A program made the translations under genes and the position numbers. A stretch of DNA of 64,000 nucleotides from Tretioscincus oriximinensis (taxonomy: Eukaryota; Chordata; Lepidosauria; Squamata; Gymnophthalmidae): assembly GCA_022410635.1 (NCBI GenBank), contig JAJVDF010000003.1:6811799-6875798 (forward strand), written 5' to 3'. The notes beneath the pieces were generated by a model that saw nothing but the letters and a program-made list of their open reading frames with translations, did not search any database and had not been told where the DNA came from. Shown here one piece after another: positions 1-64,000 of this stretch; the first letter of the stretch is position 1; every line of letters begins with the position of its first letter.

Positions 1-1270
1 TTTGCTCCAGGCGACTGATGCAGATGGAACAGCTTCAGCTCTGTCTGAAGCCAACTCCCTTCCCTGCACAATGCAGCACTTACCTGGAACTCCTGCTGGG
101 CAGCATGCGAAGCAAACAGCTGCTGGAGACCAAGGGGCAGCTGGGCAAGCATCGTGAAGTGTGAGGCATAATGCAGTGTTGCTCGGATACCTCGCATGCC
201 AAGCAGCATGGCAAGCAGCGTTGCTCATATCTTGCGTGCCAAGCAGTAGCTGGCCTAATGGAAAGGTACTCTCAGAACGTGGGTGGGAACTCCTCTATCT
301 CCCACCATTTCTAGGGCTCCTGCAAATTGCCATGGGCCCTGCTCGCCTCAGCACTCTTCCTCCAGGCCTAGCCAAGTGTTTTTAAGTTGGCCATGCCAAA
401 TTTGTGTCTTCTGTCCGAATCAGCCAGCTGGGGGTTTGAGGATGATGGTTCTTACCGCACCAGTGGTGCGGCCTCATTCTCAGAAGTGGCCTAGGCGGGT
501 CAGCAGCAGCCTGGGCTGCCTTGGGTGTGGTGGCAGTGCACAGTGTCCTGCTCTGCTGCCATTTTGCATAGGACCCCGTGCAGGAGCAGCGATGACAGCC
601 GTAAGGGGGCCCTTCGAATGGGACCCTATTGGTCATTTTGGGGGGATGTTCACGCTTGTTTAAGTATATGGAGGCAGCGGCGAATTTGGCAGCAGGGAGG
701 GGGACACAGGCACAGACATGTTTTTTGTGTGTGGCTGCCTGGACACTATTTAAGTTGACTTTTTATTATTTATATTTGGAGTAGAGCTTATATTTTGATC
801 TTCAGAAATTTGAAAAATCACGCTAAGGCTTAATTTGGGGGTAGATTTATGGAAATGCGGTATTTCTGTATATACAACTTAAGTAAAAATTCTGTATTCG
901 TGTATTCTAAAGATACTGCGTAAATTATCAGTGAATTGCAACTCATTTAAGTTAAGTAATTAATCTTTGGGACTTTTCTGTTGTCCAGGGTGTTAGAGTT
1001 GGTGATTAATTTAGGTGAGGTTTCCCATAGTGCAGTTAATTTTTGTATACTATTTGTTCCCAGTCCCCTACCATTCTAATAATGGTGGATTAATTTTTTT
1101 TATTTGGAGTGCAATATAGAAAATGATTGGTGCCCATGCTAGAATGATCTGTGAATCTAAATGAAAAAAGAGCATGTGCCGCCTAGAAAAAATGAGTAGT
1201 TCTATAAGAAATCCAGCCTGAAAAATATTAGAAACTTGACATGCATCAAAATGGTGGGATAACCCCAGTC
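1..1270. other. Intronic sequence, no gene recognised
   Basis: Presumed intron of ZNF638 upstream of the first exon seen here. Positions 90-250 contain short imperfect repeats of a unit around 'gccaagcag'. The open frames of this stretch overlap each other on both strands, show no protein motif and are probably chance. Nothing else can be supported. Confidence 0.4.
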
Positions 1271-1523
1271 TACTGTGTTTTCCCCAAAATAAGACAGTGT
1301 CTTATATTAGTTTTTGCTGTCAGACAATATCTTATTTTTACATGAATAAGATTTGCATTAGGATAATGGATAATCAATTTGGAAAATCATGAATGTCCTT
1401 ATCATCATCTCCTTGTTCAACAAAAAAATGAACAGTATTGCAGTTTTTGGCCACCAGGGGAGCTCATCACAAACAAAAACTCTGCTACGTCTTACTTTCT
1501 GGTTGCTAAGACTTACTTTTGGG

Positions 1524-2015
1524 GGTCCAGCAAAGGGGCTAGTAGCACTTAGAGACTAACAGCTTGGATAGTTTGGATAGTTTGAAGACAGGACTAGACA
1601 GATTTATGGACACCAAGGGTATAAATGGGTACTAGGATGGATGTCTGGATGTTGCCTCAGGGATGGAACAGCAAGGCTCCTGAAATACCATTTGTAGGGA
1701 GTCGTGAACAGGTGCGTATTTTGCTTTCCTCTGTTCAGACTGTCCAGGTGCATCTGGTAGGCCTCTGTGTGAGGCAGAATGCTAGACTAGATGGGCTCTG
1801 GCCTTGATCTAGTATAGCTCTTATGTTTTTATGTAACAGGAGAAAAGTGGGTGGCATAAGCTTTCATAGACACGTCTACTTCTTCAGATGCATCTGAAGA
1901 AGTAGACGTGTCTACGAAAGTTTATGCCACCCATTTTTCTCCTGTTAGTTTCTTAAGTGCTACTAGCCCCTTTGCTGGAGTTTCTACTGGACTAACACAG
2001 CTATTGCTCTGAAAT
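1524..2015. mobile_element. Hairpin (inverted-dimer) repeat, copy 1, split by CR1
   Basis: An 11-bp direct repeat 'ttacttttggg' flanks it (1513-1523 and 2016-2026), which looks like a target-site duplication. The inner arms 1835-1890 and 1891-1946 are inverted copies with about 3 mismatches in 56 bp and no spacer. The outer arms are 1528-1561 and about 1944-1978. The left arm is interrupted at 1562-1834 by a CR1 3' fragment. Related copies lie at 43968-44150 and 52759-52952. Confidence 0.7.
1562..1834 (+). mobile_element. CR1 LINE 3' fragment (innermost layer)
   Basis: It carries the CR1 3'-end signature seen many times in this window: 'ggatgtctggatgttgcctc', 'gcctctgtgtgaggcagaat', 'agactagatgggctctggcc', then a 'cttatg'-type tail. 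It separates two halves of the hairpin repeat arm. The bases 'taac' occur at both junctions, compatible with a very short target duplication. Confidence 0.75.
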
Positions 2016-2112
2016 TTACTTTTGGGAAGCGCCTTGTATTTAGCAATTCAGCAAAATCTCTACTACAGCTTATTTTCAGGGGAAAACTTATTTTTGGGGA
2101 AACATACTGGAT

Positions 2113-3339
2113 AATGCTGGGTATTTCACCATAAATATGAATTTGTCTTAATTTATTAGTCCATTGAGTGATGAACTTTTATGTCCGTTATTTTATATTA
2201 TATTGATTGAGTTGTTAGATTTTTTTATGCATCACTTTACCCAAACCCAGGCTGATGGACAATCCTATTCAACAATAAATCTAATATAGCAAGAAAAAAG
2301 AAAAATATTAACTATAAGTAAAAACTGTACAAAACACCTGAAACATCCCAAAGATAAGGGGGGAAAGCCTGTATTATTCAACAATTACAGAAGTGAAGGT
2401 CTGGAAAGAGTTGCAAATACCTGCTGTGTTTTTGTTAATATATCTGTAGACTTTTTTGTTCGTGTGAAATTTTGTTGATTTTAGATTTTTCAGGATAGAA
2501 TTCTGTGTATCCTTAAGGATTTTCATTATTTCCTTGGGGGGTGTGTGTGTTGTTGTTGCAAACTCTCTCCTAAAGTCATTTGGTCTTCTTCAGTAGCACC
2601 ATTGAAACAAATTTGTTGCCTATTCTGTTCGAGTTTACACCAATTCGCAAGCAATACCATTTTTGTGGTTTTTCTATATTTTTAATGCAATTGTCGGACT
2701 TTATTGCAATTCTCATTGAGAATAAACAATATAGAAATTTTCCCCTACTTTTCTCCTTATTGAAATATTCCAGAAGAATGGTTTCCACTTGAGTACTAGG
2801 CAACACTTTGAAGTATAAATGCCTTATGTGTACCACTCAGTCTCAGTCCTTCTTGGTCTGTTTCCTAAACGTGTCACCTTGTTTGGACAGCAAAGAAGGT
2901 TCCTTTTTCTGTCCCTACTTTTAAGGGAATAAATACGGCTTTTGTTTGGTTAGGACCACAGATTCCTTGACTGGCAGTTGTCTTCTCCTGTCCAGCCAAG
3001 TATACAGACCTTGTAAGACTTGACTGCATGGCTTTCCATTCCTCATAAGAGCTCATCCCTCCCATATGAGGAATAATCCGTGTCTTTTGGCAGTAATTAA
3101 GCCGGGCGTCTCCCCCTCTGCTGTGAGGGACGATCCGCCTCAATCTTATACTCGACCTCCCTCTCAATCACAAAGAGAGGGTTAAGTGTTGCTATGCTTC
3201 TCCGTCCTTTACTGCAGACACAGCAGCAGTCCAGGTGCTGCTGGCTGTGTTGCAGAGTTCAGAAGGTGCTCTTCTTTTTTGTTTAAGAAAGACTGTGCCT
3301 GCCTAGTTCAGGAGCTGTTGACAAAACCCCAGCTACAGG
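2113..3339. other. Intronic sequence, possible degraded DIRS 5' end
   Basis: No exon is recognised. From about 2870 onwards the sequence leads directly into the decayed gag start at 3340 and could be the eroded 5' terminal region of the same element, but no matching inverted terminal repeat was found. A short near-palindrome built on 'cctcata' lies at about 3040-3072. Confidence 0.3.
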
Positions 3340-3890
3340 ATGGAAGAATATCAGCATTTTTCCCCACCTCCAGCACAAGGGCCAAATTATTTCAGCGTGT
3401 CAAACGGAGATCTGTGCCCCAGCTTTTACGTGATTCAATCTTTAATGTTCTTTCCTCAATTTCCGGAATGACCCAAACCGTACAGACTGCAGGTGACAGC
3501 TGTGTTATAGTCAACTGAGGCAGCAAAATTTTCAGACATACATACCATGCCTCTTCAGAAACACGTTTCTTCACATTAGGGGGTTTCAGTAGCAAATCTC
3601 TAGTAGTCTGATTAAATTTAAAATGCAAAAGAAGCCCTCCCCCCAAAAAAGACAGGTGTCCACCCTATCCCTCCTCCTTCAAATCTTCCCCCCTCCTCAC
3701 ACACCATACCTAGAAAAAAGAAAAAGAGAAATCACAGATGTAAGAAAATTTCAGAAGACAAATTCCTTAGCTCTGGATCCTTTAGGAACAGATAACATGG
3801 ATTTTCTTGAATCTGTCCATTCTGCAGGGAATTCCTATCATTTATCTAACAATCTACTTCTCCCTGTACTTAGTTGTTTCTTAATTACAG

Positions 3891-4893
3891 ATCACCTTCA
3901 CTTGAAGATCCTGGCACTTCAGCCAGTCTCCAGCCCACTAAGGTTGCAGATGGGGATGCAGAAGAAGCCGAGACTGAGAAAGGCATCACTGCAGATGAAG
4001 AAGTGTCTGCTAATTCCAGGTTTTTACTTGTGGAGAACTTGAATCCTCTTCTGGATGAAATTGCAGACACCTTGAAAATTCAACGACCTGACACCGTTTC
4101 TGGAGAGTTGGCTCAAGCAACTCAGAATTCATTGATTGATCCTCCCAAGGGCCTTCCCCTTCCCATTCCCAAGACCATTCAGAATGTAGTACTAGCAGAA
4201 TGGCAGGAGCCAGGTTTTTCTAATCGCCTTCCTCCTATTCCCAAGAAGCTTTTTTTCTGTTCTGAACCAGCACCTAACTTGTGGACTGTTCCATTGGTGG
4301 ATGCTCCTATCTTAGCTCTTCAGGGTGGGAGGCGAAGTTATAATTTGCATAAGAAGATTGAGAACCTTCTCAGGCAGTCCTTTCAAGCAGATTCATTAGC
4401 TACCAGAATATCAGCCAATATATCTCTATCTGCTACAGCTGCCTTAAAATGGTCGGATGATATCATGAATGATGATAGTATGTCAAAGGAGTCTAAATCC
4501 TCTATGGAACAGATTAGGAAAGTTCTGGCTCTTTGTGTTGATACAAGCCATGATGCCTTGCAACTCACGGCCAGAGCGATGGCTTACTCTACTGGAGCTA
4601 GAAGGGCCCACTGGTTGCGTAATTGGAATGTGAATTTCAATATCCAGCATAAATTAATGAGTCATCCCTTCAAAGGGAAATACCTTTTTGGTGATGATAT
4701 TTTAAAAAATATTCTAGTAGAAAACAAAGATAAAAAAAAAGTTATGCCATCAGAACCCTTGGGATTTCAGCAAAACAAATGTGTTACTCGACGCAAGAGA
4801 AGCAGGCAACCGCGCTCCTGGAGGCATCCATATTTTCTCAATCAGCAACAAATTGGAGGTTTTCATCCTGCCAACTTCACGTCCCATCCATGA
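3891..4893 (+). CDS. DIRS gag-derived frame, candidate alternative terminal exon of ZNF638
   Basis: A 334-codon frame ends in TGA at 4891-4893. It is gag of a DIRS1-like retrotransposon, the same fold as the LAP2alpha C-terminal region. The key blocks are I-P-K-T-I-Q ... L-A-E-W-Q, R-L-P-P-I-P-K-K, R-A-M-A-Y-S-T-G-A-R-R, H-P-F-K-G-K-Y-L-F-G and K-K-K-V-M-P-S, each with a counterpart in the element at 35031-40995. There is no credible start codon: the frame is closed by TAG at 3871. The acceptor is excellent, with a branch-like 'tatctaac' at 3843-3850, a pyrimidine-rich tract and 'attacag' ending at 3890. The exon would start with the third base of a codon, exactly like the ZNF638 exon at 9006. 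AATAAA lies 304 bases after the stop. The N-terminal third (about codons 1-45) is acidic, the middle is helical and the end is basic. Expression is inferred, not shown. Confidence 0.6.
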
Positions 4894-5196
4894 TGGGAAG
4901 TTGTGCTTGTTTCTGGCAGCCACATGCACCTATTTAATTAAGCTAAGAGAGGTGGGCCCTTGGGTGTTACAGAAACTATAGATTAGAATTTTAAAGTTTA
5001 TCCAAGAGATAGAGGTTACGTTTTCTTTCAATCCTTTTAAACTGATGTAGAAAAAGGTTTGTCTGACGACAGTGGTCCAGTTGATAGAAATGGAGTCAAG
5101 AAGGTGGCTCTGGGGAAAAGTATGGTGAAATTTATTCTGTCCTGTTTGTAGTGCATAAGAGGAGAATGGACGGCAATGTTGCATTTGAATTTTCTC

Positions 5197-5202
5197 AATA
5201 AA
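5197..5202 (+). terminator. Poly(A) signal after the gag-derived frame
   Basis: AATAAA lies 304 bases downstream of the gag stop codon and is followed by T-rich sequence with 'tgatgttttg'. It would end a transcript using the 3891 acceptor. By itself the hexamer is weak evidence. Confidence 0.4.
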
Positions 5203-5409
5203 TTTCCTTAAAATGATGTTTTGAAATGGATTCATTAAATATTCAGGGTTTTCTCTCTTTGCTGTAAGTTATTACTTGATTACCTGTTCACCAGAGTCGC
5301 AGCCTTCTACCTTTTTGCTGTGGAAACACTATAAATTTAAGGACTTCCCCTTTTGTCTTACTGCAACCCCTAGGATGATTATTAGATGGTAACACAGAGA
5401 AATTTTGGT

Positions 5410-6130
5410 TAATAGGTTTCCTAGCCCAGGAGTGGGCAAACTTTTATATCAAGAGCCATTTTGTGGCCATCCACCCTTCCCAGAGTGACTTGGGGGCTAC
5501 ATGGCCATGCCCTTTCCTGAGCCATGCCCTTTCCCGAGCCACAACCTCTTCTCAAGGTCCGATCAAGTCAAGGCGCACATCTCCAAGAGCAGTTCCGGAC
5601 TTCGGCAATGAGCATTGTGGCTGTGCCCAGGAGCTGTGTGCCACGTGCCAACATCAGGTTTTGGTCTGGCTGCTGCACATGGCCTGTATACAGCCACAGG
5701 CAGGTGGCCGAGGCAGGCAGGTTGCCAACCCTCGCTGCTGATGTCCAGAAATGCTCTTGGGAGTGTGCATTATGTCTGATTGAGACATGGCGTACACCCC
5801 CAAGAGCAGTTTTGGACATCGGCAGCGAGTGCTGGTCGCCTGCCTGACTCAGCCACCTGCCTGTGGTTGTGTGCCCACGCTGTGTTCCACTCGCCAACAG
5901 TAGTTGGAGCACAGCGTGCACAGCGTCAGGCAGGCTGCAGATGCTTGCTTCTGACATCTAACTGCTCTTAGTGGTATACACCATTCTGTACATTTTAGGG
6001 AGGTAAAATGGGGGAAATCCCCCCCCCCCCGGGGTTCTTCTGGTGATGGCAGAGCCGCACTCAAGTGTCCAAAGAGCCTCAGGTGGCCCACAAGTCACAT
6101 TTTCTGACACCCCCCCCAACCTAGCTCATG
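5410..6130. repeat. GC-rich repeat with internal inverted copies
   Basis: The edges resemble imperfect inverted ends (about 5428-5450 and 6085-6115). Inside, blocks around 'caagagcagtt' and 'gacatcggca' recur in direct and inverted order (5580-5605, 5735-5765, 5795-5830). This makes the apparent open frames on both strands repeat-driven. A C11 run lies at about 6019-6030. Probably a degenerate DNA transposon; family unknown. Confidence 0.35.
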
Positions 6131-9005
6131 CTTATTTAGCTGACTTCCTCACAACTCAGAAAATGGTCTAGCCCACTGCAGACTTGGTTTCTTAATAAAC
6201 CTAGAACAAGAGTTATTTCATTTTGAATCANATCATTAATCTGGAAGTTAAAATTGACCCATCTCTTCCAACCCGCAGAGATTTGAAGATCTCAAAGCTT
6301 TAATACTATACATTAGGCTTATGAATAAGAAGGATACCTTTAAGATGGCTTCCTGTCTAGGGAAGATAATTCACAAATTATGAATGTGTTTTCTCAAAGA
6401 AATCAGTGATTCACGATTTGTGGCTGTGGAAATTTTCCAATGTTTTGCATTGATAGTCACTGCGTGCCTGCTGGAAAGATGTCATGGCTGTTAGGGAACA
6501 GGTTTTTTTCCTTGAAACCAAGTTAGCAAACTGGGAGAAAGGGAAAGAGAGGCCCGAGACTGAGACCTTCAGAGATGCATAAGATGTGGATGTCTCAGGC
6601 ATGGAGGACATCTGGATAAGGAAAAGGGACAAATTCCATTGGTTGGGAACATTTCTTAGAAGACAGGCCTGTAGCTTGTAGAAAATACTCTCCTCCACAA
6701 GTGGCAGCGAGGAAGCTTCTTGTAGTGGATGATTTGATTATTAGAAATATATAGAGAGGGTTTTGGGACAAGTATGTAGGTGCATAGTGATGCTAAGATG
6801 CTAGATGCAAAGTTCGCAAATACCCCAGTATACATTCTGGCCTATCCACACTTTTCTAATCCTCCCCTATCAATCTAGGCTGAACTTCACCAGATGATGT
6901 GAAAACAGATCAGGATGGGCCTGCAGGGAAAAATAAATAATTCATGGACCCAGTGACATCTAGATAAGCTGGTAGACAATGCTGGGAATGAAAGGTTTAG
7001 ATTTAATGGTCACTGGAAAATATATTTGGACAAGTCAACCTATACAAAATGAATAAATTATACTTCAATTAAAATGAAATCAGACTAGTAGTTCTTAATA
7101 ATTTAAAAATGTCACAAAGTAGTTTTAAAACTGATTTCAAAGATAAAGCTAATTGGAATGTGGCATTTTTTTACAACCCTTAACTTTTATAACTTAACAT
7201 GGCAAACATTCTCCAGATTGTTAAACTCCTAGGGTCTGACCCTTCAAAATCCAGAGTTAAGGGTGTCCTGACTTTACTGCAGGCAGGAATCAAGAAGGCC
7301 CTACAGTTTAACAGCGTCATGTTCTGTGTGTAATTTTAGAACTCACTAAAATTGAGTGTTTCTTCTCAAGAATGGAAATGATGTACTCACTAGTAGTTCA
7401 TAACATCCCATCTTAGGACTAGCATTTGATTCTGATGGTCTTATGGAAGAAACATTTGAATCTTTCAGGAGAATCTCCTTTAAAGTCCTGTCTTGCAGCT
7501 AGTTAACTAAGCTTGGTGTGGTGGTTTTAAGGAGTCTTTTAGCGTTGTGTGGTCTCAAAAAGCTATAAGCTAGGATCTAAAAGCTTATTCGAGGGGCAGA
7601 TGTTGCATTTTCTTTCAACCCTTTAGTTTGTTGAAGAATCTGGCTGCAATGGACCAGTTGATAGAAGGTTTTAATGGAAACCCTGCAAGGTTTCAGAAGA
7701 ACCTCCGATTTGCTAGCTCTCGTGATTTCTAAGCTCTTTTGTGATTCTAAAACTAGATCCTACTTCATGAACAAGGTTAGACTCTATTTTTCACAGGGAT
7801 CAAGAAATCATTTGCTTTGTTTTTCCCCTAAATCAAAACATAGAAAAATGGCATTGTTTGGATATAAGAAGAACATTAAATAGTGATCTATCTAGAACCA
7901 AGAGCATGATAAAGATCTGTTTAATTTTCATCTGGGCAATCTTGCTATGGAGGCATTCTCCATGGTCATTACTCCATGGATTAAGGCCTAGATATCCCTC
8001 ATTTATCAGGCTACTCATCCAAGTCACATTCAGACACAAAAGGTCAGTGTCCACCACAGTGCGTTCACCAACAATGCATCAACCCAAGAAAAGCAAGACA
8101 GCAGCGTGATCAAGTTCTTAATTTTTTAAAAAAGTATTACCATATGGATCTATTCAGGATAGCAGATGTGGCCTTCGGATGAAGAGTCTCGTAAAAGGTG
8201 TTATGGTAGGATAAAGTGTTTCTCTTGCTTTTTGAGGGAGGTCAGGGTGGTTCTTTTTATTTTATTTTTTTCTGTCTACAATGTGGCTGTAGTATATCCC
8301 GTTAAGTGACAGTTCTTCTGAAATCTTCCAAGAGTGAAATATTGTTACTCATCGGCTTTTCCATTCTAAAAGATTGGAAGAATTGAAATAATTCCAGGTG
8401 ATCCCACCCTGGAATTATTTATCATTGTTGGTGTTTTGATTTTCATTTAGACTAGACAAACATTTGACTGCCCACATTTGCTCCTTAGTCAGTGGATTGG
8501 CACGTGCGTTAAATTCACACTGCCTACAGATACTTCCCTATAGGGAAGACACACAGCTTAGAGGAAGAGTCAGGTAAAAGAACCTTCTACAAACTCCAGT
8601 GCCAGCTTTGTCTATGCATTCACTCTAGCAATGTCACCTAATCACATCACCCACAATATCAGAGGTACTTTCACTTGCTCATCCTCTAATGCATGCATGT
8701 CCAACTTTGAATGACTAGTAAGGGGGGCTTGTAGCACCTTAGAGACAAAAAAAAAAAGGTAAGCAGCAGGAGCTTCCCTTGGCAAATCTACTTCTTCAAA
8801 TAAGTATCTACCTCTTCCTGACTTCCTGACTAGGGATCTTTTGGAGAATAAAATATGACAATGAATTTATTTTAAAATATGTGGATTTGGGAGGTGCTGG
8901 TACACAATTATACCAAATTGGTTCTAGATTTTTATTTTAAGTGGAGTTAAAAATGTATAGAAGAATAAGTGGTTTTAATATTTGCAGTGTTTTTTTGTCT
9001 TCTAG
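6130..9005. other. Intronic sequence
   Basis: It contains the recombinase-like remnants described under the decayed DIRS element (7250-8100) and a partial arm of the hairpin repeat at about 8723-8815 ('ttgtagcaccttagagac' ... 'ctacttcttc'). The rest is AT-rich and holds no exon I can support. Confidence 0.35.
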
Positions 9006-9067
9006 GAAAGATGAAGTTAAAGCTGCAGCAAACCCAGTCATCTCAAATATGTCTGTTCCAGTTACAT
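9006..9067 (+). CDS. ZNF638: ZNF638 exon (window exon 1)
   Basis: Acceptor 'tttgtcttctag' ends at 9005 and donor 'gtgagt' starts at 9068. The first base completes a codon from the missing upstream exon, then it reads K-D-E-V-K-A-A-A-N-P-V-I-S-N-M-S-V-P-V-T and ends with one base of the next codon. The phase joins to the exon at 10784 as a Ser codon. Low-complexity linker before the first RRM. The assignment rests on splice sites and phase more than on sequence recognition. Confidence 0.7.
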
Positions 9068-10057
9068 GTGAGTTCAGCTTCCTTCCCCCCTCCTTCGCAT
9101 TTAATTTTATATTTTATCTAGCCCTGCTATAGTGAGTAGAGCTATGTTTCTATGTATTCCTGGTTCAAGGTTCCAGAACAATGGCAGGATTTGTTGCTAC
9201 CTGGTAATAGGCATATTTCAATAGAAGCAATGCTGTATCTGCATTTTGGTTTCACTGGGAATGTGTAGACAAATGTGGTAACAATCTAGAAAGAGAAGCA
9301 ATAAGGTTGGCAAAATAGCACCTTGCCCAGTTGTGTGTGGGATTGCCAATATGTCATTTTCAATATATACTTCATAGCCATTTTATTTAAAATGTGGGTG
9401 TTCTTTCTCTAGTTAGGTTTGCCATTTAAAAAAACCCAGAATAGAGCAATGCAGATTTAATGAATATGCACAGAGTATTATTTAACAGCTGTAGCTTTTA
9501 ATGCCTTTAGCATCTAGTGAAATTTCCTCTTTGTCCACACCCATTGTCTTGGTTTTTTTAATGGCAACCCTATCTAGAGTGAAGTTTCCCCCTTATTCTT
9601 GGTACAAAGAATCTCTTAAAGGAGAGGTTAAAAAATGGCATATCTGAAACCAAGCATACTTAACTCTGTTATAATGCTGTCACATCCCTAAGTAGATTGG
9701 CAGTTCCCCATTTAACAGAAGCAGCAAGTTGATAGGCCATAAACAATATATATAGCAATACAATACAGGAAGCATTTTCAACGTTCTAAATGAATAAGGA
9801 GCTACATCTTATCTGAATTGCTTCTAGAAGGCTTCATCTAGAAAACAATTATAGGATGTTCTCTGAAGTAGTGGCATATCCTTCTGGAAACCTTGACCTC
9901 ATTCTGTTCCAGAAAATGATCGCAGTGGCCTGTTGCCCACAGGCCATTCCAGGCTAGCCCAGGCTGCAGCAAGCTCCTGCTTCTTTATTTTATTGCTTGC
10001 TTTCTTTTTTTTTTTAGAACAAGGGCTGTCAGCCACAAAAGATTCTCTTTCATAAAT

Positions 10058-10262
10058 TAGAGCCCATTCAGCACTTAACTTATTCTAGAATATATATATC
10101 TAAGAGGAGACCTGACATCTGCAAGCTTCTGCAGTATGTAGTAGACCCCCATTTGGTGTTGAGGTTATCATTCAGAGTGTGCCACATTCTGCACTTGCAT
10201 GAAAATGGCAGCCCCCGAATTGAGATATATCCTGGAATAAGGCCCAGTGTAGAAAGGGCTTA
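10058..10262. mobile_element. Short inverted-repeat element (MITE-like)
   Basis: The left end 'gcccattcagcactt' with 'ttattctagaatatat' and the right end 'gatatatcctggaataa' with 'cagtgtagaaagggc' form imperfect inverted repeats of about 38 bp. Related ends occur at 15144-15240. No coding capacity. Confidence 0.45.
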
Positions 10263-10783
10263 GGAAGCAGTGCAAGAACCCATGTTACATTTTTCCACAT
10301 CCTGCTCTGCAGGAATTGCAGAGTCACTTCATTCCAAGCCTTAACCTCACATTATGCTTCCCAGGGAGCAACAGAGAAGAGAGGCAAACAGTGTGGTAGA
10401 AGGAAAGAAAACAGAAACCCCAAATCCTCAGAGCTCTTGTATGAGTACTACTGTTGTTGTTGCTCCTCATACAACACTTCCAGGCAGCTTCTTGCAAAAC
10501 ATCCATTTACCAAATAAAAATCCTGCTTAGTGTAACTCTTATTATTTACCCAAGGACTGAGCTATTTTTTTCTATGGTGAGGTTTTGCATCATTTTGCAT
10601 TATCCATGGGTATTTTCTGTTATTTTTAGATTTTTTAAAAACCGTTTAATACTTGAATGCGTTTTCTCATGAGGACTATTTTTTAAAATTGTGAATGAAT
10701 CTGTTAAGAGCCTCAAAATTATTCTAGCTGGGAAGAACTGTTCCTTTCAGAATTTAATGAGAAAATGTTTTGTTGGACCACAG

Positions 10784-11032
10784 CAGCAAGTAAGGTCAAG
10801 AAGGAGGGAGAAACTCCAAAAGTTGGCGAGACTAAAGTTGCTATAAATGCCAAAAATACTACAGATGTCAAGAAGGCTGCAGGGACAAAGGCAGTTGTGA
10901 AGCAAACAAAGACAATGGACTCCAAGAATCCAAAGGAAATCAAGAAAGCTGTAGAGGTTAACAAGAACAAAACTGCCAAGAAAATTGTGAAACCCAAGGC
11001 AAAAGAAGCAGATAAACCTTCAGCTGTGTTAG
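10784..11032 (+). CDS. ZNF638: ZNF638 exon 2, Lys-rich linker
   Basis: The exon encodes about 83 residues very rich in Lys, Val, Thr and Ala (for example K-V-K-K-E-G-E-T-P-K-V-G-E-T-K and N-K-N-K-T-A-K-K-I-V-K-P-K). It is a disordered basic segment, plausibly nuclear-targeting and nucleic-acid contacting, before RRM1. The donor is 'gtatgc' at 11033. The acceptor is a tandem NAGNAG, 'cagcag' at 10781-10786, so the exon can begin at 10784 or 10787, giving or dropping one Ala. The nearby acceptor at 10750 would create a stop at the junction. Confidence 0.85.
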
Positions 11033-11149
11033 GTATGCTTTGAGAGTGTGGTCTTACTTACCTAAAAGGAAGAATTCTGAGAAGTAGCCATGTTAGTCTG
11101 GATCAGAATTTCTTTGTACCATCTTGGGGCATAACAAAAATAAAAGTAG

Positions 11150-11275
11150 GTACCATTAGCTTTCAAAGACTAAACCCTATTCTACTATATTCCACAATAT
11201 TCCACAATAAAGCACAGATATTCTGGAATAAATCAGTCTACATAATGCTTTATTGTGGAATATAAGTGATGTGTG
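11150..11275. mobile_element. Hairpin MITE relative
   Basis: 'attccacaataaagcac' (about 11200) is mirrored by 'atgctttattgtggaat' (about 11245-11261), and the end 'aagtgatgtgtggatca' matches the edge of the hairpin element at 56849-56985. This looks like a deleted copy of that family. Confidence 0.5.
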
Positions 11276-11934
11276 GATCAAGTTTAAGTCTACTTCTTCA
11301 GATGCAACAGAGTGTTGTCTGTAGTGGGCCCTTCACATGCAAATCATTTGAAACACTATTTTCTAGCATGCACTTCTTAAGAAACACAAGGCCTGTCTGT
11401 ACCTGGGCAAGAGTCCTATGGAGATTGGTGAATTTCCACTCCACTTGGCCTGAATTTGGTGCTCTCCACAGAGGCCAGAATTTCTCACAATCTCATTACA
11501 CTGTTGAGACCTGCACAATAGCATGAGCTTTTATGGGCTAAATCTATTTTTGAGGTGCTCAGAGCTGCAAAGGTGCAGAATGGAGTTCTGATGAAATCAG
11601 TAAAAGTGCAGATGTCATTGTAATGTAAAAATATTTTTATTCAAATTTTCTTAGTACATTCCTTGAAAGCTGTTATCTATAGGAAGTTAAGAATAGTTGC
11701 AGAATTTAAATTTGTTTCCTTGCGTTTTATTTACATTTATATTGTGCCTTATATCCTGAGAATTTGGAGAGGGTTGGGCAATTGAAATGCATATCAAAAC
11801 CATTGAATAAATCAAGGGAGAAGAGAATTGCCTCAGTATCCAAAGCTTTAGATTGTTTCTGTAAAAGGCTTGATCACAGCTTGGAGACAGCAACTGTCAA
11901 TTATGGCCATTTCATTAATTTGTCTTTTCCACAG

Positions 11935-11978
11935 ATATGCCTGAAGATACAAAGAGCACAGATGTTGATGGATCTAAA
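11935..11978 (+). CDS. ZNF638: ZNF638 exon 3 (small)
   Basis: 44-bp exon between acceptor 'cttttccacag' and a consensus donor 'gtaagt' at 11979. With one base from the previous exon it reads D-M-P-E-D-T-K-S-T-D-V-D-G-S-K and ends in phase 0, matching the start of the RRM exon at 13733. Confidence 0.85.
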
Positions 11979-12364
11979 GTAAGTTCTGCCTGATAATGAT
12001 AAATCTGTCGTTATTTATTTTAAGTACTAAGCTCTTACCTTTCCTTTTCCTTGCAACTCACTTAACTCACTGTTTCTAATGGAATAAAATGGTTATATTT
12101 ATCTAATATTTACCTAATTTTTCTAAAGCAATTCCAGGCGTTTGTGATTTATGACTCAAAGATTTGGAAACTTGCTTGTTTCTGTCTGCTGTGTGAGAGA
12201 AAATACTTTGAAAGAATCTGGATGTGTGGTGGGGTAGGAAAAACAGTCTGGTGACAGATTCAGGACTTTGGATAGCCTTGGTAGCAAGACTCCAAGTTTG
12301 AATTTAGCACTCTCTGGAGATCTCACATAATCACTTCCTCATAGCATCCAAGATACCACCAAAC

Positions 12365-12460
12365 TTCTGCACAGGTTTTCAGCAGTCGAGAGACAGAATG
12401 CTGGACTGGATGGGTTGTGGCCTGATTCAGCAAGGATCCCCTTACGTTCTTATGATGTGT
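12365..12460 (+). mobile_element. CR1 3' fragment
   Basis: 'gagacagaatgctggactgg', 'tgtggcctgattcagc' and the terminal 'ttcttatg' are the CR1 3'-end signature. Too short for coding analysis. Confidence 0.6.
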
Positions 12461-12545
12461 ATTCAATTGAGTCAGTATGTTTGTGTAGCTGGTTTCTTGT
12501 GCATTCTTCTCTGTCTGAAGGGTGAACTCATTTACCCGTGTGATA

Positions 12546-13090
12546 AATTTTCAAAGAAGCAGCTATGTTAGTGTGGGTCGGAAAGTAGCGGGGTGTGTGT
12601 GTGTTCCTTAGCACTTTTGAGACTAATGGGAAAAAGGTACCTGTGTGACTTTCATAGACATGCCAACTTGCTGTGCTTGATCTGATTAATCTCATTGGCA
12701 TATGGAAAAACTAGAAACAACAGGTTGAAATGCAAGGACACATTAGATATTTTTTAAAAAATTCTGACAGTAAAAAAATACTCTGATCAATCAGGGAATA
12801 GATTGCCACTGGAAGTGGAGAGTTCTCTTTTGCTGGAAGTCTTCAGACAGAGACTGGACAGGTTTGCATACATTAGGGTTGGAACCAATGACCCAGAAGT
12901 TCCTTCTACAATTCTGAGAATCACCCATCCATACATTTACATTTCTGTTGTTATTTCCAACACTTAAGTTTGCTACATGTAGCTGTCTCAAGGCAGCTGT
13001 TCTCTAGCATTTGAAGAAGTAGACAAAAGCTTTTGCTTCCTACATTTTTTCTTGTCTCAAAAGTGCTATGAGAGACCCCCTTGTTAGATA
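12546..13090. repeat. Hairpin-repeat arms around a CR1 piece
   Basis: The left arm (about 12550-12670, 'gcacttttgagactaatggg' ... 'ctttcatagacatgcc') and right arm (about 13003-13085, 'catttgaagaagtagac' ... 'cttgtctcaaaagtgc') belong to the hairpin repeat in opposite orientations. Between them, 12700-12905 is CR1-like ('gccactggaagtggagag', 'cttcagacagagactggaca'). Heavily diverged, so boundaries are approximate. Confidence 0.45.
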
Positions 13091-13732
13091 ATTTAGCCCT
13101 GATGTGCAGTGTTCCATGAGTTGCTGACACAATCTCTAGGGTCCTTTGTTCCAGCTTGCCTGCTTTTAGAGGAAGCTGAACTCATATTGGCCAATTTTAG
13201 TCAAAAATTGACTAATAAGCTATGTTAGGAATAATTTAGTTTAAGAAAAAGCTTCTACATTTCACTTTAGTATGCAAACCTTTGCTTTCTATTTATTATT
13301 ATTACCCCCTTGGAATAAAGTTATATAAAATGAATGAATTAATAAATAAATATCTGGTCACCATGCCTGAGCTCCCATTGAAATGCATTTGCTTTTCCAC
13401 CAAAAGAGAGATATTGAAGCCCAGCTGAACAACAGTCCTTCGCCTCAGGCTTCTTGCATATGTCTAGGTCTGCATGACTACCTCTCCCCCTAGCAGTAAT
13501 ATTACTACACAGGCCTTGTTCAAGGCATCCCCTAGCCCTGGAATTGCATGTTATAATTTGTTTTAGCAAGTGACATGAAAGAACATTCAGTTAGCTTTTT
13601 AAAGAGAAAAAAGCTGGTAAAAGAAGTTGAGTGTGGGGCTGAGACTTAACATGAAGGAATGCAAAGTAGTAAGAGGCAGCAAGATCATGCTACATGTCTT
13701 CAAAGGTTCTGATCTCCTGTTTGCTTTTCTAG

Positions 13733-13864
13733 AAGACAGAAGAAGTGTGTGTATTGGTGGTTAACAACCTACCTGGGACAGGTATAACAGTTGAGGAGAT
13801 TTCCAAGTTAGCAAAACCCTTTGGAAAAGTGAAAGATTTCTTACTTGTGTCTTCTCATAAAAAG
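13733..13864 (+). CDS. ZNF638: ZNF638 exon 4, RRM1 first half
   Basis: 44 codons, phase 0 to 0, acceptor 'ttgcttttctag', donor 'gtattt'. It encodes the first beta strand, with RNP2-like V-C-V-L-V-V-N-N-L-P, then helix 1 (I-S-K-L-A-K-P-F-G) and beta 2 (V-K-D-F-L-L-V-S-S-H-K-K). This is the matrin-3/NP220 type of RRM. It continues across the intron into the exon at 13966, the usual split for this family. Confidence 0.95.
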
Positions 13865-13965
13865 GTATTTATCTGTTAGTTACAATATTATTATATAAAA
13901 CGTTCTTGGAAAACTCTATTCCATCTTGTCGTATGATCATATGAATTCTTCTCCTTTCTCAAAAG

Positions 13966-14094
13966 GTTTACTTAGAAATGAATCGTAAATCAGCAGAATC
14001 CATGGTGAAATTTTATACTAGCTTTCCAAAGTGGATGGAGAAGAACCAGCTCAGTGTTACTTTAATTACTGACTTCAAGGATATTAAAAATGAG
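13966..14094 (+). CDS. ZNF638: ZNF638 exon 5, RRM1 second half
   Basis: 43 codons, phase 0 to 0. It begins with the degenerate RNP1 V-Y-L-E-M-N, followed by helix 2 (K-S-A-E-S-M-V-K-F-Y-T) and the final strand L-S-V-T-L-I. The aromatic RNP1 positions of canonical RRMs are replaced, as is usual in matrin-3-like RRMs. The donor 'gttggt' at 14095 is weak compared with its neighbours. Confidence 0.93.
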
Positions 14095-14767
14095 GTTGGT
14101 AGTGGAATTTTACTGTTTGTTATAAGCTGGATTAATTTAAAGTAGTTGATAAGTTTGCTGCTTGCTTCTCTGCTTGTATTCACTTCTTGAAAGCATACTC
14201 TGGTTAGTTAAACAGGTCTCGTTTAAACTTGCAGTTGAAAGTTTGCTTATTTTAGCAACAAGCTTAAACTGCATCAAATCATAATGGCTGGTTCATGCAT
14301 ATTTTAAGCTAAGAATCCTGAACCCCCTGAAAGCTAATCCAGTGTGATGGCAGAAGGAAATTGTGCCCAAAATCTGCTTGCTATCTTAGAAGATCATATT
14401 GCACCATACCAAATTTTAGCATTATCTGGAAAGTTGGACTGTATATCTACTTTTCCAGTAAAGTATTTATGAATTACCTTCTTGTGCATTTCATATTGAA
14501 GTTGAAAGGTTGCACAATCATTTTTACAATAAATATAGCTTAAAACACTGTTTCCTTCAACCCTTTGTTCCAGAAAATAGTTATATTTGATCTCTTTGCA
14601 ATAATTATTAGACCTTTAATACTTTTAAAGAATAATGGAAAATTGGATACACAGATGGAGCAATGGTTAATGAATTCAATAATAGATTAGAGGAAGCGGA
14701 GTCCCAGCTCATACATATTCTCTGTATCTTCTAGTTTGCTAATTAAATATTTTCTGTTCATTTTCAG

Positions 14768-14809
14768 GAAGCTATATTTATATCTATGATTAAAGAAAGC
14801 AATCCAACG
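14768..14809 (+). CDS. ZNF638: ZNF638 micro-exon between the RRMs
   Basis: 42-bp exon, phase 0 to 0, reading E-A-I-F-I-S-M-I-K-E-S-N-P-T. Acceptor 'gttcattttcag' and donor 'gtatgt' are both good. Because its length is a multiple of three it could be skipped without frame loss. Confidence 0.88.
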
Positions 14810-15143
14810 GTATGTAATGAATTGTTTGCTGAAGACTTGGAGTAAAAATAAGTCAGAAGTGATTGTTGCTTTTCTTCAGCCGTTTAGTGGTATTTTGGGG
14901 AATACTTTGAAAAGAACAGATAATGAGCCAGTTATTTTTATTCTAGTTGACAAAACTGATTGTAGAATATAAAGAAATAGTTTTGTTAGTATTAATCCAG
15001 ACAATATATCGGGGGGTCCCAGCTCATATGAGATTAACAAAGAGTAGGTTAGGCAGCATAGGTCCACTCTGGTTGTACAATGAAGATGAACAACTAGAAA
15101 ACGGAGAACGAAGTTATTCTACTAGCTAAACTCTTGATCTTAT

Positions 15144-15240
15144 GCCCATTCAGCGCTTGCCATAAACTGCACTAACATATAGACGGCAGGTTTCAATTCA
15201 GAGTTAAATCACAGGAAAAGTTTAATGCAGAAAGGGCACT
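15144..15240. mobile_element. Short MITE-like element
   Basis: The ends 'gcccattcagcgct' and 'aatgcagaaagggc' are imperfect inverted repeats like those at 10058-10262. About 97 bp, non-coding. Confidence 0.35.
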
Positions 15241-15614
15241 AGTATGAAAATAAAGCACTAAAATGCTTTATAGCCACAGATCACCTATATTGGGAGGGCT
15301 TTTTCTGGTAGTCTCCAGATCATGGAATGGTCTCCCTTTTGAGGTGCATCAGGTAACTACACTGCAGAAGATGCATCTGTTCCCCTTCGACAGAGTGAAT
15401 TATATTCTCTATTTGGAGGCAGTGTTACCATTTTTAACTGTTCTGTTTTAGCTGCTTTTAAAAAATTTCTGCCATGATCCACCCTGAGACCTTCAGAATA
15501 GGGCAGAATATAAATGTAAGCAATTTAAATATTAAAAAGATTCCTCCTAATCTTATACAGAGAGATCAAAGGCATCATTGGTTTGATGTTTATGATCTGC
15601 TTTTTCTGCATTAG

Positions 15615-15755
15615 GTGGATACAGAAAACCTTCCCTCGCAATTTGTACTGCTTGGTAACTTGCCAGACGAAGGATATTCTGAGCTTGAAATACTTTGTGT
15701 GGGACTTCGGTTTGGACGGGTGGATCATTACATGGTGATGGCAAACAGGAAGAAG
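15615..15755 (+). CDS. ZNF638: ZNF638 exon 7, RRM2 first half
   Basis: 47 codons, phase 0 to 0, acceptor 'tttctgcattag', donor 'gtaaat'. It contains RNP2-like Q-F-V-L-L-G-N-L-P, helix 1 (Y-S-E-L-E-I-L-C-V-G-L-R-F-G) and beta 2 (V-D-H-Y-M-V-M-A-N-R-K-K). This pairs with the exon at 18369 as the second matrin-3-type RRM. Confidence 0.95.
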
Positions 15756-16189
15756 GTAAATAATTGGGAAACATTTCTTTACATAAAGAAAACTACTGCT
15801 TGATGGATGCTTACTAGAATATTCTAGAACTGCTGTAGGTTCTATCAAGCCTTAGGGTTTAGAGGACGTTGACACCTCTCAGGAACTTCCCTTTTCTTTA
15901 AAGGACAGTTTCTGTATATATGAAGGAACTGTTCAAGTCAATAGCTATCTTTATTTGTCATATAATGGCAAATATAAGTATTTATTTATTTTATTTAGTG
16001 ATTTGTAGCCTGCCCTTTATTATCGGTCCCAGGATGGGTAACAGGATAAATAGGGATAATAAAAATACACATTAATAAAATACTTAAAAAGATCCATACC
16101 CTTCCTTCCTCCCATCCTCTCTGGAAGGATGGAACACAGAGAAACCTAAGAGTCAAAAGCCTAGGTGAAGAGGTTTTTTTTTTTTACCA

Positions 16190-16972
16190 GTCGCTCTGTA
16201 TGGGGCTGCCCTTGAAAACGGTTCGGAAGCTGCAGTTGGTGCAGAATGCAGCAGCTAAACTGCTGACTGGAACGCCTGGCCGGACACACATCACGCTGGT
16301 CTTGAAAGCGCTGCACTGGCTGCCAATCCGCTACCGAGCCCAATACAAGGCCCTAAATAACTTGGGCCCCAAATATCTAAAAGAACGCCTTCTCCCATAT
16401 CAACCTGCCCATGCCTTAAGATCTGCAGGGGAGGCCCTCTTGTACCACCCCTTTCAACAGCCAATGGAGTGGGTAGGGCCTTCTTGGGTGGTTGCCCCCT
16501 GTCTTTGGAATAGTCTCCCCCTTGAGGTGCGTTGGTCATCATCGTATTGTTTTAGAACAGTGGTTCTCAATCTTTCTAATGCCGTGACCCTGCAATACAG
16601 TTCCTCATGTTGCGGTGACCCCAATTTTGGTGGCTACTTCAAAACTGTAATTTTGCTACATTAATGATTCGGAATGTAAATACCTCACATGCTTGAGGGC
16701 CCTTCCACACCAGAGCGTTTTCTGCTCGTTTTCTTTAAAAAATGCGCAAATTTTCGGAAAAAAATGCTGTCCATAGGTTTCCATAGAAATTCTGTTTAAC
16801 ATGCACACCACAACGTCGCGGTCTTTGAAGACGTACCTCTTTTACCTGGCCTTTGGCTGAAGAAGTATCATTTGTGGCCCTNCTTTTGGATATTGTTTTA
16901 TAGTGTTTTAATTTTGTATTGATGTTTACTGTTTGCTGCCCTGAGACATTGGGGTATAAAGTGGGTATAAGT
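16190..16972 (+). mobile_element. L2-type LINE 3' end, interrupted
   Basis: The translation from about 16210 shows the C-terminus of an L2-clade reverse transcriptase: L-Q-L-V-Q-N-A-A-A-K-L-L-T-G-T, then L-K-A-L-H-W-L-P-I-R-Y-R, L-G-P-K-Y-L and L-W-N-S-L-P-L-E-V-R. The coding resumes at about 16820 ('gtctttgaagacgtacctct' reads as the usual F-K-T-Y-L-F ending) and passes into the 3' tail 'gacattggggtataa'. Between 16553 and 16815 foreign DNA is inserted: a SPIN-like hAT piece and an unassigned segment (16690-16815). The tail grades into a long tetranucleotide array. Confidence 0.8.
16553..16690 (+). mobile_element. SPIN-like hAT transposon 5' fragment
   Basis: It starts 'cagtggttctcaatctttct' and continues through 'acagttcctcatgttgcggt', 'aactgtaattttgctac' and 'ggaatgtaaatac'. 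From memory this follows the 5' end of SPACE INVADERS (SPIN), a hAT family spread horizontally among tetrapods. The 3' half and right terminus are missing, so the 8-bp target duplication cannot be verified. Confidence 0.65.
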
Positions 16973-17077
16973 ATGTATGTATGTATGTATGTATGTATGT
17001 ATGTATGTATGTATGTATGTATGTATGTATGTATGAATGAATGAATGAATGAATGAATGAATGAATGAATGAATGAA

Positions 17078-17156
<79 letters not shown>

Positions 17157-17160
17157 ANAA

Positions 17161-17251
<91 letters not shown>

Positions 17252-17252
17252 A
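16973..17252. repeat. Compound tetranucleotide microsatellite (280 bp)
   Basis: Three blocks follow one another: (GTAT)n to about 17033, (ATGA)n to about 17076, then (ATAA)n to 17252 with one N at 17158. It grows out of the 3' tail of the L2 copy. The minus-strand frame rich in Ile, Tyr, Phe and Leu here is only the translation of this repeat. Confidence 0.95.
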
Positions 17253-17640
17253 ACTATACAATGTAGACACCTGGTGAGTCTCTAGAGGGAGGCTATTCCA
17301 GAGTGTGGGGGCCCCCACAGACAATGCACTCCTACATGCCTCTATCCCTTGCATCTCTGAAATGGGAGGAACTCCTAATATATGGGCAGGTGTATATGGG
17401 AGAAGCACTTCTTCAGATCACCAGGGTCCAAGCCTCTTGGGGCTTTGTATGTCAATACCAACATACTGATTTTGGCTCAGTAGTGAACATAGGAGATCAT
17501 GGCTACAGAGGTGCATGTGGTATAGTGAAGTCCCAGTTGCTTCTGGACATCTCAAGCAGATGGAGAAGACAAAAGTTTAACTTTCTTTTGATTCCGTGCA
17601 GCCTCTCCAACTAATGTTTTACCATCACCTTAGATACTAA
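17253..17640. repeat. LINE 3'-like fragment, unassigned
   Basis: The text 'ggctattccagagtgtgggg', 'ggtccaagcctcttggggc', 'tttgtatgtcaataccaa' and 'attttggctcagtag' is typical of interspersed LINE 3' sequences in lizards. A diverged relative is visible at 44165-44350. Family not assigned. Confidence 0.4.
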
Positions 17641-17664
17641 ACACTCATCTACCTCATAACAAGC

Positions 17665-17965
17665 ACATAAGAGGAGCCCTGCTGAATTGGGACTGAACCC
17701 ATCTAGTCCAGCATTCTGTCTCACACAGAGGCCCACCAATCGCACCTGGGCAGTCTTGAATAGAAGAAGGCAAAATCTTCACCTGTTCTTCATGCCCTGC
17801 AAGTGGTATTTCAAGAATACTACCTGTTGCTCCATCTCAGAGGCAGCATCAAGACATCAGTCCTAGTAGCTGTTTATACTCTTGGTGTTCATGAACTTGT
17901 CTAATCCTCTCTTAAAGCTATCTGGCTTTGCTTCTAATTTAAATTTGGCTTTGAATCTGCCAACA
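17665..17965 (-). mobile_element. CR1 3' end, minus strand
   Basis: It begins with the reverse complement of the CR1 tail ('cataagaggagccctgctga', 'atctagtccagcattctgtc', 'cacacagaggcccaccaat', 'gcacctgggcagtc') and extends into the 3' coding edge ('aatcctctcttaaagctatc'). Confidence 0.8.
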
Positions 17966-18368
17966 ACAAAGAGCTGATGAAATAGTAGTGACTGGTACCA
18001 AATTCAAATGTCTCTGATTAGGGAATAGTATTAAAATTGGAGCTCAATTATAGTCCAACCCTTCAGTAAAAAAAGAAGTCAACAGGGAGAACTCTTCTGA
18101 GTGCTTCAAAGCAAAAATATGATTCATTCAGTCTTACATAGAAATAAAGTCATAAGAATATCAGAGGATATACCTGCTCCTATCTGGCTAGCAACAACAT
18201 TTTGTCTCACATGCTTCTGGGCATCAAGCAGGAGAATGATACCTTCTGTTTGCCCTAAACATCTTGCAGTTGTCATTTAGAGGCATCCTTCAAATTGTCT
18301 CTTAATAGGATTTGGATCAGTAATAAGTTTAGGTGTATAAATATCTTATGCAAATTTAAAATTCCTAG

Positions 18369-18494
18369 GCAATTCTCCAGTTGGATAGTGCAGAATCAGC
18401 AGCATCGATGTGCCGCTTCTTGAAAAGGTACCCTTACTGCCTTGGAGATACACAACTAACAGTCTCACGAACACCAGAGATTGAAGCTTCGACA
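18369..18494 (+). CDS. ZNF638: ZNF638 exon 8, RRM2 second half
   Basis: 42 codons, phase 0 to 0, consensus donor 'gtaagt' at 18495. It starts with RNP1-like A-I-L-Q-L-D-S, then helix 2 (A-E-S-A-A-S-M-C-R-F-L-K-R) and the last strand T-Q-L-T-V-S-R. The acceptor 'aaaattcctag' has a short pyrimidine tract. Confidence 0.94.
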
Positions 18495-19785
18495 GTAAGT
18501 AAAGTTTGATTCAACAGTTGTGTTCTACTCCTTATTCTTGGCAGTTCCCCACCCCAGAAGGTGAAGCTCATTGTAAGATTTATGTACAGAATGATATGCT
18601 AAAATGTTGGTTAGTAATTGTAAAGCTATTTTGTAGAAATCTATTATTACTGAATTGGTAAAAAATTGATGGAAGATTTGTTTAAGAAACAGAAAACGCA
18701 GATGTGTGAGAACCATTAGGGAGTCATGTGCTTCAGAGGAATACCAGCTGTAGATAGTTATGAGAAAGCAAGGATGAAGAGCTACAGTTAATTAGTGTTT
18801 TCAATTTAGGAGGGGTGAAACTCAGAATGAAATCACCTGCAAAAGTATGTTGATTGATGTCATCTGGTCTGAGAGCAGAGACAAGAAGAATAGTGAATGT
18901 AAGAATTGAGTTTTGATTTAGTGGTAGAGATGAGGGAAGATGAGTTTTTCAATCTGGTATGCAGAATGCTTGGTTCATTTTCTGATGTGAAAGTGTTGCT
19001 GTTAATAAGCTTTGCATTTATTCTTCTGTATTTTGAGACACAAGACGCCTTTCAAACGGAATGATTTTGAATGTTTTATTTTTCTGAACTTTTCAAAGCT
19101 TTGCAATAAGCAACAATTTTCTTTTATAACTCCTAGACTTGAGTTATTTTTGGAATATTGCCTACCCTTTCAAGCTATCAATATTTAATCGTGTTGAGGA
19201 ACAGGACTTCTTTCCTAACACAGTAAGGTCCAAATGTACTCTCTCCAACTCATATTGACAAGAATAACATAGCTAGACAGGAATGCTCTGGACATGGAGA
19301 AGGGCACATGGCATTAGGCAGTAGGAAATGATTTTTGTTCTCTGACCATCTTTTCCATCCCATGCACAATTTTATATACCTTAATAACTTTTAAATTCCA
19401 TCTTTTGAGACCTAGACACTGCAGCCTGATTTCCTAAGGGTTTTTGTTCCAAACTTTTGATTGCCGTTTTTTGCCCTTTCTCCAGTTCCACAATATACCT
19501 TCTAAGGTATGTGATTACATTATGGTGCAGAGAATTGAACTGAATTAACTATCAAATCACCCCTCCAGTNCCTTTTATTGTGGGATTGAATCTTTTGAAC
19601 TTTAAGCAATCTCTAATGAATCCCCCCACTATACATTATAAAGCGTCCTGTGCCTAAACAAGTTAACACTTTTCTTTTTGTCTTGCAGTGCCTTTAGGAA
19701 ATCTTACACATTTGTAAAAAGAAGTTATTTCCTTTTTTAAAAAATGGTTTTAAGTATTCAAAAGTTGCTGTTGTTTTTTAAATAG

Positions 19786-19835
19786 GTTGAAGTCAAGAAA
19801 AATGTGGAAACAAAGGAAGAGCCAGCAAAGGAGAG
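19786..19835 (+). CDS. ZNF638: ZNF638 exon 9 (small, charged)
   Basis: 50 bp reading V-E-V-K-K-N-V-E-T-K-E-E-P-A-K-E plus two bases. Acceptor 'gttttttaaatag', donor 'gtacat'. Its phase-2 end joins the first base of the large exon at 23923 to make a Ser codon. Confidence 0.88.
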
Positions 19836-19930
19836 GTACATATTTATAAATATTTCTAGCATCTCCTTCCCTTCCCCCTTCAGGTGCATTTGCATACTTT
19901 AAAGAAATAGTTTAGAGTTGATTTAGAGAA

Positions 19931-20075
19931 GAAATTTTAGCAAATGTGCAGAATTTAGAGGCTAACATGAAAAAAAGTTGGCTGTGATATCTAGATTTAA
20001 TCTATGAAAGCCTGTGCTACCAACTTTTTTCTTGTTAGTTTCTAAGGTGCTAGTAAACTCTCTTGCTAGAATATT
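19931..20075. repeat. Hairpin-type repeat copy
   Basis: Left arm (19955-19982, 'ttagaggctaacatg' with 'aaagttggc') and right arm (about 20013-20060, 'gctaccaacttttttcttgt', 'tagtttctaaggtgctagta') face each other. Same family as 1524-2015, diverged. Confidence 0.45.
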
Positions 20076-20417
20076 GTGTGCATTTGTGTATGAATGTGTT
20101 TGTATGCTTTTTTGCAGTGCAGATTGAAAGAAACAGGCTGGTTCTCTAGTTTTCACACTATTCTCAGTATTCTGGTACCTTCTGAGTAGTTATATTCACA
20201 TGGCTTTTATCTCTTGCATACTTGATTGCTCAAAGGTCTATAATTCAAATGGATACAGGGATTTTTTTCCATTTTCATTCTCTTTGTATATTAATATTGC
20301 CATTCCAAAAAGAGTATTGCCCAAGGCAAACAAATAAAAACAGGAAAATACAAAATAATAATTACAATACATAATAGACTATAAAATTACAATCAGTAAT
20401 TAATATACTAACATATA

Positions 20418-20613
20418 CAGTTGAAAACCTGTTATAAAGAACCCCAATATAACAAAATTCATGGGATAACAAATAAATAGGAAGGTCCTGGTGGAATGCC
20501 TGAAAGAGTAATGTTGACTACAATGGGTTTCATTATAACAAAATTTTATAATTTTATTGTAAATAACACATCCACCCAACTCCTTGGTGTTTGTTATAAC
20601 AAGGTTTCACCTG
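20418..20613. mobile_element. TA-flanked inverted-repeat MITE (mariner/pogo type)
   Basis: Starts CAG at 20418 and ends CTG at 20613, with TA on each side. The terminal repeats 'cagttgaaaacctgttataa' and the complement of 'ttgttataacaaggtttcac' plus 'ctg' match over about 23 bp. It is 196 bp, AT-rich and non-coding. TA duplications and CAG ends fit the Tc1/mariner/pogo group. Confidence 0.7.
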
Positions 20614-23169
20614 TATATATAAAATGGCAAATACATATTACAAAATTCTGCTTATTTTGACATAAATATGCCTGGGGGAGAACCTGGAAGAAGCAACAAG
20701 TTCCGTTACAGCTCCAGTAGAGGAGATCTTTTGTTCTTTCCACCAGTCCAAGTAACCAGTTCTTACTATATCACAATCATAAGGCTGTGTTATGTGTGTC
20801 TTTAAATTCGGGGAATATATTTTTTCATTGATAGTACTTTCATGTTTCTTCCAAGTACCAGAGCAGTTCTTAACCTACTTATGATTTTAAAATTTAGGAC
20901 AAAATAATATACAAAGTAATCTAACATGTAGAAATACTATTAAGTGTACCTATCCAGGATCTTACTGTATTTGAAAATTATTTGAATAGTGAATAGATTG
21001 ATTAATGCTTTTCTTTAGGTAGCAAAATTGCATGTTTTGTTCTCTATATAAAACCTTTTCTTCACCAAAGTCTTGCAAGAGAAAGATGCATAGCTAGGTG
21101 TCTATATCATAACTGTAGTTAAAACATACGTACTTGGGTTAAAAACGATGCTTGAGGTTTTATATGTACTTCATTTCATAATTAATAAAACTATTTTTCT
21201 TCCAGCACTTTGGTCTATATACATTTTAGCTTGCTCAATTGTTGCATAAGCTAAAACATTTGTATAACATTCCACATACATATTCTCATACACATGCACA
21301 GACAATTCTATGTGAGAAAAACAAGAGTGTTTGACAATGGCCAATTTGCCTTTGTGTTTGAAAATTGGGTGATGGGAGACTGCTTCCGATCTGTGGGAAA
21401 ACCATGTTAAGGGTGTGTGTTACGGTTTTTTAAGCATATCAAGTGTGATCTGTCTTAAAAGACATTGCTACCGTATCTGTTATAAATACAGAGAGCTGTT
21501 GCTTTCAAAAGCCTGGTCACTATATTTCTACAACTGTTATTGAATAATCTCTATTCAACTATGAAACATGCTTCAGTCTGTGATCCTGAGATCAAACACA
21601 GCAAGGAAAAACATTATTTAAGTTGTGGAATCATAAAAGAGAACTCTTACTCCCCTTTGCTAATTATATCGTGGAACAAATGAAATAACTTTCTAACTCA
21701 GATGTATTTGGGTGAAATCTTGACTTTTTTCACTTATTGTTTTCCTCGTATGAAGAAATGATTCATATTTTATTATTTCATCTTCTGGAAGAGGTGAAAG
21801 AGCAGCTCACCTCTTACTCTGGCTTCATGTCTCCTGCAGTTTTCCCCAAACAGAATTTCCAGAGGAAACTGGGAGATTCATCCTTTTTGCTTCCCATATG
21901 ACGTGACTTTGTGTGCTTTGTTGGTTGTGTCATTTCCTCTTGAATCATTTCCAGAGTTTTTGCTGCATAAATGTTGCTATAATAATACCTTTCAAATATT
22001 TCTTTATGTTGCTACAGTAGCTTAAGAAATCTTTTTAGGTCACACCTTATTTTCATAATCTTGTTTTATCCCAGTTGTAGTGAAGTAGACTTTACTCCAT
22101 CATTTTTGCACCGTTTAATTCTTTCTTCTGATTTTTAAATTCCTAAAGGGCTGAAGTTTGCTTCTTGTCTTAACTTTAATATATCCAAAGGACGAATGGA
22201 AAATATATAATTTTTCTTGTCCGTAAACTTTCAGTTGAAGGCATTCAGATTTTTTTTTGTAATACAGCCTTTGAAGTAGTGCTAATTCTTGAAGATTTTT
22301 CTTAAATTCTCCAGGAAGAGAAACGTGTGTATTTGCAGTTATTGTAACTGCTGAAAAAAAGAGCAGAGAGTTGGACCTGATGACTCTAGTGGGCTCTTCC
22401 AGGTCTGTGATTCTATGAAAACATGATAGAGAATGGTCTGCTCTTTAAGGTGACTTGGGATAGAGAGCTGCACAGCGCAAAAATGTATAGTGACTGTTAA
22501 AACAGTTAGGAATTCAGTGCCTCATTTAGGCACTGGATGTTCAGGCAATATTTTCAAGAAACTGGGATTTTTTGCACTTTTTTGTGTCCTTCATCTCTTG
22601 GAGTCAGTACATGTTTTATGATACTTTCTCCATCAATTTGATTTTCTTCCTTGGCCATGAAATTGTGGCATTCTTGTGTTTGGCTGTTGAAGAAGAGACG
22701 GCATCTTTTTTTGTTTCACAATCCTCCCTGAGGTTTGCTTCTTTTCTTCCAATGTTGCTCCTGCTTTTGACAGATATTTCCTGTTATCAACTCATTACAT
22801 CATTTTAGAGCCTGCATTTTTGCCACTTTTACCCTACATTTACATATGTCGTAACTCACTGTATTTGGCACTACAGCCTTTAGTACACTTGAAAAAATTG
22901 GCTTGGCTATGAGATTATGTTTTTATGGTAGTTGTGTTTTTGCTTTGACATGATAGCTGTCATCTAGAAATCTGTAGCTCACAAAATAACTCATCTTTCT
23001 ATAATAGTAATACTAATAATATGTAATCTTACGAGTCAGGCTTCATTCAGTTTAATGTCTAAACATAGACTAATGAAAGGTGTCTCCTTCATGCTTTTTT
23101 CATGGAGAGCAGGTGGACTACAGAGGTTTTCGTTTTGATACATCTGGGCAAGCTTATCATGTCCATTTA
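20614..23169. other. Large intron of ZNF638
   Basis: AT-rich intronic sequence between the exons at 19786 and 23923. I see no conserved exon. A 'gatgactctagtgggctctt' / 'ctgtgattctatgaaaac' piece at about 22378-22425 is a short CR1-like 3' end. Confidence 0.45.
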
Positions 23170-23440
23170 AAAAACACATAAGAACATATGATGAGTTGGG
23201 CCAAAGCCCATCTAATCCAGTGTTCTGTCTTATTCAGAGGCGTACCAATTTCACTTGGGTATCTCAAACAGAAGAAGAAGGCAGAACCTTCATCTGTTTT
23301 TGGCTCCTTGTAAATAGCATCTCAGGAATACTGCTTGTTGCTCCATCCCAGAGGCAGGATCAAGCCAACAATTCTTGTGGTCACTTGGCTTCTACATCAG
23401 TAGAAATCGTCTGGGAGGAGCTATTAATCTTCATACAAAC
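23170..23440 (-). mobile_element. CR1 3' end, minus strand
   Basis: 'acataagaacatatgatgag', 'agcccatctaatccagtgtt' and 'ctgtcttattcagaggcg' are the reverse complement of the CR1 3' end. Diverged from the copies downstream. Confidence 0.7.
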
Positions 23441-23922
23441 AAGTGTAATTTGTGGACTCAGAGCTCTACAATTACGTGTGTATATAGTTCCCTAAGGTTC
23501 TTTCCCTATCTCATTTCAGCTCTTCAGTTGTTGGTCTGTTAGGTATCTATACTTCTCAAGTGGAACTGAAGGCATTACAGTTTCCACTCAGATTTTGTAA
23601 CATCAACCAGAGATGTGTGTCCCTGTGTTCTGCAAGTCTTTATACCTTGAATAGGTTTTATCAACTCCAAGATTCACAAGGTATTCGTGTACATTATACA
23701 TAAGTATTACACCTGAAAGCCGCTTCAGATAACCTGAGCTGATGTAGAGAAGTAGATTGATCTTGGCCTTGGTACTAAAGCCTCTTTAATCATTAGGCTG
23801 GGTTTTTCAGTGCTGAGCTCTTAATACATCAGGAAATCCCAGTCCTTGGCATCAAGAGGTTATTGATAATTGTGGCATTCTCAATATAGCCTGATTTCTT
23901 CTGTTTTTTTAAATATATTTAG

Positions 23923-25243
23923 CTCTGACTTGAAAACAATTCCCGAAGGATCAGGAGTGGTTCAGCCAGCTGCCGTTCCTTCAGCAGTGCCCACTGAAAT
24001 GAAGGAAGAGCTTGGTTCTGATTTGAAGGATACTGGTCCTGAAGTAAAGACTGACAACTCAGACATTGAGGGAATTGCAAGTCATGGACCTTCAAAACCA
24101 CCAGAGGAGGAAGTAACAGGAGAGGACTCTGGTGCTTCCACACACACTGATTTGGGATCTTCTGAAGCTAAATCTGAAGAAATTTTGGCTTCGTCATCTG
24201 ACCTGAAGGAAGAAGGAAAAGGTACAGAAAACACAAATGCTGAAATGACAGAACCTGTATCTGGAACTGGAGGGGAAAACAAAACAGAAAAATTGGCCAC
24301 TTTTGCTGGAAAGGATCGGCAAAATGTGCATGATGTAGCTGAAATGAAAAGTCTGGGGAATAATCTTGCCACAGCAGAAGAGGAAGTAGGCACAGCTATT
24401 GCTGCTGCTGAGGTTCATCTGCTGGATGCTTCAGAAATGACAGTGAAGGACCTGTCAGGAGGTACCCTACAATCAAACAATAAGCTAACCATTTCAGAAG
24501 CAAATAGTTCTGAAGCACCAGGAAATGTAGGGGAAATTTCTGCTGGTCAAGTTGGGGGAGTGCTATCTAAGGAAATGGAGAAGCCCCTTATCACACCCCA
24601 AGCAAGTGTGGATATAGAATCTGAGACACAAGCAGTGAAGACAGTGGAATCCTCAGAGGAGAAGACTGCAGCATTAGTGGAAAAGCAACATGAACATCTG
24701 ATGCCAAATGCTGACACGATTAAGGAGAAGAAACTTCAAACGAATGTCAGTCAAGAGAGTTCTGAACAAATTCTGCCCAAGGCACAAAACAGTAAAGAAC
24801 CAGGACAGGTTGAAGTGGAGGAATCTGATAAAGGTGATGTCCTTGCAACGGAACAAGCAACCACTGCAAAAGCTTCTGCTGGTAAAAGTGTCCAAAATGT
24901 TTTAGTGTCTGTTCCGAATGTGTCAAGGAAGAATAATAAACCTCAAAGAAAAGAGGAACAGAAACTACCTCTGAAACCAAATACTAGGAGCAGAGCAGCA
25001 GCTGAGAAGAAGCCCATGGCCAAGGAAGTAACTCAACAACGACCTACAAATAGCAGGTCAAATGTGCAGGATGGCAGCAAATCTAAGTTGAACAAAAATC
25101 TTTCAGTGGTTGAGTTAGGCTTTGAAAACAGTTTACTGCAGCAACAGAAGGACTCCCAAGCAGAAACTAAGGGTAGCTCAAAACAGACCTGTGAACGAGA
25201 GAGTAGATCTTCTAGCCGCAAGCGAGAAACCTTCATTCACAAG
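23923..25243 (+). CDS. ZNF638: ZNF638 large Ser/Glu-rich exon
   Basis: 1,321 bp, 440 codons plus the base that completes Ser from the previous exon. Acceptor '...aaatatatttag' ends at 23922; donor 'gtgagg' at 25244, phase 0. The protein is acidic and disordered with many S, E, K, T and V and no folded domain. Short repeats of D-L-K appear early. The last 50 residues turn basic (K-L-N-K-N-L-S..., R-E-S-R-S-S-S-R-K-R). The size and composition fit the long, fast-evolving central exon of ZNF638. Reading continues past the donor for 72 bases before a stop, so intron retention would add a short tail. Confidence 0.93.
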
Positions 25244-25760
25244 GTGAGGAGAGCGAAAGTGCTGACTCATTATGCCTGGCTGGTAACTAACATTGACACT
25301 TCTTTCCGATTCTGAAACAGAGGTGGCAGTGTGCCTGTGCCTCGGTCGTTTCCCTTCCCCTATAAACCGTTTTCATTAAGGGGCCAAGAAGCAGATTAGC
25401 ATCGTACGGTTTCTTTATGTTCTTGAGATACAAAGGTTGAAAAAGTTTTATCTGGATGAACATGGAGGACAGGGTGAAGTGTCAGCTCTTTGTAGCACTG
25501 TTCTAAATGAGCAAGTATTGTTCACTTCTTTTTTCCCCCTTTTTTCCTTTTCTTTTTTAACTGTTGTGAAATGATAATTTCTACATGAAATCATTTGGAA
25601 AGTTATCGATAATGAAGTTAAAGTATTTAAATATCTGGTTCTTTAAAAACGATTGGCATGGTAACTCTTTTGGATTTTCATATTGGATTTAAGGGGGAGA
25701 TTGTGTTTTGCTGAGTTTTTTAAAGATTCTTATCTTTTTTACTATATTCAACTTTTTCAG

Positions 25761-25814
25761 GTACCTCATGGAAGAAAAACGAGAGGATCTAAAAGCAACC
25801 CTAAAGCAAAAGAG
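25761..25814 (+). CDS. ZNF638: ZNF638 exon 11 (18 codons, basic)
   Basis: V-P-H-G-R-K-T-R-G-S-K-S-N-P-K-A-K-E between acceptor 'caactttttcag' and donor 'gtatga', phase 0 to 0. A short strongly basic patch that continues the Arg/Ser/Lys-rich end of the previous exon and may act as a nuclear localisation signal. Confidence 0.9.
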
Positions 25815-25959
25815 GTATGAAAACAGACAAAGAAGTTGTGTTGAAATTACAAGTATAACGCATTTTAGGAAAGATGCCTTTTCAGGCTGATTTTGTGTTG
25901 AAGGGGGAAAGTAGTCTATGGTTTCCAAGATGGACAAATATGTTGGCTACCAGTGGAGT

Positions 25960-27282
25960 CTTGTGTAACATTGGAGACTTAACAAGAAATAGGGTAGTGG
26001 CATGAGCTTTTGTAGACTCGTCTATTCCCTTGGTAGATACTGACCCATGCTAACACGGCTTTGTCTTTGAAATCTACAAGTATGTTAGCAGATGCTATTG
26101 TCAGTTAATGAAAACAAAGGTTTGGGAGGTTTTGTCTTGTTTTCTGCTATTTAAATTTATTGTTCACTTTTCCTAAAAGTATTCAACTATTCCTGCTGGA
26201 TTAAGTCATAGCCCAGCTAATCCCAAGAGAACATTTAAAATCTTCATCTGTTCTCAAAACCTGCCATTGGCATTTCAGAGCCTGTCTGACTCTTCATCCT
26301 TACGCATCCATCCTAGAAACCATTGATCATTGCATTTTATCATTTTTTCTTTAATAGTTAAGAAATGCTAATGTATTTCTTGCCTAAGTGAAACAGTTTA
26401 AGAAATTCTATATAATTTTGTTTTCATTTTAGATGCTAATTATGTTTACAGTTTGGCAAAATTCTAGCACATTATGGCATATATATTATCAGACTTTTTG
26501 TTCCTAATATTTTTTCACCTACAATTATATTTATTTTGCTTATATTTATATGCTGCTGTATACCCAGGGCAGATCACAGCAAAATAGTTATAAAAGCAGC
26601 TAAAATAGAACAGTTAAAAACAACAGGGGGGACAAGTACATCTTAATCATTTAAGTCTAGTTGCCTGATGGGTCTCAGTTATAATATAAAGCATTTACAT
26701 AATTTTCCTAATATCTTTTACCACCCTGAGACTTTGGTGATAGGATGATATATGTAATTTTATTAAATTAAACATAATCTTAAAACAGGAAATATTTAAT
26801 GCAATAAAACTGTGATCATTCCTACCAATGAGGTAGAAACATTGGGCCCTGAATTGGATTGGGAAAAAAAGAGCAAACTAGTATTGGAACTGGTTTGTTC
26901 CCTCCCAACCCAAGGGGACGCAGAAGATAGATAAATATTTGGATCACTGAGGACTTTTGAAGGAGAAAGTCACAGACAGTGCCTCTGTGACAGCTTGTAT
27001 GAAAACAAAGGCATGTGTGTTATAATTGTTCCTTCTGAATTCATTTGGTCTTTGGGTGTAATTCACACTAGTCTTCTTTGCTTACATTTTGGAATAACGA
27101 TTTGCCATCCATATGCTAGTGAAGATTATGGCAGCCCCCAAATTTAGAGTCTGTATAATCTCCACTGGCCTCTTTTGAGTTACAGCCTAGAAGAAGGCAT
27201 GGTCGAGTTCATCCTTTGTAGCATTTATTGTCAGCATACATGCAGTAATTTTGCTGTTTACTGAAAGTTTTCTTCATTTTAG
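25960..27282. other. Intron with repeat fragments
   Basis: A hairpin-family single arm ('catgagcttttgtagactcg', 'gctaacacggctttgtct') lies at about 25985-26075. A 'gtatacccagggcagatcac' LINE/SINE-type 3' piece lies at about 26545-26640, also present at 43775-43850. No exon. Confidence 0.45.
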
Positions 27283-28336
27283 GAAGAGGAGCTTTCTCCG
27301 TTTAACTTGGATGAATTTGTTACCATGGATGAAGTGGTGGATGAAGTGGACTTGCCTGTTCAGCCACGAAAGAACCCTTTGAGGGGTAAAAGGAAGGGGC
27401 CTATGAAAAAAGTCCTTTGCAACGAGCCCAGTGCTAAGCGACAGAAGGATAAAAGCTCAAGTGCACATGTGATAGAGACTGAAGTCTCCTTTGTCACTCT
27501 GGATGAAATTGGAGAAGAAGGAGATGGAATGGCCCAGGAAGACCTCTTAAGATTGGAAAGTCTACCAGACTCCCAGACACTGGTGCCTGTAGATGAAACA
27601 GAGGAGGAGGAGGAGCTGCTTGAGGTGATGCAAAACCCTCAGTCACTAGTTACTTTAGATGAAATATCAGAGCAGGAGGACCCTACTGCCCAGGAAGCTA
27701 TCAGAGAGAGCCCTTGGTCCGAGCCCTTGGTAACAGTGGATGAAATTGGAGAAGCGGAAGACCTATCTCTAAATAAGCCTCCATGTTTCAAGGAGATTGA
27801 AACTTCAAGACCCAAGAAAAATAAAAAGCAGGTTATTGAAGATCCTGAAGATTTTCTTTCTTTCCAGATCCCAGAGGATCTCAGCACTCTGGTGACAGTC
27901 GATGAGATCCAAGAGGACAGTGATGATCAGCCATTAGGAACATTGGATGAAGTGACAGAAGATGACGATCTCCTGGCTGATTTCAATCGCATGAAAGAAG
28001 AACTGAATTTTGTCACAGTAGATGAAGTTTGCAGTGAAGAGGATGAAAAAGAAAGTAATGATGTGCTAATTACCTCAGACATGGCCAAATCAGTTCCCAA
28101 GACCACAGTAGATAAACAGGTTTCTGAAGCAGAAAAGGATGTGGTACCCTCCACAAAACATGAAGCAGTTGGACATGGCAGGGAAGAGGCATTGGAAGGC
28201 ACTGAAGTCAGTAAGGAACATACCAAAGATGCTGAAAAGGAGACAGACAAGCAGGAACCTGTATTTCTAGAGAAGGAGACGGAAACATCAAGAAAGACCT
28301 CAGAGACAGATGCAGGGTCTGTGCAGCCATTGCCAG
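27283..28336 (+). CDS. ZNF638: ZNF638 acidic V-T-V-D-E repeat exon
   Basis: 1,054 bp, acceptor 'cttcattttag', donor 'gtatga', phase 0 to 1. It carries the NP220 signature: repeats of the pattern [L/F]-V-T-[V/L]-D-E-[I/V]-x-E-x-x-D. I count eight, starting near 27316 (F-V-T-M-D-E-V), 27490 (F-V-T-L-D-E-I), 27580 (L-V-P-V-D-E-T), 27648 (L-V-T-L-D-E-I), 27727 (L-V-T-V-D-E-I), 27889 (L-V-T-V-D-E-I), 27936 (L-G-T-L-D-E-V) and 28009 (F-V-T-V-D-E-V). A basic patch (K-R-K-G-P-M-K-K ... A-K-R-Q-K) follows the first repeat and looks like a nuclear localisation signal. The human protein is described as having nine such repeats. The function of the repeats is not established. Confidence 0.96.
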
Positions 28337-30146
28337 GTATGAATTTCATTATTTTTTAACAGGAATCAGCCACATACTTGAGAAAGTCATGATACTGCAG
28401 GAAATCTAACTGCAGAACTCACTTTGGACTGTGCACAATTGTCAGGTAACAAGAAGAGCAGTATGTGAGATGACCAACAATCTCCTGGTAAGATTTATTT
28501 TAGAAATTTATATTCTGTATCCTTCATTAGCAGAACTGAAGGCGGGTAACAACAGCACCAAAAAAACATATAAATTATTGAAACATATTTAAAATAGCCC
28601 TCCCTCTCTTTGGCCCACCCACTCTCCCTCCCTGGCAGGACAAAAGAAGTAGTGTTAACCAGATGTCCAAAGGAAAGCTTTCCCAGTGTCTGGGGCTATC
28701 ACTGTAAAGGCCTTCCTGCATTTCCTTAATTATGTTTACTACATTGAGATTTCTCCTTTCTCCAAAGAGCTCAAAGGAGCAAGCATTATTTGCTCCTGGC
28801 CAGTCACATTTTTGCATTAATCTAATAAAGTAGATTATTTATTTATTGTTATATTTTTAAGTTGAGTTGAAAAGGTACAATAAGAGCTTTATTTGTACAA
28901 GGAGTTTGTGTATTTAAAAATGTCACATTAGCCCAAATTGTATAAACAGAGCAATTGAAACCAAAGTAACTTCAGTTTGGGGAAACTTAGATGAGAAATA
29001 GTTTTTCCTAAGAGGAGCCAAAACCCAGACTGCCTGGTGGTGATTGTTATGGGGAAGTATGTTGTTTATTGGTTTCAGTTATCTCAGGCAAGTTAACAAT
29101 AAAAACAAGAATACAATATTGACATAAAAGTCCCCCTGAAAGTGGAAAGTGGAAGCTGTCACTGTCTTTGCAAAGGGGGTAGAATGGTCATGCTGCTGTT
29201 ATGGACTGACTATCAATCAATATCAGGGAAAGGAGGGGATCTGGTAGACAGTCTTCCCAAAATCTGATGTGGCCCTGCTTCCCCTCCCTCTAGATACTAG
29301 ATGTAGCTGGATTTTCCCTGGCCATCTTAGGTAATACCCCCAATTAACCTTTAGGTTTCTGAATGGCTCCTGCCCTTGTTTTTTATTTCGTAAATCGTAA
29401 TACTATTAATAATATTCCTGACTTGCTAAAATCTCACTTAAGTTAAAAAAGATTATCTGAAAATTGTTGCTTTGAGGGATTTATATTTAGCCAAAATAGC
29501 TAATATTTGAAGAAAATGGCCATTCCCATTTTTTATTAAGAATGCGTTCAGAGTTTACTTTTGTGGCAGTTTCAAAAATTGTACATTTGTTCATATGAAT
29601 TGTGCCTCCAGATCTGGCAATGATTTTCCTGACTACCAGTGCTAGTTTCCCATTGGTTAATTTGTTGCCAAGATTCGCACTTACATGGTTGGCTTCTAAT
29701 CTATTAGCTATTGCTCCTGAGGACAGGAATGTCATCCCATCAATGCAAATAAAGCATCAGGAAGGAACATGGCAGAAAATACCCAAGAAGCACCCTTAGG
29801 CTTACAAAATCCCATCCAGGGGGGTGGGGGAAAAATTACATTTATTGCCAAATGTTTTTTAAAAAATCAGTATGAATAAATAGTAAGCAAAGTGGGCCAT
29901 AAAATATCAATCTGGACATACCCTAAAAAGTACCCAGTATACTATTCTTCCAATCCGGATTTTATATGGACATAGAAATTATTTATTTATGTTTCTATAT
30001 CACCCTATACCCAAAGGTCTCATCTAATCTAATCTAATCTGGTTTTGATTGAGACTGATTAGCTTTTACTGAAAATAACAATAATTTTAAAAAATGTAAA
30101 GAAAAGTAAAGACTTTTTTGTCTCATGAAATTTCTATTGAAAACAG
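28337..30146. other. Intron of ZNF638
   Basis: Mostly unique-looking AT-rich sequence. A short 'tctaatctaa' tandem occurs at 30022-30040. No exon or named repeat can be supported. Confidence 0.4.
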
Positions 30147-30422
30147 AAGCAGAGTACCATAAAGAAGACACTGCGACGACAGCAACTGAACTGGAAGTTG
30201 AGGAGAACTCCATGGCCACATCTAGTGAGGAAAAAAAGGAAGATGTCCAGGTTCCTCTCCCAGGTTTGGAAGTCCCAACGGGGGACAGTGAAGTGGCTTC
30301 TGACAGAAAATTGGATCCCAATACTCAGCTACTGACCCCTAGTCTGTGTCCTGATGCAGACTCAAAAGAGGAGAATTGGAACAAGGCAACTCCCTCACAC
30401 ACTTTGGAAAATGTGGAGAAAG
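30147..30422 (+). CDS. ZNF638: ZNF638 exon 13, acidic linker
   Basis: 276 bp, phase 1 to 1, donor 'gtagga'. It reads E-A-E-Y-H-K-E-D-T-A-T-T ... to V-E-K plus the first base of a Gly codon. It is acidic and disordered with one Pro-rich run (V-P-L-P-G-L-E-V-P). It joins either the exon at 31967 (Gly-Leu-Thr-Glu...) or, in the same phase, the possible terminal exon at 30849. Confidence 0.9.
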
Positions 30423-30848
30423 GTAGGAGATAGAAGTGTGGCTCTGGTAGCTTATTTGATTTTGCCATAACAGCTACTGCCTTTTGTGTTGTTGGAGGGT
30501 ATAGCAGAATTACTTTTTGGCAGCTAGCACAGTTGTTGACGGAGAGGCTCTGCTAAAAAGTATGGTGCCCTCAGACCTTTTCCATACTAGGTCTATGTTA
30601 TCCTGAAAAACCTGTAAAAAACAAGGCACAGGCCCTTTCTGAAGTAGGCCTCAGTCTGTTCCAGGAAGAGATCTAAGGAGTCTGCAGTCCACATGACATT
30701 CCATGATAAGGTCTGTGCTACCCTGAAAAGGCACATAGACAACAAGTCCTTTAAAAACAAGCTCAGTGTGGAAAGTGTTCCATTCTTTTCCCATCTGCAG
30801 TATGGATAGAATTGAAGGTGCCAAAGCAAATAATGTATTGTATTTTAG

Positions 30849-30976
30849 AAGGCACTGCGCAAGCTCAGTGTTGGGAAGAGTCTAAAAACAAGATTGATGA
30901 GCTTATAGAACCATCAGACAACGCCATACTCCAGTGCTCGCACACCACAAAACCAGCTAAAAATATTGCTGAATGA
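30849..30976 (+). CDS. Possible alternative terminal exon of ZNF638
   Basis: The acceptor 'tgtattgtattttag' ends at 30848. Joined to the phase-1 end of the exon at 30147, the frame stays open for 42 codons, including Trp and two Cys, and stops at 30974-30976. No usable donor was found before the stop. AATAAA is at 31118-31123. Use of this exon would produce a protein lacking the C-terminal zinc finger. Chance openness of 42 codons is quite possible, so this is a weak call. Confidence 0.3.
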
Positions 30977-31966
30977 AGGCAAGTGGCATAAAGACTGGGG
31001 GGAGAGCACCTGTACCCCATATCCTCTAGTCACTATCATACCTCAAGAGCATCCTTTATACTCTGAGTCATGGATTCCTTTGAAGTTAGAATAGTTTTAT
31101 GTATTAGTTTCAGAGGAAATAAATGAAAGGAACTCTGGGAAAATAATGGGTTCATACTACCTCTCTCGTTAGTTTCATTTTTGTATAACAGCAGACACAG
31201 ATAGACCTAGAGAGCATTCTCTTGACAAGAAAGCCAGTAAACAGAGAAAAGTAAATTGGTTTAGAAAGAAAAGGAGAAGAAAGGGTTTTCAAAAAACTTG
31301 CCAAGAAAGAAAGAGGCCAAGAGATGGAAGCAAGAGACACTATGACAATCTAATTGAACAGCAAATATTGGAAGTAAAATCTTACCTTGGGTGGGAATTC
31401 CAGTTTGTCATTTAATTTGTGCATTTGTTGAGGTAAGTCTTGAAACTATAAAACTGTAGACATTTCTTCATTCAGGCTGTGTTCCTGAGGGCCAGAAGCT
31501 GTTGTTACACTCGAGTTATTAGCATTGCCCTTGGGACAAAACAATAACTTTTCATGATCTGTCAAAAACTAGTTAGCGCACATAATNTAGTTACTTGTTT
31601 CTCCTTCACATCCTGACAAGGTAAAAGCTTTTTATGTCTCTTTGTGGGAAGAGAAGTAGTCTCCAAATTTAATAGGTAAAATGTCGGAGACACCCAATTG
31701 TCCTAGAAAAATACTGTGTATGCAACATAATCGCCATTGGCACGTTTATTTGTATTTCCATACCACCCTATACCCAAAGATCTCAAGGCAGTTAAAAGTA
31801 AAAAGAGAATTAACATATTAAACCCACAGTGCCCCAAAGTAGGAACTTTTCTTAAGTAACCAGGTATCTTTTACATGGACATCCTAATCTCTTCCCTAAA
31901 TCACTCCAAATATTAATTGTTTTCTTAAAGGGAAAAAGTATACTAATTAACATGTTACTTTAATAG

Positions 31967-32056
31967 GTTTGACTGAATCAGAATGTGAAGAACCTGAGAA
32001 CAAAAGAAGAAGAGTAGATGCGTTAGAGAAATCAAAAGCTCAAAGAAATCCAAAAG
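31967..32056 (+). CDS. ZNF638: ZNF638 exon 14, basic linker before the zinc finger
   Basis: 90 bp, phase 1 to 1. It reads L-T-E-S-E-C-E-E-P-E-N-K-R-R-R-V-D-A-L-E and so on to N-P-K. The K-R-R-R cluster after an acidic run is a probable nuclear localisation or nucleic-acid contact. Donor 'gtgggt'. It leads directly into the zinc-finger exon. Confidence 0.94.
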
Positions 32057-32466
32057 GTGGGTTTGTTTTTTACCAATGATAATCTTAATTCAACACAAGT
32101 CTACCTTTATTGTGGTGCAGGGCTACAGTTGGGGAGGTGAGGCAAAAGGGGCAATATACCTTGAAAGACATGGAGCACGATCTAAAATGGTTGCACCATC
32201 ATTCTAGTCCATGGAGGCAGCTGTGGAATCCCAGGCGACATAGAATCTAGTTGCCTGTTCTGATGATGTCCTCATATAAACACGGCTTATTCCAAACACT
32301 GTGCAGGGTGGAGCTTTCAGAGCCTATCAAGATAGTCCAGGGTGTGTCTGTCCTCCCTAAGTGCTAGTAGTGTTTGAATGGAAAATATTCAGGGGAAGCA
32401 CCAGTCATTAATGAATAATTGTTGATAAATTAGAAGTTGCTTTTATTTTATTCTAAAATATCTGAC

Positions 32467-32660
32467 CATGGTGGCTTGTAGTACCTTAGAGATTAACAAA
32501 GCAAGAAAGAGAAAGAGGCAGCAGAAGTTTTTTAGTCAAGTCTATTTCTTCAGGTAGGTAGGTAAATAGGTAGATATGATTTGTTGCTGCACTTTATGGA
32601 CTAACAAGGAAAGAAGAGGCAGCAGAAGCTTACATAGGCAAGTCTACTTCTCCAGATGAT
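32467..32660. repeat. Two tandem hairpin-family arms
   Basis: Two direct copies in a row: 'ggcagcagaagttttttagt' / 'caagtctatttcttcaggt' (about 32518-32555), then 'ggcagcagaagcttacatag' / 'gcaagtctacttctccag' (about 32617-32656). The intervening 'aggtaggtaggtaaataggt' is a small microsatellite. Confidence 0.5.
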
Positions 32661-32712
32661 TGCATTTTACTCTAGTTATAAATGTAATCAGTCCTCTTAT
32701 TTTTCCTTTCAG

Positions 32713-32831
32713 ATTTTGATTTCCTTGTCCCAAAAGCTGGCTTCTTCTGTCAGATCTGCTCCTGTTTTTGTGTGGATGAAACATCTATGAAAACGCACTG
32801 CGAGACCCTGCTTCACCAACAAAATATGGAG
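32713..32831 (+). CDS. ZNF638: ZNF638 exon 15, C-terminal matrin-type zinc finger
   Basis: 119 bp, acceptor 'ttcctttcag', donor 'gtagat'. It encodes D-F-D-F-L-V-P-K-A-G-F-F-C-Q-I-C, with a complete C-x2-C-x12-H-x5-H zinc ligand set: Cys, Cys, His (in M-K-T-H-C) and His (in L-L-H-Q). This is the matrin-type U1-like C2H2 finger that ends NP220 and matrin-3. All four ligands are present. Two extra Cys sit inside the loop (S-C-F-C). Confidence 0.97.
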
Positions 32832-33631
32832 GTAGATCTCTTCAAATCTTCCTTTATAGCTTTCACTGCAGCTTAATCCATACAAGACAGGGATGTGTCT
32901 GATCCAGAGAGAGAGAGATCAGGGCTGCCCACAGCTGTTAGCCTTCTAATGGCAATGCCTTGGAGTCTGTGTGTCAAAATTTATAAAAAAAATCTAACTT
33001 GGATGCTGTGTCACATCTAGAAGTATCCATAATTTTGTGATATTTGTAGCTCAAGTCTAGTCAAATACGTTTTTGATATACCACTATGTATTTATTAAAA
33101 GAGCAAAAACAAATAATTCTTTACATTAGTGACTTTTTGTGGTAGAATTTCATTTGCTAAATCTTCAATTCATGGTTGGTATTTCATACACTTTAAGCCC
33201 AAGAAAGTGCTATTAACTTCATATGTCATTCGGTTTCTTTTATTGGTTTAAATGTGTTGAATTTCCACCCTCATTTTTTCTGTTTTTTCTTTTAAAAAAA
33301 TAAATAAATTTTTAAATTTTAATTTAATCAGGGTGGCGTACCACCCCAAATATTTATGCATCCTACATTCACCATCACTGGACTAGGTGGTTGTGAGTAA
33401 AGCAATTTGTGTACTCAAGTCTTGCTGGGGAGCTTCCTTGTGCTGCTTGAGGTCACTTGAGGACAGATTGCTAGACTAGAAGCAGCACAAGTCCAATCCA
33501 GGGCCTGCATTAGTATGTGGATGGCAGGCTTTAGGCTAGTATAAGGCTATGTGCAGAAAGGGCCATTCTTAATCTCTCAAATCTGCAGATGTTCCCAATT
33601 TGTCTAAATTAAACATTTTTCTTCTTCTTAG

Positions 33632-33715
33632 AAATTCATGGGCAGTGCAGAAGGGCAAGGCAGCGATGCCAAGAAGGAAGCGAAAGAGGAGACAGGCGAA
33701 CAGAGTCCGAGGTGA
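33632..33715 (+). CDS. ZNF638: ZNF638 terminal coding exon
   Basis: 27 codons and TGA at 33713-33715. Acceptor 'cttcttcttag'. It reads K-F-M-G-S-A-E-G-Q-G ... to E-Q-S-P-R. The charged K-E-A-K-E-E tail is the usual end of ZNF638. Confidence 0.95.
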   Translation, partial: KFMGSAEGQGSDAKKEAKEETGEQSPR

Positions 33716-34138
33716 TATGAAGATGGAAAGAGCCTCTTGACATAGGGTCCACTCAGTGTAATAATTACATGTAATCTGCAACTTGGCAGACGTTCACATT
33801 GTATATACTTCTGCTCAATATAAAGCAAGACAGACATCAGTTTTGTTAGATTGCTGTTTGCAATGATCGTCACGTTTTAAAAGAAATGCTCCTACTGTGT
33901 GCGGAGCACAGCTTTTCCTCACATTCTCTTTTCAGTTCGCTTGATGCTGGTTATTTCAGTTTGCAAAGTATCTGACTGTTCACAGGCTTTCCTGCTTGAA
34001 CCTGAAAAGCAGATTGCCCACTAAATTATTAGGAGTGTCCATTACAGTTATTTTTTGCCTTCTTTCTTACCCCAAAAGTGAAACATAGCTTATTTTGAAA
34101 TAGTTTCCAAAGAAGTAATCATTATAATTAGTTGTGGA

Positions 34139-34144
34139 AATAAA
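34139..34144 (+). terminator. ZNF638: Likely ZNF638 poly(A) signal
   Basis: AATAAA 424 bases after the ZNF638 stop, in AT-rich sequence. A weaker hexamer-like 'atataaa' lies at about 33820. Repeat sequence of the hairpin family starts immediately after. Confidence 0.6.
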
Positions 34145-34345
34145 TATTTACAACATTGACATTTCTGTTGTTATTTCCAACATACCGTTTTATTTATATA
34201 GTCTGTCCCTAGGCAGGTGTTCCCTAGCATTTGAAGAAGTAGACTTGTCTGTGGAAGCTCCTGCCACCTACCTTTTTTTTGTTAAGTTTTTCTGGACTGA
34301 GACTAACAACAACTACTTCTTTGAAATCCTTGCATCCATTTCAGC
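34145..34345 (+). repeat. Single-arm hairpin-family repeat
   Basis: 'gacatttctgttgttatttc' / 'caacat' and 'ccctagcatttgaagaagta' match 12935-13025, then the arm continues as 'agcatttgaagaagtagact' to 'gactaacaacaactacttct' / 'ttgaaatcc'. It shows what a non-inverted copy of the family looks like. Confidence 0.5.
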
Positions 34346-34496
34346 TGGAAATAATTCACCAATTCACTGGAACCATGGGGAGTTGTGTATGAACAGAAGG
34401 GAATTAGTGGCTTCTTTGCTTCTTGTAGAGTCATTACTTTTAGTATGGGAGTAAGGTTTGCCTCTTGCTTAGCAGAAGCCTGGCTTCAGAATATCT

Positions 34497-34695
34497 AGCA
34501 AGGGGGTCCTGTGGCAGCTTAGAGAATATTAGGAAAGAGGGAGGCAGCAAGGGCTTTCCTAGATAAGGCTATTTCTTCAGATGATGGGGAATTGTCTAGG
34601 ACATTCTCTAGCATCGAAAAAATAAAGCACAGGCTGCTGACTTTTTTCTTGTTGGTCTCCAAGTTGCTTCCAGACCCACTTGCTAGATATCCTGC
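34497..34695. repeat. Hairpin repeat, diverged copy
   Basis: 'atctagcaagggggtcct' at the left is mirrored by 'acccacttgctagatatcct' at the right. The inner arms 'gaggcagcaagggctttcct' and 'ctgctgacttttttcttgtt' / 'ggtctccaag' are also mirrored. Inverted-dimer structure as at 1524-2015. Confidence 0.55.
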
Positions 34696-35030
34696 TCAGC
34701 AGTTTCCCTGTGAGAATGAGCGAGTTAGGACAACTGCCCTGAACCACCAAGGGCTGACCGTGCCTCCCTTTATCTTTAGGTATCCCTAGTTGAATCAATA
34801 CAGTGTGTGCAAGAGAACTAGAGATTTGTCTTTGGGTTAAGATCCGTTCAGGATTCACTAAACCACCTTAAACACATGGCTATCCAGCCTATGAAGACTT
34901 TCTGAGGAATACCTTCCACCACAGTGGCAACCTAGTTCACTGTTGGTCACCTCTGATGCAGTCTTGCCTTCTATCACCAATCAGCATTTTAAACGTAGAC
35001 TGGTCAAATAAAAGGAGTCCCACTGCCTCT

Positions 35031-35171
35031 TGTTCACAGAGGACGGAACCGGGAAAGGATGTCGGACAAATGGGTTATTCCTAGAGACCCCCTGCAGGAA
35101 GCGACAGAACATTAAATGGACTCTCCCTACCCATGACCCCCTGCGATAGGGACTAGCTCCCCAGTCTTCTG
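35031..35171. repeat. DIRS left inverted terminal repeat
   Basis: It begins 'ttcacagaggacggaacc' and runs to 'ctccccagtcttctg'. It is the inverse of 40846-40995, with only a few differences across the inner ~110 bp ('ggacaaatgggttattcct', 'gaccccctgcaggaagcg', 'taaatggactctccctaccc'). Confidence 0.9.
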
Positions 35172-35550
35172 TCGTTTCTTGTAGGAAAGGCAGTAGTCTC
35201 CTGACCCAGCTCTGTTTTCCGACTATTCTTATGGACTTTGATCTTCGGTGTGGGGGTGAGTCGAGGATTCCTCCCCCCTCTGGTGTGGTGTGTCCCTCTG
35301 GGCTCAGTCGGTCCACCCCCAGTGACGATCGTGGGCCCTGTGAACTGTTGTCGCCCCCCCATCGGACTGGGAAATTCGGGCTTTTCGGGCCTTGATTGAA
35401 GTTACCAGGGGTGGCCTGCCTCCCTCCCGGGTCGCTCGCCCCCCTCATTGAGTCCCCCCCAAGGGAGTGTGGGACAGAGAGTGCCTTGGGATCACCTCCC
35501 GTCGCTCCTCCATACAATAAAATCGATCGTCCAGAGGGCTTTGAGCGGGC

Positions 35551-37530
35551 GATGGAACCGTCCACCTCAGACATCACCCCGGCCGTTAAGCCACCAAGGA
35601 GGGGTTTGGCCGCGCAAAAGCCCTCAACGGCCGCTGATCACTCTGTGCAGGCGCCAGCCCGCGCAAAGCAAAGGCCCAAGGGCTCAAAATCGGCGCCTGC
35701 ACCGTCCGCTCCTCTGTTGGCTGGCAGCTCAGCGGGCCCAGCCGGAAGATCTCTGCATGCAAGTCTGCCTCCGCCCTGCCCCTGTGACTGACGCGGCGGT
35801 GAGCAGCATGGCTCAGCGCCCTCCCCCGCAGACACTCCTGCCAGCCCCGCCTTCCAAGAGCCGTCCATGGTGCCTGCCGATATCAACAGCCTGCGCCTAG
35901 TAATGGAGGGGATGCTAGACTTCCTTAAGAAATCAGCCTCAGCGGCTCCGCAGCCCACTGCCGCCCCTCTCCTCCTCGATCTTTTTACTCCTGAATCAAC
36001 GGAGGATTCTGGATCAGAGAGGGGACGGGCACCTCGCCCCCATAAGAGGCGCCATTTGTCTCGGGAGGGTACGTCCTCGCCCCCCCCCCCCGCGATCGTA
36101 GGGGCACCCGCCGTGCTAAGGCCTCGCCCCGCACCCTCAGGGCCCCCCTTTAGCGCCTGTGCCCACCCCGGATACAGGAGCGGTTCCTAAGAGCAGGCAC
36201 TGGGGCTCATCCAAAAGGAAGCTCTCGCCCACGCCTGAGCCCCCAAGGGCTCCACCTCATCTGTCTCCTGTAAGGGTGTCTCAGCCTCGGGCTAATCCAC
36301 AGGCTTTCAGGAAGGCGACTTCTAAGACCAAGCATCTGGAACTGGTTTCCCTGTTGGAGGACCTCCTCCCTCAGGGGCGGGGCTCTCGGAGTATGACCCG
36401 CGGGGGTCCAGTGAGGAGGAGGACATCCCCGATCACCCTGGGGACCCCTCACCTGATGATTAGCTGCCAGGGGCCTTCCAGGAACTCTTTGCTGAGGACC
36501 TGGATGAGGCCAATTCTGCTGAGCAACCGGTCTCATGGCAGGTTGCTGTTCCCCGGCTTTTTCCGCTTGAGGAATTTCCCAAGCTTCTAACCAAGATGTT
36601 GGCGTCATTGAGCATGAAGCCCATTCAGTCCTTGCCGGACGACCTAGCCGAGGAACTGACCAACCTGATGCTCTTGCCTGTCCAGCCGCAGCCAACTGCC
36701 CCCTTTCCAAAATCCTTCAAGAGAGAAGTGTTGAAGGAATGGGAGACGCCCAATAGGGCTGCTAAAATACCGCCTATCCCCCGCCGCTTCTTTGCAGGGG
36801 ACATGGGGGAGCCCGATCTCTGGAGGGTCCCCCAGTGGACGCAGCGATATCGGCCCTGATTTCACAGTGTGTGGCTCCCAAGCCAGGGGACACACCACTC
36901 AAAGACCAAGATAAAAAATTGGAGACTATGTTGAAGAGAGACTTTGAAACTCAAAGCCTGATCACCAGATCCTGCTCTTACATGTCTGTTTGCTAGGGCT
37001 GGACTCAAGTAGTCGGACGCTCTCCTGGTGGCAGGCATCCTCCCAGCACACGCAACTCGACCCTTACAGTACATTAGTACTAGCATTCTTGGCTGACGTG
37101 GCTTTTGATACTGTGTTACTTAGTTCAAGGGCCATGGCATATAATGTAGTGGCAAGGAGAGCTCTTTGGCTCCGCTTTTGGAACGTGGATCCAACTTCAA
37201 GGGCGAACCTTGCTGCCTCTCCATTCGTGGGTGGCCTCCTCTTTGGGGAGGAGGCGTTGAAGGATATTCTTGTTGAGTCAAGGGGCAAAAAGAAAGTTAT
37301 GCCCTCTCGCCCTGCTCATCAGTCGTCGTCAGCTGGAGGTACGGAGAAATATTCATCCCCGAGAAGAGGTTTTGGTTTTTCCTGGCCCTACTTTCCGGCA
37401 AACAGATCTCAGAGATCCTACTCTAATTACAGGCCCAATTGGAATAGGCCTAAATCCCAGGGACCACCTGCTGGACAGCAGCCCTCTGGAGGTAGAGGCC
37501 CTCCGTTTTGTCCACAGAAACGTGAATGAG
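35551..37530 (+). pseudogene. DIRS gag, degraded
   Basis: The start ATG is at 35551 (M-E-P-S-T-S-D-I-T-P). The frame is interrupted by TGA (about 35789), TAG (about 36462) and frameshifts near 36190-36390, 36840 and 36995. It is Pro/Ser/Ala-rich at the N-terminus and basic in the middle (P-H-K-R-R-H-L-S-R). The conserved core is I-P-P-I-P-R-R-F-F, S-R-A-M-A-Y-N-V-V-A-R-R, S-P-F-V-G-G-L-L-F-G and K-K-K-V-M-P-S, ending in a Gly/Pro/Arg tail at 37530. The core blocks match the intact gag segment at 3891-4893, which identifies that segment. Confidence 0.85.
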
Positions 37531-37574
37531 TAGTCCAGATTGGGGGTAGACTGGCCCTCTTCGCCCACGTTTGG

Positions 37575-39417
37575 GCCTTTTCGGTTTCAGACCCTTGGGC
37601 ACGGAGTGTTGTGGCCCACGGGTATTTCCTTGAGTTCGCTGCCACCACCACCCCTCCCAGGTTTCTTCAATCTCTGTCCTCTGCTGGCTCTCACAGGAAA
37701 CGAGAACTCATGCATGAAGTGAATAGACTCCATTCTATCGGAGCCATTGAACCAGTCCCCTCCCCTGAGAGGGGTTCGGGGGTCTATCATTCTTTTTTGT
37801 TATTAAAAAAACGTTCGGGTGGGTGGCGTTCAGTTTTGAATCTCCGTTACGTTAATAAATTTATGTTGATAAAAAAGTTCAAAATGGAAACGGTGCAATC
37901 AATTCGTATGTCAATTCGTCCCTCGCAGTTTCTGGTGTCCCTGGACCTCTCATGCATACTTACACATTCTTATCCATTCTGCGCACAGGAAATACCTCCG
38001 ATTTGCCCTGGGCTCCTCCCACTGGCAATTTCGGGTCCTCCCCTTTGGCCTCTCCAGCTCCCCCTGGGTCTTCAGTAAGATAGTTGACCAACTGATTGGC
38101 CTTCTTAGGTTGCGGGGCCTGAACATTTATGCCTATCTAGACGACCTCCTCTTGGTCGCGGATTTGGTCTCTGAAGCCCACTCTGCAGCAGCCATCGCCA
38201 TTCAGTGTCTGGAAGAGCACGGTTTCGTCATCAATAGGGAGAAGAGTTCCTTATCCCCTTCTCGATCTCTTAATCACCTTGGGGTCCATTTTGACACTGA
38301 GCGTTTCCTTGTCAGCCCTGACTCGGAAAGAGTGTCTGCCTTAGTGGACCTAGCCATTTTTTGCAATATCACTCAGGCCCCGTCCCTCTCCACCCTCGCC
38401 AAATTGTTAGGCAAGATGGTGTCAATTTACGACCTCTGTGCCTGGTCCCGGTTCCACTCTAGGCTGTTGCAATGGTTCCTACTCCCCTATGCTCGCCTCA
38501 TAGCGGCCAAGGTTCCCAGGTGTATCCTGCTACCGCCCGAGGTCCGGTCTTCCTTAGTTTGGTGGTCTTCCCTGGTGACCCTGTCCTCGGGTGTTCCTCT
38601 TTCGGTCACGGAGAAAGTAGAGGTTACCACAGAGGCCAGTCTGTCGGGCTGGGGGGCCCACTGCTTGGGCAGGACAGCCCAGGGTCTCTGGTCCCCAGAC
38701 CTCGCTTTCCACTCTATCAACTGGCTAGAATTGAAGGCAATTCAACTCGCCTTAGTAGCCTTTTCCCACCTGATCCAGCGGTCTCATGTTTTGATTTGAA
38801 CAGATAATTGCACAGCAAAAGCCCATGTAAACAGGCAGGGTGGGACTAGATCTAGGGCTTTGATGGGTCTCTCAACTGAGATCTTTACGTGGGCAGAAGC
38901 TAACATTTTATCTCTGTCCGCCTTACATATCCAGGGATCGCTAAACACAGCAGCAGATGCCCTGAGTCGTCACTCTCTGCCGCCAATGGAGTGGTCTCTC
39001 AACAAGGAGGTCTTCGAGTCACTGACCCATTGGTGGGGCCTACCTGTGATGGACCTTTTTGCCTCCCCGGACAATGCCCAGCTACCATGCTTCCTGACCC
39101 GGTTCCTTCACCCACAGGCCGAAGGGACAGATGCGCTCACACATTCATGGCCTCCAGGTCTACTTTATGCTTTTCCTCCCACCCCTCTGCTGCACAGGTT
39201 CCTGGCCCGTCTACGGGACTCTCCTTCAGCTATCATCATTGCTCCCTTCTGGCCTCGCAGGCCTTGGTTCCCCCTTCTACGCAGTCTGGCAGTCTCAGAG
39301 CCGGTTCACCTTCCAGTTCGTCACGACCTCCTATCACAGGGAGGGTTCAGCCACCTCGACCCAAGCTGGCTTTCTATGATTACGTGGAAGGCCAAAGGTC
39401 ACAGTTCCGTAGACTAG
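37575..39417 (+). pseudogene. DIRS reverse transcriptase and RNase H, frameshifted
   Basis: The first part (37611-about 37960) has the fingers region I-G-A-I-E-P-V-P, G-G-W-R-S-V-L-N-L-R-Y-V-N-K-F and the first catalytic block S-L-D-L. The frame is lost near 37955 and resumes by 38060 (S-S-P-W-V-F). The catalytic Y-L-D-D is at 38134-38145. The RNase H-like segment (T-E-A-S-L-S-G-W-G-A-H and N-W-L-E-L-K-A-I-Q) ends at a TGA near 38797. After it come the C-terminal blocks L-N-T-A-A-D-A-L-S-R-H and M-D-L-F-A-S-P-D-N-A of the frame at 38860-39417. The enzyme would convert element RNA to DNA in a functional copy. Confidence 0.88.
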
Positions 39418-40460
39418 AGTACCCGGAGGAGGTGATCTCCACCCTGGTGTCTGACAAGAGGCAATCTACACTCAGGGTGTACAGTTCAACCTGGAGGGTT
39501 TTCTGCTCTTGGGCCTGTGCCTCTGGCCTGGATCCTTTCTGCCCTTCTCTGGAAACAGTTCTTATTTTCCTTCAGCGGGGGGCCGCCCAAGGTTTGGCTT
39601 TCAGTACTTTAAAGCGTCACGTGGCTGCCCTAGCCTCTGTGTTGAACATAGGGTCGACCACCCCTCTTTCCTCTCACCCACACATTCAGAAGTTTCTACG
39701 TTCTGTTAAGTTGGCAAGACCTCCAGTTGTCCACCGCTTCCCAGTTTGGCATCTCCACACGGTTTTAAAGGCGCTCACCTCGCCCTTTGAACCTTTGGAA
39801 GAGGCATCCCTCCTTCACCTTGCTTACAAGACGGTGTTCCTCTTGGCAGTGGTTGCCCCTCGCAGGGTCTCAGAACTAGCAGCCCTGTCTCTTCACCCTC
39901 AATGTTTCCAAGTTTCCCGGGACATTATTTCTTTACGGACAAATCCCACCTTTAGGCCAAAGGTGGATTCCAGATTCCTCAGGGATGCATTTCTTCAGGT
40001 TCCTTCATTTTGCCCTAACCCGAAGTCCCCGTTAGAGAAGTACTGGCACACCCTAGATGTGCACAGGGGCCTTTTGATTTGTGTTAAGCGCACCAAGGTT
40101 TTCCGTAAGACAGAATCCTTGTTTACCCTGTTCCACCCCGTTAAGAGAGGTCTACCGGCCTCTGCTAAGACCATTGCCTATTGGGTAGTGGAATGTATTA
40201 AGCTAGCCTACCGACTCTCAGGGAAGTCTCCTCCATCAGGGCTATGCGCCCACTCCACACGCTCGGCAGCTGCTTCTTGGGCGTATTACAACAGGGCATC
40301 TCTAGAAGAGGTTTGTTTGGCAGCTATGTGGAAGAACCCTTCCACGTTCACCCGCCACTACAAACTGGATATCTTCAAATCCAGTAGAGGCTCCACGGGT
40401 AGGGTGATTCTGCAAAATATCCTCCTGGGTTCGGGTTCTGAGCTACAGGACTCCCCTTAG
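38991..40460 (+). CDS. DIRS tyrosine recombinase (open frame)
   Basis: The frame is open from 38991 to TAG at 40458-40460; the first ~110 codons overlap the RNase H frame, so the real protein probably starts later (around 39300). The core begins with an SAM-like N-terminal domain (Y-V-E-G-Q-R-S-Q-F ... S-T-L-R-V-Y-S-S-T-W). All catalytic positions expected of the family are visible: Arg in A-P-R-R-V-S-E-L (39861-39866), H-S-T-R (40251-40262) and Tyr in T-R-H-Y-K-L-D (40359-40361). It would integrate the circular DNA intermediate. It is the only element frame that is unbroken, and it overlaps RNase H in another frame, as is usual in DIRS. Confidence 0.9.
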   Translation: MVSQQGGLRVTDPLVGPTCDGPFCLPGQCPATMLPDPVPSPTGRRDRCAHTFMASRSTLCFSSHPSAAQVPGPSTGLSFSYHHCSLLASQALVPPSTQSGSLRAGSPSSSSRPPITGRVQPPRPKLAFYDYVEGQRSQFRRLEYPEEVISTLVSDKRQSTLRVYSSTWRVFCSWACASGLDPFCPSLETVLIFLQRGAAQGLAFSTLKRHVAALASVLNIGSTTPLSSHPHIQKFLRSVKLARPPVVHRFPVWHLHTVLKALTSPFEPLEEASLLHLAYKTVFLLAVVAPRRVSELAALSLHPQCFQVSRDIISLRTNPTFRPKVDSRFLRDAFLQVPSFCPNPKSPLEKYWHTLDVHRGLLICVKRTKVFRKTESLFTLFHPVKRGLPASAKTIAYWVVECIKLAYRLSGKSPPSGLCAHSTRSAAASWAYYNRASLEEVCLAAMWKNPSTFTRHYKLDIFKSSRGSTGRVILQNILLGSGSELQDSP

Positions 40461-40496
40461 TTCCCGTCCGGGTCTGGGATTGCTCTGGTACGTCCC

Positions 40497-40590
40497 ATTT
40501 GTCCGACATCCCTTCCCGGTTCCGTCCTCTGTGAAACGAACACCTGAGGTGGTGTTCAAGAGGATGGAGAGGGAAAGGATGTCGCCCCTC
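40497..40590. repeat. DIRS internal complementary region
   Basis: 40497-40537 ('ccgacatcccttcccggttc', 'cgtcctctgtgaa') is the inverse of the left end of the element. 40541-40588 ('acctgaggtggtgttcaaga' onwards) is the inverse of the right end. The junction 'tgaaacgaacacct' therefore records the two ends brought together, the template thought to guide circle formation. Confidence 0.85.
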
Positions 40591-40845
40591 CCTTTTTTGG
40601 GGGGGAGTCCTGACCTCAAGCATCTAGTTTTTTGTTCCTGTTCCTTATTGGTTACTGGGGTTGTTATCTTTGGTTTCACTCTTGCATTGGGGGCAAGTTA
40701 TCTTTGAGACTGGTTCCTTGTTGGTTTCAAGGACTNGTTGGTTTTGGCAATATATTCAATGCTGTTGTGGCCTACCTCTTTATTTCTCTGGGTCTAGGAG
40801 TGTCTAGTTTTCATGATTAACAATTCCTTTCTCTACCTTTCTCTC

Positions 40846-40995
40846 CAGAAGACTGGGGAGCTATTCCCTATCGCAGGGGATCATGGGTAGGGAGAGTCCA
40901 TTTAACGTTCTGTCGCTTCCTGCAGGGGGTCTCCAGGAATAACCCATTTGTCCGACATCCCTTCCCTCCCCGTCCTCTTGAACACCACCTCAGGT
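40846..40995. repeat. DIRS right inverted terminal repeat
   Basis: 'cagaagactggggagctatt' to 'gaacaccacctcaggt'. Inverse of 35031-35171; the outermost bases differ between the two ends, as is usual for DIRS. Confidence 0.9.
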
Positions 40996-42364
40996 AAGTA
41001 CCGGTGTTCATTTCCCTTCCAGCTTGTTCAGTTTTTCATACATCTAATAGTCATAAACCCAGTTATGACTGTTAATTAAATCAGCACAAACATATGCAAC
41101 TCTAACATGAAAAATCCACAAAGCTGGTCACTGTGTCACAAGTATCTTGTGTACATTATATAACTTACAAATCACCAAAAATAATTTGCTATTCCAAAAG
41201 GAATAGTAAACTTCCATGGATGATTTTTAATGAGATATACCCTTCATTACATATACAGGTATCATGTGAAACTTTGTTGCACCATGGGGTGTCCAACTGC
41301 TAAATGTTCATTTATTGAAACAAATGGAATGCTGGGAGTTGCAGTTCAGGTACTTCTGGAAGGCTACCAGTTGGTTACCCTGTTGTATCATAAATTGAGC
41401 AAGAAGGTATCTATTTTTCCAATGTCTTCTGGCTGCAACCAGCAGATAATTTAATAATCTTCTACATGAGAAAGAATACAACTCCTTTTCGTTTATATAT
41501 GTAATAAGCTAAGTTCTGGGAATAGCTGCATTTCTGAGTAGAAAATTATTTCTTTCACCCCAAGGATCATAGCTATTAGACATTTACTCTCAAAAGAGTT
41601 CATTGTTTTCTCTCCTTTGTATCAAACCAACCTTGCAAGTCCAGAGAGGAAATATTCTTGTAGAAAGGATCAATTTTGTTCCATGAGTCACTTGGAAACT
41701 TACAGAACAGAAACAGAAGTCTGTGAGCTAAGGTGGTCACATAAAACCAGTGATAGAAAAGAGAAGAAATGTCACTCCATCAGGACTGAAAGCTGCATAA
41801 ATTGATACCTTTTCATTGAAAAGGAATGATCGAGGTTCTCTGTGGACAGATGCCCTTCAGACATCTTGATTTTTTGACCATGGGTCCATCCCTCAACTCA
41901 TCAAATANAAGGCAGATAATCCCATATCCATATAGCAGCTAATTGTGGGAGCTGGAGACACACAATCTACAACGTTGTCTCCTTTGGAAATGCATGCTGG
42001 GATAGCTTCAAGGACAACTCCACCACATGGAGATAAGACCTTCCCCTGCAGTAAAAGTGGTTGGGGCTTGCTTATCCCACATTGGCCATACTAGCTGACA
42101 GCAAGCCTGCTACAGTCACATACATATAACACCCCCTTCACATATCATTGATCATGAAGCTACGCAAAGAAGAAAAAGAAGAGGAATTGGCTTATGTAAA
42201 AGAAGACTCAAGGCCACCCCGTTTTGATAGGTAAGAAATCGCTAATGGACAGGACAGTCCTACTTTCCTATCTATTTCCTCTTGCAAGGGCCCTTCATTT
42301 CAACTGGCATTGCTACTAAGAACCACAATTGCACCAATCTATCTAGATTTGTATAGATCTAGAG
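40996..42364. other. Intergenic sequence
   Basis: No named repeat or gene. The only coding-like feature is a short Lys/Glu-rich frame with a consensus donor at 42154-42230, described in the findings. Confidence 0.4.
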
Positions 42365-42545
42365 TATAAGAGGAGCCCTCCTAAATTGGGGCCACAGCCC
42401 ATCAAATCTAGCGCTTTGTCACACACTATGATCCACCAATTATTCCTCAGCATCTCAAGCAGAAGGTGGCAAAACCTTTCACCTGTTTTCAACTTGTTGC
42501 AAATTGCATTTAGAGGAACACTGCCTATAAGCTTTATCAAGCTTT
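42365..42545 (-). mobile_element. CR1 3' end, minus strand
   Basis: 'ataagaggagccctcctaaa', 'ggccacagcccatcaaatct' and 'cacactatgatccaccaat' are the reversed CR1 3' signature. Confidence 0.7.
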
Positions 42546-42569
42546 GCCTCGCTTGATAAGAAAATAATA

Positions 42570-42980
42570 TTGCAAGAGGAGTCCTGCTGGGTTAGGCCAC
42601 AGACCATCAAGTCTAGGATTCTGTCTCACCCAGTGGCCTCACTATTGCTTCTGGACATCTCAAGCAGAAGGTGACAAAACCTTCACCTGTTCTTTGACTC
42701 CTGCAAATGACGTTTTAGGACTCCTGCCTGTTGCTCCATCTTGATACACTTGGTTTCCATGAATTTCTCTGACATTAATCTTAAAGCTATAGAGGTTGCT
42801 AGCTGCCATCACCACCTTTTCTGGATGTAAATTCCATAAACCAATAACCTCTGAGTGAAAAAATACTTCCCTTTCGCTGTCCTAACTCTTCTGCCCATCA
42901 TCTACAGGGTCCCCTGGTCCTAATGTTGTGTGATAGATAAACGATTACTTTTTTCATTCCATCCATGGTTTTCTTCAGTC
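42570..42980 (-). mobile_element. CR1 3' region, minus strand, second copy
   Basis: A second head-to-tail copy follows: 'gcaagaggagtcctgctggg', 'accatcaagtctaggattct', then the coding edge with 'ttgctagctgccatcaccac', 'ctggatgtaaattccataaa' and 'aaaaaatacttccctttcgc'. The two copies are separate insertions or a tandem duplicate. Confidence 0.75.
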
Positions 42981-43213
42981 AGATCAAAGGAGACCTAGAT
43001 GTTGCAGCCTGATTTCGTAAGAGATTTTGTTTCAGCCCCTTGATTATTATTCTTGATTCCAAATGTGACCTCACCATAGATTTATAAAGAGGCAAAACTT
43101 GCAGACTTATTTTATCTCTAGCACTAAATTAGTTTTTTCACTACTAGGGTTGCCATAGTTGCCACAATCCTATGGATTCAGCTGCTCTAGGGATAATCTA
43201 TTTGAATCCCCAT

Positions 43214-43299
43214 TTTTCTGGATAGATGAGACAACAGCATGTTTTTCGGGATAGATGAGACAGCGGCATGTTTTCCTGGGTAGATGAGACAACGGCATG
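43214..43299. repeat. Minisatellite, three copies of 28-29 bp
   Basis: Units at 43214-43241, 43242-43270 and 43271-43299 share 'gatgagacaacagcatg' with a few changes. Confidence 0.8.
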
Positions 43300-43967
43300 T
43301 TTGTACGGACCCTCTGTAAATTCTGACTGTGTGCTACCTTGCTCTCTTGTTGCACACTAGGCTACGTTTCTGCTGATCCCACTGTTTTGGGAAGAAAGAT
43401 GTTAGGGTAGCCTTAGCATCTGCCTGGCTGCCCCCCAAGCAGCCAGAAATAGGACCGATCTCAAGTTCATGGCGGCTTAATACATCTCAGCCCAACCAAT
43501 CAGAATCAGACGGTGCCATAGCTACTTTATCAAGCTTCTGTCTTCTTCGTCACTTCCAGACAACAGAGCAGGCTGATGATGGTTTGTCTTGCACACTGAG
43601 TAGATGAACCTGGCTTTTTGTTCCATAAACAAATGATGCTGTAGCAGTTGCTTCAGTGCATTGGTGTTCCGATGCTCTCTGTCAAGGCCCGCAGCACCAT
43701 CCCACAATGAGCATAAGCTCACAACACAAGAATTTAAGACATTTACCAGTACTTATTTTTTGCCTTATACCTACGGGATCCTGGGCAGATCACAGCAAAA
43801 ATAAAATAAAAATAACTAAAGTTGGATAGTTTAAAAAAATAACAGTGCCTGTATGGAGAGGATATAACTTGATCAGAGACGAGACAATGCCACAATTGGG
43901 ACTGTCCCTAAGAAAGCCCTTCACACTCCACTTTGCAAACTGAAGATAGTGATCAATTTCAGAGAAA

Positions 43968-44150
43968 TAGCTGTGTTAGTCTAGTAGAAAGTCCAGCAAA
44001 GGAGCTAGCAGCCCTTTGAGACTAACTTGAGAAAAGTGGGTGGCATAAGCTTTCGTAGACACGTCTACTTCTTCAGACGTATCTACGAAAGCTTATGCCA
44101 CCCACTTTTCTCAAATTAGTCTCAAAGTGCTACTAGCTCCTTCTTTTGAA
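43968..44150. mobile_element. Hairpin repeat, copy 2 (reverse orientation)
   Basis: It begins 'ttcagagaaatagctgtgtt' and has inverted arms meeting at about 44080, where 'gtctacttcttcagacgtat' turns into 'ctacgaaagcttatgcca'. Flanks carry 'tgaagatagtg' (left) and 'tgaagatggtg' (right), an 11-bp direct repeat with one mismatch. Confidence 0.7.
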
Positions 44151-45074
44151 GATGGTGGGACTGTCAAGAGGGCCTCATCAAAAGTTCGGGTGTGGACAGA
44201 TCAATATGGGAGAAGGGATTCCCAAACATTTGGGACTCAAGTTGCTGAGAGCCTTTATAAGTCAGTGTTAATACCTTGAACTGGGATTGGTAATGAATGG
44301 GCAAGACAGTGCAATTCTTTTAGGTGCATCTGGCTAGTTCTGCCAGTTAGTAGCCCAACTAAATAGTTTAACATGTTTCTGTAAATAAAAGTTGCCATCT
44401 GAAGTTTTGCTTATAAATAAAGCATTATAAAGCAATAGGAATTGGCTGACAACAATGTAACTGTCAAGCTAAACTTTAATTCTTAAGATCCTTGTCTCTG
44501 AGCTTATACAGAATACCAAAGTCCTCCTTGTAACAAAATCCCCTGTGAGTCACTGGCAACTATCTTTCTGGAACCGCCTAGAGAGCAATTGCTGGGAAAG
44601 ACTTGAATGAGTGAAAAATGCTCCCCCTTTCAAACATGTGCAGAGCTAAGCTGCACCCCCTTTTGGGGTGTGTGAGAGATCTTTTGCACCTGCCTGCACT
44701 TTTCAAGCAGACATCCCTGGGCTGAGATGCTAATTAGGGAAACAGAAGCAGCTGCCTTTGAAGCAGTTTGTGGTTGCCACCAGAGCTTTTGGGGAATATG
44801 GATAGAACAAAAGTGTAGAGCATGAGAATCCTTAGGCATGAGGTCATGGTATTATAATGCTGACTTTGATTCATAAAGATTGCCATAGATAAGCAGGCAG
44901 AATGCAGCTATAGCAATATCTTACAAACAGACAAGTGTGGGAAGATAAAGCAATGTGAAAGAGGAATAAGTGAGAACTTGTATGGCTTCTTACTGCTGTC
45001 CATTCATATCTGACTCATGATTCCATGGTCCATAGCATGCTAGGCCACCCTGTTCTGAGAAAATTATTTTCTTT
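44151..45074. other. Intergenic, LINE-like 3' piece then unassigned sequence
   Basis: 44165-44350 ('gggactcaagttgctgagag', 'gccttt', 'aataccttgaactgggattg') resembles a LINE 3' end related to 17253-17640. From 44351 to 45074 nothing can be assigned. Confidence 0.35.
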
Positions 45075-45500
45075 ATCACACACCATAGGACCAGGGGCAT
45101 TATTTAAAGTTGATGGGCAGAAGAGTTAGGACAGGCAATGGAAACTATTTTTCCACCCAGAAAATCATTAGTCTATGGAATTTACTTCAGAAGAAGTGGT
45201 GGTAGCTTAGCAGCATGGAGAAGTTTAAGATAGCATTAGGCAAATTCATAGAAGCCAAGTGGGTCAACAGCTATTAGGATGGATCTCTGCTTGATACTGC
45301 CTCCAGGATGGAGTGACTGGCAGGATTCCTGAAATTCCATTTGCAAGGAGTGGATAACAGGTGGAGGTTTTGCCTCCTCCTCCTGCTTGAGATGCCCAGG
45401 GGCAATGAATGAACCACTGGAGGAGACAGAAAGGTGGACTAGATGAGCTGTGGCTCCATTCAGCAGGGATTCCTTAGGTTCTTAAGTCCTTATGTTTGCC
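45075..45500 (+). mobile_element. CR1 3' region, plus strand
   Basis: 'cacaccataggaccaggggc', 'ggcagaagagttaggacagg', 'cattaggcaaattcatagaa', 'ctattaggatggatctctgc' and the tail 'ttaggttcttaagtcctta' follow the CR1 3' end in order, in a subfamily different from the copy at 57788. Confidence 0.8.
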
Positions 45501-46854
45501 ATAGCTATTCAAAGTCAGTTCAATCTCAAGTTTGCCTCCATGACTCTGTATCCACCTCATTCTCAGCCATCTCCTTTACCTTATGCCTTCCATTTTCCCC
45601 AGTTTCAGAGTCTTTTCAGTGGCTCTGGTCATCCCATTATGTATCCAAAGCATTTGAGCTTCAACTTCAGCATTTGTCCTTCCAGTGAGCAATCAGGGCT
45701 GATCTTCTTTAGTACTGTCTAATTTGATCTCTTTCCATCCTAGGGATGCTCAGAAACCTTCACCACCACCACAGTTCAAAAACATCAGTTATTTGATGTT
45801 CAGCTTATAGTTCAACTCACACAACTATACATTATTATTAGAAAAAACATAGTTTTAGCAATATGGACCTTTGTGGGCTAGGTGATGCCTCTGTTTTTTA
45901 ATACATTACCTAGGTTTGTTATAGCGTTCCTCCCAAGCAGCAAATGTCTTTTAATTTTACACCTGCAACTGCTATCTGAAGAGATTTGGGGGACCAAGAA
46001 AATAAAATCTGTTCAGATTTGCAGCTCAAAGTGGCGCTGTCTGTGTGTCTGAGATTGTTGATACTTCGTCCAGCAATTTTAACTCCAGCTTTTGATTCAT
46101 CTAACTTGGCATTTCGCATGATAATTCCCTGCATACAAGTTAAATAAATAGAGAGACAGTGTACAGCCTTGTCATACTTCTTTTGTTGTAAATCCTGAAC
46201 CAATCAGTCTTTCTGTGTTCAGTTCTGCTGTTTCTTGACCTACATAAAGATTCCCCAGGAGACAAAGTAGCCAGAGATTCCCAACGCTTGAAGAACTTTG
46301 TTGTGATCCAAGCAATCAGATGGTCAGCACAAATAGTGAAACAGAATGAGAGATGTTTTTCTGGAACTTCCACGCTTTCTCCGTAATCCAGCAAATGTTA
46401 GCATTTTGATCTCTGCCGCTTTAAAGACCAGCTTGCCCTTCTGGTAGTTTTTGATTTACGTATTACTGAAGCCCAGTTTGCAAAATTTGGGGCATAACCT
46501 TGCCATTGTGTGAGGGGAGCACAATTGTTCTGTAGTCATGGCACCCACTAGTGTCTGTGACTTTGAAAACAAGAAGGAATTTTGGGACTAAAGAAACCTT
46601 TCATCTAGCAGGCGATACTGGGCCAACCAGTGCTCTCTCCCCAAACTGGGAGAGTGTAGAATTGCACTCTTAAGGTCTACTAACATGTTTAATCCAAACA
46701 GAAAACAGTTTCCGTTCATGCTGGACCAACCTTCATTCTCTCTGGACCTTCCGGGGACTTTCCTGTCAGAAGTTAATTAAAAGTGTATTCAAATTATATA
46801 CTCAGTCTGTCTTGGAGTTTGAGACTTTTTTGTTTTTCAATTAGGTGCCAAGAA
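45501..46854. other. Intergenic sequence, no gene recognised
   Basis: The sequence holds several short open frames on both strands without motifs. 45919-46400 resembles an old LINE coding fragment read on the plus strand (for example 'gtcatacttcttttgttgta', 'cttgaagaactttgttgtga'), but I cannot name it. Confidence 0.3.
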
Positions 46855-47580
46855 TCTATATAGAATGGGAGGAATATGTCTGAGCAGCAGCACAGGTGAG
46901 AAGGACCTGGGTGTTTTGGTAGATCACAGATTAAACATGAGTCAACAGTGTGAAGCAGCTGCAAAAAAGGCAAACACAATTCTGGGTTGTATCAAGAGGG
47001 GCATAGAATCTCGCTCATGTGAAGTAATTATTTCTCTTTACAGTACTTTGGTACTTGTAATACTGTGTTCAGTTCCGGACTTGGAATACTGTGTTCAGTT
47101 CTGGGGGCTCCAATTTAAAAAGGACATTGATAAACTAGACCAAGTACAAAAGAGAGTTACAAGGGTGGTGACTGGTCTGGAAACCATGTCCTATGAGGAA
47201 TGGTTAAAGGATCTGGGGATGTTTAGTCTGCAAAAGAGAAGACTGAGAGGAGACCTGATAGCTGTCTACAAATATCTGAAGGGCTGTCACAGAGCAGAGG
47301 GGTCAGCACTGTTCTCATTAGCACATGGAAGGACTAGAAACAATGGAATGAAATTGCAAGGGAGTAGATTTAGATTAGATTCTTTCTAACAGTCAGGGTG
47401 ATAAACCAGTGGAATAGTTTGCCACATGGGGTGGTGAGTTTGCCTTCTCTGGAAGTCTTCAAACAGAGACTGGACAGTCATCTGTCTGGGATGGTTTAAT
47501 GAATCCTGCATCAAGCAGGGGATTGGACCCGATGACCATGGAGGTCCCTTCCAACTCTATGATTCTATGATTCTATGAAT
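46855..47580 (+). mobile_element. CR1 LINE, reverse transcriptase C-terminus and 3' end
   Basis: The open frame 46865-47389 gives the CR1 C-terminal sequence: E-K-D-L-G-V-L-V-D-H-R-L-N-M-S, then K-K-A-N-T-I-L-G-C-I-K-R-G, L-E-Y-C-V-Q-F-W and L-F-S-L-Q-K-R-R-L-R-G-D-L-I. It is followed by the 3' region ('gggatggtttaatgaatcct', 'gattggacccgatgacc') and the classic tail of 'attctatg' repeats at about 47560-47578. This is the longest CR1 coding remnant in the window. It is 5' truncated, with one small duplication of 'cttggaatactgtgttcagt' near 47060-47100. Confidence 0.93.
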
Positions 47581-48055
47581 CTGGAATTCTAGGAATGGAA
47601 ACTGGTCACCTTTAGGTAGGAAAAGCAGCAGTTGAAAATTCCTTCCCATCTCATCATAGGCTGCTGTGGGTTTTGCTAAGGGGTGGATATACGGGCAAAG
47701 AGACTGAGCAGTCACAATAAGATTACACCTGCCATTTCCCATTCCCATCAAAGGGACAAATCAACACATTTCCAATGAAACTGCGCAGTGATTTTAATCT
47801 TCCGCATGCTTCCAAGGACACAGTTGTTTCTACTACAAAATGCTTCATTTTCTCCCACAAGTTCTGTACACATTGGAAGTTGCACTTGGTAAAACTTGTA
47901 TCTTGAAGCCCTAAGCTACAATCACTCCCTCCCAGCAATCTACTGTCCTCCAGCTAACCCTCTTCATGGAAAAAACTCTCTGCTAGTGGATAAAAGGGGG
48001 TATAGGCATGGGAAACATTTATTTAGACTATTTTAGGGCCCATGCTTATATGTCC

Positions 48056-48735
48056 ATCTGTGCAAATGGCTCAGTTGGCTAAGTGCCAGTCTTTCATCTG
48101 AGAGATCAAGTTTTGAGGCTCTGTGTTGGATGAGGGGAAAGTGAACACTTTCTACTAGTCTGCAGCTATAGCCAACCCAGCTATTCAAAAGCAAGAATTG
48201 CAAGAAATTGCAACAGACTGCAATTAGATGAATGGGGACCCCAACAGCATGGTAGATGACCCCTTTAAGGGGTGGAAACCCAGTTTGTGGTTGTCTACTC
48301 CGCCTTCCCAGGGGAGCNATTTCCCCATTTTTTGCTGAAGAAAACTTTTAAATTTGTTTTTAAAAAACGTACTGCACCACCACTAGGGGCTCTGACAACT
48401 GAGGCAACTCCTGAAGACACCCTCCCTTCCGTAAAAAAATAATAATCAAATTTCTCATGCACTTCAAAAATTATCATGCACTTCAAAAAATCTCAGGCGA
48501 TTTGTGGATTTCTTGAGCAGGGATTTCGGAGGGCTATGCATGATGGTGATTTGCATTTTCATGAATATGCAAATTAGCATGAATATTAATTGCCCCAGTT
48601 TGGGCCTCAGAAAATCTGGTCAGTCTATGGTAGGGAAGATAGAATGTAAGTCTTTGGGTGAAAAATAACCTTGTAAGCCACTTTGAGTCCCTTTGGGTGA
48701 GAAAAGTGGGGTGTAAAAACCCTTATCTTCTTCTT
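48056..48735 (+). mobile_element. tRNA-headed SINE, interrupted
   Basis: The head 'aaatggctcagttggctaag' with 'gatcaagttttgaggctctg' gives A-box and B-box-like elements. The body contains 'agctattcaaaagcaagaat' / 'tgcaagaaattgcaac', and the end (48620-48735) 'ttgtaagccactttgagtcc' with 'gtaaaaacccttatcttctt'. Between about 48245 and 48610 is an inserted AT-rich segment of unknown type. Other copies: 56238-56560, 57633-58412 and 62986-63292. Confidence 0.75.
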
Positions 48736-49199
48736 AGGGCACCATATATTGAGATAGTCAAATGCTGTCCCTAACTCCAGCAGTTCTAAATGTATGTAGA
48801 GAAGTGAAAGGATAGACCCAAATGAGAAGCAACTAAATTTAGTTGCTTGTGCAGGCAAGAGTCATAAAGAAAGAAACTGAGCCTTGTNCATTGTGAATGT
48901 GCAAGTGGGCTGGTGCGGAGGCCTGGATACCAAAAATGAATGCAGGAAGGGGCCTGGCTGAGAAGGCTCCATAGCAAATTGCCTGAGGCAGCATAGCAGA
49001 TTGCTTATCCCTGCCCAGTATCTCCACTGGCTGCACTGGGAGGAACGAAGGTAATCTCAGCCACCTACCTGGATCACCAGCAACCATTAGGATGGCACAA
49101 CCCCAGTTACCTCTACAGCATGTCAGGTTCTTCAGAAATCAGCTGAAAAGCCTTTCCTCCAAAGGCAAACAATCGGGAAACACTCCTGTTTTAAATACA

Positions 49200-49438
49200 A
49201 AAATGAAATGCAGATGAGCAAGTTCCCAGTCCAGTGCCTTCGCCTCCACCCCTTCTTCTCCAAAAAAGCTTTCCAGGCACTTTCCCTTTAAGATCTGTCA
49301 CTGCTGCCCTGTTCCAATAGCTGTTCAGCTGGCTCTGGATCAGGAGAACGGCGGCTGGCTGGACTGCAGAGAAAGTAAACATCCCACAGGAGGCCAGTTT
49401 GGGAACACGGAGGGGGAAGCCCTCAGCAGACCCACACC
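49200..49438 (+). promoter_or_regulatory. DYSF: DYSF canonical 5' UTR and proximal promoter (inferred)
   Basis: Sequence immediately upstream of the dysferlin start codon. There is no clear TATA box and no CpG island, in contrast to the alternative exon. The transcription start cannot be placed. The assignment rests only on the position before the coding exon. Confidence 0.4.
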
Positions 49439-49526
49439 ATGTTACGGGTCTTCATTCTCCATGCACGGAACGTCCAGACACCAGACACCGACATCAGTGA
49501 TGCATATTGCTCGGTGGTGTTTGAAG
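49439..49526 (+). CDS. DYSF: DYSF canonical first coding exon
   Basis: ATG at 49439 opens [20 protein letters not shown], then D-A-Y-C-S-V-V-F-E, ending with one base of a Gly codon before donor 'gtaagc'. This is nearly identical to the known dysferlin N-terminus, the first strands of the C2A domain. Dysferlin is a tail-anchored ferlin of muscle and other cells that binds phospholipid in a calcium-dependent way and acts in membrane repair. C2A is completed by exon 2, outside the window. The phase-1 end is shared with the alternative exon at 54954, so either can be joined to the same exon 2. Confidence 0.96.
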
Positions 49527-49844
49527 GTAAGCAAGGGCTGAATGACTCTGCAATGGAGGGGGCGGAGGCCAGGCCATGCTTCTGACAGCCTTATGGCAGA
49601 AGACTGAGCTCTTATCTGGGCCCAGCATAGAACCTGCTGCTGCTAGATGGCATCTGGAGAAGGCCAGTCCCTGCTGATTCTAGCTGCAATTTACAAAATG
49701 CTTGACAGTGATCAGTGTATAGACACACGTCCTCCAAGTATCTCTGGAGGTGGGCCTCAAAAGAAAGGAACCCTATACTGCCCCAGGGCTTTGCCCAAGA
49801 TGTCCTAAGAATGGCACAACTCCAGCTGAAAAGNGCTCTTTTAA

Positions 49845-50240
49845 AAAAGAAAAGCAAATTAGGGGTCATTAGGAAGGGAATTGAAAATAAGCCTGTAAGC
49901 ATAATTTTGTCTCTTTACAAATCTATGGGGAGGCCACATTAGGAATACTGTATGCAGGTCTGGTCACTAAACCCTAGAAAAGTTATTGAGAAACTGGAGA
50001 AGGTGCAAAAAAGGGTGCCAAGAATGATCAAGGGGCTGGAATGAAATCCTTAGGCAATCAGGCTGCAACATCTGGGTCTCTTCAGCCTCGAAATACAGTG
50101 TTTAAGGAGTGGTCTGATTGAAGTGCATAAAATCATACATGAGATGGATAAAATGAATAAAGGAAAATGTTCTCTTTGGCATGTTACAGCCCAGAGTGGG
50201 CAGAGGAAGCTCCACTTTCCATTAAGTACTGCATTAGAGA
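49845..50240 (+). mobile_element. CR1 3' region
   Basis: 'aaagcaaattaggggtcatt', 'gaaactggagaaggtgcaaa', 'agggtgccaagaatgatcaa' and 'gcaacatctgggtctcttca' follow the CR1 C-terminal coding region with several frame breaks. One N occurs just before it at 49834. Confidence 0.8.
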
Positions 50241-51894
50241 TCAAATAGTTTGGTGGTGAGGCTTTGTTGGCGTTTGTGTGTTGACCTAAAGGGCCTGAAG
50301 CAATGTTACCTATTAGTCTTTGGTCTAGGAATGGTCTCCAAGCCGTTCTTGCTGAGGGATGCTCTTGTGAACTGGCTGGAAGGCTTCACCCAAAGTAGCC
50401 ACATCAAGAATTCTCTTCAGTCTGGATGAAGAAGGTCAACTATAGAATTTCACCCTTGCCTTCAGCTGCCCCTCTCTTTGAAATTATTATTTTTAATTGC
50501 TCTGTTTCAACTGCTTTATGGTCTTTTATTGTGACCCATTCTGAAACCTTTAGGTAAAGGATGGAATATAAACCTAAATAAATAAATCATAAATAAATTT
50601 AAGGGGGGATTCACACTTTCCTTTTTGAAGCAATCTCTGGTGAAAAGTTCCATTTATAATCAGTCCATTTGTTACCTTTTCTGTTTGTACTTTGGTCAAC
50701 ATCACTGCATGGAGCTACCAGTTACCTGTAGGTAGCCTCCCTCTTATACCCCCAATCCTAGGGCTTCATCAACAGCAACCCTGTACAAGACAGAATCCCA
50801 GTTCCAGGTTAACATGATGGGTGTCAGTACTTGATAGGGATAAAATTCAAGAAGGAGAAATATGTTTAAGACAAAGGGTGTTTGTTTATTTTTGCAGATG
50901 AAGAAACGTCTGCAGAGAATTAGACTTGATTTGTAGCAAACATTATATGAGGAAAAAGTCAATAATGTACTCATTATACAAAGATAATGGTTTTCTATCA
51001 TCCAATATATAGTACCAGTTATCAGCCCAACCTCATGGTGACTTCATCATACTAACCTTGACAATTTATTAACACAAATTCTGCATATTGCTATATATGA
51101 ATATATGTATAAATTCTGCATATTGCTATATAGATGTAGTGGTTAGTTGTCAATTTCAGCATTAAGGCTTTATGGAGAGAGCATGTTTTAGACAGGACCA
51201 ACCTGACTTCATTAGGTCAATGGGATTAAATGGGGGGCTTTTAAGGTCATGGGCAATATTCTAATATGTTCTTTTAGTCCACCTTCAGTTCTGTAGAACT
51301 GAATTAAAGCAGGGGGGGGGAAGAACCCCCCTCCCCCCAGTTTAGTCTAGTTCTTTGGGACTGAAAATAGATTAAAAGTACTTTTCCAGAACAAGACTGG
51401 AGACCTCGGTCCTGTCAGAAGCAGAGGGCTGGGAAAGGCCCCCTGGCAAAAAGGACTTGCCGAGGATAAGAAAATATTTCTTGGTGATCAAGGAAATTAC
51501 TGCCCAGGTTCACTATCCATCTGCAAAGCAGAAGGGCACAAAGATAGAGTAGAAATGGCCACTGGCTGAAGTTAATAGGCAGCTGTTTTGCTGACAGCCT
51601 CTATTTCCCTGGAGATGTATTCAAATGGGAAGGATGACTGTGACAATAAAAGAGTCAGAAGCCAGGCAAAGCAGGAAGGGTAGGCAGGTGTGGGGCTGCC
51701 CTTTGGCCTGAAAAAGCAATGTCCCTGCATTCAGTCTTGAAATAAGGCTGGGAAGTGCTCCAGTGAGGGAATCAACTATTCAGAGGATTTAGAAGGGGTC
51801 CAGCATTTGTACCCAAGAAAAGGAACTTATTGGAGAGGAATAATATTTAATGGCGTCCACATGCAAGGTCCTATTTCTGGGTGAGACCAATGAA

Positions 51895-52165
51895 AATGAT
51901 ACCTACTGATTGGGACGAATCTACCTGAATAGCAGCACGTATGAAAAGGATCTCATAGATCACAGACTGCAGTGTGAAGCAGCTGCAAAAAAAGGCATAC
52001 GGTCCTGGAATGGCTTAAAAGATGCACAGAATCTAGATCCTGCGAAATAATTATTCCTCTCTACTCTGTCTTGGTCAGACCACATCTAGGGTCCTGTGCT
52101 CAGTACAGGGCACCCCAATATAAAAAGGCCATTGATAAACTGGGGGAAGTTCAAAAGGGCCATCT
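51895..52165 (+). mobile_element. CR1 coding fragment
   Basis: 'gaatagcagcacgtatgaaa', 'aggatctcatagatcacaga', 'agcagctgcaaaaaaaggca' and 'cagaccacatctagggtcct' correspond to the same CR1 region as 46880-47150. Truncated at both ends. Confidence 0.8.
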
Positions 52166-52319
52166 CCTTTCTGTGCTGGTGCCTATGCCATCGTCTGACT
52201 CTATCATGCTTTTGGCAATCTTTCACCTGCAGCTGTGCTCTGTAGAGGAACCACCTGCTGTTGGAGATCTATGGGGCACTCAGTGCTCAGTCCAAAACAG
52301 CCTGTTGGCATGTAAAGTT

Positions 52320-52700
52320 TATCCTAGCTGCAGTATCATCCTATGGTTAGTTAGGACTAGGGATTTAATGTTAGGGATTATGGTTGGGGTTAGGGTTAGG
52401 AATAAGGTTAAAAATAGGGTTAGGGTTTAGAGAGGTTAGGAATAGGAGTTAGGAGCAGGAAAGGGTTAGAGCTTGAGGAGAGAAGATATGTGCTAGGTAC
52501 AGTGGCAGTGAGAGGAACAGAGACAAGGACAGGAGTTAGGGCTAAGGATAGGTTCAGGGTTTAGACCCAGTCCCTAAACTTTAGAGGTTACAGATTGGGG
52601 AAAGATTCTGGAAATGGATCAGGATAAGGTACACCTTAAGTTTTTGAATGGGAATAGGTGAAGGGTTATGAATAGAGATAGAGTTTAAGATCAGGAAAAG
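52320..52700 (+). repeat. Degenerate TTAGGG-type repeat stretch
   Basis: Clusters such as 'ggggttagggttaggaataa' and 'aatagggttagggtttagag' are followed by spaced 'gttagg', 'aggagttagg' and 'gggttagagc' motifs. The G-rich strand is +. Interruptions are frequent, so it is a decayed array or a purine-rich simple repeat that contains telomere-like units. Confidence 0.6.
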
Positions 52701-52758
52701 AGAAATGGGATTTACTTGTTTGTTTGTTAAAACAAGAAAGCTAACAATTAGAAAAAGA

Positions 52759-52952
52759 CCAGCAAAGGAGCTAGCAGCATTTTGAGACTAACTAGAGAAA
52801 AGTGGGTGGCATAAGCTTTCATAGACACGTCTACTTCTCCATGTCTATGAAAGCTTATGCCACCCACTTTTCTCAAGTTAGTCTCAAAGTGCTGCTAGCT
52901 CCTTTGCTGGACTTTCTACTAGACTAACACGGCTATTTCTCTGAAATTGACT
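52759..52952. mobile_element. Hairpin repeat, copy 3 (best preserved)
   Basis: Flanked by a perfect 13-bp direct repeat 'aattagaaaaaga' (52746-52758 and 52953-52965). The left arm starts 'ccagcaaaggagctagcagc'; the arms meet at about 52840, where 'acgtctacttctccatgtct' turns into 'atgaaagcttatgccaccca'. The right arm is longer and ends 'aacacggctatttctctgaa'. Left boundary and right end agree with copy 1, so this is a defined element rather than a random rearrangement. Confidence 0.8.
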
Positions 52953-53204
52953 AATTAGAAAAAGAGTACAAAATGGACACATTAAACAGCATCTGAAAGT
53001 GGGGAGGGGAAAGCTGTTTCTTCAACCACAGGCCAGCTGAAAGAGGTGCATCTTCAAAGATGTCCTGAATGAATTCAGAGATGGTGACTGAAATACCTCA
53101 AGGGGAATACTAGTCCATAATCTGACAGACCACCACAGAGAAGGCCCTGCCTCATGCTCCCATCTTCTTTACTGCTGAGAAAAATGGTATAAACCTCTGG
53201 CTAA

Positions 53205-53475
53205 TATATCACTGTTTTGCTTTATTATGTACCTACAATTCTGGTCACCACACATTAGCAAAGATATTGTGAAACTGGAGAAGATGCAAACAAGAATTAT
53301 CTGATTGAAAGGTATAAAAATCACATGGGATGGATAAAATGAATAAGAAAAAAAATACTTTCTCTATCCCACAACACTAGGCCCAGCGGCCCCTCTTTGA
53401 AGTTAATGGGCTGAAGAGTGAGGACAGACAAGGGGAAGTATTTCTTTATCCATTTGTCCATGGAATTTACTAATA
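53205..53475 (+). mobile_element. CR1 fragment
   Basis: 'ttctggtcaccacacattag', 'tgaaactggagaagatgcaa' and 'ctatcccacaacactaggcc' are CR1 3' coding sequence, cut by a deletion near 53300. Confidence 0.7.
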
Positions 53476-53514
53476 TGGAATTTCCATAAAGGATTTCCTT
53501 ATAACCTAGGAATA

Positions 53515-53825
53515 GACATAAGAACATAAGAAGAGCCACACTGGATCAGGCCACAGCCCATCAAGTCCAGCATTCTGTGTCAAACTGAGGCCCACCAGAT
53601 GCACCTGGGCAGTCCGAACAGAGGAAAGCAAAANATGCTCCTGTTCATGACAACCTGCAAATGGTATTTCAGGAGTCCTGCCTGTTGCTCCATCCCGGAG
53701 GCAACATCCAGACATCCATCCTAGTATCCATTTATACCTTTGGTGTCCATAAACCTGTCTAGTCCTGTCTTGAAACTATCCAAGCTGTTAGCTACCACTA
53801 CCTCTTCAGGAAGTAAATTCCACAG
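53515..53825 (-). mobile_element. CR1 3' end, minus strand
   Basis: 'agacataagaacataagaag', 'gccacactggatcaggccac', 'catcaagtccagcattctgt' and 'gaggcccaccagatgcacct', then 'gacatccatcctagtatcca'. Same subfamily as 57788-58285 in reverse. Confidence 0.88.
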
Positions 53826-53934
53826 CCAAATACACAGCTCAAAACAATTAAGGGGACACTTAGTGTTACACTGTTAGGTTAAAGTTTTTCCCTTAACTGT
53901 TTTGAGCAAAATATATCAACGGCTTCTACAAATG

Positions 53935-54130
53935 GATGTCTTGATACTGCCTCCAGGATGGAGCAGCAGGCAGGATTCCTGAAATTCAGGGAGTTGAGAG
54001 CAGGTGGGATTTTTGGCCACCTTCTGCTTGAGATGCCCTGGAGCACTTGGTGAATCACTGAGGGAGACAGAAGGNTGGGCTAGATGGGCTGTGGCCNCAT
54101 TCATCAGGGTTCGTTTTAGGTTCTTCTGCT
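53935..54130 (+). mobile_element. CR1 3' end, plus strand
   Basis: 'gcctccaggatggagcagca', 'agcaggtgggatttttggcc', 'gaaggntgggctagatgggc' and the 'taggttctt' tail. Confidence 0.75.
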
Positions 54131-54639
54131 TGTGGTTGTGAGAACAGGTTGCTGGACTAGATGGGCCATTAGGCTTGACTGAGGCAGCGTGGCTATTATG
54201 GTTTTTTTCCATTTCACTTTTCTCACTTTGTGCAGCTGATGGAAACTCAAACAAAAGGGCAATCCCCTTTGTCTGGCCAGCTTTGGCCTCCTGTGTTAAT
54301 AGAGTTCAGATGTTTTCACCTCATTGCTGTTAGAAGGGGACAGCTTTGGTTTTGAACTTGCTGGGACCAGGGTAAAATGCTGCCCCCGTTCCTTTGGATG
54401 CAGGTAGCTTCCCTGTCATCTCCAGCTGCTCACCAATGAGGCCCAGATCGTTAATAAACTGGTTCAGTGTGGTTTAGATTGTTTTCTTGCTGCATTGATT
54501 GCAAATTCAACTGATTTGCCCTGGAAAGAGAAAGTGGAAGAGGAGAAGCTGCTGTATTTCAAGGGTTCATTGACACATCTGCTGGTCTCTTTGAGGCTTC
54601 ATTCTGGCAGGGAGGAAAGTCTCTGTTCAGAAGCGGCTC

Positions 54640-55235
54640 AGAAGCAGCTGCCTCTGCACTCTGCAGACTCCAGTCCGCCAAAAAGGCGCAGAAAACGGGT
54701 TCAAGATGGCTTGGGAGTCACGCAGACCACGCTGTATCTTCCCTAGCGGCTCCGGCCGTCGACTCCCGGGCGCCCTCTGGCGGCGGGTGGTCGCGTGGCG
54801 AATGAGACCGCCGCCGGCCGGTTGGTCCTGATGCTGCGGCCGGGCGCGGCCAGGCCAGGGAGGCGTTGCCATCAGCGGGAGGGCAGAGGCGAAGCAAGTG
54901 GTCCGTCCGTCCAGGGCAGACAGCAGCTGCTGCAGCAGCCTTAGGCGGGCATCATGCTCCGCTGCGTGATCCACCGCGCCTGCAGCCTCCCCGTCGGAGA
55001 GAAAGGCGACAAGCGGAGCGACCCAGTGGCCAGCCTGACCTTCCNAGGTGAGCGCCTAATCGGGGGTCCCCCTTCTCCCCCGTCACCGTCTGAGGTCCCG
55101 CCGCTGGGGGGCGCCATGAGCCTCCATCTGCGTAGCACTGAAACCCCTCGGGGCGGGGGCTGGACGGGCTGGAGGCTCTTTGCTTCCGTGGTGGGTCGTT
55201 TCACTTCGGATTGCGATCCCGACCCGAAGTAAGGC
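54640..55235 (+). promoter_or_regulatory. DYSF: CpG island at the DYSF alternative promoter
   Basis: A sharply GC- and CpG-rich block ('ggctccggccgtcgactccc', 'ccgccgccggccggttggtc', 'gaggtcccgccgctgggggg') in an otherwise AT-rich intron. It surrounds the alternative first exon. CpG density falls away on both sides. No TATA box is obvious. This marks a broad promoter of the kind used in many tissues. Confidence 0.75.
54954..55047 (+). CDS. DYSF: DYSF alternative first coding exon (v1 type)
   Basis: ATG at 54954 gives M-L-R-C-V-I-H-R-A-C-S-L-P-V-G-E-K-G-D-K, then R-S-D-P-V-A-S-L-T-F-X and one base of Gly before donor 'gtgagc'. The block R-S-D-P-V-A-S-L-T-F is that of the human dysferlin_v1 first exon, transcribed from a second promoter in intron 1. 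It replaces the N-terminal strands of C2A and is known to change the calcium dependence of lipid binding. The X is due to an N at 55045 (codon 'cna'); human has Arg there. The phase-1 end matches the canonical exon. Placement in intron 1 agrees with the human gene. Confidence 0.95.
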
Positions 55236-55369
55236 TGATGCACGTAGACGCATGGAAAAAGAAGCGGATTCAATAAGCCTTATTGAGCCTTATTCTGGGT
55301 CCTGTCTTGGAATAGTCTGGAACCTCAATAGTCTACACTGGCATGTGGACTGGATAGCCAAACTCTACA

Positions 55370-55660
55370 TAAGAACGTAAGAGGAGCCCTGTTGAATCAG
55401 GACAGGGCCCATCTAGTCCAGGATTCTGTCTCACACAGGGGCCCACCAATTGCCCCTGGGCAAAAACTGCAAATTTCTGTTCTCGAGGCCCTGCAAAAGG
55501 CATTTCAGGAATACTGTTTCTCCATCTTGGAGGCAAACNATCTAGGCTGCTAGCTACCACCACCTCTTCTGGAAGTAAATTCCAGTGGCCGATGACCCTC
55601 TGGGGGAAAAAAAAACTTTCACTTGTCTGTCCTCAATCTTCTGCCCATCAGTTTCTCTAT
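55370..55660 (-). mobile_element. CR1 3' end, minus strand
   Basis: 'taagaggagccctgttgaat', 'catctagtccaggattctgt' and 'cacaggggcccaccaattgc', then 'ggctgctagctaccaccacc' and 'tctgcccatcagtttct'. Confidence 0.85.
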
Positions 55661-55907
55661 GCTGAGATAACGCAGAATAAGGCTCAGTGGAGACAGGACC
55701 TTAGAGGTGAAAGATGCAGCCCTGCATCCATGTTAAATTACTTTTAGCGCTTCTTCAATGAATTGTGTTCTTGCAGGAAGGCTTATTCGGGACTATAACT
55801 CGGAATGGGGACCTCCCACCTTCAGTGTAGACTATGGCAGTCCTCGAATGGTTAGTGCAAAGTAGCAATTCCGGGGGAGTGTCTACCATACTCTGAACCA
55901 GCATGTG

Positions 55908-56055
55908 AACATAAGAACATAAGAACATAAGAAGAGCCATGCTGGATCAGGCCACAGCCCATCGAGTCCAGCATTCTGTGTCACACAAAGGCCCACCAGA
56001 TGCACCTGGGCAGTCCGAACAGAGGAAAGCAAAATATGCTGCTCCTGTTCGTGGG
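55908..56055 (-). mobile_element. CR1 3' end, minus strand
   Basis: 'ataagaacataagaacataa' and 'ggatcaggccacagcccatc' to 'cagaggaaagcaaaatatgc'. Young-looking copy with a triplicated 'cataagaa' tail. Confidence 0.88.
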
Positions 56056-56237
56056 AAGTAATTTGAGATGTAATCTGGAATAAGGTCCAGTGTAAACATG
56101 GGAAGGTGCTGGAACTAGTTGTCTTGAGAAGGGCTGTGGCCATGGCATTGATAAACTTTATTGAATGGCTCTACCAGTGATCCTTTAATTTGGATCACGT
56201 TATGTCCAGGGCAAATCAAGTGGAGTAGCAGAGTATC

Positions 56238-56560
56238 AACACTAGAAGAAGAAGAGAAGAAGAACTCGGTTCTTATACCCNGCTTTTCTCACCTTTCAAA
56301 GGGACTCAAAGCGGCTTACAAGGATATAGTTATTGCCCGAAGGCTCACATTCTATCTTTCCCACCAGGCTATGGTGGTTCCCATGTATCTACTTGCAGTC
56401 AGTTGCAATTTCTTGCAATTCATGCTTTCGAATAGCTGGGTTGGCTAGAGCTACAGGCTAGTGGAAGGTGCTCAACCCTCCCCACTTCCAACACAGGGCT
56501 TCAAAACNCGATCTCCCAGGCGAGAGACGAATTCCTAAGCAACTGAGCTGTCCGTGCCTG
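56238..56560 (-). mobile_element. tRNA-headed SINE, minus strand
   Basis: It starts with the reversed TTC tail ('gaagaagaagagaagaagaa'), then 'aaagcggcttacaaggatat', 'tcttgcaattcatgctttcg' and ends with the reversed tRNA-like head ('atctcccaggcgagagacga', 'aagcaactgagctgtccgtg'). Same family as 62986-63292. Confidence 0.82.
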
Positions 56561-56582
56561 CTAGAATCAACTACTAGAATCA

Positions 56583-56765
56583 ACTTCAGTGGAGTCCTGC
56601 TGAGCGGGGCCACGACTGATCTAGTCCAGCATTCTGTCTCACATGATGCTCACCAGTTGCTCCTGAGCATCTCAAGCCAAAAGAGGAGATAAAACCTCCA
56701 CTGCTTTCAACTCCTACAAATGGCTATTTAGAGGCCTGCAGCTTATCTTTTCAACTGGGGGTCGG
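56583..56765 (-). mobile_element. CR1-like 3' end, minus strand
   Basis: 'gagtcctgctgagcggggcc', 'actgatctagtccagcattc' and 'catctcaagcc' mark a diverged CR1 end. Confidence 0.65.
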
Positions 56766-56848
56766 TATCACAACATCACTTCTCCATGGACCCAGTCTCC
56801 ATCCAGACTGCTTACTCTTACCACTTAGTAAAGGTTTCTTTAAGCTGC

Positions 56849-56985
56849 ATCCACACATCACTTATTTATTCCACTGTAACTGGATATTCCACAATAAAGC
56901 ACTGTATGGACTGGTTTATTCCAGAATATCCATGCTTTATTGTGGAATATCCAGTTATAGTGGAATAAATAAGTGATATGTAGAT
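56849..56985. mobile_element. Near-perfect hairpin MITE
   Basis: Arms of about 55 bp (56849-56907 and 56931-56985) are inverted copies with roughly four mismatches. Core 'tggatattccacaataaagc' faces 'gctttattgtggaatatcca'. The loop is about 23 bp. A deleted relative is at 11150-11275. Confidence 0.8.
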
Positions 56986-57632
56986 CACTTGGTCTCCTAG
57001 CCCAGGGGTCTCACCTTAGAGACTTACAAGAAAAAGCAGCAGATTGGGTGAATGGATGCATTTAGTGATCTCCGTCCATCTGTTTATCCATCTATTCATC
57101 TGGGCTATTTCTGAGCTATTTCTTAGTCTTGTTCAGTTTGGTNTTTCTCCTGGCACTATTTCTCTGTCACTAGTCTTTCTCTGGGCCCTATTTTTAGATT
57201 TATCTCGGAATAGGGGCCTGCTGTCTTCATGGTAGTGCAGGACCAGGATTAGACCTAAATTCAAGTCTAATCCTAACTCTGACCCATTCCTGGCCTGAAC
57301 TAGCATGTGGATGGCAGGGCCCTATTTTGAGATATAACCCAGAATAATGCTCAACGTGCCAAAGCCAGAAGGCTAAGAAAGCTTTACTACAGTAAACAGA
57401 AAGCTGGCATTGGCTTCCGAAGTCCTGCAAGACAGGGAGGGAACTGACTACCCCCAAGGCTCAGCACTGATGTTGGAATTCAGGCTACCTCCTTTTGTTT
57501 TGGATAATCTGCAGGTAGGATTATCACTCCCCAAAATAGATAGAATAGGAGTCTGAAACTTTAACAGGTGTGGAAAAGTGATTCCCACCACCAAGATGCT
57601 GCAGGCATTAGAAGTTGCACTTAGTGAGAAGG

Positions 57633-58412
57633 CATGAATGGCTTAGTCGGTTAAGTGCCAGTCTTTCATCTGAAAGATCGGGTTTTGAGGCCTTGTATCG
57701 GACATGGAGAAGGGTGAGCACCTTCTGCTAGCCTGCAGCTCTACCCAACCCAGACATTTGAAAGTATGAATAGGGAATCACCCCAGCGTGATGAGGGGTG
57801 ATCTGATTGAAGTGTACAAAATCATGCATGGGATCGACAGGGTGAATAGAGAAAAAATGTTTTCTCTATCACACAACACCAGGACCAGAGGGCACTCCTT
57901 GAAACTGTTNGGTAGAAAAATGAGGACAGACAAAGGAAAGTATTTTTTCACCCAGAGGGTCATCGGCCTGTGGAATTTACTTCCTGAAGAGGTAGTGGTA
58001 GCTAACAGCTTGGATAGTTTCAAGACAGGACTAGGCAGGTTTATGGACACCAAAGGTATAAATGGATACTAGGATGGATGTCTGGATGTTGCCTCTGGGA
58101 TGGAGCAACAGGCAGGACTCCTGAAATACCATTTGTAGGGAGTCATGAACAGGAGCATATTTTGCTTTCCTCTGTTTGGACTGCCCAGGTGCATCTGGTG
58201 GGCCTCTGTGTGTGACACAGAATGCTGGGATAGATGGGCTGTGGCCTGATCCAGTATGGCTCTTCTTATGTTCTTATGTTCTTATCATTCTCATAGAATG
58301 TGAGCCTTAGGGTAAAAATAATCTTGTAAGCTGTTTTGAGTTTCTTTGAGTGAGAAAAGCAGGGTATAAAAACCCAATTCTTCTTCTTCTGCTGCTGCTT
58401 CTGCTTCTTCTA
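57633..58412 (+). mobile_element. tRNA-headed SINE split by a CR1
   Basis: SINE head 'ggcatgaatggcttagtcgg', 'ttaagtgccagtctttcatc' and 'agatcgggttttgaggcctt' runs to about 57778. CR1 occupies about 57788-58285. The SINE end resumes with 'atagaatgtgagccttaggg', 'aatcttgtaagctgttttga' and '(ttc)n' to 58412. The order shows the CR1 insertion is younger than the SINE. Confidence 0.8.
57788..58285 (+). mobile_element. CR1 3' region inside a SINE
   Basis: The coding edge M-R-G-D-L-I-E-V-Y-K-I-M-H-G at 57788, then 'caacaccaggaccagagggc', 'ggtcatcggcctgtggaatt', 'ggacactaggatgg'-type text and the tail 'cttcttatgttcttatgttc'. One N at 57910. Best example of the subfamily repeated through the window. 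Confidence 0.9.
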
Positions 58413-58464
58413 TTAAAGTTGCAAAGTCCTATCCCATTTTTGTGGGAACTCTAGTTGCAGGGGA

Positions 58465-58712
58465 AGAGGGATGAAAAGTAGTAATAAGAATCTGGTTTTT
58501 ATACCCCTCCCTTCCACACCTGAATGGGCTCAAAGCAACTTACAATGTTATTTTTTCCCCCAAATGCTTACTTCTATTTTATATCCCTCACCACTTTTTC
58601 AAACAACTGTGTTGGCTGAAGCTAAAGCCAGTAAAGGATGTTCATCCTTCTCCATGACCAAACTCTGATATCTCTGTTGAAAAACTGACACTCTTAATNG
58701 TTGCACCAGCAT
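58465..58712 (-). mobile_element. tRNA-headed SINE, minus strand, diverged
   Basis: 'aagaatctggtttttatacc', 'ctgaatgggctcaaagcaac', 'ttacaatgtt' and, at the far end, 'ctctgatatctctgttgaaa' correspond to the SINE in reverse with many changes. Confidence 0.55.
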
Positions 58713-58954
58713 ATGCCTCAAGAACAGAATGATACTCAAGGATGATTATCCCAAGAAGGATTGAAACAGAGGGGTAGGTTTGGTGTATTTCAAGGGGGGT
58801 GGCAGACAGGAACTTTCTCTCTAGTGCCCCACAATATCCAGAAATGTCCTTTCAATTTACCTCCTTTACCTCTTTTATTTTTATTTTACCTCTTTTATCA
58901 TTTTACCTTTGGCTGAAGAAATGTCATCTCTGCCCCTAATTTTAGATAATGTTT

Positions 58955-59300
58955 TATGCTGTTTTAATATTTTATTTATTTTATTTATTTGCACTTGTAT
59001 CTCGCCCTATACCCGAAGGTCTCAGGGCGCCCAACCATAGGATGGTGCACATGGCTTTTGTTGCTTTATCCACAACAGACACCCTGTGGAGTAGGTGGGG
59101 CTGAGAGAGTTCAAATAACTGTGACTGGCCCAAGGTCACCCAGCTGGCTTTCATGCAAGAGTGGGGAATCGAACTGGGAAGCTACCAGGTCCAGCACTCT
59201 AACCACTACACCAAACTGGCTCTTAATATTGCATTGATGTTTTACTGTTAGCTATCCTGAGACCTTCAGGTATAGGGCGGGGTATAAGTATAAATAAATT
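58955..59300 (-). mobile_element. Second tRNA-derived SINE type, minus strand
   Basis: On the minus strand it begins 'agagccagtttggtgtagtg' and 'gttagagtgctggacctgg' (A box), then 'cccagttcgattccccact' (B box), followed by 'agctgggtgaccttgggcca' and 'gtcacagttatt'. This is the common squamate tRNA SINE. It is embedded in an L2-like 3' tail ('gctatcctgagaccttcagg', 'tatagggcggggtataagta') at 59245-59300. Confidence 0.75.
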
Positions 59301-59469
59301 AAATAAATTAAATAAATCTGCTTATGGATGCTTTANTAGGGAAAGTGGAAATGAAGGTGCCAGGACATAGCTGGTGTCCTTAAGAAGATGAGGANTTGGA
59401 GAAAGGAGACCTCAGGGTCCCATGCTTATCAGGTCTCTACCAGTGCTTGAGCAGCAGGGGCTCTGTTGT

Positions 59470-59690
59470 ATCGATAGCAACTAAGATGGATCTCTTGATA
59501 CTGCCTCTGGGATGGAGCACAGACAGGATTCCTGAAATGCCATTTGCAGGATGTGGTGAGAAGGGAATGCTTTTAATTTCTTCTGCTTGAGAAGGAGCAA
59601 CTGGTGGGCTACTNGGGGAGGCAGAAAGCTGGACTAGATGGGCTATGGCCCCATTCAGCAGAGCTTCTCTGATGTTCTTAAGTTCTTATG
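59470..59690 (+). mobile_element. CR1 3' end
   Basis: 'gatggatctcttgatactgc', 'ctctgggatggagcac', 'aagctggactagatgggcta' and the 'ttcttaagttcttatg' tail. Subfamily like that at 45075. Confidence 0.78.
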
Positions 59691-62089
59691 TAGGTGGCAT
59701 CACTCATGTATGATCTCATCAAGGAGGTTCTACAGTGACCCAGATCTATGAAACGCTCCATCCACTGGAAATTTGTGCTTATAGACTATCGTGGAGGACA
59801 AGTATATCTTGGAGATCCAGATACTGCCTCCATGATGGAGAGGCAGGAAAGCTACCTCTAGAAGTTATTTCAAGGGAATCAAAAGCAGTTGAAGATTTTG
59901 CCTTTGGGTGGATTCACACTGAGCATTACTCTGGTCTATACCATGGGACAGGCCGTGACCATCTGCTAAAATACATTATATGTGCTGTAACAGGTCCCTA
60001 AAGCACATTACCAATAGAGGACAATAAACAGCCCCNCATTTTGTCACAACACCATTAAAAACATATTATCAGCAGTGTGTTTGCATATATGAGATATCTG
60101 CTTGGTCAGAGAAATGACACTCATGCCTTCAAAGAGCAGCTTTACAAGCATTTTTAAAGTTCAGCACTTCAGCAAGGACATCTCTGAAGGAGCCTGCAAA
60201 GTCAGTTTGGGAGCTGTCCACAAAGAGGTGCTAAATTTCAGAAAGCTCTTCGAAGGCACCCATCATACGTAGCAACCCTCTGGGATTTGCACAGGAACAC
60301 ACGTCGTTCCCCTTCTAATGTGAGCCAACGTTTTCCTTATGAAATCAAGCTGCAATGTCTGCATCTTTTTGTTTATTTATTTGTACTTTACAAATATTTT
60401 ACCCTGAAATCCACTCTAGCCCACCCCCTCTTGACCCGTGAAGACAATCCAAGATTCATATCAAGCTGTCTTGTCCTCCTTGGGTGAATGCTGGTGGGTC
60501 CTCCTGCCTCCCTGTTTTGAGCCTATATTTAGAAGCCAAGAGAATTAAATGTCTGAACACATGCCTAAAAGTAGACCATAATGTCCCTTAACATGGAAAA
60601 AATAGGCAGAGCTATTTGCCCAATCAGGGATAATATGATTAAACAGGAAATTAGGCTTGGGATTGATGAAATACTGGATCGATTTACTTATGAGTCTTTC
60701 CTGGAAAGAGTTTGTCAACATTTCCTGCCAAAATTCTTCTGCTCTGTTTAAAAGCATTGCTTAGAATCTGATTACCATCTGGAGGTTCAATAAAGNAAAA
60801 AAGATAAGGAACATGGGAAATCTGCATATGCAAAAGAGGAAATATTTGCAAATACATCATGGCCTTTTTTCCCCTTTTCCCTCTGGAAGTCAAGAGCTTG
60901 CTCTTCCTCTGGCCTTTCCCATTAACTAAACATCTTTCAAAAACATTCCAAAACAAATCTTTTTTTTCCCTTTCTGCTTTGGGTACTGGACAAGTCACTT
61001 AGCAAAGCAAGCCTCCTGGCTCAGTTACGTCTTTGCAGTTCCAGCAATTCTTTTAAAAAATATTGTTATGCTTGTCAGCAGAGACTTGACTTTGAGTGAC
61101 CATATATAGTAGCCCTCTGTATGGTGCTGGGCTCTGAGAAAGGGGATGTGGGGAAGCAGCCTGCTGGTTGGCTGATCCAACCAGTCCAGGCTTTTGCCAN
61201 AAGGGCTTCCCTGGAGACTTTTGGCACTGGAGTGACTCCTATTGTTCTGTCTGGGGTTTAAAATGCTCTTCCTTTTCCTTTTCCCATTTCTAGCTAAGTG
61301 GAGGTACACCCAGGGGCCAATTTCTGAGCCAATGGAGCTGTTTGCAGGGCCTCAAAAGCCCCTTGAATTTTCTTTTAGTTTTGCTGCCTCTATTCCTGTT
61401 TAGGGAGTTGAAAGAGAAAGCATGAACTAAGGATAAATAATATGTAGAAACTTCAGAAAAGGTACCGTCTTTTGGAATGGACTGTGGAGTTGCTGGTGCT
61501 TTCAAAATAAGGAAAAGGCCAGTGGCGGCTGGCCTCTGTGTTCGTGAGGTTCGGCGAACACTCAGAAATTAAAATCAATGATAAAATCTCAAGAGGAGCT
61601 GCCAACAAATAAAAATGTTCCAGGCAGGGGTCGCCGATCCCAGAACCAATGGGAGGGCTGCTTAGGAGGGGCTACAGAGCCTCAGTCACCGTAGAGGTGC
61701 CATTTTATATTGACATTCAGCTTGCAGACAGAGAGAAAGAGACTGGTAAGTGTTTGAATGTGTCTCCTTCCAGCCGCTTTCCTAACTTTGCTGAGCCTGG
61801 AGGAACCTGCACCCCCGCCCCAAACTGCACCAGCCGCCACTGGAAAAGGCCTAGATTTGGGTGTGTTTGTGCTAAGGCTACCTTGCAGGGTTGTTGTTCT
61901 CAGTGTGGCTGGCCAGAGGAAAAGCAAGTGCCACCATCCCAGCTGGTCCAAAGCATGGGGAAGGAGCAGAATCCCCTAGGCTACACTGTGTGGAGGACAG
62001 GTGGTTCAGGTACCTTACTTCTCAGAACTATATTTTGATTAAGAGCAATTTGAGAAAAGACGCACAAAACCAGTTCTGTTTCATAAGTT
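59691..62089. other. DYSF: DYSF intron 1, unassigned
   Basis: No exon or named repeat is supported. 61500-62040 is richer in GC and holds overlapping Cys/Pro-rich frames on both strands ('agccgctttcctaactttgc', 'gaacctgcacccccgcccca') that could be part of an unrecognised repeat. Confidence 0.35.
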
Positions 62090-62285
62090 CTGTAGCCTCC
62101 GGGATGGAGCAACAGGCAGGACTCTTGNAATACCATTTGCAGGGAGTCACGAACAGGAGCAGCATATTTTGCTTTCCTCTGTTCGGACTGCCCAGGTGCA
62201 TCTGGTGGGCCTCTGTGTGACACAGAATGCTGGACTCGATGGGCTGTGGCCTGATCCAGTATGGCTCTTCTTATGTTCTTATGAT
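62090..62285 (+). mobile_element. CR1 3' end
   Basis: 'gtagcctccgggatggagca', 'acaggcaggactcttg', 'cactgcccaggtgcatctgg'-type text and 'ctggactcgatgggctgtgg' with the tail 'ttcttatgttcttatg'. N at 62128. Confidence 0.88.
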
Positions 62286-62985
62286 GCTGGTCTTTTAAAC
62301 CTTCAAAAAAAAATCAGGAACTTCCAGATCTGCCCCTATGGAGAATAGTACAAACACTTTATTTGTTTTTTTGTTTATTTCCACAACCAGGGGGCTATCA
62401 TACGGAAGACCCTCCTACGTATCCACACCCTTTTAATGAGTGAAGGAGGTGAAACTGTCAGGACCTTAGAGTGTGGGCAGTTACATATGGGAGGAGGTGC
62501 ACTTTAATGTGATTACGGCAGCGCAAGAAAAATGTAAAACAAACACAAAAACATAACATTGCATGACATTGCTGCTTCAGTCAAAAGCCAGGTTAAACAT
62601 GTGCCAATTCGCTTATGATGGTAATTGGCCAGGCCAAAATCAGATTTGGGGAGAAACAATTGGCTTCCGATAAGAGCAACTGTAGCTTATGTACAGAGAC
62701 CCAAAAACTGGGATTTAATGACTAACGGGGTAAAATTAGTTCAATTGAAATTAAAAGCTGAAAAGGGTGCAACAGGACAGATATACAGTATTCATTGATA
62801 AGGAGAGGAATGTAAATAATTAAAATGTTTTATTACAGAAATGGGAAGAAAATCCTTCATGGAAGACAGAAAAAGTAAAAAATTAATTGAACAAAATAAT
62901 GACAAAAAATCAACTAGAATAAAGGAAACTAAACTGGAAACTATAAATGGTATAGAAAACCTTTGATTGTAAGACACTATAAGCA

Positions 62986-63292
62986 GGCACGGATAGCTCA
63001 GTTGCTAAGGAATCCGTCTCTCACCTGGGAGATGGGGTTTCAAAGCCCTGTGTGGTATATGGGGAGGGGTGAGCACCTTCCACTAGCCTGCAGCTTTAGC
63101 CAACCCAGCTATTCGAAAGCATGAATTGCAAGAAATTGCAATGGACTGCAAGTAGATACATGGGAACCACCAGAGCCTGGTGGGGAAGATAGAATATCAG
63201 CCTTCGTGCAAAAATGCCCTTGTAAGCCGCTTTGGGTCCCTTTGAAAGGTGAGAAAAGCGGGGTATAAGAACCCAGTTCTTCTTCTTCTTCT
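62986..63292 (+). mobile_element. tRNA-headed SINE (most complete copy)
   Basis: About 307 bp. Head: 'ggcacggatagctcagttgc' (A-box-like) and 'gagatggggtttcaaagccc' (B-box-like). Body: 'agctattcgaaagcatgaat', 'tgcaagaaattgcaatggac'. End: 'cttgtaagccgctttgggtc' and 'gaaaagcggggtataagaac', then (TTC)n. The tail resembles Bov-B-type LINE ends, as in the squamate SINE family, suggesting mobilisation by such a LINE. Confidence 0.85.
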
Positions 63293-64000
63293 ATAATAAT
63301 ATTAGATAATACTCATATGCGATGTAAGATTTTTGGAAGGCAATTATAGCAATGGTAAATCAGATTTTAAAGAGAAGTATTGTCTGGAGGATAAAGTGAT
63401 GTCCATGTAAAATTTGTTTATTAGAATCTTTGAATACAGCAGCCCAATAGTACGAAGTTGGAAAGATGATACTAAATGGAATTTTCAAAACTAAATACGA
63501 TACGTGTAGGAAGATACGAATTTTGTATTATTAAGAAACAGAAGTTTACATGAATTAAGGTCTAAGTATGATGTAAAAAGAAGAGGTCCAAGATGTTATG
63601 TTTATGTTTCTACTAGAATTGGGTGGTCCATCTCATAAGAGAGTGTGAAACCATCTTTCCCTTGTACAATAGATGGTTGTAAATACATTTAACGTCCTGG
63701 AAGGGGGTAGGGATAGAGTTGGAATAGGAGCGGTTGGATGTAGCATGTAGTAGTTTTGTTTTTTACATATTATATGTAAAAGATACAAATGAACTGATCA
63801 CTGCCTTGGTAGCCAAGTTCTGTTCTATTGTGATAAGGCTAAGGAGACAGTAAAAAACATGTTCCTTTGTTTGTTTGTTTGTTCATGTTTTGCTGGTTTG
63901 TGTTGTGGAATATGCCTAATGAAAGAATTTAAAAAACCCCATCGTTCGTAGTGCACACTTTAGTGGGAAAGCTATTCCTCCATAGTCTGGAGGCTGTCAC
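63293..64000. other. DYSF: DYSF intron 1, AT-rich, nothing recognised
   Basis: No exon, RNA gene or named repeat. A short 'tttgtttgtttgtttgttca' run is at 63867-63886. Confidence 0.5.

Follow-up and report, generated by a model that had tools for sequence, protein, structure and literature searches.

Abascal et al. describe exons of the LAP2alpha type in TMPO of mammals and ZNF451 of placentals only, and at neither locus did they see one in other vertebrates (PMC4495291). They inferred that a poly(A) signal arrived with the colonising sequence (PMC4495291). LAP2alpha forms dimers through its gag-derived C terminus, and efficient association with chromatin depends on this dimerisation (PMC11417337). 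ZNF638, the gene considered here, belongs to the silencing machinery. NP220/ZNF638 first binds DNA and then recruits HUSH to retroviral DNA (PMC8621569), ZNF638 represses endogenous retroelements (PMC11910234), and it was among the top matches for TASOR proximity without virus (PMC7532188). Among the matches listed from the open-licence literature, we found no report of a LAP2alpha-type exon in ZNF638.

Here we describe a lizard locus at which an old DIRS insertion lies in a ZNF638 intron, with its LAP2alpha-type gag domain probably kept as an alternative 3' terminal exon that would be spliced to ZNF638. Judged from its sequence, this is probably a real, old and selected terminal exon, and the third capture of LAP2alpha type after mammalian TMPO and ZNF451.

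The host gene is ZNF638

We analysed a 64-kb window (C3:6811799-6875798) of a 1.54-Gb assembly and also read the 40 kb upstream of it, where negative positions count back from the window start. The preliminary description had named ZNF638 as the host gene, and matches at both ends of the locus agree. The exons of the first RNA recognition motif (RRM1) lie upstream at -4779 to -4643 and -4406 to -4275 and match PDB 6sxw, Zinc finger protein 638, with an E-value of 1.2e-23 (Pfam RRM_1, E 9.7e-7). The gene continues farther upstream with a long exon, which has a predicted start, and an RS-rich exon. Within the window, predicted ZNF638 exons follow on the plus strand at 11935-11978 and 15615-15755. 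The latter is predicted to start RRM2 and has a weak match to the Matrin-3 RRM (E 0.029).

The open frame at 27283-28356 (plus strand) holds the ZNF638 acidic-repeat exon and matched 71 proteins at an E-value of 1e-3 or better; those with names were mostly zinc finger protein 638, including bird ZNF638. In a tree of 25 rows this exon fell into a six-row set with Gekko japonicus and four other rows (support 100/99), at a point where long branches meet; a squamate source is likely on this placement. The acidic repeats are followed, in order and on one strand, by the C-terminal matrin-type zinc finger at 32715-32831, which is 74-78% identical (tblastn) to turtle and falcon ZNF638 and matches Pfam zf-U1 at E 3.4e-4, below the cut-off of that family. 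NP220 is known to bind DNA and HUSH, and the finger concerned is presumably this C-terminal one.

A gag-derived candidate terminal exon

The candidate alternative 3' terminal exon spans 3891-4893 on the plus strand. It comprises 333 codons of DIRS-type gag with a LAP2alpha domain and a TGA stop, and its first base is the third of a codon. The gag-derived frame behind an acceptor noted in the preliminary description is thus real. The frame is open from stop to stop at 3874-4893, closed by a TAG at 3871-3873 upstream and by the TGA at 4891-4893. Its first in-frame ATG is residue 192, so translation at full length requires an upstream exon. Dinucleotide shuffling of these 999 nt (2000 replicates, three frames) gave a longest open stretch of 218 codons (mean 82), which places the observed 333 codons beyond chance.

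The assignment to a DIRS-type gag resembling LAP2alpha, also proposed earlier, is supported by Pfam PF11560 (LAP2alpha; E 4.7e-13, 49.6 bits against a curated cut-off of 25), by PDB 2v0x (LAP2alpha; E 1.5e-10) and by gag matches in the same genome. The LAP2alpha core motifs RRxxWL and PFxG..LFG are retained in the exon. An AlphaFold model of the exon was poor (mean pLDDT 43.8; 3 sequences). A structure search with it returned 2v0x_B (E 1.8e-3) and 2v0x_A (E 4.5e-2) as top PDB matches, with none of 172 matches at E ≤0.001; we read this structural match only as pointing in the same direction.

No relative of the frame was found among proteins of 183-583 aa at E 1e-3 or among those of 550-1750 aa at E 10, in searches that depend on exact shared five-residue words. 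Both searches also failed to return LAP2alpha itself, and the database includes bird, turtle and gecko pieces of ZNF638. These empty results count against a widely conserved, annotated isoform. A search of viral contigs likewise gave no relative.

Splice acceptor, reading phase and poly(A) signal

Directly before the frame, a branch-like site, a pyrimidine tract and an acceptor AG (3889-3890) can be read at 3843-3890 on the plus strand. By an approximate weight matrix, the acceptor at 3891 scores 3.7, compared with 3.6, 4.4, 6.7 and 8.1 at the probable ZNF638 acceptors 27283, 15615, 9006 and 32713. As many as 153 of the 4684 AGs on the plus strand of the window score at least 3.7, and a competing, out-of-phase acceptor at 3874 (score 3.3) lies 17 nt upstream; taken by itself, the site could have arisen by chance. 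The acceptor emphasised in the preliminary description is present and in phase, and its strength by itself is unremarkable.

The ordinary ZNF638 exon at 9006-9067 (plus strand) is open in two phases, only one of which chains open to 11935-11978 and 15615-15755. This sole open chain uses the phase that had been given earlier as common to the gag exon and exon 9006. That phase requires a preceding exon ending with two codon bases. Since the last exon of RRM1 ends on a whole codon, a linker exon is required between RRM1 and 9006. A predicted linker at -2620 to -2562 ends with two codon bases and yields a lysine at the junction to either 9006 or 3891; it was chosen for its make-up among 44 candidates of that phase and has modest splice scores (1.9 and 2.8). 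Via this predicted linker, the gag exon shares its reading phase with 9006, the exon that ordinarily comes next in the host gene and with which it would compete for the same predicted donor.

The predicted 3' UTR extends over 4894-5230 on the plus strand and contains, 304 nt after the gag stop and in agreement with the preliminary description, an AATAAA at 5197-5202 that would serve as poly(A) signal. The hexamer occurs 79 times on the plus strand of the window and so is not beyond chance on its own. It falls on the Asn-Lys codons of a decayed reverse-transcriptase (RT) motif, LNKF; at the same RT place, a young DIRS element in the window reads GTT AAT AAA TTT. This RT motif was recognised in 19 of 30 scanned loci, and AATAAA lies on it in 15 of the 19, which are related copies and not independent. 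At the level of signals, the gag exon has the layout of one large terminal exon: an acceptor, a stop and a downstream AATAAA. An AATAAA on conserved RT codons some 300 nt behind gag offers a concrete origin for the poly(A) signal inferred by Abascal et al., and such a built-in signal suggests why the route of gag capture repeats.

A decayed DIRS element surrounds the exon

The DIRS origin of the exon is evident from RT and tyrosine-recombinase remnants alongside it, both above controls. The RT remnant lies at about 5100-5377 on the plus strand. When 15 RT frames from the genome were aligned to it, the six best scored 74-83, and the best control of the top query (n=36) scored 62. For five of these six, the alignment lay within 5097-5377 and covered 83-86 codons, interrupted by 3-5 frameshifts and one stop; the top query extended into an insert farther downstream. 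The RT of the window's young DIRS element scored 50 (best of 246 controls 44), and once the penalty reaches 12 this alignment falls to 15 codons free of frameshifts. The recombinase remnant at 7173-8211 (plus strand) scored 122, compared with 53 for the best of 80 controls. Its event counts depend on the penalty: the default gave 11 frameshifts and 4 stops in 290 aligned codons, and the stiffest gave 1 frameshift and 2 stops in 116 codons.

The insert, at about 5440-6150 with limits set by eye, has inverted-repeat arms at 5690-5777 and 5783-5870 and is presumably hAT-like. The order, strand and spacing of the remnants fit a single DIRS element with this later insert. No inverted terminal repeats of the old element were recognised within 3000-9000; the element is old and they have possibly decayed. 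Two copies of a repeat of about 117 nt, 70% alike (K2P 0.38), are found at 4973-5089, near the RT remnant, and at 7560-7666, where the copy interrupts the recombinase remnant. A reading by eye of 4973-5089 as RT was not borne out by alignment.

Over the 110 codons upstream of 3891, the gag reading frame is interrupted by 9 stops. At 3618-3735 (plus strand) lies a weak stretch, basic, serine-rich and of low complexity, that is possibly a decayed N-terminal part of the gag. Aligned with the N-terminus of another gag in the genome (L014, described below), it scored 59, and 1 of 102 controls was as high. Of eight further gag N-termini, three beat their 13 controls and five did not, and three N-terminal frames of the young element gave nothing clear in the region upstream of the acceptor. 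The first residues of the exon align inside the L014 gag (SPSLEDP/SPSIKDT), and for this reason the acceptor probably cuts into the gag. These findings suggest that the intact part starts close to the splice site.

Age of the insertion and related elements

The exon has no close relative in its genome. Among 121 scored matches from 1983 candidates, the exon included, the best other match was 44% identical and the rest 33-42%. At the DNA level, a search that skips very common words found elsewhere only 75 nt at 76%. As there is no close copy in 1.54 Gb, the insertion is old. These values contradict the possibility, raised in the preliminary description, that the element is simply young, and the source family of the exon seems to be gone. 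Other gags of the genome do have near relatives: in a comparison of 30 of the 121 loci, all 28 fetched gags other than the exon and L014 had a neighbour at least 61.7% identical, and 27 of the 28 had one at least 80% identical.

The young DIRS element, at about 35033-40995, lies in the same gene, and its inverted repeats are 96-98% alike. Its gag matches LAP2alpha (E 1.6e-11), its RT matches RVT_1, and its frames are broken in places. Elsewhere, a predicted protein of the frog Ranitomeya imitator (P0069) has ZNF638 acidic repeats at its start and an RT piece at its end, the latter matching the window's DIRS RT at 37984-38085. Perhaps this protein is a faulty gene model or reflects another DIRS insertion in ZNF638.

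L014 is a second orphan DIRS gag, with 550 open codons on the minus strand at 1357-3006 of its own fetched stretch (G000:C271:460675-462324). It matches Pfam LAP2alpha (E 2.5e-8) and is the closest relative of the ZNF638 gag exon (42-44%) among the scored matches. At its start is an acceptor-like site (score 2.7) in the same phase as the ZNF638 gag exon. Over the 8 kb that follow, neither an RT nor a recombinase could be made out (scores 45 and 47). L014 is possibly another domesticated gag. For a host gene, no LEM match lay on its contig among six genome matches, and none was found by pattern within 100 kb. An exon-like zinc finger, which we take to be TUT-like, is situated on the same contig at about 477107 (L045), on the plus strand and thus opposite to the L014 gag.

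Selection and alternative explanations

The frame does not show the decay of its own flanks: it is intact, and the RT, the recombinase and the upstream frame are decayed. With an open frame inside a dead element and an insertion that is old, selection on the frame is likely. The alignment with L014 stays in register throughout, with 333 codons free of stops. An alignment with the gag frame of the young element at default penalty placed 2 frameshifts and 2 stops in 4403-4520; these vanish at penalties of at least 12 and are taken as a result of the query frame being off. In 105 three-way columns, changes confined to one lineage numbered 13 in the exon, 11 in the young gag and 23 in LAP2alpha, and the exon does not appear to evolve faster than gags under selection. 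Identity to L014 by codon position is 0.62, 0.69 and 0.46, with 29 of 59 fourfold sites equal, a divergence too great for a claim on dN/dS.

The exon could instead be a fossil free of selection: an old gag that by luck acquired no stop and never gave a stable product. We regard this as unlikely. It would agree with the absence of annotated relatives in the two protein searches, with the abundance of acceptors and AATAAA in the window, and with the strictest count of neighbouring decay (3 events in 116 codons), by which the chance that no event hits the gag is 0.017. However, the default recombinase count reduces this chance to 1.0e-5, and the lack of a close genome copy makes the insertion old. 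Moreover, when the frame was simulated under neutrality, with indels at 0.1 per substitution (3000 runs), it stayed open in 0.3% of runs at 0.05 substitutions per site and in none at 0.08.

A use of the exon outside ZNF638, by a transcript that starts within the intron from a first exon of its own, is very unlikely in our view. Some upstream exon is needed, as no start codon precedes residue 192, and agreement in phase with ZNF638 has a one-in-three chance. Still, the sense orientation, the phase identical to that of exon 9006 and the lysine at both junctions favour ZNF638 itself as the partner. It is highly improbable that the early end alone matters, with a truncated ZNF638 being made and the gag residues incidental. 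Such an end would cost the protein its RRM2, acidic repeats and finger, with an AATAAA in place, but would have no need for 333 open codons in which the LAP2alpha core is kept.

Proposed mechanism and meaning

The likely course of events, a captured gag serving as terminal exon of ZNF638, would have begun when a DIRS-type retrotransposon, by now old, landed in sense orientation in the ZNF638 intron behind RRM1. Its RT, recombinase and probably the gag N-terminus would then have decayed, with the C-terminal, LAP2alpha-type domain of the gag being kept. We infer that the acceptor is used and the frame translated into a functional product: the linker donor, predicted at -2562, would join 3891 instead of 9006, and the transcript would end behind the AATAAA at 5197. 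The product would run through the RS-rich region and RRM1 and continue with 333 gag residues. The preliminary description had predicted an isoform lacking both RRMs; its predicted loss of RRM2, the acidic repeats and the C-terminal finger holds, whereas RRM1, being encoded upstream of the gag exon, would be retained. By analogy with LAP2alpha, the gag domain would most likely self-associate and alter how the N-terminal half of ZNF638 sits on chromatin or RNA, and the isoform would then compete with or retune full-length, silencing ZNF638. As NP220/ZNF638 brings HUSH to retroviral DNA and represses retroelements, the gag of an element would have become part of an anti-element factor, and capture by a third gene, outside mammals, would point to a recurrent route.

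A more far-reaching reading is that the lizard gag has become an accessory of the silencer ZNF638. It might co-assemble with live DIRS gag and bring the RS region and RRM1 to the particles or cDNA of these elements, where it would act as a sensor or as a restriction factor of dominant-negative type. We consider this rather unlikely. If the reading is true, DIRS gag would have been captured repeatedly as an alternative ending of nuclear proteins, aided by the poly(A) signal in the RT codons just behind it.

Comparison with known systems

LAP2alpha of TMPO resembles the ZNF638 gag exon in having a DIRS1-like gag domain in one large 3' exon, an alternative to the ordinary C-terminus (PMC4495291). 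The TMPO exon has its own stop and poly(A) signal; the ZNF638 gag exon has a stop and an AATAAA (PMC4495291). The two differ in host gene and animal group, TMPO being the mammalian case, and stem from separate insertions. Splicing, expression and conservation are known for TMPO (PMC4495291), and the ZNF638 exon is a candidate read from sequence. The latter is also closer to lizard gags (44%) than to LAP2alpha (2v0x, E 1.5e-10).

With the live or young DIRS gags of its own genome, the exon shares the domain, the order of gag, RT and recombinase, and the AATAAA on the Asn-Lys codons of RT. Of 28 such gags, 27 have a neighbour that is at least 80% identical. The nearest to the exon reaches 44%, and both the RT and the recombinase beside it are broken. 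Mammalian RTL8 is likewise a gag-derived host protein, which enters PEG10 particles and lowers them (PMC11684626). Unlike the ZNF638 exon, it has a Ty3-type capsid and is a gene of its own, not the terminal exon of a silencing factor (PMC11684626). The action of RTL8 on PEG10 is a model for the restriction-factor reading alone.

The LAP2alpha-type isoform of ZNF451 has a host gene unrelated to ZNF638, and purifying selection was measured for its exon, with a dN/dS of 0.16 (PMC4495291). This isoform of placental mammals shares with the ZNF638 candidate a zinc-finger host gene, a terminal gag exon and the skipping of C-terminal domains (PMC4495291).
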